Shown here: in pieces, positions 1-64,000 of the stretch
Numbering within the stretch: the first letter of the stretch is position 1
Layout: each line of letters begins with the position of its first letter
From: Clostridia bacterium
Lineage (GTDB): Bacteria > Bacillota > Clostridia > Christensenellales > Aristaeellaceae
Direction: 5' to 3'
DNA: 64,000 nucleotides
Assembly (NCBI GenBank): GCA_017464305.1
Contig: JAFUDS010000024.1
Location: 215,041 to 279,040, forward strand
The notes under the pieces: model-generated
Seen by the model: only the letters and a program-made list of their open reading frames with translations
Told to the model about the DNA's origin: nothing
The model's database searches: none
Program-made: the position numbers and the translations under genes

Positions 1-349
1 CCTGGCCGCACAGGTCCAGGAATTCATGGGTGCCGAAGGAGTTATCCTCCACCACGCCGCCCCAGTTGGTGTTCACCATGCGCTTCCGGTTTTCCTTCGG
101 GCCAATGCCATCCTTCCAGTGATATTCATCCGCGAAGCAGCCGCCGGGCCAGCGAAGCACCGGCACGCCGATTTTCTTCATGGCCTCTACCACATCCGTC
201 CGGATACCCCGGATATTGGGGATGGGGCTGTTCTCTCCTACATAAATGCCCTGATAGATGCACCGACCCAGATGCTCGGAAAAATGGCCGTAGATATGCT
301 TATGAATGGTACCCTTGCTGCGCTTCGGATTCAGCGTAATGACCGCCAT
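1..349 (-). CDS. abfA: Alpha-L-arabinofuranosidase, GH51 (N-terminal part)
   Basis: The first 116 residues of a GH51 arabinofuranosidase; the rest lies beyond the window edge. The enzyme removes terminal alpha-L-arabinofuranosyl units from arabinan, arabinogalactan or arabinoxylan fragments, normally inside the cell. The start is the ATG read at 349-347, about 11 bases after a GGGGG run. The N-terminus has the family's [18 protein letters not shown] stretch, then [15 protein letters not shown] and [18 protein letters not shown], which are hallmarks of intracellular Clostridia/Bacillus GH51 enzymes. No signal peptide is visible. It has its own promoter with a palindromic operator just upstream. 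Family call is firm; substrate is inferred from the family. Confidence 0.93.
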
Positions 350-416
350 GATGGATATGTCCCCCTTTATATTTCCTTTCCTTCTGCCCCGCTTCCCAGG
401 GCGCCTGTCACCTCCT

Positions 417-445
417 ATTAAACATAATTCCATCTTGTTCGTCAA
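417..445 (-). promoter_or_regulatory. Sigma-A promoter of the arabinofuranosidase gene
   Basis: Read on the minus strand: -35 TTGACG (445-440), 17-base spacer, -10 TTTAAT (422-417). It is followed by a leader of about 60 bases to the abfA start. The -35 box lies inside an inverted repeat described separately. Confidence 0.7.
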
Positions 446-454
446 GATGGAATT
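426..454. promoter_or_regulatory. Perfect inverted repeat, likely operator of abfA
   Basis: AATTCCATCTTG (426-437), five-base spacer TTCGT, CAAGATGGAATT (443-454): 12 of 12 bases match as an inverted repeat. It covers the abfA -35 box and most of the spacer, where a bound repressor would block RNA polymerase. It is not followed by a T-run on either strand, so a terminator is less likely. The regulator is not identifiable from the sequence; the neighbouring LysR protein is one candidate. Confidence 0.6.
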
Positions 455-470
455 GAAAATAAAGTGCACA

Positions 471-495
471 GAAAACACGCGCCCGGAAGGCGCGC
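471..495 (-). terminator. Rho-independent terminator of the LysR gene
   Basis: On the minus strand CGCGCC, loop TTCCG, GGCGCG, followed by TGTTTTC. It lies 26 bases past the LysR stop codon and before the abfA promoter, so it separates the two minus-strand units. Confidence 0.6.
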
Positions 496-520
496 AAAAG
501 ATGATCCCGGACGGGCATCT

Positions 521-1435
521 CTATACGTTCAGGTATTTTTTCATCTCTTCAATATACTGCAGCCCCAAGGTGGTGTGCACATTGTTCTTGCGGTCGATGT
601 ATCCCAGCTCCATGGTGGCGTCCTCCGGGGCGTTATCCGCGTCGAAGGGCACGGTGATGTAATCCACCCCGCTGAGCTCCTCGCAGATGATACCGGAGCA
701 AAGGGTATACCCCTGCAGGCCCACCATCAGGTTCAGCACCGTGGCCCGGTCGCAGCAGCGAATCAGGCGAGAATACTTCTCCGTGGACATGAGCTCCTCC
801 GAGAAATAGAAGGGGGCGTCCCCCTGCTCGAAGGACAGGCAGGGATAGGGCCTCAGATCCTCCAGGGTAATGGACTTCCGTCCCGCCAACGGATGTCCCT
901 TCCAGAGGTAGACATAGGCGTCGCATTCGATCAGGTGATGAAAGTTCAGCCCCTCCTGATCCAGCAGCTTCAGCAGTGGCTTCCGGTTGCTTTCATTCAG
1001 GTAGATGACGCCGATTTCGCTGCGCAGGCTGCTGACGTCGGTAATGACCTCCTGGGTTCGAGTTTCCCGGATGGCCAGCTCATATTCTGCCACGTCCGCC
1101 TGCTGCGCCATGGCCACAAAGGCCTTTACCGCGAAGGAGTAATGCTGGGTGGAAACGGCGAAGCTGGTTTTCCGCTTCTCGATCTTCCCGAATTCCTCCA
1201 TCAGGTTCAGGTACTGTGTATCCACCTGTCGGGCGTAGGGCAGAAAATGAATCCCCTCCGTCGTCAAGGTCACGCCCTTACTGGTCCGGTGAAAAAGGGG
1301 CATCCCCAGCTCCTTCTCCAACTCCTTGACCGCGCTGGTCAGGGAGGGTTGGGAAACAAACAGCCGCTCCGCGGCCTTGCCCAGAGACCCTGTCTCCGCA
1401 ATGGTGATTACATATCGCAGTTGCTGCAGCGTCAT
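521..1435 (-). CDS. LysR-family transcriptional regulator
   Basis: A 304-residue regulator. Residues 1-60 are the LysR winged helix-turn-helix (LQQLRYVITIAETGSLGKAAE, then LFVSQPSLTSAVKELEKELG, F.R.SKGV.LT.EG). The rest is the usual periplasmic-binding-like effector domain. Length is typical for the family. The ATG at 1435 has AGGAG ten bases upstream and a consensus promoter. It is divergent from the MATE exporter gene at 1616 with about 180 bases between; LysR proteins often control the divergent neighbour and themselves, so it may sense a compound exported by that pump. This is inference; the effector cannot be told from sequence. Confidence 0.93.
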   Translation of the reverse strand: MTLQQLRYVITIAETGSLGKAAERLFVSQPSLTSAVKELEKELGMPLFHRTSKGVTLTTEGIHFLPYARQVDTQYLNLMEEFGKIEKRKTSFAVSTQHYSFAVKAFVAMAQQADVAEYELAIRETRTQEVITDVSSLRSEIGVIYLNESNRKPLLKLLDQEGLNFHHLIECDAYVYLWKGHPLAGRKSITLEDLRPYPCLSFEQGDAPFYFSEELMSTEKYSRLIRCCDRATVLNLMVGLQGYTLCSGIICEELSGVDYITVPFDADNAPEDATMELGYIDRKNNVHTTLGLQYIEEMKKYLNV

Positions 1436-1489
1436 CAGGTATCGGCTCCTTTCCCTTGCTCAATTCCTACTAATCGAGTGGGTAAATGG

Positions 1490-1518
1490 ATTGTATGCGA
1501 AACTGCCGTTTTTGTCAA
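1490..1518 (-). promoter_or_regulatory. Sigma-A promoter of the LysR gene
   Basis: Minus strand: -35 TTGACA (1518-1513), 17-base spacer, -10 TACAAT (1495-1490). A near-perfect promoter lying back to back with the MATE promoter, whose -35 starts 36 bases away. Confidence 0.8.
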
Positions 1519-1553
1519 TTATATTTTTTCAAAGGCAGGGAAAGGATTTCCGC

Positions 1554-1582
1554 TTGAAGGCGGGGAAAAACTGGCATATAAT
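1554..1582 (+). promoter_or_regulatory. Sigma-A promoter of the MATE exporter gene
   Basis: -35 TTGAAG (1554-1559), 17-base spacer, perfect -10 TATAAT (1577-1582). Expected transcript start near 1589, about 27 bases before the GTG start. Confidence 0.75.
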
Positions 1583-1615
1583 GTGCCTCGCGTGACTGAG
1601 GGGGAGGGATTGCCT

Positions 1616-2992
1616 GTGCGCGCTGTTCGAAATCGACTGGAAAAGCTGCTGACCACGGAGCTGTTTACTTATCCGGAGCTGCGAAAGATGTTCCTGACGC
1701 TGCTGCTGGATTCCTTCTTTATTTTCTTTATCGGTGTGCTGTCCAACATGCTGGTGTCCCGGGTTGGGGAGGCCGCCATGGCCGCTACCTCCCTGGTGGG
1801 CACGGTGAACGGCATGGTCTCCATCATTTTTACCTCTCTGGCCTCCGGCGGCGCCATCGCCGTGGCCCGGGCCAAGGGCCGGGGGGACAATCAGGAGATT
1901 AAGCGGGCTGTGGGCGAGGTGACGGGGGTCTGCTTCCTGGTGGCCCTGGCCCTCTCCGCCGGGCTTTATGCCGGGGCGGAGACGGTGGTGCGGGCCCTGT
2001 ATCCGGATGTGGAGCCCCTGGTGCAGGAATATGCCGTGCGGTACATGCGGATGATGTGCATCTCCTTCCTGCCCTTCTCCATCTTTAACGCGATTTTCAA
2101 TATCTACCGCAATTTGGGGGATACCCGTTCCAGCCTGCTGCTGACCATCGTCATCAATCTGGCCCATCTCTTCCTGTCCCTGCTGTTTATCAACGGCTTC
2201 CAGATGGGGGTCGCCGGGGCGGGGCTTTCCTACATCGTGGCCCGGACCATCGGCATGGTGATGGCCCTGGTGTGGATTCTGTGGGTGCGGAATGATTATG
2301 GGGTCCGGATTTCCTATTTCTTCCGTTTCCGCCCGGAGGTGACCCGGGATATCTTCTCCCTGGGCATGCCCCTGGCGGTGGAATCCTTGCTGCTGCAGGG
2401 GGGTATGCTGCTGGTGAATGTGTATCTGGCTCGCCTCTCCACCATGGACATGGCGGCCCACGCCCGAGCGAACTCCATTCTGAACCTGTATCAGGCCACC
2501 TCCGGGGCCTTGACCTCCCTGGTGTGCACCGTGTGTGGCCAATGCTTTGGGGCGGGGAAATATGATCTGCTGCGGAGCTATGGGCGAAATCTGATTCGGG
2601 TGGGTCGAATCGCCATGGCCTTGACCTCCCTGATTCTTTATCCCCTGACGCCCCTGCTGCTGCGGATGTACAGCGTGCCCCCGGAAAGTGTTTCCCTGAT
2701 CTATCTATGTCTGGCCATTGGCGCGGTGGGGTTGCCGCTGTTTGCCTGCGACAGCAATATGACCGCCATGATCCTGCGGGTGGCGGGGGACGGGGCCTTT
2801 ACCGGGGCTTGCGCGGTCATCGCCCTGGCGGCGGGTCGATGCGCCTTGGGGTATGTTCTGACCATTCCCTTCGGACTGGGGGTGCCGGGCATCTGGATCG
2901 CCCTGGTGGTGGAATGGATTCTGCGGGCCGTGGCCCAGCATCTGCGGATGCGAGGAGATCGGTGGCTTCATGTGAAGAGTGCTCACGTGTAA
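1616..2992 (+). CDS. MATE-family multidrug/toxin efflux transporter
   Basis: A 458-residue membrane protein of the MATE family, which exports cationic drugs or metabolites in exchange for sodium or protons. It shows about 12 hydrophobic segments in two similar halves; typical MATE stretches include the first helix with FFIGVLSNMLVSRVGEAAM, the loop GGAIAVARAKGRGD, and INLAHLFLSLLFINGFQMGVAGAGL. I chose the GTG at 1616 because GGAGG lies eight bases upstream and a consensus promoter sits at 1554-1582; an in-frame TTG at 1610 touches the ribosome site and is less likely. The open frame continues upstream to 464 but that part is antisense to the LysR gene and is not coding. Substrate unknown. 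Confidence 0.9.
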   Translation: MRAVRNRLEKLLTTELFTYPELRKMFLTLLLDSFFIFFIGVLSNMLVSRVGEAAMAATSLVGTVNGMVSIIFTSLASGGAIAVARAKGRGDNQEIKRAVGEVTGVCFLVALALSAGLYAGAETVVRALYPDVEPLVQEYAVRYMRMMCISFLPFSIFNAIFNIYRNLGDTRSSLLLTIVINLAHLFLSLLFINGFQMGVAGAGLSYIVARTIGMVMALVWILWVRNDYGVRISYFFRFRPEVTRDIFSLGMPLAVESLLLQGGMLLVNVYLARLSTMDMAAHARANSILNLYQATSGALTSLVCTVCGQCFGAGKYDLLRSYGRNLIRVGRIAMALTSLILYPLTPLLLRMYSVPPESVSLIYLCLAIGAVGLPLFACDSNMTAMILRVAGDGAFTGACAVIALAAGRCALGYVLTIPFGLGVPGIWIALVVEWILRAVAQHLRMRGDRWLHVKSAHV

Positions 2993-3083
2993 AGTATAAA
3001 TGAGTTTACCCGGAAGGGAAGGGCAAGAATCCCATCGAGCAATTCCAAGTGGACAGAAAACCATATCAGGAGGGGAACACAGC

Positions 3084-4478
3084 ATGCAGGAATCACAGGC
3101 AGAAAAATATCGAATCGAGCACGATTCCATGGGGGAGGTGCAGGTGCTGGCGGAGAAATACTGGGGCGCCCAGACCCAGCGCAGCCATGAGAATTTTCCC
3201 ATTGGGGTGGGGGTGGAAACCATGCCCACGGAGATCATCCACGCCTTTGGCATCTTAAAAAAGGCGGCGGCCCAGGCCAACGGGGCGCTGCTTCCGGCGA
3301 AGATGACGGAGGAGAAGCGGGCTGCCCTTTGCGCGGCGGCGGAGGAGGTGATCGCGGGAAAATTGAAGGATCATTTTCCCCTGGTGGTTTGGCAAACGGG
3401 CAGCGGCACCCAGAGCAACATGAACGCCAACGAGGTCATCGCCGCCCGGGGTAACGAAATCGCGGGGAAGCCCCTGCTCCATCCCAACGACGATGTGAAC
3501 ATGAGCCAGTCCTCCAACGATACCTTTCCCACCGCGCTGCATATCGCCGCGGCCATGGCCCTGCAGGACCGGCTGCTGCCCGCGGTGGAGGGCCTGATTC
3601 AGACTTTTTTGCGCTTGGAGGAGGAGAACCGGGACGCGGTGAAAAGCGGCCGCACCCACCTGATGGACGCGGTGCCGATCACCTTCGCCCAGGAGATCAG
3701 CGGATGGCGGGCTTCCCTGCAGCGGGACGCGGAGCTGATTTCCCGGGCACTGCCCCCGCTGTACGAATTGGCACTGGGGGGCACCGCTGTGGGCACGGGG
3801 CTTAATGCGCCGGAGGGCTTCGCCGCCCGGGCGGCGGAAGAGATCGCCCTCCTTACGGGAAAGCCCTTTACCTCCGCGGAGAACAAGTTTCATGCCCTGA
3901 CCTCCCGGGACGAGATCGTCTTCGCCCATGGGGCGGTGAAGGCCCTGGCCTGTGACATGATGAAGATCGCCAACGACGTGCGCTGGCTGGCCTCTGGGCC
4001 CCGGTGCGGCCTGGGGGAAATCTCCATCCCGGAAAACGAGCCCGGCAGCTCCATCATGCCCGGTAAGGTGAACCCCACCCAGTGCGAACAGGTGACCATG
4101 GTGGCGGTGCAGGTCATGGGCAATGACACGGCCATCTCCCTGGCGGCCAGCCAGGGAAACTTCGAGCTGAATGTGTTCCTGCCGGTGATCGCCTATAACT
4201 TTTTGCAGTCCGTCCGGCTGCTGAGTGAGTCCATCCAGGCCTTTACGGAGCGCTGCGCGGCGGGGATTTCGGCGAATCGAGAAAAGATGCGGGAGAATTT
4301 GGATCGATCCCTGATGCTGGTCACGGCGCTGAACCCCTACATCGGATACGAAAACGCGGCAAAAACGGCGAAGAAGGCCTATCGGGAGAACATTTCCCTG
4401 AAGGAGGCCTGCGTTCAACTGGGCTTCCTGACAGCGGAACGCTTCGACGAGGTTTTCCATCCGGAACAGATGGTATAA
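3084..4478 (+). CDS. fumC: Class II fumarate hydratase
   Basis: A 464-residue fumarase that interconverts fumarate and L-malate without an iron-sulfur cluster. The fumarase/aspartase signature [15 protein letters not shown] is at residues 321-335 with the catalytic serine, and the [10 protein letters not shown] stretch near 191-200 carries the catalytic histidine region. [13 protein letters not shown] (143-155) is also typical, and [14 protein letters not shown] marks fumarase rather than aspartase. The ATG at 3084 has AGGAGG about ten bases upstream. Length fits FumC. It stands alone between the MATE gene and a terminator; its promoter is not clear to me. Confidence 0.96.
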
Positions 4479-4483
4479 AAAGT

Positions 4484-4525
4484 CATTCCTCCCCCGACAG
4501 CCTTGGCTGCCGGGGGAATGCTTTT
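4484..4525 (+). terminator. Terminator after fumC
   Basis: CCCCCG (4491-4496) pairs with CGGGGG (4511-4516), CAGC with GCTG inside and CATT with AATG outside, then CTTTTG. The T-run is short, so efficiency is uncertain. Confidence 0.6.
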
Positions 4526-4572
4526 GAATGGCCTTCCAGCGCAAAAAAACCAGCAGAAAAACACTGTTTCAA

Positions 4573-4601
4573 TTGACAAGCGTCGCAATTCTCTGTATTA
4601 C
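4573..4601 (+). promoter_or_regulatory. Sigma-A promoter of the 4666-8902 operon
   Basis: Perfect -35 TTGACA (4573-4578), 17-base spacer ending in TG, -10 TATTAC (4596-4601). It lies 65 bases before the Dabb gene start. Confidence 0.65.
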
Positions 4602-4665
4602 ATCCATAAGGAAACGCAGATGAAAGCAAATGGATGATCTGGTGGAAGAAAGGGGAGGAGGCCAT

Positions 4666-4986
4666 ATGGCGCTGAAGCATCTGGTGATGATGCGCTTGCA
4701 GCCCGGGGTTTTTACAGAGGAGGCGGAGCAGGAGTATCGGGAGACTTTCGCCGCTTTGCAGGCCGCGCTGCCGGAGGATATTCTCTCCGTTCGGGTGGAG
4801 CGTAACGTGGTGGAGCGGCCCCAGAACATGACGGTGCTGGTGGAGATGCTGCTCAAGGGCGAAGCATCCTTGCCGCTATATTTGCGCCACCCGCTGCATC
4901 AGGCCATCGGCGCGAAATATAACCCGGCGGTGGAAGCCATTGCTTCCTTTGACAGCTGGATGGAGGAGGCAGGGGAGCAGGCATGA
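4666..4986 (+). CDS. Dabb (A/B barrel) domain protein
   Basis: A 106-residue dimeric alpha-beta barrel (Dabb, PF07876) protein. The start MALKHLVMMRLQPG, the central RVERNVVERPQNMTVLVEM and the end HPLHQAIGAKYNPAVEAIASFDSW match the single-domain Dabb layout and length. Family members include stress proteins and small enzymes, often working on reactive carbonyl compounds, but most have no known role. ATG 4666 follows GGGGAGGAGG by five bases. Its stop overlaps the start of the dehydrogenase gene (ATGA), so the two are translationally coupled and probably act in the same pathway. Exact function unknown. Confidence 0.8.
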   Translation: MALKHLVMMRLQPGVFTEEAEQEYRETFAALQAALPEDILSVRVERNVVERPQNMTVLVEMLLKGEASLPLYLRHPLHQAIGAKYNPAVEAIASFDSWMEEAGEQA

Positions 4987-6104
4987 GATCGATGGAAAAT
5001 TATTCCCTGCGCCTGCCTGCCTGGACCATTGGCCCGGAGGCGCTGAAGCAGGTGCCAGCCATCTGTGGCCCGGCGGGAAAGCAGGCGGTCATCATCGGTG
5101 GGCAGAAGGCCATGGCCGCCCTGGCGGATCAAATTGCCGCCGCAGCGGCGCCGGAAATTCGCATCCTGGCGCGCCTTTGGTATGGCGGGGAAGCCTCGGA
5201 GGAGAACATTCAGGCCCTGTTGAGCCAGGAGGCGGTGCAGGCCGCGGAGATGATATTTGCCGTGGGCGGGGGAAAAGCCCTGGATACCTGCAAGGCCCTG
5301 GGGTTCCGGACGGGAAAGCCGGTCTACGCCTTTCCGACCATTGCGTCCACCTGTGCTGCCTGCACGGCGGTTTCCATTCTGTATCACCCGGATGGCAGCT
5401 TTGCGGCACCCTGTTTCCTGCCGGGCCCTCCGATGCACACCTTTATTGATTCCACTGTCATTGCCCAGGCGCCGCCCCGATACCTGTGGGCAGGGATGGG
5501 CGACACCTATGCGAAATATTTTGAGTCCACCATGTCCAGCCGGGGGGAGGATTTAGCCTGGTATCACGCCATGGGCGTGTCCGTCAGCCGGTCCTGCTTG
5601 GATCCCCTGTTGAAATATGGGGCCAAGGCCTATCAGGATCATCAGCGCGGCGAGGTGACGGAGGAGCTGACCCAGGTGATTCTGACCATCATCGTTACCA
5701 CGGCGGTGGCTTCCATCCTGCTGACGGCGGATCGCATCATCGATTACAACACGGGGCTGGCCCACGCGATTTTCTACGCCCTGACCGCCTTCCCGGAGCT
5801 GAAGATCGAGGCGGAGCATCTGCATGGCGAGGTGGTGGGCTTCGGGGTGCTGCCTCTGTTGCTGGCGGATGGCCGGGAGGAGGATTTCCGGGCCATGTAT
5901 GCCTTCAACCGGTCGGTAGGGTTGCCAGTCTCCGTAGAGGAGATTGGCATTACCCCGGCGCAGATGGCGGAGGTGTTGCCAGCGGTGCTGAAGATGCACG
6001 ATATCGATCATAACCCCTATCCCATTACGCTTGATCTGCTGAAGGAGGCTTTCCGGAGGCTGCAAGAATATCATGAAAAAGAAAAGAAAGAAGGAACAAG
6101 ATGA
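4983..6104 (+). CDS. Iron-containing alcohol dehydrogenase (glycerol dehydrogenase-like)
   Basis: A 373-residue protein of the GldA branch of iron-type alcohol dehydrogenases, cytoplasmic and NAD(P)-dependent. The nucleotide-binding VGGGKALDTCK is at residues 94-104; metal ligands match GldA: Asp174 (GMGDTYAKYFE), His261 (TGLAHAIFYALT) and His281 (HLHGEVVGFGVL). It overlaps the Dabb gene upstream (ATGA) and its TGA overlaps the start of the binding-protein gene. Linkage to an importer suggests that it oxidises or reduces the imported compound. The natural substrate need not be glycerol. Confidence 0.88.
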   Translation: MRSMENYSLRLPAWTIGPEALKQVPAICGPAGKQAVIIGGQKAMAALADQIAAAAAPEIRILARLWYGGEASEENIQALLSQEAVQAAEMIFAVGGGKALDTCKALGFRTGKPVYAFPTIASTCAACTAVSILYHPDGSFAAPCFLPGPPMHTFIDSTVIAQAPPRYLWAGMGDTYAKYFESTMSSRGEDLAWYHAMGVSVSRSCLDPLLKYGAKAYQDHQRGEVTEELTQVILTIIVTTAVASILLTADRIIDYNTGLAHAIFYALTAFPELKIEAEHLHGEVVGFGVLPLLLADGREEDFRAMYAFNRSVGLPVSVEEIGITPAQMAEVLPAVLKMHDIDHNPYPITLDLLKEAFRRLQEYHEKEKKEGTR

Positions 6105-7093
6105 TGAAGAAACTGATTTCTCTGCTCCTGGCGCTGACGCTGTGCCTGCTGTCCCTTTCCGCCGCCTTTGCGGACGCGGAGGCTGGGAAGGCCTACAGGG
6201 CGGGCATTATCATGCTGATTGAAAACGGCGCGTTTCTGGACATGAAAACGGGTATCATCCAGGGACTGGCCGGCCTGGGCTATGTGGAGGGCGAAAACCT
6301 GACCATTGATTATCAGTGCGCCCAGGGGGACGCCACCAATCTCCAGACCATCTGCCAGAACATGGCGGACAGCGATTATGATGTGGTCTTTACCATCGCC
6401 ACCCCGCCGACCCAGGCCTTCGTTGGGCTGGAATCCTCGATTCCCAATGTGTTCTGCTCCGTGGCCGCGCCGGTGGCGGCAGGGGTCATGAGCGATCTGG
6501 ACACGCCGGACATGAACGCCACCGGAACCTCCAACGCGATTCCCTCCGGGGATATCATTTCCATGGGTCTGCAGATTACGCCGGATGTAAAGACCTTTGG
6601 GCTGATCTACGCCACCAGCGAAGTGAACGCGGTGAACGCCATGAATACCGCCAAGAGCTGGTTGGACGCCAATGGATATGCTTATGTGGAAAAGACCGTC
6701 GCTAATTCTGGCGAGGTGCAGACCGCGACGCAGGCGGTGCTGGACCAGGGAGCGGACGTACTGTTCATCGCCAACGACTCCGTGGTGCAGGCGGCGGTGG
6801 ATATCTTGGCTGAGCTGGCGACGGAGGAGGGTGTGCCCACCTACTGCTGCTCCGCCACTACTGTGCAGTCTGGCTGCTTGGCGACGCTGGCCATGAGCGA
6901 TATCTACATTGGGGAAGAAACCGCGAAGATCGCTGACCTGGTGCTGAATGGCACCCCCGTGGCGGAGATCCCCGCGGAGGTCGTGCCCGCCAATATCGTC
7001 TCCATCAATCAGGATACGCTGGCTGCCCTGGGGCTGGAAGTGCCGGCTTCCCTGAGCGAGCTGGGCGAAGTGCAGTATCTGACTGCGAACTGA
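6101..7093 (+). CDS. ABC transporter substrate-binding protein
   Basis: A 330-residue secreted binding protein of the ABC_sub_bind family (PF04392, TrpX-like). Residues 1-25 are a signal peptide (MMKKLISLLLALTLCLL... ending AFADA) with an Ala-X-Ala-type cleavage site; I see no lipobox cysteine, which is unusual for a Gram-positive binding protein, although a cysteine lies at position 15. The mature part has a two-lobe periplasmic-binding fold pattern (AGIIMLIENGAFLDMKTGIIQ; GLIYATSEVNAVNAM; VLFIANDSVVQAAVDIL). Start at 6101 overlaps the dehydrogenase stop; a second ATG follows at 6104. A strong hairpin follows the gene. Ligand unknown; tryptophan-type ligands are known for some relatives. Confidence 0.88.
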   Translation: MMKKLISLLLALTLCLLSLSAAFADAEAGKAYRAGIIMLIENGAFLDMKTGIIQGLAGLGYVEGENLTIDYQCAQGDATNLQTICQNMADSDYDVVFTIATPPTQAFVGLESSIPNVFCSVAAPVAAGVMSDLDTPDMNATGTSNAIPSGDIISMGLQITPDVKTFGLIYATSEVNAVNAMNTAKSWLDANGYAYVEKTVANSGEVQTATQAVLDQGADVLFIANDSVVQAAVDILAELATEEGVPTYCCSATTVQSGCLATLAMSDIYIGEETAKIADLVLNGTPVAEIPAEVVPANIVSINQDTLAALGLEVPASLSELGEVQYLTAN

Positions 7094-7110
7094 GTTTTAG
7101 GTGGATCAGA

Positions 7111-7144
7111 AATAAGCCTCCGGCAAGCCGGAGGCTTATTCTTA
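7111..7144 (+). terminator. Strong hairpin inside the ABC operon (partial terminator)
   Basis: A perfect 13-base stem AATAAGCCTCCGG (7111-7123) / CCGGAGGCTTATT (7128-7140) with loop CAAG, ending in TTATTCTT. It lies between the binding-protein gene and its permease gene. Such hairpins often stop part of the transcripts and protect the upstream mRNA, so that more binding protein than permease is made. Confidence 0.8.
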
Positions 7145-7221
7145 CCGATGCTTCCGCCAGAGAAAAGGGAAGAAAGCGCTCGCGCCTTCCCGTGGCATGA
7201 AAACGAGGGAGGAAGTTCTCC

Positions 7222-8115
7222 ATGAAACTCCTGATTGGTTCTCTCCAGCTGGGATTGCTCTATGGCGTGCTGGCCCTGGGCATCTACATCAGCTTTCGAA
7301 TTCTCTCCACGCCGGATTTGACGACGGAGGGAAGCTTTGCCTTCGGCCTGTCGGTTTCCGCCGCGGTGACCGCCATGGGCCATCCCGTGCTGGCGCTGTT
7401 TGCGGCCCTGCTGGCGGGGGCTTGCGCGGGGGCGGTGACGGGCATTTTGCAAACCCGCTATCGCATCCATCCGATTCTCTCCGGCATCATTACCATGAGC
7501 GGGCTTTATTCCGTCAATCTGATGGTGCTGGGGGGCTCCCCCAACCTGTCCCTGGTGCGGGCGCAGACCATCTTCAAGCTGATTCCTTTCCTTTCCAAGA
7601 ACGACGCCATGACGGTGCTGCCCATTGTGATGGCGGTGCTCTGCGGCGGACTCATCATCCTGCTGTTTCATACGCATATCGGGATGTGTATCCGGGCGGT
7701 AGGGGACAACGAGGAGATGGTTCGCGCCTCCTCCATTAACGTGGACGTCTGCAAGATCATCGCCTTCTGCCTCTCCAATGCCTTGATTGCTCTTTCCGGC
7801 GCCCTGATCGCCCAGTATCAGGGCTATGCGGATATCTCCTCCAGCACGGGCATCCTGGTGGTGGGGCTGGCCTCCGTCATCATTGGGGAAGCGATCTTTG
7901 GTCGGCGGGGCGTGACCCTGGGGTTCATCTCCGCCCTGACGGGCTCCATCATTTATCGGTATATCATCGCCCTGGCCACCCGTTATAGCCCGCTGGACGC
8001 CTATATGCTGAAGCTGGTATCCGCCGTGATCGTGGGCTTTACCCTGGCCATGCCCGCCATCAAGCGGAATGTGGCCCTGAGCAGGCAGAAGAGGGGAGGC
8101 AAGCGGCATGCTTGA
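7222..8115 (+). CDS. ABC transporter permease
   Basis: A 297-residue integral membrane permease of the branched-chain amino acid/TrpY type (BPD_transp_2, PF02653). It begins LLIGSLQLGLLYGVLALGIY and shows about eight to nine hydrophobic segments. The cytoplasmic stretch VGDNEEMVRASSINVDVCKI (starting near residue 156) is the contact region for the ATPase. ATG 7222 follows GGGAGGAAG. It overlaps the ATPase gene by eight bases. With the binding protein and ATPase it forms one importer. Confidence 0.9.
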   Translation: MKLLIGSLQLGLLYGVLALGIYISFRILSTPDLTTEGSFAFGLSVSAAVTAMGHPVLALFAALLAGACAGAVTGILQTRYRIHPILSGIITMSGLYSVNLMVLGGSPNLSLVRAQTIFKLIPFLSKNDAMTVLPIVMAVLCGGLIILLFHTHIGMCIRAVGDNEEMVRASSINVDVCKIIAFCLSNALIALSGALIAQYQGYADISSSTGILVVGLASVIIGEAIFGRRGVTLGFISALTGSIIYRYIIALATRYSPLDAYMLKLVSAVIVGFTLAMPAIKRNVALSRQKRGGKRHA

Positions 8116-8902
8116 ATTGATTCAGGCCCATCAGGTTTTCGAAAAGGGAACGCCCATTGAACATATCGCGCTGAATCATCTGGATCTGCGGGTAGAGGAG
8201 GGGGAATTCCTCACCATTCTGGGCTCCAACGGCGCGGGAAAGTCCACCCTGTTTAATGCGATTTGCGGCACCTTCCTGTTGACGGAGGGTCGCATCCTGC
8301 TGGACGGGGAGGAGATCACCTATCTGCCGGAGCATCGTCGGGCCCGGGTCATAGGCCGGGTGTTTCAGGACCCGATGAAGGGAACCGCGCCGAACATGAC
8401 CATTGAGGAAAACCTCTCCTTGGCCCATTCCCGAGCCACCGCGAAGCCCCTGAGCTTCGCGCCCTCCCGCAAGCAGGTGGAGCTGTTTCGGGAGCGGTTA
8501 GCCGCCTTTGGCATGGGGCTGGAAAATCGGATGAGGACCAAGGTGGGGCTGCTGTCCGGTGGGCAGCGACAGGCGGTGACCCTGCTGATGTGCACCATCG
8601 TGCCCCCGCGGCTGTTGCTGCTGGACGAGCACACCGCTGCCCTGGATCCAGCCACAGCGGAGAAGGTGATGGAGATTACGGAGCAAACGGTGCAGGAGTA
8701 TCATCTGACCACCATGATGATTACCCATAACATGGGCTCTGCTCTGAGCGTCGGAACTCGGACCATCATGATGGATGAAGGGAGTATTCTGCTGGATATC
8801 GCTGGGGAGGAGCGGGCGGCCACTACGGTGGAGGCTCTGCTGCAGTGCTATTCCGCGAAAAAGAATCGTGCCTTGGATAATGACCGGATGCTGCTGCAAT
8901 AA
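8108..8902 (+). CDS. ABC transporter ATP-binding protein
   Basis: A 264-residue ATPase that powers the importer encoded upstream. Walker A GSNGAGKST at residues 39-47, Q-loop VFQDPM near 85-90, signature LSGGQRQ at 149-155, Walker B LLLLDEH with Asp173-Glu174, and the switch histidine in ITHNM. All catalytic motifs are intact. It overlaps the permease gene by eight bases and is the last gene of the operon that starts at 4666. No clear terminator separates it from the next promoter at 8930. Confidence 0.95.
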   Translation: MLELIQAHQVFEKGTPIEHIALNHLDLRVEEGEFLTILGSNGAGKSTLFNAICGTFLLTEGRILLDGEEITYLPEHRRARVIGRVFQDPMKGTAPNMTIEENLSLAHSRATAKPLSFAPSRKQVELFRERLAAFGMGLENRMRTKVGLLSGGQRQAVTLLMCTIVPPRLLLLDEHTAALDPATAEKVMEITEQTVQEYHLTTMMITHNMGSALSVGTRTIMMDEGSILLDIAGEERAATTVEALLQCYSAKKNRALDNDRMLLQ

Positions 8903-8929
8903 GAAGGGCACGGCGGTCAGAATTCCCTA

Positions 8930-8958
8930 TTGACACCATAGGAAATTCTGGTTACAAT
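8930..8958 (+). promoter_or_regulatory. Sigma-A promoter of metA
   Basis: Perfect -35 TTGACA (8930-8935), 17-base spacer, -10 TACAAT (8953-8958). The transcript would begin near 8965, giving a leader of about 180 bases before metA that contains a 24-codon reading frame and two hairpins. Confidence 0.82.
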
Positions 8959-8991
8959 GCTGAATCATTGCTTTTGAAGGGGGTGAGCCGC

Positions 8992-9066
8992 ATGATTCGC
9001 AACGCCTTGTTGCGGTGCCGGATGTGGGCCGGGGAGCGGAATCCTGTGGCCCGCGCCTGGGCGTAA
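8992..9066 (+). CDS. Possible leader peptide upstream of metA (24 aa)
   Basis: ATG 8992 to TAA 9066, 24 codons, with a ribosome site GGGGGTGA about seven bases upstream and a position entirely inside the metA leader. The peptide is rich in Arg (five), Ala, and has one internal Met and one Cys (MIRNALLRCRMWAGER...). It has no run of Met codons, so a classic Met attenuation peptide is not obvious. The first codons overlap a hairpin CGCAAC-GCCTT-GTTGCG. Too short for homology judgement; its location and ribosome site are the only support. Confidence 0.4.
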   Translation: MIRNALLRCRMWAGERNPVARAWA

Positions 9067-9091
9067 CCTCGTGTTGATCCTGTCTTATCCA

Positions 9092-9110
9092 AGAGGGCGC
9101 GGCGCCTTTT
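9092..9110 (+). promoter_or_regulatory. Terminator-like hairpin in the metA leader
   Basis: AGAGGGCG (9092-9099), loop CGG, CGCCTTTT (9103-9110): eight pairs including two G-T pairs, with the T-run forming part of the stem. It lies 25 bases past the small reading frame and about 36 bases before metA. It could be an attenuator or hide the metA ribosome site region; this is inference. Confidence 0.4.
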
Positions 9111-9145
9111 GATCGAATAAAAAAATAAGAAAGAGGTGCAGAGAG

Positions 9146-10081
9146 ATGCCGATTCGAATCAGCGATGAAATGCCTGTATCGCAGCGGCTGGAAGCGGAGC
9201 AGATCTTTGTGATGCATGAATCCCGGGCTGCCTCCCAGGATATCCGGGAATTAGAGGTCGCGATATTAAATATTATGCCCAATAAGGAGGACACGGAGCT
9301 GCAATTGCTGCGGCTCTTGTCCAACACGCCGCTGCAGGTGCGCCCCACCTTTTTGCGGCTGGATTCCCATATTTACAAACACACCTCGGAGGACTATCTG
9401 CAGAAATACTATCGATCCTTCTCCTCCGTGAAGGATTCGCGGTTCGATGGCCTCATCATTACCGGCGCGCCGGTGGAGACCTTGCCCTTTACCGAGGTGG
9501 ACTATTGGCAGGAGTTGACGGAGCTGATGGATTGGGCGGACAGCCATGTGACGGCTACGCTGCATCTGTGCTGGTCCGCCCAGGCAGGGCTGTATTACCA
9601 TTATGGCATTGAAAAGCACCCCCTGCCTGTCAAGCTGTCCGGGGTCTATTCCCATCGCACCCTGTTTCGGGAGGAGCCGCTGACCCGGGGCTTTAATGAT
9701 ATTTTCCACGCGCCTCATTCCCGCTACACCGGGCTGCTGAAGGAGGAGGTACAGCGGCATCGGGAGCTGGACATCCTGGCGGAATCCGACGTGGCAGGCA
9801 TTTACCTGGTGCACGATCGGGAGAAGCGCCGGCTTTTTGTGACGGGGCATCCGGAGTACAGTCGGGCTACCCTGGCCAATGAATATACCCGGGATCTGGC
9901 GAAGGGGATTCAACCCGCCGTGCCGGTCCATTATTTCCCGGGGGATCTGCCCGCTGGCATTCCCCAATTCCAGTGGAAGGCCCATGCCAATTTGCTTTTT
10001 TCCAATTGGCTGAATTACGAGGTGTATCAGCAAACCCCCTTCCTGCTGCATGAGGTGGGCAGCGTGGTGACTGCAGATTGA
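9146..10081 (+). CDS. metA: Homoserine O-acetyltransferase (MetA type)
   Basis: A 311-residue MetA protein that acylates L-homoserine in the first committed step of methionine synthesis. Catalytic residues fall at the textbook numbers: Cys142 (LHLCWSAQ), His235 and Glu237 (TGHPEYSR). Residue 111 is Glu (GAPVETLPF). In this family Glu111 favours acetyl-CoA and Gly111 favours succinyl-CoA, so despite the common name 'succinyltransferase' this enzyme probably makes O-acetylhomoserine. The next gene, metY, uses exactly that product. ATG 9146 follows GAGGTGCAGAG. A leader with a small reading frame lies upstream and a terminator follows. Confidence 0.94.
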   Translation: MPIRISDEMPVSQRLEAEQIFVMHESRAASQDIRELEVAILNIMPNKEDTELQLLRLLSNTPLQVRPTFLRLDSHIYKHTSEDYLQKYYRSFSSVKDSRFDGLIITGAPVETLPFTEVDYWQELTELMDWADSHVTATLHLCWSAQAGLYYHYGIEKHPLPVKLSGVYSHRTLFREEPLTRGFNDIFHAPHSRYTGLLKEEVQRHRELDILAESDVAGIYLVHDREKRRLFVTGHPEYSRATLANEYTRDLAKGIQPAVPVHYFPGDLPAGIPQFQWKAHANLLFSNWLNYEVYQQTPFLLHEVGSVVTAD

Positions 10082-10086
10082 TGCTT

Positions 10087-10127
10087 CAGGACTCATAGAT
10101 AAATCCTATGGGTCCTGATTTGTTTTA
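10087..10127 (+). terminator. Terminator after metA
   Basis: CAGGACTCATAG (10087-10098) pairs with CTATGGGTCCTG (10106-10117), 12 pairs with one T-G pair, then ATTTGTTTT. It separates metA from metY, which has its own promoter. Confidence 0.75.
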
Positions 10128-10131
10128 TGTA

Positions 10132-10161
10132 TTGGACAGAATTCTCATTCTTCGATACAAT
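10132..10161 (+). promoter_or_regulatory. Sigma-A promoter of metY
   Basis: -35 TGGACA (10133-10138) with 17-base spacer, or TTGGAC with 18, then -10 TACAAT (10156-10161). It begins immediately after the metA terminator. Confidence 0.65.
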
Positions 10162-10194
10162 GCGGTCATTCCAAAACGAGAGGAGATTTCAACC

Positions 10195-11499
10195 ATGTCA
10201 GATATTAAGAATTCCGCCAACTGGTCCTTCGAAACCAAGCAGCTGCACATCGGCCAGGAGCAGGCCGATCCTGTGACCGACGCCCGGGCTGTGCCGATTT
10301 ATGCGACTACCTCTTATGTTTTCCACAACAGCGAGCACGCGGCGGATCGCTTCGGTCTGCGGGACGCGGGGAACATCTATGGCCGGTTGACCAACCCCAC
10401 CCAGGGGATCTTTGAGGCCCGCATCGCCGCCCTGGAAAACGGCAGCGCCGCCCTGGCGGTGGCCTCCGGCGCGGCGGCCATCAGCTATACCTTCCAGGCC
10501 CTGGCCAAGGCGGGGGAGCATATCGTCGCCTCCAAGACGATCTATGGTGGTACCTTTAACCTGCTGGAGCACACCCTGCCCCTGACCAACAATATCACCA
10601 CCACCTTTGTGGATCCGGATGTAGAGGGCAGCTTCGAGGAAGCGATTCAGCCCAACACCAAGGCCATCTTTATTGAGACCCTGGGCAACCCCAACTCCAA
10701 CATCATCGACATCGAGAAGGTGGCGGAGATCGCCCATCGCTACGGCATCCCGCTGGTGGTGGATTCCACCTTTGCCACGCCTTACCTGGTGCGGCCCATT
10801 GATTACGGCGCGGACATCGTGGTTCATTCCGCCACGAAGTTCATCGGCGGCCATGGCACGGCCATTGGTGGCGTCATCGTAGAGGGCGGCAAGTTCGATT
10901 GGAAGGCCAGTGGAAAGTATCCCTGGATCAGCGAGCCCAACCCCAGCTATCACGGCATCTCCTTCTATGACGCGGTGGGCCCGGCGGCCTTTGCCACCTA
11001 TATTCGGGCCATCCTGCTGCGGGACACGGGCGCGACCCTGTCTCCCTTCCATGCCTTCATCTTCCTGCAGGGGCTGGAGACCCTGTCCCTCCGGGTGGAG
11101 CGGCATGTGGAAAACGCCCTGAAGATTGTGGACTATCTCAGCAAGCATCCCCAGGTGGAGGCGGTGCATCATCCCGCCCTGCCCTCCGAGCCTAGCCACG
11201 CCCTGTATCAGAAGTATTTCCCCAATGGTGGCGGCAGCATCTTTACCTTTGAAATCAAGGGCGACAGCGATACTGCTAAGAAGTTTATCGACAATCTGGC
11301 CATCTTCTCCCTGCTGGCCAACGTGGCGGATGTGAAGTCCTTGGTGATCCATCCCTTCACCACCACCCATAGCCAGCTGACGGAGGAGGAGCTGCTGGAT
11401 CAGGGCATCAAGCCCAACACCATCCGCCTCTCCATCGGCACGGAGAACGTGAACGACCTGATTGCCGCCCTGGAGGCTGCTTTTTCGGCGGTGAAATAA
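10195..11499 (+). CDS. metY: O-acetylhomoserine sulfhydrylase (PLP enzyme)
   Basis: A 434-residue member of the Cys/Met metabolism PLP-dependent enzymes. It joins O-acetyl-L-homoserine with sulfide (or methanethiol) to give homocysteine (or methionine). The PLP lysine is Lys215 in VHSATKFIGGHGT; the N-terminal TKQLHIGQEQ...AVPIYATTSYVF and IYGRLTNPT are typical of MetY. The long form (about 430 residues) distinguishes it from the roughly 390-residue MetB/MetC group. ATG 10195 follows GAGAGGAGATTTC. With metA (Glu111 type) it completes direct sulfhydrylation. Confidence 0.95.
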   Translation: MSDIKNSANWSFETKQLHIGQEQADPVTDARAVPIYATTSYVFHNSEHAADRFGLRDAGNIYGRLTNPTQGIFEARIAALENGSAALAVASGAAAISYTFQALAKAGEHIVASKTIYGGTFNLLEHTLPLTNNITTTFVDPDVEGSFEEAIQPNTKAIFIETLGNPNSNIIDIEKVAEIAHRYGIPLVVDSTFATPYLVRPIDYGADIVVHSATKFIGGHGTAIGGVIVEGGKFDWKASGKYPWISEPNPSYHGISFYDAVGPAAFATYIRAILLRDTGATLSPFHAFIFLQGLETLSLRVERHVENALKIVDYLSKHPQVEAVHHPALPSEPSHALYQKYFPNGGGSIFTFEIKGDSDTAKKFIDNLAIFSLLANVADVKSLVIHPFTTTHSQLTEEELLDQGIKPNTIRLSIGTENVNDLIAALEAAFSAVK

Positions 11500-11588
11500 C
11501 CGAGACGCCCGGGGAAGGGAGCGAACCCCTCTCCCCGTTGCGATTAAAAACAGCGATAAAGGATTTCGGAACCTCCTTCCTGATCCCT

Positions 11589-11629
11589 GGACGCCAGCGA
11601 CACCATCCCCGCTGGCGTCCTCTTTTTTC
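11589..11629 (+). terminator. Terminator after metY
   Basis: GGACGCCAGCG (11589-11599) / CGCTGGCGTCC (11610-11620), 11 perfect pairs, followed by TCTTTTTTC. A weaker hairpin of G and C runs precedes it near 11511-11538. Confidence 0.88.
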
Positions 11630-11673
11630 ATTTTCCAGGGGCTGTTGAGGCTGCTGGGCCGAAAAAATATGCC

Positions 11674-11703
11674 TTGTGAAAGCGGGGAAAGATATGGTAT
11701 ATT
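11674..11703 (+). promoter_or_regulatory. Probable promoter of glgA
   Basis: -35 TTGTGA (11674-11679), 18-base spacer, -10 TATATT (11698-11703), 52 bases before the glgA start. Confidence 0.55.
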
Positions 11704-11755
11704 GAAGGGGCCGATAGGCAGTGAAAACAGACTGAGAAAAAGAGGGAGAAGCAAA

Positions 11756-13219
11756 ATGGCGGAGAGAACAGAAACCCGGGTGGCTTTTATTGGATCAGAA
11801 TGTTATCCCTTTGTGAAAACCGGCGGCTTGGGAGATGTGATGTACGCGCTGCCCCGGGCCCTGGTGCGGGAGGGGCAGGAGGTGCGGGTCATTCTGCCCC
11901 TGTATAGCTGCATCCCTTCTAAATATAAGGAGCAAATGGTCTGGAAGGGCTCCTTCATGATGGACCTGACCCAGGATGGCCGCAGCTTCTTCGTGGGCGT
12001 CATGGAGCTGGAGAAGGACGGGGTGGTTTACGATTTTATCGAGAACAAGGAGTTCTTTGATTGGGGAAATCCTTACACCGGGCTGTGGGAGGATATTCCG
12101 AAATATTGCTATTTCGCCAAGGCGTCCCTGGCGGCGCTGAATTTCCTGGAATGGACGCCGGATGTGGTCCATTGCCATGACTGGCAGGCCGCGCTGGTGC
12201 CCGTGTATCTGCGGACCCGTTTTGCCCTGACGCCGGTGGGAGCGGCCCGCAGCGTGCTGACCATTCACAACCTGCGCTTCCAGGGCATTTGCAGCATTGA
12301 GCATCTGAAATATTGGACCGGGCTGCAGGATGATCTGTTTACCTATGATGTGTTCCTGGTCAACGATAACGAGTCCAATATGTTCAAGGGGGGCCTGGCT
12401 TATGCGGATCGGGTGACCACTGTCAGCGAAACCTACGCCCAGGAGATTCAGACGGATTTCTACGGAGAGGGGCTGAATGGGCATCTGTGGTATCACCGGG
12501 CGAAGCTGCGGGGCATCGTCAACGGCATCGACGTGGAGCAGTGGGATCCCCAGGCGGATCAGCTGCTGCCGGTTTCCTATGGCCGGGAGGAGATCCTTTC
12601 CCGGAAAGGGGAAAACAAGCGGGCGCTGCAGCGGCGGCTGGGCCTGCAGGAGGATGAGGGCAAGCTGCTGCTGGGCCTGGTGTCCCGGCTGACGGATCAG
12701 AAGGGCCTGGACCTGGTGGACGCGGTGTTTGAGCAGATGCTGGATGAAAACACGCAGATCATCGTCCTGGGCACGGGAGATCCCCGGTACGAAAATGCCT
12801 TCCGGTATTTCGAAAGCGTGCACAAGGGCCAGGTCAGCGCCTGCATCATGTACGACGAGAGCCTATCCCATCAGATTTATGGCGGCGTGGACGCGCTGCT
12901 GGTGCCCAGCCTGTTTGAGCCCTGCGGGCTGACCCAGCTGATCGCCATGCGATATGGCACGGTGCCCATCGTGCGGGAAACCGGTGGCTTGAAGGACACG
13001 GTGGAGCCCTATAACGAATACACCGGGGAAGGCAATGGCTTTACTTTCGATCGATATGAGGCAGATCTGCTGCTGGACGCGGTGCGCCGGGCCCGGGAGG
13101 TCTATTTCCAGCATCGGGATCGGTGGAACGCCGTGGTGCAGCGGGATATGGACAAGGATGTTTCCTGGACCCATTCCGCCCGGCAGTATTTGGAGCTGTA
13201 TCAGGAGCTGAAGGGTTAA
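11756..13219 (+). CDS. glgA: Glycogen synthase
   Basis: A 487-residue GT5 glycogen/starch synthase that adds glucose from ADP-glucose to alpha-1,4-glucan chains. The N-terminal KTGGLGDV motif is at residues 21-28, and the C-terminal Rossmann domain has FEPCGLTQLIAMRYGTVP, containing the conserved glutamate, and ETGGLKDTV. VHCHDWQAALVP and VNGIDVEQWDP are also family stretches. ATG 11756 follows GAGGGAGAAG; an upstream in-frame ATG at 11671 has no ribosome site and would precede the promoter -10. No other glycogen genes lie nearby; it is a single-gene unit ending at a hairpin. Confidence 0.96.
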   Translation: MAERTETRVAFIGSECYPFVKTGGLGDVMYALPRALVREGQEVRVILPLYSCIPSKYKEQMVWKGSFMMDLTQDGRSFFVGVMELEKDGVVYDFIENKEFFDWGNPYTGLWEDIPKYCYFAKASLAALNFLEWTPDVVHCHDWQAALVPVYLRTRFALTPVGAARSVLTIHNLRFQGICSIEHLKYWTGLQDDLFTYDVFLVNDNESNMFKGGLAYADRVTTVSETYAQEIQTDFYGEGLNGHLWYHRAKLRGIVNGIDVEQWDPQADQLLPVSYGREEILSRKGENKRALQRRLGLQEDEGKLLLGLVSRLTDQKGLDLVDAVFEQMLDENTQIIVLGTGDPRYENAFRYFESVHKGQVSACIMYDESLSHQIYGGVDALLVPSLFEPCGLTQLIAMRYGTVPIVRETGGLKDTVEPYNEYTGEGNGFTFDRYEADLLLDAVRRAREVYFQHRDRWNAVVQRDMDKDVSWTHSARQYLELYQELKG

Positions 13220-13234
13220 GAATAAAGGACGAAA

Positions 13235-13257
13235 GCTCCCCCGCGCCGCGGGGGAGC
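13235..13257 (+). terminator. Hairpin after glgA
   Basis: GCTCCCCCGC (13235-13244), loop GCC, GCGGGGGAGC (13248-13257): ten perfect pairs. It is followed by AATAAAATCC, not a T-run, so read-through into the membrane-protein gene at 13278 is possible. Confidence 0.55.
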
Positions 13258-13277
13258 AATAAAATCCGGGCAAATCA

Positions 13278-14804
13278 ATGGAGCAAGCAATTCGTTTGCT
13301 GGCTGATTTGAATGAATCAACCTTTTCCGAAGAAGATGGGAAAAGAAAGGATGCGAAGGCGGGGATGAGGCAAGCCGGCAGGGGGAAGCACCCCTGGAAG
13401 GATACCTATTATGGAAGAAGAGCGAGGGAGAACCGAAGCGTCTGGTGCTGGAGCGGCCTGCTGGCGCTTTTGTGTACCTTTATTTCCTATCCAGGTATCT
13501 GGTACTCGGATTCCTACGTCCGGGTGGCGACGGGTAGTGCGGTCCTAAACGCCGTGGTGAAAACCCTGACGGGTCATCGCTTTGTGCTGGAAACCGGCAA
13601 TGCCTTTACCGTGATTCCCTCCTTCTTCCTGGCGGCCAGCCTGGGGATGACGGGCCATGTGGGCCTCTATACCTTTGTGCAGGCCTTTTCCTTTTTCGCC
13701 GCCGTGTTTTTGCTCCTTCGGGCTTTGAATCCTGCCTGGCGGAGGGCCCAGGCCCTGCTGTTTGCCCTGTGCCCCCTGGTCTATGGCGTGTCGGTGTATT
13801 ATGAGGCGAATATCGGCAGCCTGGTGGGGATCATTGGGCTCCTGCTGCTTTTCCGGGACGCGGGGGAGGAGAAAACGGGCAAGGAGCGGGCGGTGGAATT
13901 CTTGCTGGTCGCCCTTAGCGCCTTCGTTTCCTTCGGATATCGGACCAATGCCCTGACGGTGGTGCCGGTGCTGGTGGTCTGGCTGTGGCAGGAGACAAGG
14001 GGAAAAGCAAAGCGATGGCTGCCCCTTTGCGCCATGGCGGCAGGGCTGGCCTTGGTCTGGCTGGTGCCATGGGCTTTTGGGGTCCAGAGCCAATCCAATG
14101 GCACCACCGGGTTTGTCTGGGAGATGATTACCACCATCCAGCGCATGGACGCGGAAGACCAGGCGGAATACGCGGATTATCTGGATGAAATCGGGGGCGA
14201 AGGCGCGACACGGGCGCTGCTGGAGAGCAGCACCGAGGTTTCCGCCAACGATTTTATGTGGGGAGAGGCCATCAACACGGCCAAGCTTTCCGCCCCCGGC
14301 GCCAGCGGGAAGGCTATTCGGAAATATTTCCAGTTGATTCGGGAAAAACCGGGAGCCTGGTTCCAGGTGAAGAAGGATTTCGTGCTGCGGGCCCTGGGCG
14401 TGCCGAAGACGCTGGATTACTCGGAATATAATTATAACCGTTGGGAGGGCATGGGGGAATACGGCTTTAACGATTCCAGACAGCGGTGGGCTTTCTATGC
14501 CTCCTATCTGTGGATGAATGAAAAAATGAGCTTCCTGGTGGGCCGGCCCTGGGTGATGTTCCTGCTCTCTCTGCTGCTGATGATGATTGAATGGGTTCGA
14601 AAGAATGGAAAGCGGCATCTGTACGCGGTGATGTTCTGGACCGCGGTGTTCAGCTATGGCGCTTATCTGGTCGTCATCGTGGGCTTCGAGGTACGCTTCT
14701 TCTATCCCGCCCTTCTCCTGATGCTGGCTATGGATGGGGCAATCCTGCTGGAGTGGCTTCGGGCAGGGACGCTGTGGTTGGGAAGAAAATGGCGGAAAGA
14801 ATGA
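13278..14804 (+). CDS. Multi-pass membrane protein, DUF6020/GT-C-like
   Basis: A 508-residue protein with about 10-12 hydrophobic segments. Near residue 70 it has SYPGIWYSDSYVRVATG, resembling SYPGLIVSDTVGQ in the DUF6020 protein at 25145, so the two are probably distant relatives. An extracytoplasmic loop with charged residues follows segment eight or so, as in GT-C enzymes that use lipid-linked sugars. Likely a surface-glycan membrane protein, activity unknown. The start is uncertain: ATG 13278 gives a 55-residue basic tail and lacks a good ribosome site; an in-frame ATG at 13365 is the alternative. It is followed after 76 bases by another membrane protein gene. Confidence 0.6.
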   Translation: MEQAIRLLADLNESTFSEEDGKRKDAKAGMRQAGRGKHPWKDTYYGRRARENRSVWCWSGLLALLCTFISYPGIWYSDSYVRVATGSAVLNAVVKTLTGHRFVLETGNAFTVIPSFFLAASLGMTGHVGLYTFVQAFSFFAAVFLLLRALNPAWRRAQALLFALCPLVYGVSVYYEANIGSLVGIIGLLLLFRDAGEEKTGKERAVEFLLVALSAFVSFGYRTNALTVVPVLVVWLWQETRGKAKRWLPLCAMAAGLALVWLVPWAFGVQSQSNGTTGFVWEMITTIQRMDAEDQAEYADYLDEIGGEGATRALLESSTEVSANDFMWGEAINTAKLSAPGASGKAIRKYFQLIREKPGAWFQVKKDFVLRALGVPKTLDYSEYNYNRWEGMGEYGFNDSRQRWAFYASYLWMNEKMSFLVGRPWVMFLLSLLLMMIEWVRKNGKRHLYAVMFWTAVFSYGAYLVVIVGFEVRFFYPALLLMLAMDGAILLEWLRAGTLWLGRKWRKE

Positions 14805-14880
14805 AGACAGAGTACCATCTGGGGCCCGGCGCACGGGGAGAAATAGCTGGGGAAGAGAAAAAACGGGGAGCGGAACGGGA

Positions 14881-16530
14881 ATGAGCAGAAGAAGCAAGGT
14901 GATCATACAGGCCCTGATGGGAGTTCTGTTGTGTTTATGCCTTGGAGCTACCCTCACCTTTTTGTATGCAAAGATTAACACGCTCATAGACGCGGATGAG
15001 GCCTGCGAGCTGGTCTTGGGCAAGCTGCTTTCGGAGGAGCGCAGCCTCTTGTCAAAGAACTGGTTTTATGGCAATGAGCTTCGAATTCTGGATGTGCAAA
15101 TTGTGAATTCGCTGCTATTCCGGTTCACGGATAACTGGCATATCGTGCGCTTTGCCTCCTGCGCAATTCATATTCTGCTGCTGATGGCCATGTATTTCCT
15201 CCTTTGCAAAGCGGCAGGGATTGCGGATATGTACTTTTGCTCGGCGCTGATTTTTGCCGTCCCCTTTGGTGAAAACTATCTTCGTTACGCGCTGATTGGA
15301 TCCTATATTCCCCATTTTCTTTTCTCCTTTGGAACCTGGGCATTGCTCTTTCGCTATATCGATGGAAGGGAACGGGCCAGGCAAAGAAAAACCGTGGCGG
15401 GAGCTGCTTCTCCCAGATGGAGAACGGGGGCGTTGCTGTTTTTGACGGCCTTGATCGCTGTGTTTGCTGGGCTGGAAGGGGCGCGGCAATTCCAAATTCT
15501 GTGCCTGCCCCTGGCCATGGTGGCGGTTGTGCTTTCGTTGTTCTCCGCGCAGGAAGACAACCCACTCAAGCGCTCCTATTTTCCATACATGGGATGGCTC
15601 GCCGCGTTCTGCGTGGTGGAAGCGGTCAGCTATTTTGTAGGAAACAAGGTGCTGCACAATATCTACACCTATTACAGCTTCTCAGATGTTCGGTTTATCT
15701 ACTTTAACTATGAGTGGTTGCCGGAGTTGATCAACGGCTGGGTGGGAAATCATGGCTATCAGGATGGGTTTGTTTTTTCCTCCATCATTATCAGAAATCT
15801 GGCGGCGGTCCTGTGGATTGTGATGACCTTTATCTCCGCGGGATATGGCATTGTTCACTTTATTCGCATTCAGAAGGACGAAACAGCGGATCGCACGATG
15901 GCCCTGAAGTATTTTCTGCTGGCGGTTTATTATGTGGCCGCCGCGGTGGTGTATATCCTGTTTTATACCTTCACGAACATACAATCCTCGCCGCGGTATT
16001 CTCTGCAGCTGTTGATAATGTCTGTTCCCATGATCTGCTTCTTCATCAAAATGGTCCGTTGGAATCGCTTCTTCAAGGGGCTGGTGCTATTCTGCACCTG
16101 CGGAACGATCGCCCTGGGGGGTCTGAATTATTGCAGGAATTGGCGGGAAGAGGATCCAAACGCGGAATATTGGGCCATCGCGGAGGCCCTGAGGGCGGAG
16201 AACTACAGCGATGGCTTTGCCACCTTCTGGAACGGAAGCATCCTGACGGAGATCTCGAATGGCCAGGTGGAGGTTTGGAGCTGGCATCCAACCATGACGC
16301 AGCTGGCTGCGCAGGAGGACCCGAGAGAGGTCTATCGCGTTCTGCAAAGAAAATCCCACGATGAGGCGCCGCCAGCGGGAAGGATGTTCGTCCTTCTCCA
16401 AAAGAGCGAGATTGCAGATCTGCCCTGGGCGCAAAGGCTGGATGGTGGCACGGTGCTGTACGAGTCTGAACAATATATCGCCAGAGGGTATGCCGATTAT
16501 GCGAGCTTCGTTGCTGATCGGGCGGAATAA
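14881..16530 (+). CDS. Multi-pass membrane protein, unknown (surface-glycan locus)
   Basis: A 549-residue integral membrane protein with about ten hydrophobic segments and a C-terminal soluble part of roughly 120 residues (from NWREEDPNAEYWAIAEALRA). After the first membrane segment comes a loop with INTLIDADEACELVLGK, an acidic stretch like the first loop of GT-C glycosyltransferases. I do not recognise the family. ATG 14881 follows GGGGAGCGG. It lies downstream of the 13278 gene and ends at a strong bidirectional terminator, so the two may be co-transcribed. Role in surface-polymer building is inferred only from context and topology. Confidence 0.6.
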   Translation: MSRRSKVIIQALMGVLLCLCLGATLTFLYAKINTLIDADEACELVLGKLLSEERSLLSKNWFYGNELRILDVQIVNSLLFRFTDNWHIVRFASCAIHILLLMAMYFLLCKAAGIADMYFCSALIFAVPFGENYLRYALIGSYIPHFLFSFGTWALLFRYIDGRERARQRKTVAGAASPRWRTGALLFLTALIAVFAGLEGARQFQILCLPLAMVAVVLSLFSAQEDNPLKRSYFPYMGWLAAFCVVEAVSYFVGNKVLHNIYTYYSFSDVRFIYFNYEWLPELINGWVGNHGYQDGFVFSSIIIRNLAAVLWIVMTFISAGYGIVHFIRIQKDETADRTMALKYFLLAVYYVAAAVVYILFYTFTNIQSSPRYSLQLLIMSVPMICFFIKMVRWNRFFKGLVLFCTCGTIALGGLNYCRNWREEDPNAEYWAIAEALRAENYSDGFATFWNGSILTEISNGQVEVWSWHPTMTQLAAQEDPREVYRVLQRKSHDEAPPAGRMFVLLQKSEIADLPWAQRLDGGTVLYESEQYIARGYADYASFVADRAE

Positions 16531-16573
16531 AGCGGCAGCGGGACTTAGCAGTCCTTTTTCAGAGGGAAAAAAT

Positions 16574-16608
16574 AAACAGGGGAGCGACGATGGCTGCTCC
16601 CCTGTTTT
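16574..16608. terminator. Bidirectional terminator between converging genes
   Basis: AAACAGGGGAGC (16574-16585) / GCTCCCCTGTTT (16596-16607), 12 perfect pairs; T-run TTTTG on the plus strand and a matching A-run (AAAAAATAAA) that gives a T-run on the minus strand. It can serve the gene ending at 16530 and the minus-strand methyltransferase ending at 16656. Confidence 0.85.
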
Positions 16609-16655
16609 GTCCGACGATGCTTTCACGATTTAATTCAACAAAGAGACATATCCAT

Positions 16656-17393
16656 TCACTTTTCTCGGTACCGCTCCTGGAAGGCGTAGATGCCGATGCC
16701 AGCGGCGATGGCGAGATTCAAGGAATCCACCTTATCATTGCTGGGAATCCGGACGGGCTGCCCAATCTGGGCAAATTCGGGCGGCAGACCGCGGCCTTCA
16801 TTGCCGAAAATCAGAGTTCGGTGGGATGACAATGGTGCACGAAGCGCCTCAGAAAGTGGTACGGAGGCATCCAGCATAAAGGGGTAATAATCCCGGGAGG
16901 CCATTTCATCCCAATAGGCCTCGAAGGTATCGTACATTCTGACCCGCAGGCGGAACAGGCTGCCCATGCTGGCGCGTACGGTTCGGGGATCGAAGAGATC
17001 CACGCAGGGGCGCACCAGGGCGATATCCTCTATTCCCAACCCCAAGGCCGTGCGTAGAATGGTGCCCACATTGCCGCTGTCGCCAGGCTGATGGAGCAGG
17101 ACATGGGGCTGGGATGGATCCAGCATGTCTGTAAATTTTTCAAAAACAGCGGCGGCATAGCAGTTCTCTTTTCCACTGATTCGGGTCAGGGCGCGATCCG
17201 CCTCCTCCACTCGAACGCCAATTTCATGGGCCAGAGCGATGAGCTTTTCAGCGCCCTCCCGGCCCAGCGCGCCGGAGTGTACCAGGAGTCGACGAACCTG
17301 GGCCGGGCGGTATAGCAGGCATTCCATGCTGGGGAAGATGCCGGGAGCATAGCTATACTCTAGGTCTGATTTATAAGCGCTTAATGAAGGCAT
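16656..17393 (-). CDS. TrmH/SpoU-family RNA 2'-O-methyltransferase
   Basis: A 245-residue SPOUT-class RNA methyltransferase that moves a methyl group from SAM to a ribose 2'-OH of tRNA or rRNA. The three SpoU motifs are present: PGDSGNVGTILRTALGLG, LIFGNEGRGLPPE and IPSNDKVDSLNLAIAAGIG, forming the trefoil-knot SAM site. The N-terminal ~95 residues are a short substrate-binding region, as in RlmB/TrmH-like proteins. ATG at 17393 follows AAAGGAGGAATT. It sits alone with its own promoter inside the surface-glycan region. Target base not predictable. Confidence 0.9.
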   Translation of the reverse strand: MPSLSAYKSDLEYSYAPGIFPSMECLLYRPAQVRRLLVHSGALGREGAEKLIALAHEIGVRVEEADRALTRISGKENCYAAAVFEKFTDMLDPSQPHVLLHQPGDSGNVGTILRTALGLGIEDIALVRPCVDLFDPRTVRASMGSLFRLRVRMYDTFEAYWDEMASRDYYPFMLDASVPLSEALRAPLSSHRTLIFGNEGRGLPPEFAQIGQPVRIPSNDKVDSLNLAIAAGIGIYAFQERYREK

Positions 17394-17437
17394 AATTCCT
17401 CCTTTTCCCGTGAGGTTTACCTCTGGGAATGAAAAGA

Positions 17438-17466
17438 AGTATAGTCGGTGGGGCCGGGCCTGTCAA
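17438..17466 (-). promoter_or_regulatory. Sigma-A promoter of the RNA methyltransferase gene
   Basis: Minus strand: perfect -35 TTGACA (17466-17461), 17-base spacer, -10 TATACT (17443-17438). Confidence 0.8.
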
Positions 17467-17600
17467 ATGCATGTGGAGGCCCGCCGCTATCATCTATTCT
17501 GGGAACGGAACGCGTTGAAAAATAAGGTGTCTCTTGAATTAATCATATGGGAAGTATGAGTATTTTACCCTCACTCAACTCGTCTTCGGGTAGTCGAGCC

Positions 17601-18137
17601 TTACCGATAATAATCCGAATTTACAAGTTGTGCTACATCCGTACGGAGTGCATCAGGAACTTCTATTGTGTCCATCGCCTTTTCTATTGTTATTCCAAGA
17701 TTTTTCATTATCTTCCGAACATGAAGCACCGTCAACTTCATCGAATTTCTTTTTTCAGTATCTTGCCTGATATCTTCCATAATCTTGCACATTTCTTCCA
17801 CCCCTTCCGGATCTTCTTTCAGGTATCTCACTCCGTTAGCCAAATTTGCATTAAACATCTCTTCTGGCTTGGAACACTTAAAGTCATGTATCAGCCTTCC
17901 AATTTCGCTGGATTCGTTTGCGTAATCCCCATTGACAAAAACGATTCGAGTTTTTCCACCCATTGACTGATTCCGCTGATCGCCGTGCTCATTTTCATCC
18001 TGCTCCAGAAACAGATCATCGTTTCGATAGCTGAACTGATTCACCGCTCTTCCATTTCCAACAACGTCATGTTCACACATGAAAATGCTGTAGGTTTCAT
18101 TCAAATCGGAATCAAGTCGCTCACCTGGCTTCGCCAT
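17601..18137 (-). pseudogene. Truncated Rpn/PD-(D/E)XK nuclease-family transposase
   Basis: A 178-residue reading frame that matches the C-terminal half of Rpn-type (PD-(D/E)XK nuclease family 'transposase') proteins: LNETYSIFMCEHDV, then GGKTRIVFVNGDYANESSEIGRLIHDF and VRYLKEDPEGVEEMCKIMEDI are characteristic stretches. Full-length relatives are about 270-330 residues with the nuclease core in the N-terminal part, which is missing here: upstream sequence does not continue the family. Base composition is more A+T-rich than the neighbours. It is probably a decayed mobile-type gene. It may still be translated from the ATG at 18137, but without the nuclease core it should be inactive. Confidence 0.65.
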
Positions 18138-18230
18138 CCTTTCTTCGGCACCTTGGCCTGAGCATCTCTTTCGCCGTTATTTTACACTATTCGGAGCATA
18201 GTTTCAATTCTCTGCTGGAGGAAGTTTGGT

Positions 18231-18259
18231 TGAAAGGCTCCGGGAAACAGGGTATAATG
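18231..18259 (+). promoter_or_regulatory. Sigma-A promoter of the amino-sugar/glycosyltransferase operon
   Basis: -35 TTGAAA (18231-18236), 17-base spacer, perfect -10 TATAAT (18254-18259). The leader before the TTG start at 18362 is about 95 bases. Confidence 0.8.
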
Positions 18260-18361
18260 CCCCTGTGACCCGGGCAAGGCGTTTTCCAGAGAAAGAAATT
18301 GCGGAAAGCCTGAAAAAGGGGTATCATAAGGAAACTTGGACGAAGCGAGGAGGGATAGCTG

Positions 18362-18772
18362 TTGAAGATCACGACCTTTGATTTCGAGGAGCATGGCGAT
18401 GATCGGGGGATTCTGATCTCTCTGGAGGAGAACAAGAATATCCCTTTCGACATTCGCCGGTGCTATTTTATGTATAACACCCAGCCGGGGGTTCGCCGGG
18501 GGTTCCATGCCCATAAAACATTGCGGCAGGTGCTGGTCTGCGTCCGGGGCAGCTGCAAAATCCTCCTGGACGACGGGACGGAAAAACAGGTGGTTCCTCT
18601 GGATCGGCCCAACAAGGGGCTGTATATCACTGCCAATACCTGGCGAGAGATGTTCGACTTTTCAGAGGACGCGGTGCTGATGGTGCTGGCGGATCAGCTG
18701 TACGACGAGGCGGACTACATTCGGAATTACGACGCCTTTCTGGCGCATGTAGGCAAGGAATCGGAGGAGTGA
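18362..18772 (+). CDS. dTDP-6-deoxyhexulose 3,4-ketoisomerase (FdtA/QdtA type)
   Basis: A 136-residue cupin of the WxcM-like/FdtA family (PF05523). These enzymes move the keto group of dTDP-4-keto-6-deoxyglucose to carbon 3, before a 3-aminotransferase acts. The catalytic pair His49 and His51 in RRGFHAHKTLRQ falls at the same numbers as in FdtA. FdtA and QdtA differ in C4 stereochemistry, which I cannot judge from sequence, so the product could lead to Fuc3N or Qui3N. The start is TTG at 18362, after GAGGAGGG. The aminotransferase gene starts four bases past its stop. The genes for dTDP-glucose synthesis (rmlA, rmlB) are not in this window. Confidence 0.88.
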   Translation: MKITTFDFEEHGDDRGILISLEENKNIPFDIRRCYFMYNTQPGVRRGFHAHKTLRQVLVCVRGSCKILLDDGTEKQVVPLDRPNKGLYITANTWREMFDFSEDAVLMVLADQLYDEADYIRNYDAFLAHVGKESEE

Positions 18773-18775
18773 AGG

Positions 18776-19873
18776 GTGAACGGAGTGCAGGTTCCCTATA
18801 CAGATTTCGCGAGAATGCATGATCCCCTTCGGGCGGAGCTGGATGCCGCTTGGAAACGGGTGATGGATCGGGAATGGTTCATCGGCGGCGCAGAGGATCA
18901 GGCCTTTGAAGAGGAGTTTGCCGCCCTTTGCGGCGCTAAATTTTGCGTGGGCGTAGGCAATGGGCTGGACGCGCTGCGGCTGATTCTGCTGGCAGCCGGC
19001 ATCGGGAAGGGGGATGAGGTGCTGGTGCCCGCCAACACCTTTATCGCCAGCGCCCTGGCTATTTCCTATGTAGGGGCTAGGCCGGTGTTGGTGGATCCGG
19101 ACCGAGAGACGGCCCTGATCACCCCCCAGGAGGTGGAGAAGCATATTACGGAGAAGACGAAGGCCATCATGCCGGTGCATCTCTACGGGCGCATGGCGGA
19201 GATGGAGGGCTTTGCTGATTTGGCGGCCCGGCATCACCTGCTGCTGGTAGAGGACGCAGCCCAGGCCCATGGAGCTTTGCGGCAGGGAAAGGGGCCGGCA
19301 GCCTGGGGGCTGGCGGCGGGATATTCCTTTTATCCTGGGAAAAACCTGGGGGCCCTGGGAGATGCCGGCGCGGTGATCACCAATGATCCAGTGCTTGCTC
19401 GGCGGGTTCGCGCCCTGAGCAATTATGGCTCCGAAGTCAAGTATCATCACGAGTGGGCTGGGGTCAATTCCCGGCTGGACGAGCTGCAGGCGGCCCTGCT
19501 GCGGGTCAAGCTGCCCTATCTGCCAGCGTGGACGGCGGAGAGGCGGCGGATCGCCGTAGCCTACGAAGCCGGGATCCAGAATCCGAAGATTCGCCTGCTG
19601 CGGCAAGCGGAGGGAAACGTATATCATATTTTCCCGGTATTTACGCAGGAGCGGGATGCGCTGCAAAAGCATTTGGAGCAGGCGGGGATTCACTGCCTGA
19701 TTCATTACCCCATCCCCGTGCATCTGCAGCGGGCCTACGCGGAATTGGGATATCGCCGGGGGGATTTCCCGGCGGCGGAGGAGCTGGCGGAGACGGAGCT
19801 AAGTCTGCCACTGTATCCGGGGATGACGGAGGAGCAAATTCAGCATGTCATCCAGCAGGTCAACAGCTTTTGA
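18776..19873 (+). CDS. DegT/DnrJ/EryC1 sugar aminotransferase (FdtB/QdtB type)
   Basis: A 365-residue PLP enzyme of the sugar 3-aminotransferase group. The PLP lysine is Lys189 in [23 protein letters not shown] and [10 protein letters not shown] (PLP-ring contacts) are also present. Paired with the ketoisomerase it should make dTDP-3-amino-3,6-dideoxyhexose from glutamate and the 3-keto sugar. The GTG at 18776 follows GGAGTGAAGG. An N-acetyltransferase that would complete Fuc3NAc or Qui3NAc is not seen next to it; the acyltransferase at 31352 is of a different, membrane type. Confidence 0.9.
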
Positions 19874-19960
19874 GCAGATCGGAAGAACAGCTGAGCTCTG
19901 GAGAGAGAAATTCCCGAGGGCTTGGGCGGAAACAGTTACAAAACAGGGAGGAAACAGGAC

Positions 19961-20656
19961 TTGCGATTGCTGGTCATCATTCCGGCCTACAATGAGGAAG
20001 CCAGCCTGCCAGACACGGTCCGGGAGCTTCGGCAGAAGGCACCAGAGGTAGATTTCGTCGTCGTCAACGATGGCTCCGGGGACGGGACGGAGAGCGTATG
20101 CCAAAAAAACGGATATCCGCTGCTAAACCTGCCCACCAATCTGGGGTTGACGGGCGCCTTTCAGACGGGAATGAGATATGCCTTCGAACAGGGATACGAC
20201 GGGGCGTTGCAGCTGGACGCGGACGGACAGCATGATCCCGCGTTCATCCAGCCCATGGCGGACAGGATGGAGCGGGAGGGGCTGGACCTGGTGCTGGGGT
20301 CCCGATTCCTGACGGAGAAGCGGCCCCGCAGCCTGCGCATGGTGGGTAATGCGCTGATCGAATGGGCCGTCCGGGTTACGACGGGGAAGGTGGTCACGGA
20401 TCCCACCTGCGGCATGCGGCTGTATGGCCGGCGGGTCATGGCCCATATGGCCTATTCCCCAGTGGCTCGGCCGGAGCCGGATACCCTGGCCTTCCTGATT
20501 CGCAGCGGAGCAAAAACTGGAGAGGTGCCGGTGTCCATCCGGGAGCGTCAGGCGGGGGAGAGCTATCTGAGCCTGGGGCGCTCCTTTCGGTATATGGCGC
20601 AAATGGGAATGAACATTTTTGTGCTGCAATGGGTGATGAAGAAGGAGAAGCTGTAG
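19961..20656 (+). CDS. Glycosyltransferase family 2 (polyprenyl-phosphate sugar synthase-like)
   Basis: A 231-residue GT2 of the dolichol-phosphate mannose synthase type, without membrane anchor. It starts LLVIIPAYNEEASLPDTV, has VVVNDGSGDGTE and the metal-binding QLDADGQHDP. Such enzymes transfer a sugar from a nucleotide donor to polyprenyl phosphate on the inner membrane face. The start is TTG 19961, after GGGAGG; a longer reading from 19922 has no ribosome site. The next gene (DUF2304) begins two bases after its stop; GT2-DUF2304 pairs are common, the DUF2304 protein probably anchoring the enzyme. Confidence 0.88.
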   Translation: MRLLVIIPAYNEEASLPDTVRELRQKAPEVDFVVVNDGSGDGTESVCQKNGYPLLNLPTNLGLTGAFQTGMRYAFEQGYDGALQLDADGQHDPAFIQPMADRMEREGLDLVLGSRFLTEKRPRSLRMVGNALIEWAVRVTTGKVVTDPTCGMRLYGRRVMAHMAYSPVARPEPDTLAFLIRSGAKTGEVPVSIRERQAGESYLSLGRSFRYMAQMGMNIFVLQWVMKKEKL

Positions 20657-20658
20657 CC

Positions 20659-20997
20659 ATGTCATGGATGATGCGTATATTGTTGATCGCCGGATCCCTG
20701 CTGACCGCCTTCTATGTTTTGCAGCGCGTGCGAAAAAGCAAAATGCGGACGGAGGATTCCCTGTTCTGGCTGTGCTTCAGCCTGATCCTGGTGCTCATGG
20801 GGCTGTTGCCGAACCTGGTAACCGCGCTGGCCACCTGGATGGGGGTTTTGAGCGCGGCAAATCTAGTGTTTTTGATCGTCATTTTTTTCCTGATCATCAA
20901 GCTGTTCCTGATGGATCAGCGGATTTCCGCCCTGCAGCGGCAGGTGACAGAAACGGCGCAAAAGGTGGCGATTCAGGAGAAGGAGGAGGGAAAATAA
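20659..20997 (+). CDS. DUF2304 membrane protein
   Basis: A 112-residue protein with three predicted membrane helices and a C-terminal charged coil (DQRISALQRQVTETAQ). The pattern RKSKMRTEDSLFWLCFSLILV followed by an LV-rich helix is typical of DUF2304 (PF10066). It begins two bases after a GT2 gene and ends three bases before another GT2 gene, so it is surely in the same operon. No enzymatic motif. A membrane partner or flippase-like role for the GT2 product is inferred from constant genome linkage in this family. Confidence 0.8.
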   Translation: MSWMMRILLIAGSLLTAFYVLQRVRKSKMRTEDSLFWLCFSLILVLMGLLPNLVTALATWMGVLSAANLVFLIVIFFLIIKLFLMDQRISALQRQVTETAQKVAIQEKEEGK

Positions 20998-20999
20998 GG

Positions 21000-21953
21000 A
21001 TGGACCGAATTGCGGTGCTGATTCCCTGCTACAACGAGGCGGCCACAATCGGGAAGGTGGCGACGGAATTTCGACAGGTATTGCCGGAAGCGGTCATCTA
21101 TGTCTACGACAACAATTCCTCCGATGGCACCGGGGATATCGCCCGGGGGCTGGGGTGCGTTGTCCGCAGGGAATACCAGCAGGGGAAGGGAAATGTGATC
21201 CGCCGAATGTTCTCCGAAATCGACGCGGAATGCTATATCATGGTGGATGGGGATGACACCTATCCAGCGGAAAACGCCCGGGAGATGTGCGATCTGGTTT
21301 TAAATGAGCGGGCGGATATGGTGATTGGCGACCGCCTGTCCTCCACCTATTTTCAGGAAAACAAACGGCCCTTTCATAACCTGGGCAATAGCCTGGTCCG
21401 GGGGAGCATCAATCGCCTGTTCCACACGGATATCAAGGACATCATGACCGGATATCGGGCCTTTAGCTATCGGTTTGTAAAGACCTTCCCGGTGCTGTCC
21501 AAAGGCTTTGAAATTGAAACAGAAATGACCATCCATGCCGTGGATAAGAACATGGATCTGCGCAATGTGGTGGTAGAATACCGGGATCGGCCGGAGGACA
21601 GCCAGTCTAAGCTCAACACTTATTCCGACGGCTTCAAGGTGCTGCTGATGATTCAGCGGCTGTTCCGCACCTATCGCCCCCTGGGTTATTTCGGGCTGAT
21701 CGCCGCCGTGCTGGCAGTGATCGCCATCGCGTTCTTGATCCCGGTTCTGGTGACCTATGGCAAGACCGGCCTGGTGCCCCGCTTTCCGACGCTGATCGCC
21801 TGCGGCTTTGTAGGCATCGCGGCGCTGCAGGCTTTCTTCACCGGGCTGACACTGAAAACCAGCTATCAGAAAAACCGGCAGGATTTCGAAATGGAGCTAT
21901 ACCGGGCCACGGATGATTTTCAGCGGAAAAAGCGGGAAAGCAGCTTGGACTGA
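21000..21953 (+). CDS. Membrane-anchored glycosyltransferase family 2
   Basis: A 317-residue GT2. The catalytic domain (residues 1-230) has VLIPCYNEAATIGKV, YVYDNNSSDGTGD, the DXD-like VDGDDTYP and the acceptor motif DIMTGYRAFSYRF. Two hydrophobic segments near residues 225-285 anchor it, as in polyprenyl-phosphate glycosyltransferases. ATG 21000 follows GGAGGAGGG. The acidic-aromatic pattern fits dolichol-phosphate mannose/glucose synthase relatives in Firmicutes surface-glycan loci. It ends 34 bases inside the converging GtrA gene. Confidence 0.88.
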   Translation: MDRIAVLIPCYNEAATIGKVATEFRQVLPEAVIYVYDNNSSDGTGDIARGLGCVVRREYQQGKGNVIRRMFSEIDAECYIMVDGDDTYPAENAREMCDLVLNERADMVIGDRLSSTYFQENKRPFHNLGNSLVRGSINRLFHTDIKDIMTGYRAFSYRFVKTFPVLSKGFEIETEMTIHAVDKNMDLRNVVVEYRDRPEDSQSKLNTYSDGFKVLLMIQRLFRTYRPLGYFGLIAAVLAVIAIAFLIPVLVTYGKTGLVPRFPTLIACGFVGIAALQAFFTGLTLKTSYQKNRQDFEMELYRATDDFQRKKRESSLD

Positions 21954-22375
21954 AGCACGGCCCGCTTGGTAAAGAAATTCCAGAACATGACCAGCACCGT
22001 GGTGATGCAGGCATTGACCATGTACATGGAGACATCCTTGCCCAGGATGGTGAAGAGCACCTGCTCCTCGCCAAAGATCAGACGGAAGATCCACATCAGC
22101 AGCTCGTTCCAGGCCAGTCCCAGGAGGCTGGTGATCAGGAAACCAGCTTTGGCTGCAGTGTTGCTGTCCTTGGCGGAGGGCCAGATCCACAGCACGCTGA
22201 AGATATAGTTCGCCACCGTTGCCACCAGGAAGGCGATGGGCAGGGCAATCAGGGTATCCAGCCCAGCGCCGTCCCGCAGCAACACCAGCAGGCCGAACTG
22301 AATCAGGAAGCAAATACCGCCGGAAACCAGAAATTTGAAGACCTCGCTCCAGCGGGAAGAAGACTTAGCATTCAT
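21920..22375 (-). CDS. GtrA-family membrane protein
   Basis: A 151-residue protein with four membrane helices of the GtrA type (PF04138). Members are thought to flip polyprenyl-phosphate-linked sugars across the membrane. Typical features: FKFLVSGGICFLIQFGLLVLL, then LPIAFLVATVANYIFSVLWIW (Asn-Tyr core) and a final NACITTVLVMFWNFFTKRAVL. It overlaps the 3' end of the GT2 gene by 34 bases, tail to tail. It lies 17 bases after the YdjC-type gene on the same strand and shares its promoter. Confidence 0.88.
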   Translation of the reverse strand: MNAKSSSRWSEVFKFLVSGGICFLIQFGLLVLLRDGAGLDTLIALPIAFLVATVANYIFSVLWIWPSAKDSNTAAKAGFLITSLLGLAWNELLMWIFRLIFGEEQVLFTILGKDVSMYMVNACITTVLVMFWNFFTKRAVLQSKLLSRFFR

Positions 22376-22392
22376 GGTGAAAACTCCTTTGA

Positions 22393-23286
22393 TTATTCAT
22401 TTCGGGGAAGATTCATGAGCATATCGAATTCCACATCCCGCTGTGGGGCAAGAAAGGCTTTTCGGTCATCCGGGCCGTATTCAGCCGTGATCTCAGAGGA
22501 AAGACAATGCCCAGGATGGGACAGGACCTCCAGATAGGCATCCTTCCCCTGGGCATATTTTTGCATGCGGGGCAGCAGCAGGGAGACGCGCCGCAAATCC
22601 ATCTCGCCGGTCATGGCCACGCCGAACACCTCCCCTGTCGGAATCCCCGCCCGCTGCAGCTTTCTCCGAACGGAATGGCTGAGGGCATGCAGCACCCGGT
22701 TTTTCAACAGATTGACGGGAGAAAGGGATCGAGGAATCCCCGGGGTTGAAAGGAACATGGAGAGGGGCTCAGCGGAGCAGCGAATAAACCGCACTCTTCC
22801 TCCCAGATTCATCCGGTCCAGGGTAAGCATCAAGGCCTCAAAAACCAAGGGGATCATATGGGTGTGCACATGGCTGTCGATCCGCAGCGCCAAGGGATTT
22901 CCGTCGGCGTCTTTGATTTCATCCGTTTCCCGCAGAAAAGCCAGAATTTGCGCCTCCATCTCCCGTGAATAGTCGGCAATGATTTTTTTTCGGCCGGGCA
23001 AAAAGTTATGAAGAAAAATCTTACCCCAGGAATTGTGAATGATCTGTTTTTGCGGGAGAGAGGAGAGCCAAAAACCGTCAATCAAATTGATATGCACAGA
23101 AAGCAGGGGCTTGCGGGGAAACCGATCCCATTCCTGGCGCAACAGACCCATGCACTCCGCGTAGCAGCCCATATTGGTCATTACGCTGAGACTGTCGATC
23201 CGCCCGGCGCGCAGCAGCACCAGGATGCGCTTGGAATTTTCAAGGGACGCGGCATAATCATCCGCGTGGAAATCAATTTCGTACAC
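22393..23286 (-). CDS. ChbG/YdjC-type carbohydrate deacetylase
   Basis: A 297-residue YdjC/ChbG family protein (PF04794), a metal-dependent deacetylase fold acting on N-acetylated sugars. Conserved metal and catalytic sites are visible: DFHADDYA (residues 5-12), SVHINLID, DSHVHTHM, and EVLSHPGH. The start is GTG at 23286, after GGAGGAGCC. It is the first gene of a two-gene minus-strand unit with GtrA. In this setting it may deacetylate a lipid-linked or polymer sugar; the substrate is unknown. Confidence 0.88.
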   Translation of the reverse strand: MYEIDFHADDYAASLENSKRILVLLRAGRIDSLSVMTNMGCYAECMGLLRQEWDRFPRKPLLSVHINLIDGFWLSSLPQKQIIHNSWGKIFLHNFLPGRKKIIADYSREMEAQILAFLRETDEIKDADGNPLALRIDSHVHTHMIPLVFEALMLTLDRMNLGGRVRFIRCSAEPLSMFLSTPGIPRSLSPVNLLKNRVLHALSHSVRRKLQRAGIPTGEVFGVAMTGEMDLRRVSLLLPRMQKYAQGKDAYLEVLSHPGHCLSSEITAEYGPDDRKAFLAPQRDVEFDMLMNLPRNE

Positions 23287-23325
23287 GGCTCCTCCAGCGG
23301 TAAAATCCTTCTAACACCAGGAAAG

Positions 23326-23354
23326 ATGATAGCAAAAAAAGGGGAGAAGGTCAA
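23326..23354 (-). promoter_or_regulatory. Sigma-A promoter of the YdjC-GtrA unit
   Basis: Minus strand: -35 TTGACC (23354-23349), 17-base spacer, -10 TATCAT (23331-23326). Confidence 0.7.
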
Positions 23355-23483
23355 GGCTGGCAGGGATTGAAGGGGGTCTTGTCGAATTTTCTCGAAATAT
23401 GGGATTTTACGGGCGTAAGATACCATATGGATTTTTGCCGTCGAGAGGAGAGACCTGGCCCGGGGCCGGTCAATGATATTTGC

Positions 23484-25058
23484 ATGAACAAGGGAGCAAA
23501 GTGCTGGACAAGATGGCCGCTGGGGGAAAAACAGCTGTGGAGCCGGGTGCCAGAGGTTTTTTGGTATGCCCTGGCGGGGGCCTTCTGTTGCGGTCTCTTG
23601 ACCCATGGCATGGCGCTGTTTAACAAGCTGTCCTGGCACGATGATATTTTTTCACTTTTCATGACGGGGACGACGGTGAAGCTGGGCCGCTGGATGCTGC
23701 ACGTGATTGTGGAATTCGAAAAGTGGTTCTATGGCAACGGGCAATTCAGCATCCCCGCGGTCAATGGCATATATTCCCTGGTGTGTATCGGGCTTTCCGC
23801 GGGGCTGCTGGTCAGCCATTGGCGGATTCGCTCCCGATCCCTCAGCGCGCTGACGGGGATGATGATGGCGGTTTTTCCCGTAATCACGGGATTGTTCAGC
23901 TTCATGTTCACCGTCCATTATTATATGCTGTCCCTCCTGATGATCGTGGGCGGCAGCCTGCTGATCTGTGCCAAGGGAAAGGCTGCCTGGGGGAAAAAGC
24001 TGGCAGGCATCCTGCTGTGCGGATGCGCGATAGGGATCTATCAGGCTTTTATCCCCATCATGCTGATGATCATCCTGATCGACGTGGTCATGGATTTGAT
24101 CCAGGGGGAGGAAAAGGTGAGTACCCTCCTGGGGAGAGTGTTGATTCTGGCGCTGTGTGTAGCGGGGGCCATGGGGGTCTATTTTGCGGGGAGCAAATAC
24201 TTCCTGTGGAAGGAAAACCTGCAGCTGGACAGCTACATGGGCATCAGCGAAATGGGAACCGCCACCCTGGGGGATTATCTGAACCGGGTTATTGTGGCCT
24301 ACCGGGAGTTTTTCCACCCGACCCATTTCTCCCTCTGGGATATGTATCCCCAGGCCATGTTCAATGTGTATCGGCTGATGCTTTGCCTGGACATCCTGCT
24401 GGGACTCCTTTTCGCGGTGCAAACCTGGAAAAAGAGCCCGGTGAAGGCCCTACTGCTGTTGGTAGCCCTGGCCCTGGTGCCCCTGGGGTGCAATTTTATT
24501 TTCGTCATGTCGGAGGAGATTCACAGCCTGATGGTCTATGGCCAGGTGATGCAGATGGTGCTGCTGGTTTGCCTCGTGGACAAGGCAGAATGGCCCGGGG
24601 CAGCGATGAAATCCCTCCTCCGCCGGGGAACTGCGCTGCTGATGGCGCTGGGAGGCATCATGTATTTCCGGTATGACAACCAATGCTATCTGAAGGCGGT
24701 GTTTCAGCAACAGGAGGCCATTTCCTGGAACACGACCCTGGTGACCCGTATCGAATCCATCGAGGGCTTCCGGGATGAGCTGCCGGTGGCCTTTGTAAAC
24801 CGGGAAAACATGCAGGATCGGAACCTGTACAACCTGACGGAATTTGATTTCCTGTCCATCGGCACCTATGATAATAATATTCAGGGGTTCATGAATGACT
24901 GGGCCTGGAAAGCCTTTATGGAGCGCTGGTGCGGCTTTGGGCCGGAGATGGTGGACGCCCAACTGGTGGAAAACTGGCCGGAGGTGCAGGCCATGCCCAG
25001 CTATCCAGACGCGGGCTCCATTCAGATTTTGCAGGATGTGATCGTGGTAAAGTTCTGA
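23484..25058 (+). CDS. GtrII-type glucosyltransferase membrane protein (copy 1)
   Basis: A 524-residue GT-C-like membrane protein (GtrII, PF14264), which adds a sugar from a polyprenyl-phosphate donor to a surface glycan. It has about ten to twelve helices. The first loop carries HGMALFNKLSWHDDIFSLF with the acidic pair expected at a GT-C active site. The soluble C-terminal part (from about residue 430) ends ERWCGFGPEMV... WPEVQAMPSYPDAGSIQ. The genes at 36457 and 38025 share all these stretches. I chose ATG 23484 because it gives the same N-terminal length as copy 2; the frame is open back to 23367 and no clear ribosome site decides. Confidence 0.85.
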   Translation: MNKGAKCWTRWPLGEKQLWSRVPEVFWYALAGAFCCGLLTHGMALFNKLSWHDDIFSLFMTGTTVKLGRWMLHVIVEFEKWFYGNGQFSIPAVNGIYSLVCIGLSAGLLVSHWRIRSRSLSALTGMMMAVFPVITGLFSFMFTVHYYMLSLLMIVGGSLLICAKGKAAWGKKLAGILLCGCAIGIYQAFIPIMLMIILIDVVMDLIQGEEKVSTLLGRVLILALCVAGAMGVYFAGSKYFLWKENLQLDSYMGISEMGTATLGDYLNRVIVAYREFFHPTHFSLWDMYPQAMFNVYRLMLCLDILLGLLFAVQTWKKSPVKALLLLVALALVPLGCNFIFVMSEEIHSLMVYGQVMQMVLLVCLVDKAEWPGAAMKSLLRRGTALLMALGGIMYFRYDNQCYLKAVFQQQEAISWNTTLVTRIESIEGFRDELPVAFVNRENMQDRNLYNLTEFDFLSIGTYDNNIQGFMNDWAWKAFMERWCGFGPEMVDAQLVENWPEVQAMPSYPDAGSIQILQDVIVVKF

Positions 25059-25144
25059 CGGGGAACAAGACCTCCCCCTCCTTACGATGAAAGCGGGAAA
25101 AAACATAGGACGAATTTGAGCGGGAAAGGAGCAGTGGTCCACGA

Positions 25145-27163
25145 ATGAGCAGCGACGGGGAAGCGAGAGCGGATCGCAGCCGAATTCGGGGTTCGATCAA
25201 TCTTCGAATTCTTTTTCAGGCCCTGGTGACCTATGTGGGCGTTTCTTACCAGTTGGAATTAAATTCCATGATTGATTATTGGGGCCTGCAGGGGTTCACA
25301 GCGGTACGCTGGAACCTGGGCATGTCCTTTGATCCCTTCTCGCTGGCGCACTTTCTGCTTCTCCCGGGACTGTATCTGTTGTACGCGGCCATTTTCAGTG
25401 CCTGGGATAAGGCGGGAGAAAAAACCTGGAATGTCCAGCGGGCCGGAAGGCTGGGGCCCCGAGCGGGGCTGACCGTGCAGCTTCCGGCGGCTATGTTCGC
25501 GGCCATGATGGTGCTGGGGTGGTCCTTCGCCAAATATAATTCCTGGGTTCAGGTGTTAACCCTTCGGCATGGGCAGCTGATCAAAAGCCTGATTGTATTC
25601 TGGGGCTACGATCTGCTGTTCCGCTATGTGATTCAGTATCTGTACCTGAAGCTTTCCTTGGGCTTTTCGGGCCTGGCCGCCTTTCCCTCTCGAAAATGGC
25701 GGCTCTGGGGATGGTATGAAAGCAAGCTGCGGCGGGCCCCATTTCGAACCGTGGCACTGACGCTGCTGATCCTGTATCTTCCGCTGATGCTAATCTCCTA
25801 TCCCGGGCTTATCGTTTCCGACACCGTGGGACAAACCCTCATTGGCTTTCCTGCCCTGGCGGAGACCGAGGCCGGGCTGATGAGCAAGCCTGGCTGGTAT
25901 CTGAATAACCATCATCCCGTAGCCCATACCATGTTGATTCACCTGTGCCTGGTGGTGGGGCAGCTGATGCTGCATTCCTGGAACGCGGGGTACTATCTTT
26001 ACACATGGCTGCAGGCTCTGGCCTTCATTAGTACGGTGGCATTTCTGGTTCGGGAATATATCCGGAAATATGGCATTCCTACCTGGTATGTGGTGGGGTT
26101 GGTGGCATATATCTTCGTCAGCCCCCTGATTCATAATTACTTCATTATGAATACGAAGGATGTATTTTATAGCCTGTTTCTGCTGCTGACCATGTATTTC
26201 TGGTACCAGCTATTGACCACCGGCGGAACAAAGAATCTGCTGCTTTTGCTCCTTTTTGGGGCGGGAACGATCCTCTTCCGAAACGAAGGGCAGTATGTGC
26301 TCATGCTCTCCGCCATAGGCAGCCTCTTCCTGAATCGGGAAAGGCGGAAACAGTTTGCCCTGGTGCTGCTGGCGGTGGTGGTGTTTTCGGTGGGCTATTT
26401 TCATCTGCTGTTTCCAGCTCTGGGAATCGTTCCGGGCAGCCGGCGGGAGATGCTGTCCATCCCTTTCCAGCAAACGGCCCGCTATCTGACGGATCATGGC
26501 GATCAGGTAACGGCAGCGGAACGGGAGACCATCGACGCAGTACTGATTTATGAACAAATTTCGGAAAGCTACGATCCGGAGCTTTCGGACCCCGTAAAGG
26601 ATCTGTATCGGGAGGAGGCAACTTCGGGAGAAGTGATCCGATATATGATCACCTGGGCGAAAATGGGCGTGAAGCATCCGAGCACTTATCTCTCCGCTTT
26701 TTTAAACAATAAATTTGATTACTTTTATCCGGATCACGAACTATTGTCCTTCGAATCCTATAAGCGAACCAGCTTCCTGTTTTCCTGGATTACAGAGTTG
26801 GCGGAAAAGGTGGGGGTCGCCCCGGCTCAGCCGGTGCGGCTGAAACGGTTACGTGATCTTTCGGACGATGTTTGGGGCTGGCTGAGGGAATCCACACCCC
26901 TATCCTTGCTGGTTAGCACCTCGCTGTATCCCTGGCTGGTGATTCTACTTTTTTGCTACAGCCTTCGGAAGCGGGATCGCCGGATGATTTCCCTATGCCT
27001 GATTCCCGTGATTGTGCTGCTGGTTTGCATGACGGGACCCACAAACGGAAACTACAGCCGATACACCTTTCCCCTGGCGCTGGCCTTGCCTTTCTTTGGC
27101 CCTGTGGTTCATCCCCTGGCTTCCGGCGATGCTTGCGGAAAGCAGGAAAGAGGAGTATCATGA
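25145..27163 (+). CDS. DUF6020 family membrane protein
   Basis: A 672-residue protein with about 14 hydrophobic segments. The core SYPGLIVSDTVGQTLIGFP, NNHHPVAHTMLIH, NEGQYVLMLSAIGSLF and the loop IDAVLIYEQISESYDPELSDPVKDLY are, from memory of the family, characteristic of DUF6020, membrane proteins common in surface-glycan clusters of Firmicutes. The layout resembles GT-C glycosyltransferases, but no activity is proven. ATG 25145 follows GGGAAAGGAGCAG by about eight bases. It lies 86 bases after the GtrII gene on the same strand. Confidence 0.75.
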   Translation: MSSDGEARADRSRIRGSINLRILFQALVTYVGVSYQLELNSMIDYWGLQGFTAVRWNLGMSFDPFSLAHFLLLPGLYLLYAAIFSAWDKAGEKTWNVQRAGRLGPRAGLTVQLPAAMFAAMMVLGWSFAKYNSWVQVLTLRHGQLIKSLIVFWGYDLLFRYVIQYLYLKLSLGFSGLAAFPSRKWRLWGWYESKLRRAPFRTVALTLLILYLPLMLISYPGLIVSDTVGQTLIGFPALAETEAGLMSKPGWYLNNHHPVAHTMLIHLCLVVGQLMLHSWNAGYYLYTWLQALAFISTVAFLVREYIRKYGIPTWYVVGLVAYIFVSPLIHNYFIMNTKDVFYSLFLLLTMYFWYQLLTTGGTKNLLLLLLFGAGTILFRNEGQYVLMLSAIGSLFLNRERRKQFALVLLAVVVFSVGYFHLLFPALGIVPGSRREMLSIPFQQTARYLTDHGDQVTAAERETIDAVLIYEQISESYDPELSDPVKDLYREEATSGEVIRYMITWAKMGVKHPSTYLSAFLNNKFDYFYPDHELLSFESYKRTSFLFSWITELAEKVGVAPAQPVRLKRLRDLSDDVWGWLRESTPLSLLVSTSLYPWLVILLFCYSLRKRDRRMISLCLIPVIVLLVCMTGPTNGNYSRYTFPLALALPFFGPVVHPLASGDACGKQERGVS

Positions 27164-27194
27164 ATTTGTAGAAGAAGAAGGAGGCGTCGGACGG

Positions 27195-28634
27195 GTGAAG
27201 AGGCTGATTTCCCTGATGATGGTGCTGTGTATGCTCGTGGGCTTCTGCCCCGCGGGGGCGGAGAAAGTGGACGAGGAGATCTCCGCCCAGGTGGAATCCA
27301 GTCTGGGGGCTGCGGAGGCGGCGGAGGAAGAAATCAGGATGATTCCCGGCGAGGGGTATTCCTTTGATTTCACCCTGCGGCTGCATCCGGAGGCCTTTTC
27401 CGCGAAGCTCCAGGCGCGGATGACGGGCTATGTGGACCTGTTGCAGGCTTTGCGGTTTCAGGGCACGTTTGTCCGGGCGCTGGAGGAAGAAGTCTTTGAG
27501 TTAAAGCTTTCGGTGATTCCGGTGAACTATACGGCAGGCACGGTCGAGGTGCGCCTCTTGGGCACGGAGGAACAGATATTTCTGAAGTCCAGCCTGTTTG
27601 GAGACCAGATGATCCTGCTCAACTGCTACTCCATGCTGGCCTTCTGTTCAAAGATGTCCGAGCATTTGGGGATCCCCCTGCAGTATGTGGCCTTGGCTTA
27701 TCCCTACAGCTGGAAATATGCGATGCATCTGATCATCGAAAATCTGCAATTCGTCCTGGACACAGAGGATGAAAACGGCGTGATTCCGGAGATGTGGGTG
27801 AGGTATCTTTACGATTGTCTGCAATTCCGACTCAACGAGGATGAGCTGTTCCTGACGCTGGTGGATGCCCTTTGTAAAAACAAGGAGGTGGAGGAATCCT
27901 TCCGGGCGATTGTGCAGGCGGTTCCGGAATACGTCCTGGAGCAGGTTTTCCAGGAGCAGGAATTCCAAATTGTTCGGGAAAATGGCACCACCACCTGGCG
28001 CACCGCCAGTGGGGATATTTATACGGAAACCATTACGGACCAGGGCGTGACGGAGAGAGTGAGCCTGCCCTGGATGAAGATTGGCTATTTGCCGGTGTAT
28101 TCCCTGGAAACATTCCGCGAGAACGACAGCGTATCCGGGCATTTGCGGGCCCAGCTGCTGGGGGAAGGGCAGCTGCAGAATATTGTGAACCTGGAAGCCT
28201 CCCTGGTTTCCTTGCCCGAAACCTGGCCCGTGGATTGTTACTCCCTGTTGAGCGTAAACCTGACGGGGGGCCTGCTGCCCAACGTGGGGGTGGCCTGCAT
28301 TCTGTCGGGGGAGCGGAATGGTCATGTAAAAATCGAGCTGCGGAAGCCCACGGTGGAGATGGAGATCGGGGCGGTGATGCTGACCCTGGAAGGGGAGCTG
28401 CTGCCCTTGGAGGGAAACGTGCAGTTGGAAGACACCTCCCTGGCTTGGGTAGAGAAGGCGCTGGACCTGTTCGTTTCCAATGATGTAAAAATAAACGCAT
28501 TTCTGCCCGATCTGGTTCGGCCCTTAACCCGGGGAGTGATGCAATTTTTGATCGGGATTCCGACCTCCGCCTGCCAGACGCTGATGGATGACATGACAGA
28601 GCTGGGAATCTTTGAAGTGCTGATGGGCGAGTAA
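27195..28634 (+). CDS. Secreted protein of unknown function in the glycan locus
   Basis: A 479-residue protein. Residues 1-22 are a signal peptide (basic KR, hydrophobic LISLMMVLCMLVGFC, then PAGAEK). The mature protein has no further membrane segment and alternates beta-like stretches; cysteines are few and no enzyme motif is apparent. I do not recognise the family. The start is GTG 27195, after AGGAGGCG; it is 31 bases past the DUF6020 stop and 12 bases before the GtrA start, so it belongs to the operon. As the only soluble exported protein among membrane glycosyltransferases, it could be the glycosylated substrate or an assembly factor. That is inference. Confidence 0.7.
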   Translation: MKRLISLMMVLCMLVGFCPAGAEKVDEEISAQVESSLGAAEAAEEEIRMIPGEGYSFDFTLRLHPEAFSAKLQARMTGYVDLLQALRFQGTFVRALEEEVFELKLSVIPVNYTAGTVEVRLLGTEEQIFLKSSLFGDQMILLNCYSMLAFCSKMSEHLGIPLQYVALAYPYSWKYAMHLIIENLQFVLDTEDENGVIPEMWVRYLYDCLQFRLNEDELFLTLVDALCKNKEVEESFRAIVQAVPEYVLEQVFQEQEFQIVRENGTTTWRTASGDIYTETITDQGVTERVSLPWMKIGYLPVYSLETFRENDSVSGHLRAQLLGEGQLQNIVNLEASLVSLPETWPVDCYSLLSVNLTGGLLPNVGVACILSGERNGHVKIELRKPTVEMEIGAVMLTLEGELLPLEGNVQLEDTSLAWVEKALDLFVSNDVKINAFLPDLVRPLTRGVMQFLIGIPTSACQTLMDDMTELGIFEVLMGE

Positions 28635-28646
28635 GGGGTTGTTGGA

Positions 28647-29081
28647 TTGAAAGCTTTATGGAAGAAATGCCTGGCCATTTACAGCGCATATCGGGAACAG
28701 ATCAATTATCTGATTGTGGGCGGGCTGACCACGGTGGTCAGCCTGGCGGTATACTGGCTTTGCACGGCAACCTTTCTGAATCCGGAAAACTCGCTGCAGC
28801 TGCAGGCGGCCAACGTCATTTCCTGGATTTGCGCGGTGACCTTTGCTTATTTCACCAATCGGCGCTATGTCTTCTTCAGCCAGGAGCAGAACAGGTTGAA
28901 GGAGGCGGGGAAGTTTGTGCTTTCCCGGGTCACCACGCTGCTGATGGAGATGGGAATCATGTGGCTGGCGGTGACTGCCCTGGGGATCAATGACCGAATC
29001 GTCAAGCTGGTGGCCCAGGTCATCATCATCATTGCGAATTATGTGTTCAGCAAGCTGCTGGTGTTTCGGAAAAAGAAATGA
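28647..29081 (+). CDS. GtrA-family membrane protein (second copy)
   Basis: A 144-residue four-helix GtrA protein: INYLIVGGLTTVVSLAVYWL, NVISWICAVTFAYFTNRRYVF and a last helix IIIIANYVFSKLLVFRKK. Presumed flippase for polyprenyl-phosphate sugars. The start is TTG 28647; AAGGGG lies about nine bases upstream. It begins 12 bases after the secreted-protein gene. It is clearly a different subfamily from the copy at 21920, which suggests that two different lipid-linked sugars are handled in this locus. Confidence 0.88.
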   Translation: MKALWKKCLAIYSAYREQINYLIVGGLTTVVSLAVYWLCTATFLNPENSLQLQAANVISWICAVTFAYFTNRRYVFFSQEQNRLKEAGKFVLSRVTTLLMEMGIMWLAVTALGINDRIVKLVAQVIIIIANYVFSKLLVFRKKK

Positions 29082-29132
29082 ATTTGAAATGGCGCCGAAG
29101 GGAAGGGATCATCCCATAGGAGAAAGGGAATC

Positions 29133-31352
29133 ATGGGCAGACGAAAAGGATTGACAGTGACGGTGGCCTGCGCTGCGCTCATCGGTCTGCTCACCTTTGG
29201 ATGGGCGATCTGGCGGAGCGAAGGATTCTTTACGCTGGTGGCGGACTTTAACGAGCAGCAGCTTCCCTTCGCGGCGGCGGCCTGGGAAGGCATTCATTCC
29301 GGTGCCTCCTGGCTATGGGGCGTGGATTTAGGCGCGTCCCTGGTGACGACATTTAGCTTCTATAACCTGGGCAGCCCCTTTTTTTGGATCACGCTGCTTT
29401 TCCCCAAGGAGAGCTTTCCCGCGCTGGTGGGGGGCTTATTCATTCTGAAGTATATGACGGCCGCCGCGACGAGCTATGCGTATCTGCGGCGGCTGACCCG
29501 GAATGATACCGCGATGATCGGCGCGCTGCTGTACACTTTCTCCGGATTCCAGGCGACGAATCTGATGTTTTATCATTTCCACGATGTGGTGGCTTTCTTT
29601 CCCTTGCTGCTGGTGGGCCTGGAGGATTACTTGACGGAGGATCGAAAGTCCGGCTTTATTTTCGCGGCGTTTTTGAATTGCCTGGTCAATTATTTCTTCT
29701 TCCTGCAGGAAACGGTTTTTTTGATGCTGTATTTCGTTTTTCGCCTGTGGGGCAGGACGGATCTGCGTAAGGCAGGCAGAAAGGCGATGGGATGCCTGCT
29801 CTGCGGGGCATGGGGTGTCTGCATGGCAGGCATCCTGTTTTTGCCCAGCATGATTTATGTCGCAGGTAGTGAAAGAAGCGGCATCAGCCTGTCCCTTTCT
29901 AAAATCCTTTATTCGCCGGCGGACCTGCTGCACATTCTGAAGGGGATTTTACTGCCGGGGGACACGATGGAGAGCCTGTCGGCGGTGCAGCAGTATAATT
30001 TCGATTCCACCTCCGCTTATCTGCCGCTTTTTGGCGTCGCGCTGGCTTTGGCGTATGTGCTGCGCAAAAGAGATGGCCTGGGAAGGCTGCTGCTTTTGCT
30101 GGCGGTGCTGTCCTTTTTCCCGCTGGGAAATGGCCTCTTTCTGCTGCTGACGGGAGTTTATCAGCGCTGGTGGTTCATGTGGACGCTGATGATGGCCCTG
30201 GCGACGGCGAAGGTGCTGGAGCGGCCGGAGGATTATCCAGTTCGGCGGGGGATCTGGATCGAACTGGGATTGATGGCCCTTTTTACAGCGGCCCTGTGGC
30301 TGCTGGCGCATCGGGAGGAGAGCGGAATTCACATTTACGATGGCCTTCGCCTCCGGCTGCAGCTGGGCATAGGCGCCCTGGGGGCGCTCCTGCTGCTATT
30401 GCTACTTCGGCGACAGCCCTCCAAATGGCTGCTGCTGGGGCTGACATGCGTCTTTTGTGCGGGCACAACCGGGATGACCCTGTATGCCTATCGGACCCAG
30501 GAGTGGTCGGCGGAAAAGGTGCGGCAGGATTATGAGGTGGGCCTGCAATTAGAGACGCCGGACCCGCAGTACCGCTTCGCCTCGGCGGAGAATTTGCTGA
30601 TGATGACGGGGAATGCCGGAGGATACGGTGCCTTCTCCTCCACAGCGGAGAATGGCAGCTATCGATTCAATCAGCTGATGGATTGCTACTTTGTCAGCAA
30701 CACCAGCGGGCGAATTCTGCCCTGGCTGCCGGAGCTGCTGGGGGCGAAGTACGAAGTGCAGGAGGGCGCTTCCCAGGAGGGAAGAGAATATTCTATTGCA
30801 GAGCGAGATGCCTGCCCCATCGGCTTTGCGGTGGACTGGTGGGTTCGGGAGCAGGATTTGCGGGCTCTTCCCCGGGAGGAGCGGCCGGTGGTGCTGATGA
30901 ATGCCTTTGTGGCCGGAGAGGGAGAGGAAGCCTCTCTGCTGGAGAAGAACACACCCAGGATGCAGACCGCGGAGTTCTCGGAACTCGACCCCGAGGAGAG
31001 CATTCGCCGGACGGTGGAAAACGCCGTGGCGGATTTTGAACGGACGGGGGATGGATTTCGCTGCCGCACGGCCTGGGATCAGGCGCGGTATGTTTATTTC
31101 ACCGTGCCCTATGATCAGGGCTGGACGGCGCGGGTGGATGGCGAAAAGCAGCAGATTCTGGATTCCGGCGGGATGATGGTCCTTTCCGTGCCGGCGGGGG
31201 AGCACAGCGTTACCTTTAATTATCAAACCCCGGGCTTCAGGGCCGGGATGGCGCTGTCTGCGGCGGGTTCGCTGCTCTTTGTGCTCCTTTTGCTGCAGGA
31301 GCGGCGGTGGAGAAATGGCCTGCGGGGCCAAGCCCAGGGAGGGGAAGGATAA
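29133..31352 (+). CDS. YfhO family membrane protein
   Basis: A 739-residue YfhO (PF09586) protein with about 12 membrane helices and a soluble C-terminal half. YfhO-type proteins are GT-C-like enzymes, in some Firmicutes needed to glycosylate lipoteichoic acid. The first loop has VADFNEQQLPF and the C-terminus has the diagnostic VYFTVPYDQGWTARVDG and VPAGEHSVTFNYQTPGFRAG. ATG 29133 follows GGAGAAAGGG. Its TAA shares one base with the next start (TAATG). Sugar and acceptor unknown. Confidence 0.9.
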   Translation: MGRRKGLTVTVACAALIGLLTFGWAIWRSEGFFTLVADFNEQQLPFAAAAWEGIHSGASWLWGVDLGASLVTTFSFYNLGSPFFWITLLFPKESFPALVGGLFILKYMTAAATSYAYLRRLTRNDTAMIGALLYTFSGFQATNLMFYHFHDVVAFFPLLLVGLEDYLTEDRKSGFIFAAFLNCLVNYFFFLQETVFLMLYFVFRLWGRTDLRKAGRKAMGCLLCGAWGVCMAGILFLPSMIYVAGSERSGISLSLSKILYSPADLLHILKGILLPGDTMESLSAVQQYNFDSTSAYLPLFGVALALAYVLRKRDGLGRLLLLLAVLSFFPLGNGLFLLLTGVYQRWWFMWTLMMALATAKVLERPEDYPVRRGIWIELGLMALFTAALWLLAHREESGIHIYDGLRLRLQLGIGALGALLLLLLLRRQPSKWLLLGLTCVFCAGTTGMTLYAYRTQEWSAEKVRQDYEVGLQLETPDPQYRFASAENLLMMTGNAGGYGAFSSTAENGSYRFNQLMDCYFVSNTSGRILPWLPELLGAKYEVQEGASQEGREYSIAERDACPIGFAVDWWVREQDLRALPREERPVVLMNAFVAGEGEEASLLEKNTPRMQTAEFSELDPEESIRRTVENAVADFERTGDGFRCRTAWDQARYVYFTVPYDQGWTARVDGEKQQILDSGGMMVLSVPAGEHSVTFNYQTPGFRAGMALSAAGSLLFVLLLLQERRWRNGLRGQAQGGEG

Positions 31353-32485
31353 TGGCGCAGAGGCAAACCGATGGGGCGAAAAAGCCGGCGGTACGGGAGT
31401 CCAATTTCGAGCTGCTGCGGATTTTGGCCATGATTCTGATCGTGGCGGGCCATTTTGGCTCCCACAGCGGATATGAATTTCCCCAGGGGCAGCTCAGCGG
31501 AAACCGGCTTTGGGTGGAGCTGTTTGAAATTGGCGGAAACATCAGCGTAAATGTGTTCGTCCTCCTATCCGGATATTTCCGGATGGAATCGAAGGGGCGC
31601 AAGACGGAAAAGCTGATTCAGCTATGGCTGCAGCTAATCTTTTATTCCATGGCGATTTATTTTGCCTTCGTGGCCATGGGGCGGGCACCGCTATCCTTTG
31701 GGGAGATCATTCGGCGGGTGCTGCCCGTTTCCTTCATGCAGTGGTGGTTCGCCAGCACCTATTTTGTGCTGGCGCTGCTTTCGCCCTATCTCAACCGGCT
31801 ATTGAGGTCCCTCTCCCGAAGGCAGTACCAGGGGCTGTTGGCACTGGTCTTGCTTTGCTGGAGCGTGATGCCGACGCTGACGGGCCAAGCCTTCGAGGGC
31901 AACCATCTGCTGTGGTTTATGAGCCTCTATGCCCTGGGCGGGTATCTCAGGCGCTATGGCCTGCAGACACGCCTCTCTGCGGGAAAGTGGATCGCCCTGT
32001 CGGGGGGCTGCGTGGCCCTGACCTATCTTTCGGTGCTGGTCTTGACGGGACTGGGCGCCCGGTCGGACTATCTGGAGAAAAACCGGTTCTATTTCTATGA
32101 AATTCAAAGGGTGCCGCTGCTGATGATTTCGGTGCTGCTGTTCGTGGGATTCAGTCGCCTGCGGGTCAAACCCAGCCCCGTAATCAATACCATTGCCTCC
32201 GCCATGTTTGGGGTTTATCTGATCCATGACCATTCCTATGTTCGCTATTTTCTCTGGCTGGATCTGTTCCATAACATGGATCATGGGGCGGATCCTACGC
32301 TCTTCCTTCGGTTCCTGGGAGAGGTAAGCGTGGTGCTGGTGGTGTGTACCCTGATTGAGCTGGCGCGACAGCATTTGCTGGAGAAACGGTATATGCTCTT
32401 GGTGGGGCGGATGGCTGGTGCCATTGACCGAAAGTGGAACCGAGTGTTTGAGGAAGAAACGGAAGAGGGGAGGCGAGGCGCGTGA
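31352..32485 (+). CDS. Acyltransferase family 3 membrane protein
   Basis: A 377-residue acyltransferase-3 (PF01757) protein with ten helices. The N-terminal NFELLRILAMILIVAGHFG contains the family's catalytic-type histidine. Such enzymes O-acetylate (or otherwise acylate) surface polysaccharides. ATG 31352 overlaps the YfhO stop by one base (TAATG) with GGGGAAGG upstream; its own end overlaps the next gene by four bases (GTGA). Hence it is tightly coupled to both neighbours and probably modifies the same polymer. Confidence 0.9.
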   Translation: MAQRQTDGAKKPAVRESNFELLRILAMILIVAGHFGSHSGYEFPQGQLSGNRLWVELFEIGGNISVNVFVLLSGYFRMESKGRKTEKLIQLWLQLIFYSMAIYFAFVAMGRAPLSFGEIIRRVLPVSFMQWWFASTYFVLALLSPYLNRLLRSLSRRQYQGLLALVLLCWSVMPTLTGQAFEGNHLLWFMSLYALGGYLRRYGLQTRLSAGKWIALSGGCVALTYLSVLVLTGLGARSDYLEKNRFYFYEIQRVPLLMISVLLFVGFSRLRVKPSPVINTIASAMFGVYLIHDHSYVRYFLWLDLFHNMDHGADPTLFLRFLGEVSVVLVVCTLIELARQHLLEKRYMLLVGRMAGAIDRKWNRVFEEETEEGRRGA

Positions 32486-33687
32486 CCCAGGCGGAGAAAA
32501 GGTTTTGGGACTTTCTCCTTCGGCACCGGTGGAAGCTGTTTGTGGTCGTATCCACGCTGCTCTCCCTGTACGCTCGCTTCGGGCTACGAACGATTGTCAG
32601 CGGGGACATGCAGAACTGCCTGCTGCCCTGGTACGAGGGGATGCGATGGGAAGGTCTGGGAGCACTATCCCAGCAGGTCGGGAATTACAACATTCCCTAC
32701 CAGACGGTGATCGCCCTGATGACCTATCTGCCGATTCTTCCCATCTATGCTTACAAGGGCTTATCCATCCTGTTTGATTATCTGATGGCCATCGCGGTGG
32801 CCGTGGGGGTCCGGGACCTGACAGGGAGCAAGGCTAAGGCTGCCGCGGCCTATGTAGCGACGATCATGCTGCCTGCGGTGCTGATGAATTCCGCCGCCTG
32901 GGGGCAGTGCGACTCCATTTTTACCTGCTTTATGGTGGCTGCCTTTGTGCTGCTGATACGGGAAAAACCGGTGGCCGCTTTCTTGGCCTATGGCTGCTCC
33001 TTTGCCTTCAAGCTGCAGGCGCTGTTTTTCCTGCCCTTTCTGCTGTTTTATTACGTTTGGAGCAAAAGGATTTCCCTCTGGCATTTTCTGCTGGCGCTGG
33101 TGCCCATCGTGGTGTTCAGCCTGGGGGCCTTGCTGCAGGGGCGGCCCCTGAGTGCGCTGTTCTCCGTGTATCGGGATCAGGTGGTGGTGGAGGATCCCCG
33201 CATCGCCTGGAATTACCCCTCCTTCTGGCTGCTGCTGGTAAAAAACATCCCCTCCGATGGCTCGGATCGCTATCAGGAGCTGCATGTGCTGTGCCTGGCG
33301 GTGACGGTGATGCTGTTGGGAGGCATCATGCTATGGGCCATTCAAAGGAAAAAGCTGGAGAGAAATACCCTGCTGCTGATGGCCATCTGGATGCTGTATA
33401 CCTGTGTGTTTTTCCTGCCGGCCATGCATGACCGGTATGCCTATCCTGTGGTGATCTTTACCCTGATGGCCTGCTTCGTGGAGCCGAAGCTGCTGCCGGT
33501 GGCCCTGGGGCAGCTGGTGCTGGAAACCGAGATGTATGGCAGCGGCCTCCTCTTTAAGGTGCCGCTGCCCTGGGAGGGAATGACGCTGATCAACCTGGCC
33601 TGCTATCTGGGCGTGGCCTATGTGGCGGCCCGGGCTATCGGCGGCGCTGAAATGAGGATGACGGCGGGAAAGGCGGAGAGAGGATGA
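32482..33687 (+). CDS. GT-C-like membrane glycosyltransferase (pair member 1)
   Basis: A 401-residue membrane protein with nine or ten helices, resembling GT-C mannosyltransferases. Stretches shared with the protein at 35259: LSLYARFGLRTIVSGDM (first loop, acidic), QQVGNYNIPYQT, MNSAAWGQCDSIFT, FAFKLQALFFLPFLLFYYVW and FFLPAMHDRYAYPV. The WGQCDSI and HDRY motifs point to a lipid-linked sugar donor family. The GTG start at 32482 overlaps the previous stop (GTGA). The next start overlaps its own stop (ATGA). Donor sugar not known. Confidence 0.8.
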   Translation: MTQAEKRFWDFLLRHRWKLFVVVSTLLSLYARFGLRTIVSGDMQNCLLPWYEGMRWEGLGALSQQVGNYNIPYQTVIALMTYLPILPIYAYKGLSILFDYLMAIAVAVGVRDLTGSKAKAAAAYVATIMLPAVLMNSAAWGQCDSIFTCFMVAAFVLLIREKPVAAFLAYGCSFAFKLQALFFLPFLLFYYVWSKRISLWHFLLALVPIVVFSLGALLQGRPLSALFSVYRDQVVVEDPRIAWNYPSFWLLLVKNIPSDGSDRYQELHVLCLAVTVMLLGGIMLWAIQRKKLERNTLLLMAIWMLYTCVFFLPAMHDRYAYPVVIFTLMACFVEPKLLPVALGQLVLETEMYGSGLLFKVPLPWEGMTLINLACYLGVAYVAARAIGGAEMRMTAGKAERG

Positions 33688-35213
33688 GGAAGAATGCGCG
33701 CTTTTTCCGGCGGGAGAAGAGCTGGATCTGGGCGGCGGGACTGCTCTGCCTGGGGCTGGCGCTGCGCCTGCTTTTCCTGGAAAAGCTGCCCTATGGGCTG
33801 AATCAGGATGAGGCCTCCGCGGGCTATGACGCCTGGGCATTGCTGCAGGCGGGGATCGATCGAAATGGGAAAAGCTGGCCAGTGCTGTTCTTTTCCTGGG
33901 GCAGCGGGCAGAATGTGCTGATGAGCTATCTGGCCATGCCCTTCATCGCGCTGTGGGGGCTGCGGCCCCTCAGCCTTCGGCTGCCCAATGCCATTGCGGG
34001 CTGCGTGACCCTCTGGGGCATGTGGCGGTTGGCCCGGAAGGTCCGGGGGGAGAAGTTTGGCCTGTGGGCCCTGGGGCTGCTGGCCATCAATCCCTGGCAT
34101 ATCATGGCCAGCCGCTGGGGCCTGGAAAGCAATTTGCTGCCGGCGCTGCTGATGGGAGCCTGCTTCTTTCTGTCCCGGGCGGAGGAAAAGCCCAAGGCGC
34201 TCTTCGGCGTGGCGGTTTGCCTGGGGCTGGCGCCCTATGCCTATGGCACGGCCTTCTTTTTCCTGCCGCCCTTTCTGCTGTGGAGCGTGATTCGGCTGCG
34301 GAAATCCCTTCGGCCGGGAGTGACGGTGCTGTCCCTCCTGCTGTTTTCGCTGCTGATTTTCCCCATCGCCTATTGTCAGGCGCTGAATATCCTGGGGGGC
34401 GAGGAAAAGCGCCTCCTGGGAATGACGCTGCCCCGGCTGGTGGACGCCAGACAGAATGCCACCAGCATTTTAGGCGGCGGAGGGCTGGGCGCGGTTCGGA
34501 AGAATGTGCTCACCTTCCTGGAAATCCTGCACAATGGGGATGACCAGGTGGAGTACAACGCGCTGCCCTTCTGGCAGGGGGGAATTCTTTATTTCTTCGG
34601 GTTGCCCCTGGCAGTGCTGGGCGTCATTCGATCGATCCAGGAGCGGGGGAAACGGCCCGGGGAATGGCCCATGCTGGGCTGGCTGGGCTGCGCGGCGCTG
34701 TGCAGCGCGCTGATCGATGGCAACATCAATCGGCTGAACATGGTTTGGATTCCGATGATCTATTATTCCGCTCTTGGGGGCTTCTGGCTGATGGATCAGC
34801 TGCAGCTTCGGCGGGCGCTGCCCCTGGCGGTGGCGGTGCTGTCCTTCCTGTATTTTGGATATAATTATTCCGCCCGGTTTGCATCCCCCGGCCATTATAA
34901 ATATTTTCCGGGCCTGGGGGAGGCGATTTCCCGGGCGGAGGAGCTTTCGCCGGAAACGGTGTATATTACCTCCCAGGTGAGACAGCCGTACATTTTTGCC
35001 CTGTTCTATACCACGCCCGCCCCGGAGCGCTTTGTGGAAAGCGCGGTCTTTCAGACTGATCTGGAAACGGGCATGCAGACGGTGGATCGGATGGAAGGCT
35101 TCGAGTTTGCGGAGATGGAGCGGGCGGATCTGTGGATCCTGACGGAGGGGGAAGCCCAGGAGCAGCAGCGGGAGATTCTGGACACCTTTGGCCTCTACGC
35201 GGTTTGCAGATAA
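33684..35213 (+). CDS. GT39/PMT-type membrane glycosyltransferase
   Basis: A 509-residue protein of the dolichyl-phosphate-mannose protein mannosyltransferase (PMT_2/GT39) type. The first extracytoplasmic loop has PYGLNQDEASAGYDAWALLQ with the catalytic Asp-Glu pair, followed by the usual helices and a soluble C-terminal region of about 100 residues after FASPGHYKYFPGL. Members move a sugar from polyprenyl phosphate to proteins, lipids or polymers. ATG 33684 overlaps the previous stop (ATGA). It lies between the two copies of the WGQCDSI family, so the three form a unit. Confidence 0.85.
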   Translation: MRKNARFFRREKSWIWAAGLLCLGLALRLLFLEKLPYGLNQDEASAGYDAWALLQAGIDRNGKSWPVLFFSWGSGQNVLMSYLAMPFIALWGLRPLSLRLPNAIAGCVTLWGMWRLARKVRGEKFGLWALGLLAINPWHIMASRWGLESNLLPALLMGACFFLSRAEEKPKALFGVAVCLGLAPYAYGTAFFFLPPFLLWSVIRLRKSLRPGVTVLSLLLFSLLIFPIAYCQALNILGGEEKRLLGMTLPRLVDARQNATSILGGGGLGAVRKNVLTFLEILHNGDDQVEYNALPFWQGGILYFFGLPLAVLGVIRSIQERGKRPGEWPMLGWLGCAALCSALIDGNINRLNMVWIPMIYYSALGGFWLMDQLQLRRALPLAVAVLSFLYFGYNYSARFASPGHYKYFPGLGEAISRAEELSPETVYITSQVRQPYIFALFYTTPAPERFVESAVFQTDLETGMQTVDRMEGFEFAEMERADLWILTEGEAQEQQREILDTFGLYAVCR

Positions 35214-35258
35214 AAACGCGAAAATAGAGAGAACCCGCGGCAGAAAGAGAGCTATGCG

Positions 35259-36455
35259 ATGAGAAAGACAGAGGAAAGATTCTGGGATCTGATGATCCGG
35301 CATCGGCTGAAAATCTTCATAGCCTGTGCCACCCTTTTATCCATGTATGCCCGGTTCAGCTTCCGGGGGTTCATCAGCCCGGACATGGATATCTTTCTGA
35401 TTCCATGGTATGATGTGATTCAGGAGCGGGGCGCATGGCGAGCGCTGGGGCAGCAGGTAGGGAATTACCAGATCAGCTATCAGACGCTGGTGGCGCTTTT
35501 GACCTATCTGCCGGTTCACAAGGTTTATGCCTATAAGATGCTTTCCATAGCCTTCGATTATGCCCTGGGGATAGTGGCTGGGCGAATGGTTCGCGAGATC
35601 ACAGGCAGCCAAACGAAGGCGGCGGCGGTTTACGCGGCGGTGGTGCTGCTGCCCACCACGGTGCTGAATTCCGCGGCCTGGGGCCAGTGCGATTCCATTT
35701 ATACCTTTTTCCTGATGGCGACCTTTTTGCTGCTGCTGCGGGAAAGGCACGGCGCGGCGTTCTTCTGCTATGGGCTGGCCTTTGCCTTCAAGCTGCAGGC
35801 GGTTTTCTTCCTGCCCTTCCTCCTTTTTTACTATGTGTGGAGCCGAAAGTTTTCCGCCTGGCAGTTTCTGTGGATTCCGGCGGCGATGCTGCTGGCCAGC
35901 GTGGGCGGATTGATCCAGGGCAGGAGCCCGCTGGATATCTTCCGCATCTATGCGGAACAGGGGGGAACCTATCAGCAGATCAGCCTGAATTATCCCTCCT
36001 TCTGGAACCTGATGGTGGTTACCCTGGCGGAGGACGGCGTGGACCACTACGCGGAGCTGCAGGGATTCTGTCTGGGTGTGACGGTGGTGGCGCTGGGAGG
36101 GATCATGCTGTGGCTGGTTCGCAAGGGAAAGCTATCCAAGGATTCGCTGCTGCAGGCGGCGACCCTGATGATGTATACCTGCCTGTTCTTCCTGCCGGCC
36201 ATGCACGAGCGTTATTCCTATCCCGTGCTGATCTTCCTGACAGCGGCCTGCGCCCTTTCGCCCCGGATGATCCCGGTGCTGATAGGGGTGGTGGCCATTG
36301 ATTTGCAGACCTATGGATTCTACCTGATGAAGAAAGAGGTTCTCTCCTGGGACCTGCTGACGCTGATGAATGTGGCCTGCTATGCGGGAACGCTGTATCT
36401 GACCTGGCGGTCGATCCAGCGGGAACCAGTGGGACGGATCGGGAAGGAGGGGTGA
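35259..36455 (+). CDS. GT-C-like membrane glycosyltransferase (pair member 2)
   Basis: A 398-residue paralogue of the 32482 protein, similar along its whole length: MYARFSFRGFISPDMD, QQVGNYQISYQTLVALLTYL, LNSAAWGQCDSIYTFFLMAT, FAFKLQAVFFLPFLLFYYVW and FLPAMHERYSYPVLIF. The HDRY-like motif is HERY here. ATG 35259 follows GAAAGAGAG; another ATG at 35254 is out of frame. The gene lies 45 bases after GT39 and one base before the next GtrII gene. Differences in the loops suggest another sugar or position specificity; this is inference. Confidence 0.8.
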   Translation: MRKTEERFWDLMIRHRLKIFIACATLLSMYARFSFRGFISPDMDIFLIPWYDVIQERGAWRALGQQVGNYQISYQTLVALLTYLPVHKVYAYKMLSIAFDYALGIVAGRMVREITGSQTKAAAVYAAVVLLPTTVLNSAAWGQCDSIYTFFLMATFLLLLRERHGAAFFCYGLAFAFKLQAVFFLPFLLFYYVWSRKFSAWQFLWIPAAMLLASVGGLIQGRSPLDIFRIYAEQGGTYQQISLNYPSFWNLMVVTLAEDGVDHYAELQGFCLGVTVVALGGIMLWLVRKGKLSKDSLLQAATLMMYTCLFFLPAMHERYSYPVLIFLTAACALSPRMIPVLIGVVAIDLQTYGFYLMKKEVLSWDLLTLMNVACYAGTLYLTWRSIQREPVGRIGKEG

Positions 36456-36456
36456 C

Positions 36457-38028
36457 ATGGATCGGGAGACGAAGCGCCCGGCCCGGGGAAAGTGGGGAGC
36501 CATGGTTCAGCCCGCGGCCTGGTGGGCATTTTGCGGTGCGCTGCTCTTCGGCCTGGTGGCCCATGGCATGGCGCTGCTGAATAAGTATTCCTGGCATGAC
36601 GATATTTTTTCGCTCTTTCTGCAGGGGGAAACCATCACCTCCGGGCGGTGGATGCTGCATGTGCTGGGAAAGCTGGAAATTCTGGTCTTTGGCGATGGAC
36701 ACTTCAGCCTTCCCCTGATGAATGGGCTGTTTTCCCTGCTATGTATTGGCCTCTCTGCCGGGCTCCTGGCCATGGGGCTGCGGTTGCGCTCCCGGGGGCT
36801 GGGGGCGCTGCTGGGCTCTGTCATGGCGGCCTTCCCGATGCTGGCTGCCCTGTTTGGCTTCATGTTCGCGGCGCCCTATTACATGCTGGCGCTGCTGATG
36901 ATGGTAGCGGGGGCACTGCTGATCGGCGGGAAGCATTCCTGGGGCGCCAAGGTGGCGGGATGCCTGCTGAGCGGATGCGCGGTGGGGGTTTATCAGGCCT
37001 TTCTGCCGCTGCTGCTGACGGTGATCCTGCTGGCGGATATTCGAGCCATTGGGGAGAAGGAGGATGCCCTCGCCCTGGGAAAGCGATTGCTGCTGCAGGC
37101 CGTCTGCGTGGCGGGCGTCATGGCGATTTACCTGGCGGGTAGCCATTACTTCCTGAATAAATATGACCTGGAGATGAGCCCTTATATGGGCTTGAATCAG
37201 GCGGACACCCTGCCTCTGACGGTATATCTGGAGCGGGCAGGCCGGGCCTATGGGGAATTCTTCCGCCCGACCCGGAACGCTCCCTGGGATATGTATCCGC
37301 AGCATGCCTATTACCTGTATTACTTTGCCATGGGGGTCAACCTGGCCCTGGGCGCGGCGGCGGTGATTCGGGCCTGGAAGCAAAGCCGGGGAAAGGCTTT
37401 GCTGCTGGCGCTGCTGCTGGGGCTCTATCCCCTGGGCTGCAATTTCATTTTCGTGCTTTCCGCGGAGATTCACGGCCTGATGGTCTATGGCCAGGTGATG
37501 CATTTTGCGCTGTGCATCCTCCTGGTGGATCAGGTCCGGCTCCGGCCGGGCCGATGGACCCGGTGGGCCAGCAGCGCGGTGACGGTGGCGCTGGGGCTGC
37601 TCTGCGTCATGTATGCCAGGTATGATAATGAATGCTATTTCAAGACCGCCTTTTATCAGCAGGAGGCGATCTCCTGGGACACGGCCCTGGTGACGCGGAT
37701 CAAGTCGGCCCCTGGCTTCCGGGATGAGCTGCCCGTGGCCTGGGTGAACCGCTATGAAATGCAGGACACGAGCCTGTACAATATGGAGGAGATGAAGGGC
37801 CTGAGCCTGACGGGGTACGAAGAAACCCTGGAGGAGTATGTCAATAACTGGGCCTGGGAAAGATTCCTGCAGCGCTGGTGCGGCTTTGACCCGGAGACAG
37901 TGGACGAGGCAGAAGTGAAGACCTGGCCGGAGGTGCAGGCCATGCCCAGTTACCCCGCGGCGGATTCCATTCAGGTGATTCATGACGTAGTGGTGGTGAA
38001 ATTTGGCGAAGGGAGCGAGGGAACGTGA
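36457..38028 (+). CDS. GtrII-type glucosyltransferase membrane protein (copy 2)
   Basis: A 523-residue GtrII family protein, paralogue of 23484 and 38025. Matching features: HGMALLNKYSWHDDIFSLF, GRWMLHVLGKLE, GCAVGVYQAFLPLLLTV, ARYDNECYFKTAFYQQEAIS and the end RWCGFDPETV...WPEVQAMPSYPA. About ten to twelve helices with a C-terminal soluble domain of about 100 residues. ATG 36457 follows GGAAGGAGGGG and comes one base after the previous stop. Its end overlaps copy 3 by four bases (GTGA). Confidence 0.87.
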   Translation: MDRETKRPARGKWGAMVQPAAWWAFCGALLFGLVAHGMALLNKYSWHDDIFSLFLQGETITSGRWMLHVLGKLEILVFGDGHFSLPLMNGLFSLLCIGLSAGLLAMGLRLRSRGLGALLGSVMAAFPMLAALFGFMFAAPYYMLALLMMVAGALLIGGKHSWGAKVAGCLLSGCAVGVYQAFLPLLLTVILLADIRAIGEKEDALALGKRLLLQAVCVAGVMAIYLAGSHYFLNKYDLEMSPYMGLNQADTLPLTVYLERAGRAYGEFFRPTRNAPWDMYPQHAYYLYYFAMGVNLALGAAAVIRAWKQSRGKALLLALLLGLYPLGCNFIFVLSAEIHGLMVYGQVMHFALCILLVDQVRLRPGRWTRWASSAVTVALGLLCVMYARYDNECYFKTAFYQQEAISWDTALVTRIKSAPGFRDELPVAWVNRYEMQDTSLYNMEEMKGLSLTGYEETLEEYVNNWAWERFLQRWCGFDPETVDEAEVKTWPEVQAMPSYPAADSIQVIHDVVVVKFGEGSEGT

Positions 38029-39551
38029 GGGTAGCGCAGTGGGCTCGGAAACGGCCGCAGCTGGCGGTGACTCTGCTCAGCGCCTTGCTCTTCGGCCTGG
38101 TGGCCCATGGGATGGGGCTGCTGAACAAGTTCTCCTCCCATGACGATATTGTGTCCCTCTTCGAGCTGGGAACCACCATCAGCTCTGGCAGATGGATGCT
38201 GCATGTGATGGACTGGCTGGAAACGATCCTCTTTGGACCAGGGCATTTCAGCCTGCCCCTGACCCACGGACTGTTTTCCCTCCTGTGCATTGCCCTGGCG
38301 GCTTGCCTGGTGGTGGATCTGCTGGGGCTAAAAAACCTGGGCTGCTGTGCCGGCCTGGCAGGAATCATGGTGGCCTTTCCGGCCATTGCGGGCCTGTTCG
38401 GATATATGTACACCCTGCCCTATTATGCGCTGGCCCTGCTGATGATGACACTGTGCGGCTGGCTTCTCTGCAAGGGAAAGGGATGGGGCAAGCTGCTGGC
38501 CATCGCCCTGGGTTGTTGCTCTGTGGGGGTGTATCAGGCTTTTTTGCCCCTGCTGCTCAGCCTACCGCTGCTGTATGATGTTTCGATTCTGCTGAACGGG
38601 GAAGGGGAGCTCAAATCCTTTTTCCGCCTGGCGGCGATGCAGGTGGCCTGTATGCTGGGGTTGATGGTCTGCTATTTTGCGGCGACCCGTTTTTTCCTGG
38701 CTAAGTTTCATCTGGAGCTGAACAGCTACATGGGCATTGATCAAATGGGGTCCACTAGCCTGGGCACCTATTTGCTCCGGGCGGCCCAGGCCTATCGGGA
38801 GTTCTTCTGGCCCCAGCGCAATGGAATAGCGGATGTGTTCCCGATGCATCTGTTTTATCTCAGCCGGGGAATGGTGCTCCTGGATGGCGTGTTTGCCCTT
38901 CGACTGCTGCTCCAGAAAGGAAAGCAGCGCCTCTCCGTCGCATTGCTGCTGGCGCTGCTTCTGGGGCTCATGCCCTTGGCTTGCAATTTGATTTATGTCA
39001 TGGCGGGCACGGTGCATGGACTGATGACCTATGGCCAGGTGATGCAGGCGGCGCTGTTCCTCCTGCTGGCGGAGCGGCAGGAGTTCCGTTGGCCCGGAAT
39101 CCAAAGGGGAGTCAGGGGATTCGCCGCGACGCTGCTGGGCCTGGCCTGCGTGATGTATGCCCGGTATGATAATCAATGTTATTTGAAGACGAATTTTCAG
39201 CAGCAGCAGGCCATCTCCTGGATGACGACCTTGGCCACGCAGATCAAATCCACGGAGGGATATCGAGATGATCTGCCGGTGGCTTTCATGAATCAGGAGC
39301 AAATTTCGGACCAAACCCTGTATCATATGCAGGAGCTGGACTTTATCCTCCTGACGCCCTATGACGGCACCCTGGGGGACTATTTGAACTCCTATGGCTG
39401 GCGAAAGTTTATGGAGCGCTGGTGCGGCTTCAGCCCTGCCTATGCCAATGAAGCGCTGTATGAAAACCTCCCGGAGGTACAGGCCATGCCCCATTACCCG
39501 GACGATGGATCCATTCAGAAGCTGGGGGAGGTCATTGTGGTTAATTTCTAA
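38025..39551 (+). CDS. GtrII-type glucosyltransferase membrane protein (copy 3)
   Basis: A 508-residue GtrII family protein. It has HGMGLLNKFSSHDDIVSLF: the HDD is kept but the preceding Trp of copies 1 and 2 is Ser. Other shared stretches are GVYQAFLPLLLSL, LELNSYMGIDQMGSTSLG, ARYDNQCYLKTNFQQQQAIS and ERWCGFSPAYAN...LPEVQAMPHYPDDGSIQ. The GTG start at 38025 overlaps the stop of copy 2. It ends the long plus-strand run of the glycan locus before a terminator at 39622. Confidence 0.87.
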   Translation: MRVAQWARKRPQLAVTLLSALLFGLVAHGMGLLNKFSSHDDIVSLFELGTTISSGRWMLHVMDWLETILFGPGHFSLPLTHGLFSLLCIALAACLVVDLLGLKNLGCCAGLAGIMVAFPAIAGLFGYMYTLPYYALALLMMTLCGWLLCKGKGWGKLLAIALGCCSVGVYQAFLPLLLSLPLLYDVSILLNGEGELKSFFRLAAMQVACMLGLMVCYFAATRFFLAKFHLELNSYMGIDQMGSTSLGTYLLRAAQAYREFFWPQRNGIADVFPMHLFYLSRGMVLLDGVFALRLLLQKGKQRLSVALLLALLLGLMPLACNLIYVMAGTVHGLMTYGQVMQAALFLLLAERQEFRWPGIQRGVRGFAATLLGLACVMYARYDNQCYLKTNFQQQQAISWMTTLATQIKSTEGYRDDLPVAFMNQEQISDQTLYHMQELDFILLTPYDGTLGDYLNSYGWRKFMERWCGFSPAYANEALYENLPEVQAMPHYPDDGSIQKLGEVIVVNF

Positions 39552-39621
39552 AGCCATCGCTGATTTGTTCCCATCAGCGCGAAAAGCCTCTTGCCTGCTT
39601 TGGTGATTTATCATCGTTTCT

Positions 39622-39647
39622 CACCCCCGCGCTCTGCGGGGGTGTTT
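39622..39647 (+). terminator. Terminator of the 23484-39551 gene run
   Basis: CACCCCCGC (39622-39630), loop GCTCT, GCGGGGGTG (39636-39644), then TTTG. Nine perfect pairs, short T-run. It lies 70 bases past the last GtrII stop and before the converging minus-strand unit. Confidence 0.7.
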
Positions 39648-39660
39648 GCATCAGCACAGA

Positions 39661-40983
39661 TTAAAGCCCTCCCTGCTCCGGGAAGGGCTTTGTGATGGAT
39701 TGATTTACATGATACAGCCCGCACATCAGCGCCATGGTGGAGACGATGAAGGCCTTGCTGGCCAGCCAGTAATGGATATAGGCGTGGTTCTTGGTCAGGA
39801 CGCACCAGGCAAAGGGAATGCAGGCGATGAGCAGAAAAGGCACCAGCTGCCGGAGGCAGGCCTGGCGGGCGGCGCCTTCCCGAGGCGTCTTCCGCAGGAG
39901 ACGGAGGATCAGGAAAAGCAGATAGCCCAGGAAAAGCAGGGTGAAGGGGGTATTGAAGAAGAAGCGGATGTTCCCCCAGAGGGTAGCGCCCAGGGTGACG
40001 ACCTCGCCATAGGCCTCATCCCCGGTCCGCATCAGGAAGGTGGACAGCCCTTCCTCGAACACGTTAAAGCCGGTGAGGGCAGTGCCGATGACCCATTTCA
40101 TCACCCACAGGAGTCCATAGCCCATGCCCCAGAAAAATCCCAGCCGGAGCAGGCGCAGCAGGGCGTCCCGAAGCTTCCGGTCCGGGGCCAGATAGAAGGC
40201 CACCACCAGGGGCAGCCCCAAGGCGGCCATGGGATAGGTCAGTACATCCCAGTAGGCGGTGCAGATGCCGGAAAACAGGAAGACCAGATATTCCCGGCTT
40301 TGCATGCGTCCCTTTCGATGGAGGAGCAGCAGCGTCAACACGGATAGCAGGGAAATATAGAACCCCAGGGAATATTCCAGGTTCAGGCCCATCACCGCCG
40401 GCGCCAGCATGGCGTAGGAGATCAGGAGGGGCAGAATCATACCCCTGGGCCGGGAGCCGCTCCGCCACATCAGGAGGCAAAGCAGCAGCACCAGCCCGAC
40501 CTGGAGCGCCATGTTCAGCTGGCGAATGCGATGATAGTCAAGAACCTGGAGCAGCAATCGGTAGATGACGCTGTATCCGTGCCAATAGCGGGAGTAGGGC
40601 TCGAAGCCCTCATACTCCTCCCCCTCGATATAGTGCTTCACAAAAATTTGGACGGGGTCGAACTCTCCCATGACGCCGTGATAGGACATCATGGCGTATT
40701 CGACGGGGTGTTCCGAGGAAACGTTGCCGGCCATCAGCAGCATGATGGCGTCGGAATAGTTATCCAGCTTGCTGGAACACCAGGTGTGCAGATTGGGAAA
40801 TTTCCCGGTGGCCTGGAAGATATCCGCGGAGCTGTCCAGGTGCTGATCCATAGGCTCTGCGGGCAGGAATTCGGACAGGATCAGCAGCCCCGTGCCCACC
40901 AGGGCGGAAAGGAGAATCAGCAGCAGGGACTGAGCGACATGACGCCAGAATTTTCCTTCGTTTTTAGGCTGGGTGGCTTCCAT
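39661..40983 (-). CDS. Multi-pass membrane protein next to GtrB-type GT2
   Basis: A 440-residue membrane protein with about ten helices. The N-terminus has a helix followed by a long extracytoplasmic loop (from SEFLPAEPMDQHLDSSAD, with NYSDAIMLLMA and YSRYWHGYSVIYRLLLQ), then helices. That arrangement, and its place right after a polyprenyl-phosphate GT2 whose gene overlaps it by 20 bases, suggests a GT-C-type transferase that uses the GT2 product. I do not recognise the family. A hairpin overlaps its last codons and stop (39663-39691). Confidence 0.65.
   Translation of the reverse strand: MEATQPKNEGKFWRHVAQSLLLILLSALVGTGLLILSEFLPAEPMDQHLDSSADIFQATGKFPNLHTWCSSKLDNYSDAIMLLMAGNVSSEHPVEYAMMSYHGVMGEFDPVQIFVKHYIEGEEYEGFEPYSRYWHGYSVIYRLLLQVLDYHRIRQLNMALQVGLVLLLCLLMWRSGSRPRGMILPLLISYAMLAPAVMGLNLEYSLGFYISLLSVLTLLLLHRKGRMQSREYLVFLFSGICTAYWDVLTYPMAALGLPLVVAFYLAPDRKLRDALLRLLRLGFFWGMGYGLLWVMKWVIGTALTGFNVFEEGLSTFLMRTGDEAYGEVVTLGATLWGNIRFFFNTPFTLLFLGYLLFLILRLLRKTPREGAARQACLRQLVPFLLIACIPFAWCVLTKNHAYIHYWLASKAFIVSTMALMCGLYHVNQSITKPFPEQGGL
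39663..39691 (-). terminator. Hairpin over the stop codon of the 39661 gene
   Basis: AAAGCCCT/AGGGCTTT plus CCC/GGG with a one-base bulge; on the minus strand it ends CTTTAATCT. The stem includes the last codons, so it is a compact terminator. T-run is short. Confidence 0.45.
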
Positions 40984-41929
40984 TGTGATTCGTCCCTTTC
41001 CTTGGCTCCGCCGCTTCGCCGCGGATGATTTCCGAAATCAGATAGCGAGGCCGATCCTTTAATTCATTGTAGATTTGGGCCAGATAGTATCCAATCAGCC
41101 CCAGGCTCAGCATCAGCACGCTGCCGATGAGCAAAATCAGCAGGATCACCGTGGTAAAGCCCTCCACCGCCGTGCCGGAAAAATAGCGCACCAGGGTTTG
41201 AATCCCCATGATCAGGGCCAGCGCCAGCACGATGCCGCCGCAGATGGTAATCAGCTGCAGGGGCGCGGAGGAAAAGGAGGTAATGTTCCGCACGGCGTAG
41301 CTGGTCAGAGCCCGGGAGCTCCATTTCGAGGTGCCGGCCTCCCGCTCCTGCACGTCGAATTCCACAGAGGTGGTTTTGAACCCGACCCAGGAGGAAAGGG
41401 CCCGGAAGAAGGCGTTCTTCTCGGGCAGGGACAGGATGGCATTCACCGCCTTCCGGTCCATGAGCTTGAAATCGGAGGCCCGGGACATATCGATCTTCGT
41501 AGCGTTGCTCATGAGCCGATAGAAGGTGCCCGCCGCGAAGCGATGCAGCACGGATTCGTTTCCCCGGGTGCGCTTGACGCCCTCGATAACCTCATATCCC
41601 TCCTGCCAAAGATGCAACATCTGGATCAAGGTCTCCGGCGGATGCTGCAGGTCGCAATCCATGACGGCGCAGCAGTCCCCCTTCGCCTGGGCCAGGCCGG
41701 CCATGATGGCGGCCTCTTTGCCAAAGTTGCGGGAGAAGTTGACGCCCACCACATGGGGATTGACCTGGGCCTGATGCTGAATCCTTTGCCAGGTGGCGTC
41801 CTGGGAGCCATCATTGACGAAAACCAGCTCGTAATCCATTTCTTCGGCCTGGAGCGTATGACCGATGCGCTCTACGGCCCGGTCGATGTTTTCTTCCTCG
41901 TTGTAGGAAGGCAGAATGATGGAAATCAT
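40964..41929 (-). CDS. Polyprenyl-phosphate glycosyltransferase, GtrB-type GT2
   Basis: A 321-residue GT2 with two C-terminal membrane helices, the layout of GtrB/bactoprenol glucosyltransferase. Motifs: IILPSYNEEENIDRAV, FVNDGSQDATW, MDCDLQHPPE (DXD), SRASDFKLMDRK and the end LIGYYLAQIYNELKDRPRYLI. It moves a sugar (often glucose) from a UDP donor to undecaprenyl phosphate. ATG at 41929 follows AGGAGG. It lies 92 bases downstream of the pectinesterase gene on the same strand, with a hairpin between. It overlaps the next gene by 20 bases. Confidence 0.92.
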   Translation of the reverse strand: MISIILPSYNEEENIDRAVERIGHTLQAEEMDYELVFVNDGSQDATWQRIQHQAQVNPHVVGVNFSRNFGKEAAIMAGLAQAKGDCCAVMDCDLQHPPETLIQMLHLWQEGYEVIEGVKRTRGNESVLHRFAAGTFYRLMSNATKIDMSRASDFKLMDRKAVNAILSLPEKNAFFRALSSWVGFKTTSVEFDVQEREAGTSKWSSRALTSYAVRNITSFSSAPLQLITICGGIVLALALIMGIQTLVRYFSGTAVEGFTTVILLILLIGSVLMLSLGLIGYYLAQIYNELKDRPRYLISEIIRGEAAEPRKGTNHNGSHPA

Positions 41930-41950
41930 GTACCGTTTTGTCCTCCTGAT

Positions 41951-41982
41951 GCCCGGGGCGTCCTATTGCGGGCGCCCTGGGC
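41951..41982 (-). promoter_or_regulatory. Hairpin between the pectinesterase and GT2 genes
   Basis: GCCC-GGGCG (41951-41960) faces CGCCC-GGGC (41973-41982), nine pairs with one mismatch. It lies just before the GT2 ribosome site and has no T-run, so it may slow or protect rather than end transcripts. I see no convincing separate promoter for the GT2 gene. Confidence 0.4.
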
Positions 41983-42021
41983 GGATACACAACTCAATAT
42001 AGCGGGAAGGGAAAGGCCTTA

Positions 42022-43455
42022 CTATTGCAGGGACTGCTGAAGGGCATCGACCAGCAGCTCCAGACCGGCGGCGTCCTCCGGGGAGAAGCGATCCTGCACA
42101 GGGCTGTCGATATCCAGCACGCCGACGATACGATCCTCCTGCCGCAGAGGAAGGACGATCTCCGCCCGGCTGGCGCTGTCGCAGGCAATGTGGCCGGGAA
42201 ATTGATGGACATCCGGTACCACCAGGGTTCTGCCCTCCGCCCAGGCGGCGCCGCAGACGCCCTTTCCCCGGGGAATCCGGATGCAGGCGGGCTTGCCCTG
42301 GAAGGGCCCCAGCACCAGATCCTCTCCCCGAACCAGATAAAACCCGGCCCAGTTCAGATTTGGCAACTGATCGTAGATCAGCGCGCTGGCGTTGCTCAGC
42401 AGGGAGGCAAACCAGCCCTCCTCCGCGGCGAAGGCCCGCAGCTGCTCCGCCATCAGGGCATAGTCCGGGCCGGGGGCGGCGGGCTGCCAGCCATCCTCGC
42501 CCCCGAGAACCGAGGGAAGGGTGATGGCTCCTGCTTCCTCCGGGGTCAGGCGCTTTTCATGCGCATTCCGCGGGGATAGATCGGCGCGCACGCCGGTGGT
42601 TTCCCATTCGCCGTAGCGGTCCGTGACGCCCCGGGTTTCGTCCCAGTCCGTGAAGCCTTCTGGTGCCACGTGGGCGTCCATGTCGCAGCGCAGGAACAGG
42701 GTGGCCGACCCCGCCCGCCAGGGGCGGCCCAAATAAGCCTGGCCCTCCGGGCAATTGCCGGAGAGGCGGCAGCGATGGAACACGAAGCCATAGGGCTGGG
42801 AGGCATGGGTGTTGGCGGCGGTGTACCATCCCCCCCGCTCCCCCATAAACAGGTCGCAGCCCTCGAACCAGCATCGATAGGAGCCGAAGATGAAATCCAC
42901 GTCCCCCTCGATGTAGCAGCGCTCAAAATATTGCCGGCTGTGGGAGGGGTGCCCATCCTGCACCAGGGGAACCTGCTCCGCGGTGCCCTGCCGATCCCCC
43001 AAATCCGCCACCACGTCCGGAATCCGCAGAGGGCCGCAGTACAGGGTGTCCTGATGGGCAATCATCCGGCAGCCCCGCCAGAGGCCCCGGTCTCCCGCCG
43101 CGTAGACTGCCACCGCCTGGCCCACCTCGCGGCCATCGCCGGCGTCGTTGCGGATGGTGAGGTTTTCCACGGTGACATCCGCTGCGTTCACCATCAGCGT
43201 CCAGGAGCGGAAGGTGGTCCGCTCTGTGCCGTCTGGATGAAGCTCCAGGGCGAAGGAGGACCAGGTGAGAATGGTTTCCGCCGCGTCTTCCCCGACCAGG
43301 CAGGCGCCCTCCTTGTTGACGATGACTCGCTCGTGATAAATTCCCTTCCGGACGAAAACCTTCCGATCTCCCTCCCGCGGGTCCGCAGGCAGCGCGTCGA
43401 TGGCTGCCTGGATGGTGGAAAAGGCTCCGCTGCCATCCTTTGCTACGATGATCAT
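42022..43455 (-). CDS. Pectinesterase fused to free methionine-(R)-sulfoxide reductase
   Basis: A 477-residue fusion. Residues 1-320 are a pectinesterase (PF01095), which removes methyl esters from pectin: IIVAKDGSGAFSTIQAAID, the oxyanion GQAVAVY, catalytic HQDTLYCG and GDVDFIFGS, and YLGRPWRAGS. Residues about 335-477 are a GAF-fold free methionine-(R)-sulfoxide reductase: Cys391, Cys401 and Cys425 keep the 10- and 24-residue spacing of E. coli fRMsr Cys84/94/118 (GKPACIRIP, GVCGAA, HIACDSASR). LSNASALIYDQLPNLNWAGFYLV and VLDIDSP also fit. No signal peptide, so both act inside the cell. One continuous frame, no internal start between domains. ATG at 43455 follows AAAGGAAATGAG. Confidence 0.9.
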   Translation of the reverse strand: MIIVAKDGSGAFSTIQAAIDALPADPREGDRKVFVRKGIYHERVIVNKEGACLVGEDAAETILTWSSFALELHPDGTERTTFRSWTLMVNAADVTVENLTIRNDAGDGREVGQAVAVYAAGDRGLWRGCRMIAHQDTLYCGPLRIPDVVADLGDRQGTAEQVPLVQDGHPSHSRQYFERCYIEGDVDFIFGSYRCWFEGCDLFMGERGGWYTAANTHASQPYGFVFHRCRLSGNCPEGQAYLGRPWRAGSATLFLRCDMDAHVAPEGFTDWDETRGVTDRYGEWETTGVRADLSPRNAHEKRLTPEEAGAITLPSVLGGEDGWQPAAPGPDYALMAEQLRAFAAEEGWFASLLSNASALIYDQLPNLNWAGFYLVRGEDLVLGPFQGKPACIRIPRGKGVCGAAWAEGRTLVVPDVHQFPGHIACDSASRAEIVLPLRQEDRIVGVLDIDSPVQDRFSPEDAAGLELLVDALQQSLQ

Positions 43456-43625
43456 TTTGTCTCATTTCCTTTCTATGGAGCGGGAAACGGGGGCCTCCTG
43501 CCAAAAAGCAGAAAAGCATTTTGCTGCTGACGAGGAGGAAGAGGGTGCCCTCAGGCGTGCTCGCGCCGAGGGAGGGGCTTTCGGTCTCGTTTCCCGGAAT
43601 CTTTGCTGCTTCAAAGATTGCCTTG

Positions 43626-43654
43626 ATTCTACCATAACTCCTGCTTCTCCGCAA
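43626..43654 (-). promoter_or_regulatory. Promoter of the pectinesterase fusion gene
   Basis: Minus strand: -35 TTGCGG (43654-43649), 17-base spacer, -10 TAGAAT (43631-43626). Confidence 0.6.
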
Positions 43655-43686
43655 TTGGGCGAGGCTGCTTTTGGCTGAGGGCGAAA

Positions 43687-43715
43687 TTGATCTTTTCCTG
43701 CTTTTGTGCTATCTT
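43687..43715 (+). promoter_or_regulatory. Promoter of the zinc-ribbon/TPM operon
   Basis: -35 TTGATC (43687-43692), 17-base spacer, -10 TATCTT (43710-43715). Confidence 0.5.
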
Positions 43716-43866
43716 GGAGGCGGAGAAAAGGAAGAAAGCGTGGAAGGAAGCAGGCCGGGAAGGGGAAAAGCGAGCAACCCCTTGAAAAGCGAAAAGAAAA
43801 CAGGCGGCTTTCCCGGCGAAATTACTTGAACCAGCGTTTGTTGGAAAGAAACGGAGGAGAAGCAGA

Positions 43867-45495
43867 ATGGCTGAATCCAGCGCCGCCACCCGGCGGTATG
43901 GATGTCCCGCCTGCGGCGGCGGGCTGCAGTATGATATCGACTCGGGGAAGATGAAGTGCGATCGATGCGATACATTGACCTCCCTGGCGGAGCTGCCCCG
44001 GGAGGAGCCGGGGGACATGCTGGAGGTGAATGAGTTCCATTGCCCCCAGTGCGGCGCTGCGGTGTATTCCACGGACACGGAGGTGACCAGCTTCTGCAGC
44101 TTCTGCGGCAGCGACGTGGTGCTGACGGGGAAGCTGGGGCAGACCCGGCGGCCCGCCTATATCGTGCCCTTCCAGGTGACCCGGGAAAAATGCGAACAGG
44201 CCTATCGGGATCATTTGAAGGGGTATCTGCTGGCGCCCTCGGCGCTGAAAAAGGCGGAGACCGTGTCCCATTTCCGGCCGGTGTATATTCCCTTCTGGTC
44301 CTATCGGGTGGAGGCCCAGGGCGTGGCGCGCCTGGAGGGCAAGAAGAGCTATACCCGGGGGGATTATCGCTATGACGAAACCTATGATCTGACCATGGAC
44401 GCCGTCATCAGCCAGAAGGGCATTCTGTACGACGCCTCTACCGCCTTCGAGGATGAAACTGCCGCCCTTTTGCAGCATACCATGCAGCAGGCGGAGCCCT
44501 TCCACCCCGCCTATCTCAGCGGGTTTTACGCCCAGGGGGCGGACGTGCCGGGAGAGACCTATCACCAGGAGGCGGCCGCCAGCGCGGTCCGGCTGTTTAT
44601 GGACCAGGTGAAGGAAGAAACGGGCATGGATTCCGTGGAGATGAAGGGCAATATTGAGGAAAACTTCGGCCTGCCGGACGCCCGCTATCAGGAGCAGCTG
44701 GTGATGATGCCCGTGTGGCTCCTGGCCCATCGCCAGGGGGATCGAGTGGTTTATACCGCCATCAATGGCCGCAGCGGCGAGGTGGTCTGCGATGTGCCGG
44801 TCAGCAATGGCAAGGTGGCGGGGGTGACCCTGGCGCTGGCTGCCGGGCTGTTTTTCCTGCTGCATCAGTTTGTGACCCTGAAGCCAGAGCTGCTGATGGC
44901 CCTGTGCGCGGTGGTTTCCCTGATCATTCAGTATCAATTCTCCGGGGCCCAGAAGCTGCTGTTCAATCGGCGCACCCGGGCCTATGAGCCGGACTTCGCC
45001 CTGGGGCAGCGGGCCTTCGTGGGGCCGGCTCAGGCCTTGCTGCGGAAGGGGAAGGAAGGAATTTCTACCCGGGGCACGGGGGAATCCGCCCTGGAGAAGC
45101 TGAAGGGCCTGGGGCTGATTCTGCTCGCCGTTCTGGGCTATGCTGGCATTCAGGCCCTGTCCATCCTGGGCTCCGCCTTTGGTACCGCCGGGGGTCGGAG
45201 GATGATCGTGCTGCTGGCGCTGCTGGGGGTTCTGGTGACCATGGGGGTCCATTTGGCCCGCCGGGCCGGAAAGGAGAGCCGAGGCCCCTTGTGGCCCCGG
45301 GCCTTGTCGCTGCTGGCTTGTCTGGCGGGGCTGGTGAGCGTGCTTTCCGGCCAGGCGGAGGATCTGATCTATTATGGTTGCGCGGCGGCCATGCTGATTT
45401 CCGCCGGCATTGAGCTGGTGATGATCAATCGCGCCCATAATGAATATGCCTCTCGACCGACGCCCTTCTTTGGGGAGAAGGAGGCTGCAGCATGA
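43867..45495 (+). CDS. Zinc-ribbon membrane protein (TFIIB-type ribbon)
   Basis: A 542-residue protein. Two zinc ribbons at the N-terminus: CPAC/CDRC (about residues 13-37) and CPQC/CSFC (about 59-80). A long soluble region follows (PVYIPFWSYRVEAQG, YHQEAAASAVRLF), then five or six helices from about residue 320. This architecture occurs in Firmicutes next to TPM-domain proteins, as here: the TPM gene start overlaps its stop (ATGA). ATG 43867 follows ACGGAGGAGAAG. Function unknown; a membrane complex linked to envelope or protein quality control is a guess from the pair. Confidence 0.75.
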   Translation: MAESSAATRRYGCPACGGGLQYDIDSGKMKCDRCDTLTSLAELPREEPGDMLEVNEFHCPQCGAAVYSTDTEVTSFCSFCGSDVVLTGKLGQTRRPAYIVPFQVTREKCEQAYRDHLKGYLLAPSALKKAETVSHFRPVYIPFWSYRVEAQGVARLEGKKSYTRGDYRYDETYDLTMDAVISQKGILYDASTAFEDETAALLQHTMQQAEPFHPAYLSGFYAQGADVPGETYHQEAAASAVRLFMDQVKEETGMDSVEMKGNIEENFGLPDARYQEQLVMMPVWLLAHRQGDRVVYTAINGRSGEVVCDVPVSNGKVAGVTLALAAGLFFLLHQFVTLKPELLMALCAVVSLIIQYQFSGAQKLLFNRRTRAYEPDFALGQRAFVGPAQALLRKGKEGISTRGTGESALEKLKGLGLILLAVLGYAGIQALSILGSAFGTAGGRRMIVLLALLGVLVTMGVHLARRAGKESRGPLWPRALSLLACLAGLVSVLSGQAEDLIYYGCAAAMLISAGIELVMINRAHNEYASRPTPFFGEKEAAA

Positions 45496-46250
45496 GGAAA
45501 CGAATTGTTGGGCTGCTGTTGGCGCTGGGGCTGCTGTGCCTGGCCCTGGGAGCCCTGGGGGAGAACATGCCCTATCTTCAGGATGACGCGGAGCTGCTGA
45601 CCCCGGAGGAGGAGGCCGCCCTGTACGACGAGATGCTGCCCCTGTGCGAGTACGGCACGCCCCTTTTTTGGACGACCTATGAATCCGGCAATTACGAAAC
45701 CCTGGCGGAGCGGTTTTATCATCAGCGGCTGGGCCAGGGGGAAAGCGGCACCCTGTTTGTGATCAATATGCAGGCACGCCAGCTGACCATTTTCTCCGAT
45801 GGGGCCATTTATCGCACCATTACCAATGGCGAGGCGGAAACCATTACGGACAATGTGTTCCGTCTGGCGGGGCGGGGGGAGTATTACGCCTGCGCCAGCA
45901 GCGTGTACGCCCAGATCTATCAGCTCCTGAACGGGGAGAAAATCGCCCGGCCCATGAAATGGACCAGCAACGCCCTGCTAGCCCTGGTGCTGGCCCTGCT
46001 GGCGGTGTATCTGTACATCAGCCGCCGATATGAAACCCGGCCCCAGTCCGGCAAGCGGGGGGTGGCGCTGCCGATTACCGCGGCGGCCGCGGCAGCCTAC
46101 GCCGCCAAGACGGCTAACACCCATGCCCGCATGACCAAGCAGAAAAAAACCAATATCAGCTCAGATTCCGGCGGGGGCGGCGGCCACGGGGGTGGCTTCT
46201 CCGGCGGGGGCGGCGGATCCTCCGGCGGCGGAGGCAGCCATGGGTTCTGA
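45492..46250 (+). CDS. TPM-domain membrane protein with Gly-rich tail
   Basis: A 252-residue protein: signal peptide (1-23, LLLALGLLCLALGALGE), an extracytoplasmic TPM domain (about 27-155; YLQDDAELLTPEEEAALYDEM, GTLFVINMQARQLTIFSDG), one transmembrane helix (about 160-177), then a cytoplasmic tail that ends in a Gly/Ser-rich run (SGGGGGSSGGGGSHGF), as is common in this family. Related TPM proteins act in envelope or photosystem quality control; bacterial roles are poorly known. Start overlaps the zinc-ribbon gene stop, so they are probably made together. Confidence 0.85.
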   Translation: MRKRIVGLLLALGLLCLALGALGENMPYLQDDAELLTPEEEAALYDEMLPLCEYGTPLFWTTYESGNYETLAERFYHQRLGQGESGTLFVINMQARQLTIFSDGAIYRTITNGEAETITDNVFRLAGRGEYYACASSVYAQIYQLLNGEKIARPMKWTSNALLALVLALLAVYLYISRRYETRPQSGKRGVALPITAAAAAAYAAKTANTHARMTKQKKTNISSDSGGGGGHGGGFSGGGGGSSGGGGSHGF

Positions 46251-46292
46251 GTCCCTGGCCAGGGGGAGGGTGCATCCCGCCCTGATCAGCTG

Positions 46293-46311
46293 ATCCCCGA
46301 GGGGGGATTTC
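46293..46311 (+). terminator. Weak terminator after the TPM gene
   Basis: ATCCCC (46293-46298), loop GAGG, GGGGAT (46303-46308), then TTC. Six pairs only. It is preceded by the palindrome GATCAGCTGATC. Confidence 0.45.
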
Positions 46312-46363
46312 AAATCGGCGTTCCAACCAGAAAAAGCAATTCTCTCAAAAATCAAAAAACGCA

Positions 46364-46392
46364 TTGCCAAGCGATGGCTTTTCCGGTAAAAT
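46364..46392 (+). promoter_or_regulatory. Promoter of the rhamnose operon
   Basis: -35 TTGCCA (46364-46369), 17-base spacer, -10 TAAAAT (46387-46392). Leader to the rhaB start is only about 22 bases. No obvious operator repeat. Confidence 0.65.
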
Positions 46393-46420
46393 GGAGACCA
46401 AAGAGAAGGAGGCTGTGGAC

Positions 46421-47689
46421 ATGGATCGATATCTTGCCATAGACATTGGCGCGTCCTCCGGGCGGCATATCGTCGGCTGGGAGGAAGGCGGCCAATTGCG
46501 GACGGAGGAGGTTTTCCGCTTCCCGAATGGGGTGACGGAGCAGGAGGGGCACTTGGTCTGGGATCTTTTCACCCTGCTGGGGTACGTAAAGGAAGGGATT
46601 GAGAAGGCCCAGGCCGCGTATCCGGACATCGTCAGCCTCTCGGTGGACACTTGGGGGGTGGACTATGTGCTGATGCAGGGGGAAAAGGAGGTCCTGCCCG
46701 GCTATGCCTATCGGGACAGCCGCACGGAGGAGATCATCCCCCGGGTGCATGAGGCTGTGCCCTTCTCCCGGCTGTATGAGCATACCGGCATTCAGTTCCA
46801 GCCCTTTAACACCGTTTATCAGCTGATGGCGGATAAGGCGGCGGGCCGGCTGGAGGGGGTGACGGATTTCCTGATGCTGCCCTGCTGGCTGATGTACAGG
46901 CTGTGCGGGGTGAAGGCCCATGAGTATACCAACGCCACCACTGGCGGGCTGGTCAGCGCCAAAACCGGGGAATACGACGGGGAGCTGATCAGCGCCTTAG
47001 GGCTGCCGAAGCATCTTTTCCCCAAGCTGCGCCAGCCCGGGGAGGTCATCGGGGAATATCAGGGCATGCAGGTGCTTCTCTGCGCCACCCATGACACGGG
47101 CAGCGCCGTGGAGGGCATCCCCATGGCGGAGGACGCGCCCTACATCTCCTCCGGTACCTGGAGCCTCCTGGGGGTGAAGACGGAAAAGCCTCTGACCGAT
47201 GCCGCCAGCCAGGCCGCCAACTGGAGCAACGAGGGGGGCGTGGGATACAACCGGTATCAGAAGAATATCATGGGCATGTGGCTGGTGAACCGGCTACGGG
47301 CGGAGCTGTGTCCCGATACCCCCTGGGACCAGATCATCGCCGAGGCTCAGGAGAAGCATTTTGATCACCTGGTGGACGCCAATGATCCCATCTTCCTGGC
47401 CCCGGAGAGCATGAAGGCCGCCTTTGACGCCCGGCTGCCCCATCCGCCCAAATGCGTGGCGGGGTATTTCCGCTGCGCCTATCGCAGCCTGGCCCAGAGC
47501 TATCGACAGGCCATCGCGGAGATGGAGCACAACACGGGCCGGAGCTATGACGCCCTGTATATCGTGGGCGGCGGGGCGAAAAACAGCTGGCTGAACCAGC
47601 TGACGGAGGAGGCCACGGGGAAACGGGTCATTGCCCTGCCCATCGAAGCCACTGCCCTGGGTAATTTGCATATCCAAATGAAGAAATAG
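46421..47689 (+). CDS. rhaB: Rhamnulokinase (FGGY kinase)
   Basis: A 422-residue FGGY sugar kinase that phosphorylates L-rhamnulose. Phosphate-binding DIGASSGRHI is at the N-terminus; LSVDTWGVDYVL, ATHDTGSAVEGIP (catalytic Asp) and SGTWSLLGV are rhamnulokinase stretches, and the ATP-binding VGGGAKNSWLNQLTEEATG is near the end. It stops soon after IEATALGN, some 40 residues earlier than the classical ~470-490-residue enzymes, so it may lack the last helices or belong to a shorter branch. ATG 46421 follows AAGGAGG. The isomerase gene begins 15 bases later. Confidence 0.9.
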   Translation: MDRYLAIDIGASSGRHIVGWEEGGQLRTEEVFRFPNGVTEQEGHLVWDLFTLLGYVKEGIEKAQAAYPDIVSLSVDTWGVDYVLMQGEKEVLPGYAYRDSRTEEIIPRVHEAVPFSRLYEHTGIQFQPFNTVYQLMADKAAGRLEGVTDFLMLPCWLMYRLCGVKAHEYTNATTGGLVSAKTGEYDGELISALGLPKHLFPKLRQPGEVIGEYQGMQVLLCATHDTGSAVEGIPMAEDAPYISSGTWSLLGVKTEKPLTDAASQAANWSNEGGVGYNRYQKNIMGMWLVNRLRAELCPDTPWDQIIAEAQEKHFDHLVDANDPIFLAPESMKAAFDARLPHPPKCVAGYFRCAYRSLAQSYRQAIAEMEHNTGRSYDALYIVGGGAKNSWLNQLTEEATGKRVIALPIEATALGNLHIQMKK

Positions 47690-47704
47690 AAGGAGGAGTT
47701 TGCC

Positions 47705-49129
47705 ATGTTAGTCAATACCAAAGCCCGGATCGGCGTTTTCGCCATCGCGCTGGGCGCCTATCTGCCTCAGTTCCCCGGCCTGGTCCCCGAATTCCAGGGC
47801 CAATACGAGGTGTTCAAAAAGCGGATTCCGGACAGCGTGGAGCTGATCGACGGGGGCATCGTTACCACCAAGGAGCAGTCCATGGCCGCGGGGGATAGGT
47901 TCCGGGCCGCGGATGTGGATCTGGTGATTCTGCAGCTGCTGACCTATGCCACCAGCTATAACATGCTGCCCGCCGTGCGGGATCTGGATGTGCCGGTGGT
48001 GCTGGTGAATGTGCAGAAAAAGAAGGCCCCGGATTATGCCAACACGGATAACGAAACCTGGCTGGGCACCCTGTACGCCTGCGGCGCGGTGGGCGAGATG
48101 GTGGCGGACCTGGAGCGGGCCGGCAAGCGGCACGCGGTGATCACCGGTGTGGAGGAGGGCGGAGACCCGGCCCTGCAGGCGGAGATTGAGGATTGGTGCC
48201 GGGCGGCTCAGGTGCGGCGCCGCTTCCGGGATACCAACATCGCCCAGATCGGCCGGCCCTATCCCGGCATGATGGATCTGTACATCGACGAGACGAATCT
48301 GTATCACCGGATGTGGCTGTATACCAAGCAGTTCGACTGGGAAAAGATGTGGGCCATCGCCGATGATATCACCGACGAGGCGGCCATCCGGGCCAAGGCG
48401 GAGGATATTCTGGATACCTTCGAGATCGAGGGGGGCGCCACGGTGGAGACCGTGTGGGACATGGCGAAGTATGTGGTGGCCTTCGAGCAGTGGGTGAAGG
48501 ATGAGCAGCTGGGCTTCGTGGCCAGCCACTACGATGGCTTCGCCCAGGGCGTGGCCGGGAAGCTGGATTCCATGCTGATTCCTGCCTTCTCCATGCTGAT
48601 TAAGCAGGGAACCGCCTGCGCCGTGGAGGGAGACATCAAGGTGGCCATGGCCATGGGTATCCTGAAAACCATCGCCGGCACGGGCCAGCTCAGCGAGATG
48701 TACTCCATCGACTTTGATGAGGACATCTGCATCATCGGCCACTCCGGCTCCGGCGACGCGGACATCTCCCAGGCCCGGAAGCCCTCCATGAAGATCGTGC
48801 CCGTGTTCCACGGCAAGACCGGCGGCGGATACCTGACCCAGTTCTATCCGCCTACGGGCAGCGATATCACCTTCCTGGGCATCACCCAGGACAAGGACGG
48901 CCACTTCAAGTTCGTGGTGGCGGAGGGGGTCAATGAGGAAGGACCCATCTTCATGTTTGGCGACACTAACATGCGGATGCGCTTCTCCATCAGCGCCCGG
49001 GAATTCTGCAACCGCTGGAGCGAGGCCGGTCCCACCCACCACATGGCCGCGGCCGTGGGCCGGCATATTGACACCATCCTGAAGGTGGCGAAGATATTCA
49101 ATGTGCCGGTAGATGTGATTACGAGATAA
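47705..49129 (+). CDS. L-fucose/L-arabinose isomerase-family protein
   Basis: A 474-residue member of the FucI/AraA-type sugar isomerases, which interconvert aldose and ketose with Mn. N-terminal RIGVFAIALGAYLPQFPGL, MKIVPVFHGKTGGGYL, and a C-terminal MRFSISAREFCNRW...GPTHHMAAAVGRH with likely metal-binding histidines fit the family. It sits between rhaB and rhaD, where an L-rhamnose isomerase is expected; the classical RhaA fold is not present in this window. It may therefore supply L-rhamnulose, or act on L-fucose or another 6-deoxy sugar. ATG 47705 follows AGGAGG. A structured element lies after it. Confidence 0.82.
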   Translation: MLVNTKARIGVFAIALGAYLPQFPGLVPEFQGQYEVFKKRIPDSVELIDGGIVTTKEQSMAAGDRFRAADVDLVILQLLTYATSYNMLPAVRDLDVPVVLVNVQKKKAPDYANTDNETWLGTLYACGAVGEMVADLERAGKRHAVITGVEEGGDPALQAEIEDWCRAAQVRRRFRDTNIAQIGRPYPGMMDLYIDETNLYHRMWLYTKQFDWEKMWAIADDITDEAAIRAKAEDILDTFEIEGGATVETVWDMAKYVVAFEQWVKDEQLGFVASHYDGFAQGVAGKLDSMLIPAFSMLIKQGTACAVEGDIKVAMAMGILKTIAGTGQLSEMYSIDFDEDICIIGHSGSGDADISQARKPSMKIVPVFHGKTGGGYLTQFYPPTGSDITFLGITQDKDGHFKFVVAEGVNEEGPIFMFGDTNMRMRFSISAREFCNRWSEAGPTHHMAAAVGRHIDTILKVAKIFNVPVDVITR

Positions 49130-49173
49130 AGTTTTAGATGTGCGAAGGGATGTTTCACTCAGGGACCCTTGGA

Positions 49174-49288
49174 AGACGTCGGTACTTAGCGGGTGGCGAG
49201 CATACCGCGCGCGGTGCGCGAGGCGCTTGCGCCCGCGGTGCGCGTGCGAATCCTATTGCGAAGGCAACCGCTTTGTACCGCTACGTCT
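49174..49288 (+). ncRNA. Candidate three-helix RNA element or palindromic repeat
   Basis: A 115-base region that folds into three helices. P1: AGACGT-CGGTAC-TT-AGCGG (49174-49192) with CCGCT-TT-GTACCG-CT-ACGTCT (49268-49288), 17 pairs with a TT/TT loop and a two-base bulge. P2: CGCGCGCG (49206-49213) with CGCGTGCG (49241-49248), a GTG/GTG internal loop, CGCG with CGCG, then GGCG-CTTG-CGCC (49222-49233). P3: TTGC-GAAG-GCAA (49256-49267), stacked next to P1. It lies between the isomerase and rhaD genes and lacks a T-run. It may be an mRNA-processing or regulatory element, or one copy of a dispersed repeat. Another smaller hairpin follows at 49313-49326. Confidence 0.6.
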
Positions 49289-49367
49289 GGAACGGAGGCG
49301 CGAGCCGTGTCCCGGAGGGGAACTCCCGCACGCACGAAGCTATGTATACGAAAGGAAGAAGGATCAT

Positions 49368-50192
49368 ATGAGCATTTTGGATTTGGACATCATGAAGCGG
49401 TACATCCGCATGTGCAACGACGGCTGGCTGCAGGGCTGGCATGAGCGTAACGGCGGCAACCTGACCTATCGCCTGCTGAAGGAGGAGGTGTCGGAAATGG
49501 CCCCCTTCTTCGACGCGGAGCCCCGCCCCTGGGTTCCCATGGGCGTCACCGGCGCTAACCTGGCTGGGGAATACTTCCTTTCCACCGGCAGCGGCAAATT
49601 CTTCCGCAACGTGGTGCTGGACCCGGCGGATAGCCTCTGCGTGGTGGAGATCAACGACAAGGGCGATTCCTACCGGATCCGCTGGGGCCTGGTGAACGGC
49701 GGGCGGCCCACCAGCGAATTCCCGACCCATTTCATGAACCATTCCGTCCGCGTGGCCGCCACCGGCGGTGCCACCCGGGTCATCTATCACGCCCATACCC
49801 CCAATGTTATCGCCATGACCTATGTGGTGCCCCTGACGGATCGGGATTTTAGCCGCGCCCTGTGGAAGAGCGCCACGGAATGTCCGGTGGTTTTCCCCGG
49901 CGGTGTGGGCGTGGTGCCGTGGATGGTGCCCGGCGGCGCGGATATAGCCCTGGCCACCTGCGAAAAGATGAAGGACTTCGAGGCGGCGGTCTGGGCCCAG
50001 CATGGGCTCTTCGTCTCCGGGCCGGATTTTGACATCACCTTTGGTCTCATGCATACCATCGAGAAGAGCGCCCAGATTTGGGTGCTGCAGAAGAGCACCG
50101 GCCTGCCGGAGCTGCAGACCATTACGGACGACGGCCTCCGGGCCATCGCCAAGGAATTCGGCGTCACTCTGCGGGAGGAATTCCTGGATTAA
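49368..50192 (+). CDS. rhaD: Rhamnulose-1-phosphate aldolase
   Basis: A 274-residue class II aldolase that splits L-rhamnulose 1-phosphate into dihydroxyacetone phosphate and L-lactaldehyde. Features: GWHERNGGNLTYRL, FLSTGSGKFFRNV, PTSEFPTHF, zinc-binding IYHAHTPNVIA and AAVWAQHGLFVSG with the later histidines. Length matches RhaD. I took ATG 49368, after AAAGGAAGAAGG; the frame upstream runs into the structured element and is not coding. Its TAA overlaps the stop of the converging gene (TTAA at 50189-50192), with no terminator between. Confidence 0.95.
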   Translation: MSILDLDIMKRYIRMCNDGWLQGWHERNGGNLTYRLLKEEVSEMAPFFDAEPRPWVPMGVTGANLAGEYFLSTGSGKFFRNVVLDPADSLCVVEINDKGDSYRIRWGLVNGGRPTSEFPTHFMNHSVRVAATGGATRVIYHAHTPNVIAMTYVVPLTDRDFSRALWKSATECPVVFPGGVGVVPWMVPGGADIALATCEKMKDFEAAVWAQHGLFVSGPDFDITFGLMHTIEKSAQIWVLQKSTGLPELQTITDDGLRAIAKEFGVTLREEFLD

Positions 50193-51079
50193 TCCATTCT
50201 TTCTTTCTCATCACGGCGGGCTTCCGACAGCGGGGGCTCGTCGTTTTTTTCTTCCATCTCCGTCGTTTCCGGCCAGGGAGCTCCGTTGTCCAGCGCCGTT
50301 TCCGGAGCCGTGGCGAAGGTGCTCTTCGGTGCACCCATAGCGGCCGGAGCGGCTTTACCCGCCCGGTGGGCAGGGGCTTTTTTCACCGAGGGCACCCGAA
50401 GATGCTCTGGCAGGTCCACGGCCTTCTTTTTCCCCAGCTTGTCCCGAACATAGTACAGCGCGTCGTCCCAGGAGAAGGGGGTGGCTTGGACGGGAATCCG
50501 GAGCCACCAAGCGGGGGCATAGAAAAGGATATAGCATTTTTCCGGCCACAGCTGCACCCGAGCCACCGCCCGCCAGGGCAGATCCTGCTCCTCCAGCCGC
50601 AGCACCGGGTTTTCGGCTTCCGGGTCGATCTGATCCATCAACCGGGGGGACTTCAGCCGGGCCAGCAGTTTGAGGGCGGTGGGCTGGGGGAGATACCTGG
50701 TTACGTGGACGCCCCGGCTGTCGATGACATAGTCCATCAGCTCCTTCCCCTGCAGCAGCAGAGCCAGGAAAATCAGGGCTACCAGGCTGAGAAAAATCAG
50801 CAGCAGCGTCCAGGGAAATTCCCCCTGAAAAAGCTTTTCCACCGCGGAAACGCCGCCGGAGACTCCTTCGGCGATCAGCACCAAAATCAGCACCGCCAGC
50901 CCCGCGGGCAGCAGCCACCGCATCACCCCGTTCCAGCACATCCAGTCCGTCACGGGCCGCCGCTCCGTGACCCAGGCGGCATGGGTGGCGGTTTTGGCCA
51001 GCTTCGTGCCGCAAAGGGGGCAGATGTCTCCGGGGGCAACCTCCCGGTTGCATTTTTTGCAATATGCTGTCAATGCCAT
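50189..51079 (-). CDS. Zinc-ribbon membrane protein, unknown
   Basis: A 296-residue protein. An N-terminal zinc ribbon (CKKC and CPLC, residues 7-23) is followed by two membrane helices (about 52-72 and 88-110), a soluble domain with a PH-like pattern (GVHVTRYLPQPTALKLLARL, WRAVARVQLWPEKCYILFYA) and a low-complexity acidic tail. No known enzyme motif. The ATG at 51079 has GGAAGGAAA upstream; the frame is open further to 51178 but that would precede the promoter -10. It shares a promoter region with rlmD and its stop overlaps the rhaD stop. Confidence 0.7.
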   Translation of the reverse strand: MALTAYCKKCNREVAPGDICPLCGTKLAKTATHAAWVTERRPVTDWMCWNGVMRWLLPAGLAVLILVLIAEGVSGGVSAVEKLFQGEFPWTLLLIFLSLVALIFLALLLQGKELMDYVIDSRGVHVTRYLPQPTALKLLARLKSPRLMDQIDPEAENPVLRLEEQDLPWRAVARVQLWPEKCYILFYAPAWWLRIPVQATPFSWDDALYYVRDKLGKKKAVDLPEHLRVPSVKKAPAHRAGKAAPAAMGAPKSTFATAPETALDNGAPWPETTEMEEKNDEPPLSEARRDEKERMD

Positions 51080-51149
51080 GGATATTTCCTTCCTTGCCTT
51101 CGGGTTTGAGGGCTTCTCTTGGCTGCCCATGAGGCAGCGCCTGGGTCGT

Positions 51150-51178
51150 ATTATACTCCGGTTTGAGCGCATGGACAA
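51150..51178 (-). promoter_or_regulatory. Promoter of the 50189 zinc-ribbon gene
   Basis: Minus strand: -35 TTGTCC (51178-51173), 17-base spacer, perfect -10 TATAAT (51155-51150). Its -35 box coincides with the -35 of the rlmD promoter on the other strand. Confidence 0.72.
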
Positions 51179-51200
51179 TTCCCCCGTCTACTGATAAAAT
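51172..51200 (+). promoter_or_regulatory. Promoter of rlmD
   Basis: -35 TGGACA (51172-51177), 17-base spacer, -10 TAAAAT (51195-51200). Five of the six -35 bases are shared with the divergent promoter, so only one polymerase can bind at a time. Confidence 0.65.
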
Positions 51201-51236
51201 ATCCCCTGTGAATTTGTTTCCCTGGAGGAAGGCTGG

Positions 51237-52577
51237 ATGGAGAAGAATGATCTGCTCTCCCTGCGGGCGGAGAGCCTGGGCGCGGAGTTGGAGGGTGTTT
51301 GCCGCCAGGAGGGAATGGCGGTGTTCGTGCCCGGGCTGTTGCCGGGGGAGGAAGGGGAAGTCCGAATCGTGAAGGTGGAAAAGCGCTTTGCCTTCGGAAA
51401 GCTGATGGCCCTTTCTTCCTCGCCCTCGCCGAGCCGGGCGGAGATCGATTGTCCGGTTTATCCCCAGTGCGGCGGATGCAGCGGCCGGCACATGACCTAC
51501 GCATCGACGCTGGAGGCGAAGCGTCAGCAGGTGGCGGATTGCTTCCAGCGCATTGGACACCTAACCGTGGAGGTGCTCCCGGTGCTGGGCATGGAGGCAC
51601 CCTTGGCCTATCGGAATAAAACGGCCTGGCCCGTGGGGGGCGAAAAGGGCGCGCCCCAGCTGGGCTTTTTCGCGCCGAGAAGCCATCGCCTGATTCCCGT
51701 GCTGCACTGCCCCAACGCCATGGCGCCCACCGGGCGGATCGCGGAGGTGGTGCAGTTCTGGATGAAAGAATTTCAGGTGGAGCCCTATGACGAGCTGCGG
51801 CACCGGGGGCTTCTGCGCCATGTGGTGGTGCGGGTGAATCGGCAGGGGGAAGCCATGGTGACCCTGGTGGCCACGGGAAAGAAGCTGCCCCATGTGGCGG
51901 AGCTGGTGCAGGTGCTTTCCTCCCTGGGGGTGGTGAGCCTGTATTTGAACATCAACAGTCAGCGGACCAACGTGATCTTTGGGGATCAGTTCCAGCTGCT
52001 TTTCGGCCGGGGAACCCTGGAGGACGAGCTGTGCGGCCTGCTCTTTGAGCTGTCGCCCGCCTCCTTCTTTCAGGTGAATCCTGTGCAGACGGAGACGCTG
52101 TACGCCACGGCGCTGGAATTCGCGGCGCTTCAGCCCGAGGATACCCTGTGCGATGTGTATTGCGGCGCGGGGACCATTTCCCTCTTGATGGCGCGGTATT
52201 GTGCCCAGGTGACGGGGATCGAGATCGTGTCCGCCGCGGTGAAAAACGCCCGGGAGAATGCGGTGCGAAACGGTGTTTCCAACGCCTCCTTCCAGGCCGG
52301 GAAGGCGGAGGAGCTGTTGCCGAAAATGGTGCGGGAGGGGCTGCGGCCGGATGTGATCGTGGTGGATCCTCCCCGCAAAGGCCTGGAGCCCTCCGTCATC
52401 GAAGCCATCGCCCAGGCCGGGCCGGACCGACTGGTTTATGTCTCCTGCAACCCCGCCACCCAGGCCCGGGACGCGGCGCTGCTGCACGAGCGAGGCTATC
52501 AGATTGAAAAAATCCAACCGGTGGATATGTTCCCCTACACAGCGCATGTGGAGACGGTTGTTCAGTTTTCCAAATGA
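51237..52577 (+). CDS. rlmD: 23S rRNA (uracil-5)-methyltransferase, RlmD/RumA type
   Basis: A 446-residue TrmA/RumA-family enzyme that methylates C5 of a uracil in 23S rRNA with SAM. An N-terminal TRAM-like domain (1-60) is followed by iron-sulfur cysteines Cys72, Cys78, Cys81 (CPVYPQCGGC) and Cys158 (LHCPNA), the CX5CX2C pattern of RumA. SAM-binding DVYCGAGTISLLMA and VDPPRKGLEP, and catalytic VYVSCNPATQARD, are present near residues 305-400. Members of this family in Firmicutes may modify other uracils (RlmCD), so the exact target is uncertain. ATG 51237 follows GGAGGAAGG. Confidence 0.92.
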   Translation: MEKNDLLSLRAESLGAELEGVCRQEGMAVFVPGLLPGEEGEVRIVKVEKRFAFGKLMALSSSPSPSRAEIDCPVYPQCGGCSGRHMTYASTLEAKRQQVADCFQRIGHLTVEVLPVLGMEAPLAYRNKTAWPVGGEKGAPQLGFFAPRSHRLIPVLHCPNAMAPTGRIAEVVQFWMKEFQVEPYDELRHRGLLRHVVVRVNRQGEAMVTLVATGKKLPHVAELVQVLSSLGVVSLYLNINSQRTNVIFGDQFQLLFGRGTLEDELCGLLFELSPASFFQVNPVQTETLYATALEFAALQPEDTLCDVYCGAGTISLLMARYCAQVTGIEIVSAAVKNARENAVRNGVSNASFQAGKAEELLPKMVREGLRPDVIVVDPPRKGLEPSVIEAIAQAGPDRLVYVSCNPATQARDAALLHERGYQIEKIQPVDMFPYTAHVETVVQFSK

Positions 52578-52616
52578 TTGAGTATACTATAAATGCCCTT
52601 TGGCGAGACTTCCTTA

Positions 52617-52758
52617 TTAATTCCCGGCCAGCTTTTTCTGTTCTCGCTCAATCTGCTTGATGCACTTATCCGGCGTCGGCAAATCTTCCGGCATTGTACC
52701 CCAACTCTTCAATCGTTTGTCGGACTTTCCTGCCAACCTCGAAATGTTTTATTGTAAA
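52617..52758 (-). pseudogene. Remnant of dinD (damage-inducible protein D), C-terminal
   Basis: On the minus strand one frame reads KHFEVGRKVRQTIEELG, then after a two-base loss at 52698-52701 another frame continues TMPEDLPTPDKCIKQIEREQ and ends at a TAA (52619-52617). Together these match the C-terminus of DinD proteins (VGRKVR.TI.ELGGTMPE.LPTP.KSIKQ). The rest of the gene (about 200 residues) is gone. The A+T-rich composition links it to the mobile island that follows. Confidence 0.7.
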
Positions 52759-52876
52759 GATCCCAGGATCCATATTGTATAACACCTTTACTTGTGGTAG
52801 TATCGTTATGCAGTACGGATCTTTTTCTTCTTCTGTGCACTTTGACGAGTTTGAAATACAGGAGGTAAACATAGAT

Positions 52877-53734
52877 ATGGCAGCACCGATTAAAAAGGAA
52901 ACTATCCATGCCGCCGGATTAGAGATCGGAATCTATACCACAGATTTCAAAAATGAGTACATTTCCTTGACGGACATTGCAAAATACAAGAGCACTGATC
53001 CTCGTATCACCATTCACAACTGGTTACGAGGAAGAGATATTGTCGAATTCCTTGGCCTATGGGAAGTTCTTCATAATCCCGATTTTAAACGTATCGAATT
53101 CGATACGTTTAAAGCAGATGCTGGTACAAATGCATTCGTTTTCTCTATCAAAGATTGGACTGAAAAACTGAGTGCTATTGGCTTGCTTACCAAATCCGGC
53201 CGATATGGTGGCGGGATCTACGCTCATACAGATATCGCTTTTGAATTTGCTTCCTGGATCTCACCTGAATTCAAGCTATACATTATCAAGGATTATCAAC
53301 GCCTAAAATACGATGAAAACAGCCGTCTGTCTTTGTCATGGAACCTGAACAGGGAAATCGTAAAGCTGAATTATCGGATTCATACCGATGCCATCAAGGC
53401 TCATCTGATTCCTCCGGAATTGACCCCAGAGCAGATCTCTTACACATATGCAAACGAAGCTGATTTGATTAATGTTGCATTATTCGGTCAAACAGCAAAG
53501 CAATGGCGAGACCAAAATCCAGATAGTAAGGGAAATATGAGAGATCAAGCTTCTCTGAATCAACTGCTGGTATTGGCCAATATGGAAAGTTACAATGCAG
53601 TGCTAATTGAACAGGGAAAAGGCCAATCAGAACGGCTGGTAATGCTTCATGACCTGGCGGTTCAGCAACTGGAAACCTTATCAAAGCTTAGCACGGAAAA
53701 CCTTCCAAAGCTTCCACAGGGAGGGCATGCATGA
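52877..53734 (+). CDS. KilA-N domain protein
   Basis: A 285-residue protein with an N-terminal KilA-N DNA-binding domain (about 15-125): NEYISLTDIAKYKSTDPRIT, WLRGRDIVEFLGLWE, SGRYGGGIYAHTDIAFEFASWISPEF and LYIIKDYQRLK. The C-terminal part (SLSWNLNREIVKLNYRIHTD, PPELTPEQISYTYANEADL, YNAVLIEQGKGQSERL) is shared with a common family found on phages and integrative elements. It is clearly A+T-richer than its neighbours, so it was probably acquired. ATG 52877 follows AGGAGG by about eleven bases. It is intact and lies between two decayed mobile genes. Role not known. Confidence 0.88.
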   Translation: MAAPIKKETIHAAGLEIGIYTTDFKNEYISLTDIAKYKSTDPRITIHNWLRGRDIVEFLGLWEVLHNPDFKRIEFDTFKADAGTNAFVFSIKDWTEKLSAIGLLTKSGRYGGGIYAHTDIAFEFASWISPEFKLYIIKDYQRLKYDENSRLSLSWNLNREIVKLNYRIHTDAIKAHLIPPELTPEQISYTYANEADLINVALFGQTAKQWRDQNPDSKGNMRDQASLNQLLVLANMESYNAVLIEQGKGQSERLVMLHDLAVQQLETLSKLSTENLPKLPQGGHA

Positions 53735-53761
53735 ATCAGAAGATTAAGCGTTATATTTATA

Positions 53762-53992
53762 CAGGCAGAAGGAACAAAAAACCGGCTTGAAAAGCAGATG
53801 GACACCTTAGACATCTCCGATCCATACTATGAGCAGAAAATTGCCGATCTTCAGCGACGTTAGGATGAACAGTATGGTATTATATCCGAAATCATTGCGT
53901 AGCAGGAAACCATAAATGAGTAACAGTATACAATCCGACAAGAAAAGCTGATTGGGGATCAGATCCAGCGTTTCGTAGTATTTGCCAGATGA
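53762..53992 (+). pseudogene. Remnant of a large serine recombinase, C-terminal
   Basis: One frame reads NRLEKQMDTLDISDPYYEQK IADLQRR-stop-DEQYGIISEIIA-stop-QETINE-stop-QYTIRQEKL IGDQIQRFVVFAR-stop. This is the coiled-coil/C-terminal region of large serine recombinases (LD.SD..Y...Y..L..R....Y; IR.EK.SGD..). Three in-frame stops (TAG, TAG, TAA) sit where a single C-to-T change would turn CAG or CAA into a stop. No catalytic domain remains. It marks the edge of a lost integrative element. The surrounding 53735-54046 holds nothing else I can support. Confidence 0.7.
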
Positions 53993-54046
53993 CTGCAAAT
54001 CGTGTAAAATCCAATCAGAAAAAACTTCTGGAGAGGTGGATCATAG

Positions 54047-54739
54047 ATGGCTAAGACGATTATGGCTGTAGGGGCCCATACTGGGGATGCACAGCTGACC
54101 TGTGGCTTGCTTCTGGCGAAGCATGCCATGGCCGGAAATCATATCATCACGGTGGATCTAACCGCCGGCGAGCGGGGCGCGCCGCCAAGCATGTCCGTTT
54201 CCGACTTCAGAAAAACGAACGTCTCTTCCGCCCAAGAGTTCGCGTCCATGCTGGGGGGAGAGAGCATCGTGCTGGATACGCCGGATGGAGAACTGGTGGA
54301 CACCCCGGCGGCGGAGCTGCAGCTGGCCCGCTTGATGCGGGAAAAGAAAGTGGATGCTGTGCTCTACCATTGGAAAAACAGCATGCATAAGGATCATATC
54401 CAGGCCAGCAAAATCACAGAGAATGCCATTTTCTTCGCTTCCCTGGCTTCCTTTGAGCTGGATGGCCTGCCGCCCGCGCCGATTCGGCAAATGCTGTATG
54501 CTGAAAACTGGGAGGACGCAGAGGGCTTTGTCCCCTATTGTTATTTTGACGTGACGGAAGCGTTTCCGCTGTGGAAGGAAGCGGTGAAGAAGCTGTATTT
54601 GACCGAGCACTCCAAGGATTTCAAGTATCTGCGCTATTATGAAGCGCTGTCCATCATGCGCGGAGCCCTGATTAAAACAGATCATGCCACCGCCTTCGGA
54701 ATCACCGAATACGCCAAACGGGTCAAGATGGACATATAG
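54047..54739 (+). CDS. PIG-L family (LmbE-like) deacetylase
   Basis: A 230-residue PIG-L fold protein; relatives are zinc-dependent N-acetylglucosamine-type deacetylases. The usual first motif AHPDDE is GAHTGDAQL here (residues 9-17); the aspartate remains (Asp14), the proline and the glutamate do not. The second metal motif HKDH is present (MHKDHIQAS, about residues 113-121). This variant is seen in a subgroup of Firmicutes proteins, so it may be a natural branch with altered metal binding rather than a dead enzyme. ATG 54047 follows GGAGAGGTGGATC. A strong terminator follows. Confidence 0.8.
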   Translation: MAKTIMAVGAHTGDAQLTCGLLLAKHAMAGNHIITVDLTAGERGAPPSMSVSDFRKTNVSSAQEFASMLGGESIVLDTPDGELVDTPAAELQLARLMREKKVDAVLYHWKNSMHKDHIQASKITENAIFFASLASFELDGLPPAPIRQMLYAENWEDAEGFVPYCYFDVTEAFPLWKEAVKKLYLTEHSKDFKYLRYYEALSIMRGALIKTDHATAFGITEYAKRVKMDI

Positions 54740-54828
54740 CGAGCTGCGTTTGCTGAATTAGGCTCCCGACCCCTTGTCCGTCTTCGCGGATAATGCACCG
54801 ATGCCGGCAAAGAGGAAGGAAGCAAAAG

Positions 54829-54868
54829 AGCCTAATCCAAATTAGACTAATTTAGATTAGGCTATTTT
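54829..54868. terminator. Bidirectional terminator between PIG-L and recQ genes
   Basis: AGCCTAATC-C-AAATTA (54829-54844) pairs with TAATTT-A-GATTAGGCT (54848-54863): 15 pairs, one mismatch, loop GAC; then ATTTTG. The upstream side has GCAAAAGAG, giving TTTTG on the minus strand. Confidence 0.8.
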
Positions 54869-54888
54869 GAAATGGGTTAATTGAGCCT

Positions 54889-57800
54889 CTATTTCTTGGC
54901 AGACCGCGATAGCGTCAGATCGGGGAGGATGATCCAGCATTCCTCGGGATCCTCCGGGGCTTTCCACGCGACGATATGGCGAACCTTTCCGCCGATGGGG
55001 AGATATCCCTTCCCCGCCATTTTCTCCAGCCGCTCCACACAGGCGCGGGAGAGCTTTCCGATCCGGAGGGGCTGGCCGTTGACCTCTGCTGTCAAATATT
55101 CTCCATCCACTCGTAGCGGCCAGCCAGCGTGCATTTTTCCGAGAATGCCCTGCCGGGTCTTGAAATAGCTCAGCGCCACATCCCGGTGGCCCAATTGCAG
55201 CAGTACCTTTCTGGGCGCTGGCTCCATCGTCCGGTTGACCGCCTCCTCTACGCCCTCTGGCAAGGGAGCGGGGAAGGCGTTTGGGCCGCAGTGGATATAC
55301 AGCTCCCCTCTGGCCCGGGTCATGCCCACATAGACCCGCCTCTTTTCCTCCTCCGTGTTCATCCGGGCGCTTTGCAGCAACAGATACACCTGATCAAACT
55401 CCCGCCCCTTGGCCTTGTGAATGGTGGAAACCAGAATCGTGGCGCGATCTTCCATCAGGAAATCATCATCCCGGGATTCCAGAATGAAATTTTCCAGATC
55501 GGACCGATAATAGGTCATGCTGGTCCGCTCATAATCCTGCCACAGGCGGTGCATCAGGGGCAGCGCCTCGCTCCCTTCGCAGACGTGTTCCGTATGGGCT
55601 TTGGCCTGCTCCCACAGGGTCGAGGAGATAACCGGCCGGCCCCGCAGCCGCAGGTCCAGGAATTGCAAAAAGACTCGAATTTCCAGCAGGCTCCCCAGGG
55701 AGAACCCATCCATGCCCTGCACCAATTTCGCCGGGAGGCCTTCCAGGCGCAGCTGGGTAAAGATTTGCAGTGCTTCCTCGTTGGTGGAGGTCAAAACTGC
55801 GGCGCTTCCGCCCTGCCAGGTTTCCCGAACCTGACGGGAGAGGTAAGCGACGCAGGCTCCCGCGTGCCGGGTTATTTGCACCCGGCCAGGTTCTTCCCTT
55901 ACCGCCCGCAGGGGCTCAGATTTCATTCTGCTTTTCATCCCCAGGGCAAAGCTGTTTTCCAGGGCGATGATGGCGCTGCCGCTGCGGTAATTTTCCGTCA
56001 TTTCGTAGATTTTCGCGCCGGGCTCCTGGCTCAGCTGCCGTAGATACTGGGCGGAGGAACCCCGGAATTCGTAGATATTCTGGTCGTCATCCCCCACGGC
56101 GATGACCCGCATTCCTTCATTCTGCGCCATCAGCGCCCGCACCAGGGCGAACTCTGCCCCGTCCATATCCTGGGCCTCATCGATGACCAGCACGGTTTTT
56201 CGAATTTTCTCCGGCTCCACCTCTCCCTGGGTGATCATTTCCACCGCGGCTGGAACCACGCGGTCCGCCTCCTCCAGGCGCCCCACCCGTCCCAGCAGAT
56301 CGAAGCACCAGGAGTGGAAGGTTTTGATTTCCACAAAATAGGCCGCGTTTCCGATCAGCTCCACCAGGCGCTTTTTAAACTCCGTAGCCGCCGCGCGGGA
56401 GAAGGTCAGCATCAGCAGCTGCTCATGCTTCACATCCTCCATCAGCAGCAGGGAGGCCAGCTTGTGCACCAGCACCCGGGTTTTGCCGCTGCCAGGCCCC
56501 GCGGCCACCACGATGCATCTGGATTCCGCGTCCGAGATGATTTCCTCCTGGCGGGAGGAGAGATTGCCGAAAAGCTGCTTATACTTCTGGGGCGTGATGT
56601 TCAGATTGATTTCCTTGGCCCGTTCATCCTGAAAATATTTTCGGATAAAGCGCTGATAGTCCATGCGGAAATAGTCCTGCACGAATTTCTGCGCCGCCGC
56701 GTAGCTTTGCACCATCATGTTGGCGTATTGCCCGACGATGTGAATCTGCTGAATCTTCTGCTGATAAAAGGCGTCCAGCAACCGATAATCCTCCCGCTTG
56801 AAGCGGATGCGGTTATCCATCTCAATCCGGTGAATCTCCATGCCGTTGTACAGCACCAGGAATCCGCCCTCCAGCTGCACCGCGCCGATTTTTGACAGAT
56901 AGAGCAGCGCGTCCTCCAGATCCTGGAGGGTGGGTTCGCTGGCCGGGAAAAGCAGATCCAGCTGCCGGGGCAGGGAATTGTATTTTTTCAAAAGGCCGAT
57001 CAAAGAGAAGGATACCGGCGCCAGCTCCGAATCATTCGCCGGGGAATCCTGGGCCAGGTCGTAGAGCTCCGCCACCGCGAAATGGGCCATATCCTTCCGG
57101 CGGGCGAACTTTTCCTGCAGGGCCCTTTCCTCCAGATTCCACTGCAGCTGCACCGTGCCCCGGCTTCGGTTCTCCCCCTTCTGGACATAGCCCTTGATGG
57201 CCCAGAAATACAGAATCGTGCGGATATTGCGGACGCTGGAATGGCTGAGCCCCGCCGCCAGCGCTGCCTCGTTCAGGGCCTTCAGGTCAAAGGGCTCGGC
57301 TGCCCCCCGAGTATGGTCCAGCAAAAAGCGCTCCAGCTCCAAGAAATGGACGAGGACGCTGGCGGATTTGTTTCGGCCCTCGAATTTCAGCACATAGGCG
57401 GACATATCCTGGGTGTCCGCCAGGAGACCCTCCCGGCGCAAAAGATGAATGACGTCAATGACCTCCCGCTTTTCCAGCCCCAGCAGGTCTGCGATGTAAT
57501 CGATGCGGGATTCCGCTTCGTCATTGCCGGCCTTGGCGATGCTGCGGCGGGAGATCAGGAACTGCAGAATGCGCAGGGCATTTTGCTTCTCCGCCTCCGT
57601 GAACAGGGCGGAGGCTCGCACCCGGTCCCCGGCTTCCGCCATGGTGGCCGCCTGAATGCCGGAGGCATATATTCGGGGAACATTGCGGCCTCGGCGAACA
57701 TAGCCTGCGTTTTCCAGGGCGGTGACCGCCGTTTTGACGCGGGTTTCCATCTCCGGACCCGAGGCGTCCCAGCCGGCCTGCCGGGCGATCTCCAGGGCCG

Positions 57801-59697
57801 AGCAGCAGATATCCTGCCGCCCGCGGGTCAATTCCTTAATGGCCTTCCAAACCTGTTGAATTTCCCCCATGCTGAGCCGGGTCTGGTTCAGGAGGAGGAA
57901 GTGCTTATCCAGGTCGTTGTTGTTGAACAGGACGTAGCATTCGGCCTGGGTTTCCGGATCCCGCCCCGCCCGGCCCGCCTCCTGCACGTAATTTTCCAGG
58001 GAATCGGAGATATCGTAATGGATCACCAGGCCCACGTCCTTTTTATCCACCCCCATGCCGAAAGCGGAGGTGGCCACCATGATCTGGACCTGATTGCTGA
58101 GGAAGGCCTCCTGGTTGGCGATTTTCTCCGCCGGGGTCATCTTTCCGTGAAAGGCCCGGGCGCAGAATCCGTCGCTGTTCAGCTTGTCCGCCACCTCCCG
58201 GGTTCGCCTGGTTCGGGAGCAATAGATAATGGTGGGGCATTGCCGCTCGGAAACCAGCAGCCGGATGGTGTTATATTTCTCCTGATCCGTCTCCTGGAAC
58301 AGCACATTATAATGAAGATTTTCCCGCTCCGCGCTGGAGGCGAAGAGGGAGAGATCCTGATTCAGCTTCTGATGGAAGTAATCCCGGATATCGCTGATGA
58401 CCTTCTGCTTGGCGGTGGCCGTAAAGCAGGAGACAGGGATGGGGCGTTTGTCCTGCCGCTGCTCCTGCAGATTCCGAATGAAATCCCCGATGTACAGGTA
58501 GTCCACCCGGAAATCCTGCCCCCAGGCGGAGAAGCAGTGAGCTTCATCAATGACGAAGCGAACGATGCTCCTGGACTGCAGCAGCCGCTCAATGGTTTTG
58601 GAGCGCAGCTGCTCCGGGGAGATAAACAGGAGACAGGCGCTGCCGTTCAGCACCCGCTGGCAGGCGTCCGCCCGCTCCACGGGGCTGAGCATGCCGTTGA
58701 TGGTAACCGCGCTGGTAATTCCCGTGGCCATCAGATGATCCACCTGGTCCTTCTCCAGGGATTGCAGGGGGGAGATGACCACTGTCAGCCCGTGCAACGC
58801 TTCCCCCTGCATCAGGGCCGGCAGCTGGAAGGTGATGGACTTGCCGCCGCCGGTGGGGAAGATGGCCAGCAGGCTTTCCCCGTCCAGGGCGGCCCGGGCG
58901 GCGTCCTCCTGCAGGGGCTCTCCGTCGTAGGTGCGAAAGGCCGTGTATCCAAAGTATTTCTGCAGCCCGCGGTGCAGGTTCAGCCGCTGATCGCAGTACG
59001 GACAGCCCTCCCGGCAGGGAACGCCCCGGAGCAGCCGCAGTACATCCGCTGTCCGGGGATAATTGCGCAGCACCCAGGCCGGGGTGACGGATTGCTCATC
59101 CCGCGTGCCGATCACCGCCAGGGCATAGGCTAGCTCCACCGGGCTTTCCTGAATCAGGGGATCCAGCTCCGCGTGGGCGCAGATGAGCCCCTGCCATTCT
59201 CGGCGAATCTCCGCGGGCAGATCAATGTAATCTGAAAAATCGCTGAGGACAGCCCAGAAATCCCGAAATTCCGGAACCTCTCGCAGCAGCGCGTGATAGA
59301 TCCGCTGAATCCCCTCCGGCAGGGCGAGGAAAGCGTTAAGCTCGTCCTGATAGAGCTTTTCCGCTTTTCTGCAGTCGTTGACGGGATTGTTCAATTCGTC
59401 CACCTGGAGTTTATCGTCCTTTAGCAGGGCATGATAGGGATGCTTGGGGAAAAGCAGAGGGCTGAGATAGAGGGTGTCGATGATTCGTCCGTTCCATCTG
59501 ACACCAGCCTGTTGCTGGATCAGGGGCAGATCGTGATGGCTGATGTTGTGGCCGCAAAGGGTATCCACGCCTTGAAGAAAGGACAGCAGATCCGCCATGG
59601 ACCCGCCGTGATAGACCGCCTGATCCTCCCGCAGGGCGCCGATATCCTTGATGACGCCGTTTTCCGCGCTTGCTTCCAAATCCAGCCAGGCCAGCAT
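54889..59697 (-). CDS. Exonuclease-RecQ-UvrD fusion DNA helicase
   Basis: A 1602-residue protein with three engines. Residues 1-115: DEDD 3'-5' exonuclease-like (Asp6, Glu8 in LDLEAS; NISHHD with Asp56; NDCRKAEKLYQDEL). About 225-240: CPYC-type cysteines. About 250-600: RecQ SF2 helicase (PTGGGKS 281-287, DEAHCFSAWGQDFR 384-397, QEAGRAGRD 572-580), but without the four-cysteine zinc site usual after RecQ. Then helical and winged-helix-like repeats to about 1040. About 1045-1500: UvrD/Rep SF1 helicase (AAGPGSGKT 1065-1073, VIDEAQDMDG, GDDDQNIYEFRG, TIHKAKGREF, YVGMTRAR). Likely in DNA repair or defence. ATG at 59697 follows GGAGGGAG; its promoter is at 59747-59775. Confidence 0.9.
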   Translation of the reverse strand: MLAWLDLEASAENGVIKDIGALREDQAVYHGGSMADLLSFLQGVDTLCGHNISHHDLPLIQQQAGVRWNGRIIDTLYLSPLLFPKHPYHALLKDDKLQVDELNNPVNDCRKAEKLYQDELNAFLALPEGIQRIYHALLREVPEFRDFWAVLSDFSDYIDLPAEIRREWQGLICAHAELDPLIQESPVELAYALAVIGTRDEQSVTPAWVLRNYPRTADVLRLLRGVPCREGCPYCDQRLNLHRGLQKYFGYTAFRTYDGEPLQEDAARAALDGESLLAIFPTGGGKSITFQLPALMQGEALHGLTVVISPLQSLEKDQVDHLMATGITSAVTINGMLSPVERADACQRVLNGSACLLFISPEQLRSKTIERLLQSRSIVRFVIDEAHCFSAWGQDFRVDYLYIGDFIRNLQEQRQDKRPIPVSCFTATAKQKVISDIRDYFHQKLNQDLSLFASSAERENLHYNVLFQETDQEKYNTIRLLVSERQCPTIIYCSRTRRTREVADKLNSDGFCARAFHGKMTPAEKIANQEAFLSNQVQIMVATSAFGMGVDKKDVGLVIHYDISDSLENYVQEAGRAGRDPETQAECYVLFNNNDLDKHFLLLNQTRLSMGEIQQVWKAIKELTRGRQDICCSALEIARQAGWDASGPEMETRVKTAVTALENAGYVRRGRNVPRIYASGIQAATMAEAGDRVRASALFTEAEKQNALRILQFLISRRSIAKAGNDEAESRIDYIADLLGLEKREVIDVIHLLRREGLLADTQDMSAYVLKFEGRNKSASVLVHFLELERFLLDHTRGAAEPFDLKALNEAALAAGLSHSSVRNIRTILYFWAIKGYVQKGENRSRGTVQLQWNLEERALQEKFARRKDMAHFAVAELYDLAQDSPANDSELAPVSFSLIGLLKKYNSLPRQLDLLFPASEPTLQDLEDALLYLSKIGAVQLEGGFLVLYNGMEIHRIEMDNRIRFKREDYRLLDAFYQQKIQQIHIVGQYANMMVQSYAAAQKFVQDYFRMDYQRFIRKYFQDERAKEINLNITPQKYKQLFGNLSSRQEEIISDAESRCIVVAAGPGSGKTRVLVHKLASLLLMEDVKHEQLLMLTFSRAAATEFKKRLVELIGNAAYFVEIKTFHSWCFDLLGRVGRLEEADRVVPAAVEMITQGEVEPEKIRKTVLVIDEAQDMDGAEFALVRALMAQNEGMRVIAVGDDDQNIYEFRGSSAQYLRQLSQEPGAKIYEMTENYRSGSAIIALENSFALGMKSRMKSEPLRAVREEPGRVQITRHAGACVAYLSRQVRETWQGGSAAVLTSTNEEALQIFTQLRLEGLPAKLVQGMDGFSLGSLLEIRVFLQFLDLRLRGRPVISSTLWEQAKAHTEHVCEGSEALPLMHRLWQDYERTSMTYYRSDLENFILESRDDDFLMEDRATILVSTIHKAKGREFDQVYLLLQSARMNTEEEKRRVYVGMTRARGELYIHCGPNAFPAPLPEGVEEAVNRTMEPAPRKVLLQLGHRDVALSYFKTRQGILGKMHAGWPLRVDGEYLTAEVNGQPLRIGKLSRACVERLEKMAGKGYLPIGGKVRHIVAWKAPEDPEECWIILPDLTLSRSAKK

Positions 59698-59746
59698 CCG
59701 CTTTCTCCCTCCGGTCTTTCTGTCGCTTTTCCTTTGTCTGCCAGAT

Positions 59747-59775
59747 ATTATACTGTCCCTTCCTGTTTTTATCAA
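59747..59775 (-). promoter_or_regulatory. Sigma-A promoter of the helicase fusion gene
   Basis: Minus strand: -35 TTGATA (59775-59770), 17-base spacer, perfect -10 TATAAT (59752-59747). Confidence 0.78.
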
Positions 59776-59794
59776 ATCTTTTCGCGGCCTTCCG

Positions 59795-59822
59795 TTCACG
59801 GGGCTGCTTTTTGTGGTATGAT
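59795..59822 (+). promoter_or_regulatory. Probable promoter of the flavin reductase-methyltransferase gene
   Basis: -35 TTCACG (59795-59800), 16-base spacer, -10 TATGAT (59817-59822). Weaker than its divergent neighbour. Confidence 0.45.
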
Positions 59823-59863
59823 AAGGGAAAGGCCGAAGAAAGATGGCGAGGAGGGCGAATATC

Positions 59864-61093
59864 ATGAAGGAAAAGACCGGAGAGGAAAATGGGCGGGAGG
59901 CCCAGGGAGTTCAAGTGTCCTATGAAACCCTGAATCCCTCCACCATGCTGAGCCCGGTGCCGGTGGCGCTGGTCAGCTGTGCTGATCCGGAGGAGCCCGT
60001 GCGGCGGAACCTGCTGACCATCGCCTGGGCGGGGACCATCAACTCCGATCCGCCCATGCTGAGCATCAGCGTCCGCAAAAGCCGGTATTCCCATGATTTG
60101 ATTCAGCGGTCCGGGGAGTTCGTGGTCAATCTGACTGACGAGAGGCTGGCCCGGGCCGCCGATTTCTGCGGCGTGTGCAGCGGGCGGGATCTGGACAAGG
60201 CCGCCGAAACCGGGCTGACCTATATCCCTGCCCAGGGGTTGGATATCGCCCCGGCGGTGGAGGGCGCGCCGGTGTGCATCAGCTGCAAGGTGCGAGAAGT
60301 GAAGGAGCTGGGGAGCCACGATCTTTTCCTGGCGGAGGTGGCGGCGGTGACGGTTCGGGCCGATCTGCTGGACGCCCAGGGCGGCCTCCATCTGGAGCGG
60401 GCCAGGCTGGTGGCCTATAATCACGGTTTCTATCAGCGGTTGGGAGAAACCCTGGGCTTCTTCGGCTGGTCCGTGGCCCGGCCGGAGGCCCTGCAGCGGC
60501 GGATGGCTGCCTATCAGCCGGAAAATAGCTATGAATTGAAATCCGCCCGCTTCTTGGCCCGGGACGCCCTGACTGCCGCCATTCACGCCGGGGATACGGT
60601 GGTGGACGCCACCATGGGAAACGGGCACGACACCGCCTTCCTCTGCGATCTGGTGGGGCCCGCCGGGCGAGTGTATGCCTTCGATATTCAGGAGCAGGCG
60701 GTGGCGCAGACGCGGCAGCGGCTGCAGGCCCTGGGCCTGATGGACCGGGCGAAGCTCTTCGTCCTGGGGCATGAGCATCTGGCGGAGCAGGTGTCCGAGC
60801 CCGTGGCGGCGGTGGTGTTCAATCTGGGCTGGCTGCCGGGCGGGGATCATGGGGTCACCACCCATTGGGAGACCACCCGGACGGCCATCCAGGCGGCGCT
60901 GACCTTGTTGAAGCCCATGGGCGTCGTGGTCATCTGCGCCTATCCCGGCCATCCGGAGGGGGATCGGGAACGAAGGGAGCTGACGAGCTTCCTTTCCGAG
61001 CTGTCCAATCGGCGGTATAACGTGCTGCATCAGTCCTTCCTGAATGCCACCGCCGGCGCGCCGGAATGCTTTATTATCCAGAATCAGCGATAA
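59864..61093 (+). CDS. Flavin reductase domain fused to MnmM/YtqB-type methyltransferase
   Basis: A 409-residue two-domain protein. Residues about 14-205 are a flavin reductase-like FMN-binding domain (PVPVALVSC, NLLTIAWAGTINSDPPMLSISV, GEFVVNLTDE, and the end GFFGWSV). Residues about 225-409 are a class I SAM methyltransferase of the YtqB/'rRNA methylase' family: FLARDAL, motif I VVDATMGNGHDT (246-257), YAFDIQEQAV and FNLGWLPGGDH. YtqB (MnmM) puts the last methyl on mnm5s2U34 of tRNA. No internal start fits the second domain. ATG 59864 follows AGGAGG; ATG 59843 has no ribosome site. Confidence 0.88.
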   Translation: MKEKTGEENGREAQGVQVSYETLNPSTMLSPVPVALVSCADPEEPVRRNLLTIAWAGTINSDPPMLSISVRKSRYSHDLIQRSGEFVVNLTDERLARAADFCGVCSGRDLDKAAETGLTYIPAQGLDIAPAVEGAPVCISCKVREVKELGSHDLFLAEVAAVTVRADLLDAQGGLHLERARLVAYNHGFYQRLGETLGFFGWSVARPEALQRRMAAYQPENSYELKSARFLARDALTAAIHAGDTVVDATMGNGHDTAFLCDLVGPAGRVYAFDIQEQAVAQTRQRLQALGLMDRAKLFVLGHEHLAEQVSEPVAAVVFNLGWLPGGDHGVTTHWETTRTAIQAALTLLKPMGVVVICAYPGHPEGDRERRELTSFLSELSNRRYNVLHQSFLNATAGAPECFIIQNQR

Positions 61094-61145
61094 AATAGGA
61101 AAAACCACCGTTCGAAGAAGAATGTACAAGGAGGATCGGGAGATC

Positions 61146-63197
61146 ATGTGGACCAAGGGAAACTACCGGCGAAACCTGATGGATATGCACATTGACGACT
61201 GGAACGAGGAATTCCTGTCCCGGATCAATGTTCAGGAATATGTGGACGCCCTGGAGGATGCCGGGGTGCAATGCGCCATGGTGAAGGCCAAATCCCATAC
61301 CGGGCTGTGCTATTGGCCGGCGGAAATTGGCCGGATGCACCGGGGGCTGAAGGGCTATGATTTCTTCGGCGAAATGGTGAAGGCCTGCCATGAAAAGGGC
61401 ATCGCCGTCATCGCCTATTATTCCCAGATCTTCGATAACTGGGCCTATGATCAGCATCCGGACTGGCGGCTGGTGGCGCCGGATGGCAAAAATTTCCGTG
61501 AATATCGGGGGCTGGGCTGGTTCCGGTCGGGCCGATATGGCATCTGTTGCCCCAATAATCCGGATTATCGGGCCTATGTGCGGGCCAATTTGCAGGAGCT
61601 GAACCGCAAGTATGACTTTGAGGGGATGTTTCTGGACATGACCTTCTGGACGGAGGTTTGCTATTGCCCCAGCTGCCGGAAGCGCTATCTGGCCGAAACG
61701 GGGCGGGAAATTCCGCGGGTGGTGGATTGGCAGGATCCGGTCTGGCAGGATTTCGCCCAGCGGCGGGAGGAATGGCTGGCGGAGTTCGCCCGCTTTTCCA
61801 CCGAAAGCGTGAAAGCGGTGAAGCCCCAGGTGACGGTGGAGCATCAGTTCTCCATGATCGCCACCTCCTGGGTCAATGGCTCCACGGAGCTGCTGACGGA
61901 GGCCTCGGATTATTCCGGCGGGGATTATTATGGCGGCTATCTGCAGCAAAGCTTCATTAATAAGTATTATCGCAGCGTGTCCGCCTCCCTGCCCTTTGTG
62001 TATCACACCGGGCGATGCGATCCGGAGCTGGCCTTCCATACCACGACGAAAACCGAGGAGCAGCTGATTCTGCATGCCATCACCGCCCTGGTGCACGACG
62101 GCGCCTTCCTGCTGGTGGATGCCCTGAATCCGGACGGGACCATTGTGCCGGAGGTCTATCATGACCTGATGAAACGGGTCTATGGCTTTACCCGCCCCTA
62201 TGAGCCCTATGTGGGCGGGAAGCTGAAGACCGACGCGGCCATTTGGTTCCCCTCCCGGGCCAAGCATAACCCGGAGCTGAACGGCATCGACGTCCGGGAT
62301 AAATCCATGGACCCGGATATCTTCATTGAGGCGCCGGTGGCCATGACTTCCATCCTGCGGGAGAATAACGTCCCCTTCCACGTCATCGGCAGCAAAAACC
62401 TGCGGGAGTACGATGGGCAGCTGCTGATTCTCTCCAATGTGGCCAGCATTCGGGAGGAGGAGATGGACGCCCTGGAAGCCTTCGTGGCCCGAGGCGGCAG
62501 CCTGTATGTTTCCGGGCCCATCGCCCATCCGCGGCTGGAAAAGCTGCTGGGGGTGCGGGTAGTGGGAAGGACGGATCATGAATTTACCTACATGGATCCC
62601 ACTCCCGCAGGCGGGGAGCTGAAGGGCTTCTCCGCCCTGGCGCCCCTGACGGTGCCCCGATTCCAGTATCTGGGAGAGATTCTGCCGGAGGCGGAGGGGG
62701 TGGAAACCCTGGCGACGCTGACCCTGCCCTGGACCATGACGGGGACGGATCAATTCTCTGCCATTCATTCCAATCCCCCCGGCATCCATACGGACCGCCC
62801 GGCCATTACCAGGCGGCAGTTGGGTCAAAGCCAGCTGATGTGGACCGCTGCGCCCCTGGAGCTGAGCCAGCCCTATATGAGCCGTCAGGCGGTGAAGAAT
62901 CTGGTTTGCGGATTGATGGGCGAGCCGGTGTTCCGGTCCAACGCGCCGAAGTTTGTGGAGATCCTGTGCTGGGAGAAGGAAGGAAAAACCTACCTGGCTG
63001 CGCTGAACGAGCAGGAGGAATCCCCCGTGGTGCCCCTGGATGATATTTGGGTGCAGGTACCGGGGAAAGTCCGGGCCCGGCTGTTGCCGGAGGGAACGCC
63101 CCTGCAGACGGAGACGGCGGAGGGAGGGACGAAGATTCACCTGCCGAAGCTGTACCTGGCTCAGGTGATGGCAGTGGAAAACTGTGAAGCGGAATAG
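61146..63197 (+). CDS. Glycoside-hydrolase-like protein (GHL6/trimerisation-domain type)
   Basis: A 683-residue protein with no signal peptide. Residues 1-370 look like a TIM-barrel hydrolase of the 'hypothetical glycosyl hydrolase 6' type, related to fucosidase/beta-galactosidase barrels: MHIDDWNEEFLSRINVQEYV, AYYSQIFDNWAYDQHPDW, GMFLDMTFW (likely catalytic Asp), CPSCRKRY, VTVEHQF. Residues about 390-530 fit a galactosidase-type trimerisation domain (VPFHVIGSKNLREYDGQLLILSNVAS, FVARGGSLYVSG). The C-terminus is a small beta domain. Probably intracellular and active on a short oligosaccharide; substrate unknown. ATG 61146 follows AAGGAGG by ten bases. It is the last gene before the rRNA operon. 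Confidence 0.72.
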   Translation: MWTKGNYRRNLMDMHIDDWNEEFLSRINVQEYVDALEDAGVQCAMVKAKSHTGLCYWPAEIGRMHRGLKGYDFFGEMVKACHEKGIAVIAYYSQIFDNWAYDQHPDWRLVAPDGKNFREYRGLGWFRSGRYGICCPNNPDYRAYVRANLQELNRKYDFEGMFLDMTFWTEVCYCPSCRKRYLAETGREIPRVVDWQDPVWQDFAQRREEWLAEFARFSTESVKAVKPQVTVEHQFSMIATSWVNGSTELLTEASDYSGGDYYGGYLQQSFINKYYRSVSASLPFVYHTGRCDPELAFHTTTKTEEQLILHAITALVHDGAFLLVDALNPDGTIVPEVYHDLMKRVYGFTRPYEPYVGGKLKTDAAIWFPSRAKHNPELNGIDVRDKSMDPDIFIEAPVAMTSILRENNVPFHVIGSKNLREYDGQLLILSNVASIREEEMDALEAFVARGGSLYVSGPIAHPRLEKLLGVRVVGRTDHEFTYMDPTPAGGELKGFSALAPLTVPRFQYLGEILPEAEGVETLATLTLPWTMTGTDQFSAIHSNPPGIHTDRPAITRRQLGQSQLMWTAAPLELSQPYMSRQAVKNLVCGLMGEPVFRSNAPKFVEILCWEKEGKTYLAALNEQEESPVVPLDDIWVQVPGKVRARLLPEGTPLQTETAEGGTKIHLPKLYLAQVMAVENCEAE

Positions 63198-63389
63198 GAT
63201 GGAAAGAGAGGAAGACGAAAGATCTCCCGGGAGCAGGGGAGTGACAAATTTTCGCGGCGATGCAAACTGGTCGGAAAGCGAGCGGAAGATAAGGGACACA
63301 AAATATAGCATATTAAAATAGGAAGAAATATCAATATCTGGGACGTTGAAAAAAATTTCAAAAAAATTAAAAAAATCCGAAAAAATCGC
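63198..63389. other. A+T-rich region upstream of the rRNA promoter
   Basis: No gene. From 63297 to 63389 there are many A- and T-runs (AAAATATAGC, AAAAAAATTTC, AAAAAAATTAAAAAAATCC), unlike the rest of the window. It looks like an UP element or curved DNA feeding the strong rRNA promoter. No clear terminator for the 61146 gene is visible. Confidence 0.55.
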
Positions 63390-63418
63390 TTGACAAAGCA
63401 GGTGAAATTTGATATCCT
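63390..63418 (+). promoter_or_regulatory. rRNA operon promoter
   Basis: Perfect -35 TTGACA (63390-63395), 17-base spacer, -10 TATCCT (63413-63418), preceded by A+T-rich tracts. Transcript start near 63425, about 217 bases before the 16S gene. Confidence 0.78.
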
Positions 63419-63641
63419 AACAAAGCTCGCTCGCGAGAGCCCCTCAATTAGGGCTTGAAAGAGCAAGCGGACCGAACCTTGAAAACGATACAGAAGAGAG
63501 AAACGCGTAAGAAGAGAGGAACCGAGCGAACCGAGGCGAAGGCCAAGGTAAGCAAGCGAAAGACAGCGAAGATTCTGAAGAGTTTAGATGATGGAAGCAG
63601 AGGGAGCGAAAGCGACCGAAGCGGAAAGTCATTTAAGGATT
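63419..63641 (+). other. 16S rRNA leader
   Basis: About 220 bases, very purine-rich, with repeated GCGAA/CCGA words. It has hairpins CTCGCGAG and AGCCC-CTCAATTA-GGGCT (63438-63455), and a CTTGAAAAC word as in other Clostridia rRNA leaders. The 62-codon frame across it lacks a ribosome site and is not coding. It probably holds antitermination and RNase III processing signals. Confidence 0.6.

Positions 63642-64000
<359 letters not shown>

Follow-up and report, generated by a model that had tools for sequence, protein, structure and literature searches.

Pectinesterase–fRMsr fusion gene

The window, by which we mean the whole 64,000-nucleotide stretch of DNA that was analysed, carries on its minus strand at 42022-43455 a gene that appears to encode both a pectinesterase and a free methionine-(R)-sulfoxide reductase (fRMsr). 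The locus thus raises the question of whether this join is real and, if so, whether the two enzymes belong together by function or were united by an event of gene joining. As a whole explanation, we consider it probable that a lineage-specific gene joining produced a bifunctional fusion protein with two independent activities.

The minus-strand frame runs uninterrupted from an ATG at 43453-43455 to a stop codon and comprises 477 codons plus the stop, corresponding to a polypeptide of 477 amino acids. The plus strand of the same segment contains only shorter overlapping open reading frames, and its frame of the same phase is interrupted by a stop. A likely ribosome-binding site, AAAGGAAA, can be read from the sequence upstream of the start codon (43465-43472, minus strand). 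Both enzymes are detected in the translated frame by Pfam and phmmer, in agreement with the original prediction of a single 477-codon frame holding the two.

Codons 1-326 (42478-43455, minus strand) specify a domain of the CE8 pectinesterase type. The Pfam profile PF01095 matches with 157.9 bits against a cut-off of 27, in two stretches of which the best covers residues 2-140, and a phmmer search against the PDB aligned residues 6-287 to the pectinesterase 8tne (1.3e-44), with 8tms and the carrot pectin methylesterase (PME) 1gq8 also matched. Alignment with 1gq8 places the motifs QD (residues 135-136, in QDTLY), DFIFG (187-191) and GRPW (243-246) on those of the carrot enzyme, and residues D136, D187, R244 and W246 of the fusion fall within these aligned motifs. 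We take the catalytic residues of carrot PME to be D136, D157, R225 and W227 (an aspartate pair, an arginine and a tryptophan), and the residues of the QD, DFIFG and GRPW motifs presumably have a catalytic role in pectinesterases. By profile and motifs, the N-terminal half is accordingly classified as a CE8 pectinesterase, with a predicted demethylating activity. The domain resembles CE8 pectin methylesterases such as 1gq8 and 8tne in its PF01095 match and in the QD, DFIFG and GRPW motifs, but it differs from them in carrying an extra C-terminal domain, in having no apparent signal peptide, and in scoring far below the NCBIfam equivalog cut-offs for PemA and PemB (98.3 and 40.5 bits, respectively, against 700 for each). 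Inspection of the sequence thus agrees with the earlier view that a signal peptide is missing, and the matches in relatives begin at the same first residues as the fusion. The protein is probably cytosolic.

Codons 331-477 (42025-42465, minus strand) specify the fRMsr part, a GAF domain recognized by PF01590 with 46.2 bits (cut-off 22.4) over residues 366-474. Residues 331-476 match PDB proteins of the fRMsr type, foremost 3ksf (1.8e-47 to 9.9e-49) and E. coli YebR, 1vhm (1.1e-43 to 5e-45), and further 3mmh (3e-33), 8dgd and 5hl6. It had been claimed that this half is a complete fRMsr with cysteines 391, 401 and 425 positioned as in the E. coli enzyme, and these three indeed align with the cysteines of 1vhm and 3ksf, in an alignment that is free of gaps. 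We assume that the conserved cysteines of E. coli fRMsr are residues 84, 94 and 118 and that the three aligned cysteines have a catalytic role. The isolated domain matched no NCBIfam family at an E-value of 0.001. As judged from its GAF and PDB matches, the C-terminal half is a complete GAF-type fRMsr, predicted to reduce free methionine-(R)-sulfoxide. It shares the full-length GAF domain and the three aligned cysteines with fRMsr/MsrC proteins (1vhm, 3ksf), whereas, in contrast to stand-alone fRMsr, it is attached to another enzyme and lacks its own start codon at the expected position.

Junction between the two halves

Many stand-alone pectinesterases of related genomes stop just past a conserved LGG.DGW.P motif, which shows that the join sits at the natural C-terminus of the pectinesterase, as the original prediction had stated for the LGGEDGW region. 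Stand-alone fRMsrs, for their part, start near the residue aligned to Asp331 of the fusion. The intervening stretch, Q324-P325-A-A-P-G-P330-D331, is short, so that little seems to have been lost beyond one stop and one start codon. Its central codons 327-330 (A-P-G-P; 42466-42477, minus strand) form the linker. Within codons 301-345 the sole in-frame ATG, GTG or TTG codon is that of Met335, and inspection of this segment revealed no ribosome-binding site ahead of it that is comparable to AAAGGAAA.

Occurrence in a second assembly

The same fusion, with the same neighbouring genes, is present in a second assembly, contig JAFUFB010000006.1 of genome G061 (isolate RGIG4436, Roe_deer_Omasum). The DNA of the two is 97.25% identical over an alignment of 11,432 columns; the junction codons are identical, the linker is unchanged, and the stop in G061 lies one codon later. 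The two copies of the fusion gene are separated by 31 synonymous and 4 non-synonymous changes. The pectinesterase half has a dN/dS ratio of 0.029 and the fRMsr half one of 0.064, compared with values of 0.026-0.16 for eight neighbouring genes; these low ratios indicate that both halves are maintained by purifying selection. A missed stop or frameshift near the junction had been named as the finding that would overturn the fusion; the identical junction in a second assembly together with purifying selection makes a missed stop or a misassembly very unlikely. About 9% of the synonymous sites of the fusion gene differ between the two lineages that have it in common, which makes it too old for a sequencing accident. 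The suggested gene joining is supported, but it is not recent in the sense of such an accident.

Distribution and locus

A full-length match to the fusion occurs in two of the 45 genomes of the genus, both from closely related gut Clostridia, and likewise in two of the 308 genomes of the family among the matches listed, which were ordered by their scores. When GTDB 220 genomes, among which the window's own may be missing, were scanned with a pattern-based method, the best 80 loci included the fusion in at least one genome (G061). In the other 43 genomes of the genus the pectinesterase and fRMsr, where found, are in separate places; fRMsr is present in 37 of the 45. No second fRMsr besides the fused one was found in either fusion genome, but these are 68.6% and 83% complete, so a separate gene could have been missed.

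The fusion gene is followed by a gene for a family 2 glycosyltransferase (40964-41929, minus strand) and preceded by a divergent gene for a possible zinc-ribbon protein (43867-45495, plus strand), for which the Pfam match is below the cut-off. When flanks of a few kb were compared at 75 loci, the window's neighbours were absent except at L038 and L157, both of G061. A check of synteny had been proposed, with separate genes at this locus in relatives as the critical outcome: separate genes do exist, but neither adjoins the window's neighbours within the flanks compared, and a pair of separate genes at the same locus was not found among these 75 loci. In G007, the counterparts of these two flanking genes, glycosyltransferase and upstream gene, are on separate contigs, and the pectinesterase is on a third. 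No relative was seen with pectinesterase and fRMsr genes that are adjacent but separate; the nearest spacing in other family genomes, by eye and among the matches listed, is about 33 kb, in G021.

Origin of the two halves

The two halves differ in their affinities. That of the pectinesterase half is to the genus itself, to which it is native, with identities of 78, 77 and 72% to its counterparts in G026, G018 and G007, respectively. The fRMsr half is only 50-63% identical to the genus fRMsrs with which it was compared, whereas 32 of 33 genus fRMsrs have their best match within the genus, at 68-100%. Its identity to fRMsrs of other genera of the family is 64-68% (G976, G949, G942, G875), the highest value of 68% being found with G875.

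The fRMsr half was excluded from a genus clade of 30 rows in two trees, with support of 100/96 and 100/99. With family genomes added it grouped with other genera, mostly g526 (82/89), while in the tree without them its sister, with support of 95/85, was the SAP-DUF6434 fusion L166, whose genome belongs to a different family; L166 was placed elsewhere once the family genomes entered the tree. These trees are based on 146 columns and contain many unresolved forks, the bootstrap of the tree with family genomes was not settled, and the branch of the fRMsr half is fairly long (0.40-0.45), with a placement that is unstable between trees. Three further members of the genus (G062, G022 and G029) have fRMsrs that likewise fall outside the genus clade, which suggests that lateral movement of fRMsr is common here. 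From its position outside the main genus clade and its proximity to other genera, the fRMsr half was probably acquired by lateral transfer from a different genus within the family, although rapid evolution after the fusion could mimic such an origin.

Other fusions of fRMsr and of pectinesterase

Of the 204 family genomes that gave an fRMsr match, at least 15 carry fRMsr in an in-frame fusion, the window genome (G000) and G061 included; this is a lower bound, as 35 loci of the genus and 40 other loci of the family were inspected, the latter chosen mostly for their long frames. Four of the 37 genus genomes with an fRMsr have it in a fusion, of three kinds in all (35 of the 37 loci were inspected; the frames in the remaining two, G005 and G025, are 167 and 141 amino acids long). 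Genome G026 encodes a glycoside hydrolase family 2 (GH2) enzyme in frame with fRMsr (L136:2503-5745; G026:C6). The best NCBIfam name for its GH2 part is exo-beta-1,4-galactosidase, at 504 bits and below the cut-off of 1500, and the enzyme may act on pectic galactan. Another gene, which by eye resembles SMC, follows 139 bases after its end.

A GNAT-fRMsr fusion occurs in G010, and the reverse order, fRMsr-GNAT, in G1029. Fusions of dUTPase to fRMsr are present in G847 and G849 (L229:1020-2258 and L230:707-1771). MsrA precedes fRMsr in G972 and G974 (L223, L225) and follows it in G939, G940 and G947, identified by Pfam, and in G950, G956 and G958, identified by tblastn with 86-94% identity to the MsrA part of G939 (loci L215, L217, L218, L219, L234 and L235), so that the order differs between genera of one family; the protein at L096 is the same as that of G947 and was counted once. 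In relatives of some of these, the partners adjoin fRMsr in another frame: dUTPase in G848 (L246), from the same genus as the fused G847 and G849, and MsrA in G976, G977 and G978 (L236, L244, L249), as opposed to the fused G972 and G974. Such adjacent, unfused partners suggest a route in which adjacency is followed by loss of a stop codon. As no relative has the pectinesterase and fRMsr genes adjacent but separate, this route is extended to the window fusion by analogy.

Further fusions come from outside the family or from genomes of unknown place. They comprise GNAT-fRMsr (L080), SAP-DUF6434-fRMsr (L166, 785-1858), a hexapeptide protein joined to fRMsr (L168), and fRMsr-MazG, detected at L169 by Pfam and at L170 by tblastn. 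In addition, an fRMsr-like GAF domain is fused to an AMP-binding ligase at L172:2564-4654 (by Pfam) and at L173 (by tblastn), whereas the frame at L174 ends early. In L172-L174 the first of the three cysteines of the fRMsr-like GAF domain is apparently missing, as seen by eye.

The pectinesterase, too, has other partners. At the same C-terminal point it is fused in many relatives to GH88-family (PF07470) hydrolases or to SGNH/GDSL esterases (L053, L057, L058, L071; L008, L012, L041, L049-L052, L054, L055, L059, L060). These partners were identified by Pfam at L053 and L041 and by tblastn at the others, L060 being cut by a contig end. They are carbohydrate-type enzymes, unlike fRMsr. The other fRMsr fusions are in-frame like that of the window but differ in their partners, those with MsrA being functionally related.

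Several candidates were rejected. The long frames in G942 (C32, 1130 amino acids), G951, G1034, G1014, G899, G900/G885 and others have upstream parts that are out of frame or codon-poor, as judged by eye and codon score, and for G257 a frame of 163 amino acids was obtained in place of the 518 first indicated. Two enzymes served as controls for the fusion rate in the genus: D-aminoacyl-tRNA deacylase, present in 43 of 45 genomes, and dehydroquinase II, present in 37 of 45. By eye, no fused domain was seen in the upstream frames of 4 of the 43 and 8 of the 37, chosen for their long frames. Given the small size of this control and the relatedness of the genomes, no fusion rate was drawn from it. 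A rule by which fRMsr would lie beside pectin genes was not seen among the immediate neighbours, inspected by eye, of 29 fRMsrs called from 33 loci of the genus.

Proposed mechanism and alternatives

In the mechanism that we favour, an fRMsr gene, whose donor was probably a different genus within the family, would have become attached in frame to the natural 3' end of the genus's own pectin methylesterase gene, the stop of the pectinesterase and the start of the fRMsr being lost on joining. Both domains have retained their active-site residues and would work independently of each other. The N-terminal half may remove methyl esters from (oligo)pectin imported into the cell, and the C-terminal half may reduce free methionine-(R)-sulfoxide, presumably with thioredoxin. 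Expression of fRMsr would now proceed from the promoter and ribosome-binding site of the pectinesterase. In this explanation we infer both activities, the cytosolic location, the lateral origin of the fRMsr, the order of events and the absence of functional coupling. Between the two options originally offered, joining is favoured by the occurrence in two of 45 and two of 308 genomes, by the different affinities of the halves and by the other partners of fRMsr, while a link of pectin use with oxidative stress found little in its favour. The fusion thus resembles one among several independent joinings of fRMsr to other genes more than a system dedicated to stress during pectin use.

There is some chance, though a small one, that fRMsr behaves as a portable module for repair, settling time and again on unrelated enzymes, and that in this pectin-using genus it did so at least twice on carbohydrate-active ones (the pectinesterase and the GH2 enzyme) because these profit from methionine repair at their place or dose. 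A sharper form of the gene-joining explanation, which we regard as unlikely, is that a small, often moving fRMsr gene lands by an expressed gene, fuses to it through loss of the stop codon and borrows its expression by promoter capture, with its function unchanged. The diversity of partners, the dUTPase and MsrA partners known both adjacent and fused, and the variety of neighbouring genes in much of the genus are in line with such hitch-hiking. However, a downstream neighbour of about 200 amino acids is common to 6 of 29 genus fRMsr loci, implying that fRMsr has a stable location in some members of the genus; moreover, the MsrA fusions look functional rather than random, and the comparison of whether fRMsr fuses more often than other small genes covered two control families of a single genus.

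Functional coupling, in which pectin use exposes the cell to oxidants or stress of another kind while both enzymes are kept at one place and dose by being fused, is in our view quite unlikely. It would agree with purifying selection on the fusion and with the finding that G026, which has the closest pectinesterase outside the fusion genomes, carries the possibly pectin-related GH2-fRMsr protein, a second and independent fusion. Against it, the other partners of fRMsr are unrelated to pectin use (GNAT in the genus; MsrA, dUTPase and GNAT in the family), stand-alone genus fRMsrs have by eye varied neighbours with a few carbohydrate enzymes but no recurrent pectin gene, and in other family genomes the pectinesterase and fRMsr are apart, by eye and among the matches listed. 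GAF domains widely serve as sensors, and it is conceivable on this general ground that the domain is a regulatory or dimerising module, such as a redox sensor, of the pectinesterase and no longer a reductase; we consider this very improbable in view of the three retained fRMsr cysteines, the gap-free alignment with 3ksf and 1vhm, and the lack of any other detected fRMsr in either of the incomplete fusion genomes. An artefact, be it a missed stop, a frameshift or a chimeric assembly, is hardly credible even for a window assembly as fragmented and incomplete as this one (51 contigs, 68.58%), given the same junction in a second assembly that matches over 11.4 kb with mostly synonymous differences.

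Relation to described fusions

Published fusions of methionine sulfoxide reductases include MsrAB, MsrBA, MsrA-Trx-MsrB, MsrA-Grx, MsrB-AANH and MsrB-ThyX, as given in the portion of PMC6211008 covered here. They resemble the present protein in having methionine sulfoxide reductases as partners, in some cases of surprising proteins (AANH, ThyX), but involve MsrA or MsrB, and that same portion names no fRMsr fusion. One paper in the literature searched, PMC12542729, contains both of the terms 'fRMsr' and 'pectin'. No pectinesterase-fRMsr fusion is named in the titles and abstract openings of the open-access literature searched, to which extent the earlier statement that no such fusion has been described holds. 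Within that literature the pairing thus appears to be undescribed; it newly combines, in a single lineage, enzymes that are each known.

The range of fRMsr partners, from the sensible MsrA to dUTPase, acetyltransferases and sugar-active enzymes, suggests that the pairing of domains by fusion need not imply a shared pathway, and calls for caution in the 'Rosetta stone' inference of function from fusions. The fusion also lends itself to testing how expression may be acquired by a small gene that passes from one lineage to another. Should the two fusions with carbohydrate-active enzymes prove functional, they would indicate that using plant polysaccharides in the gut carries an oxidative cost.

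Further genes in the window

On the plus strand at 36457-39551, the window contains a tandem pair of genes that by eye resemble membrane proteins and are about 50% identical to each other. On the other side of the fusion gene, at 46364-49129 (plus strand), a gene for an FGGY-family sugar kinase is followed by a gene that weakly matches L-fucose/L-arabinose isomerase, and the two are possibly a sugar-use pair.
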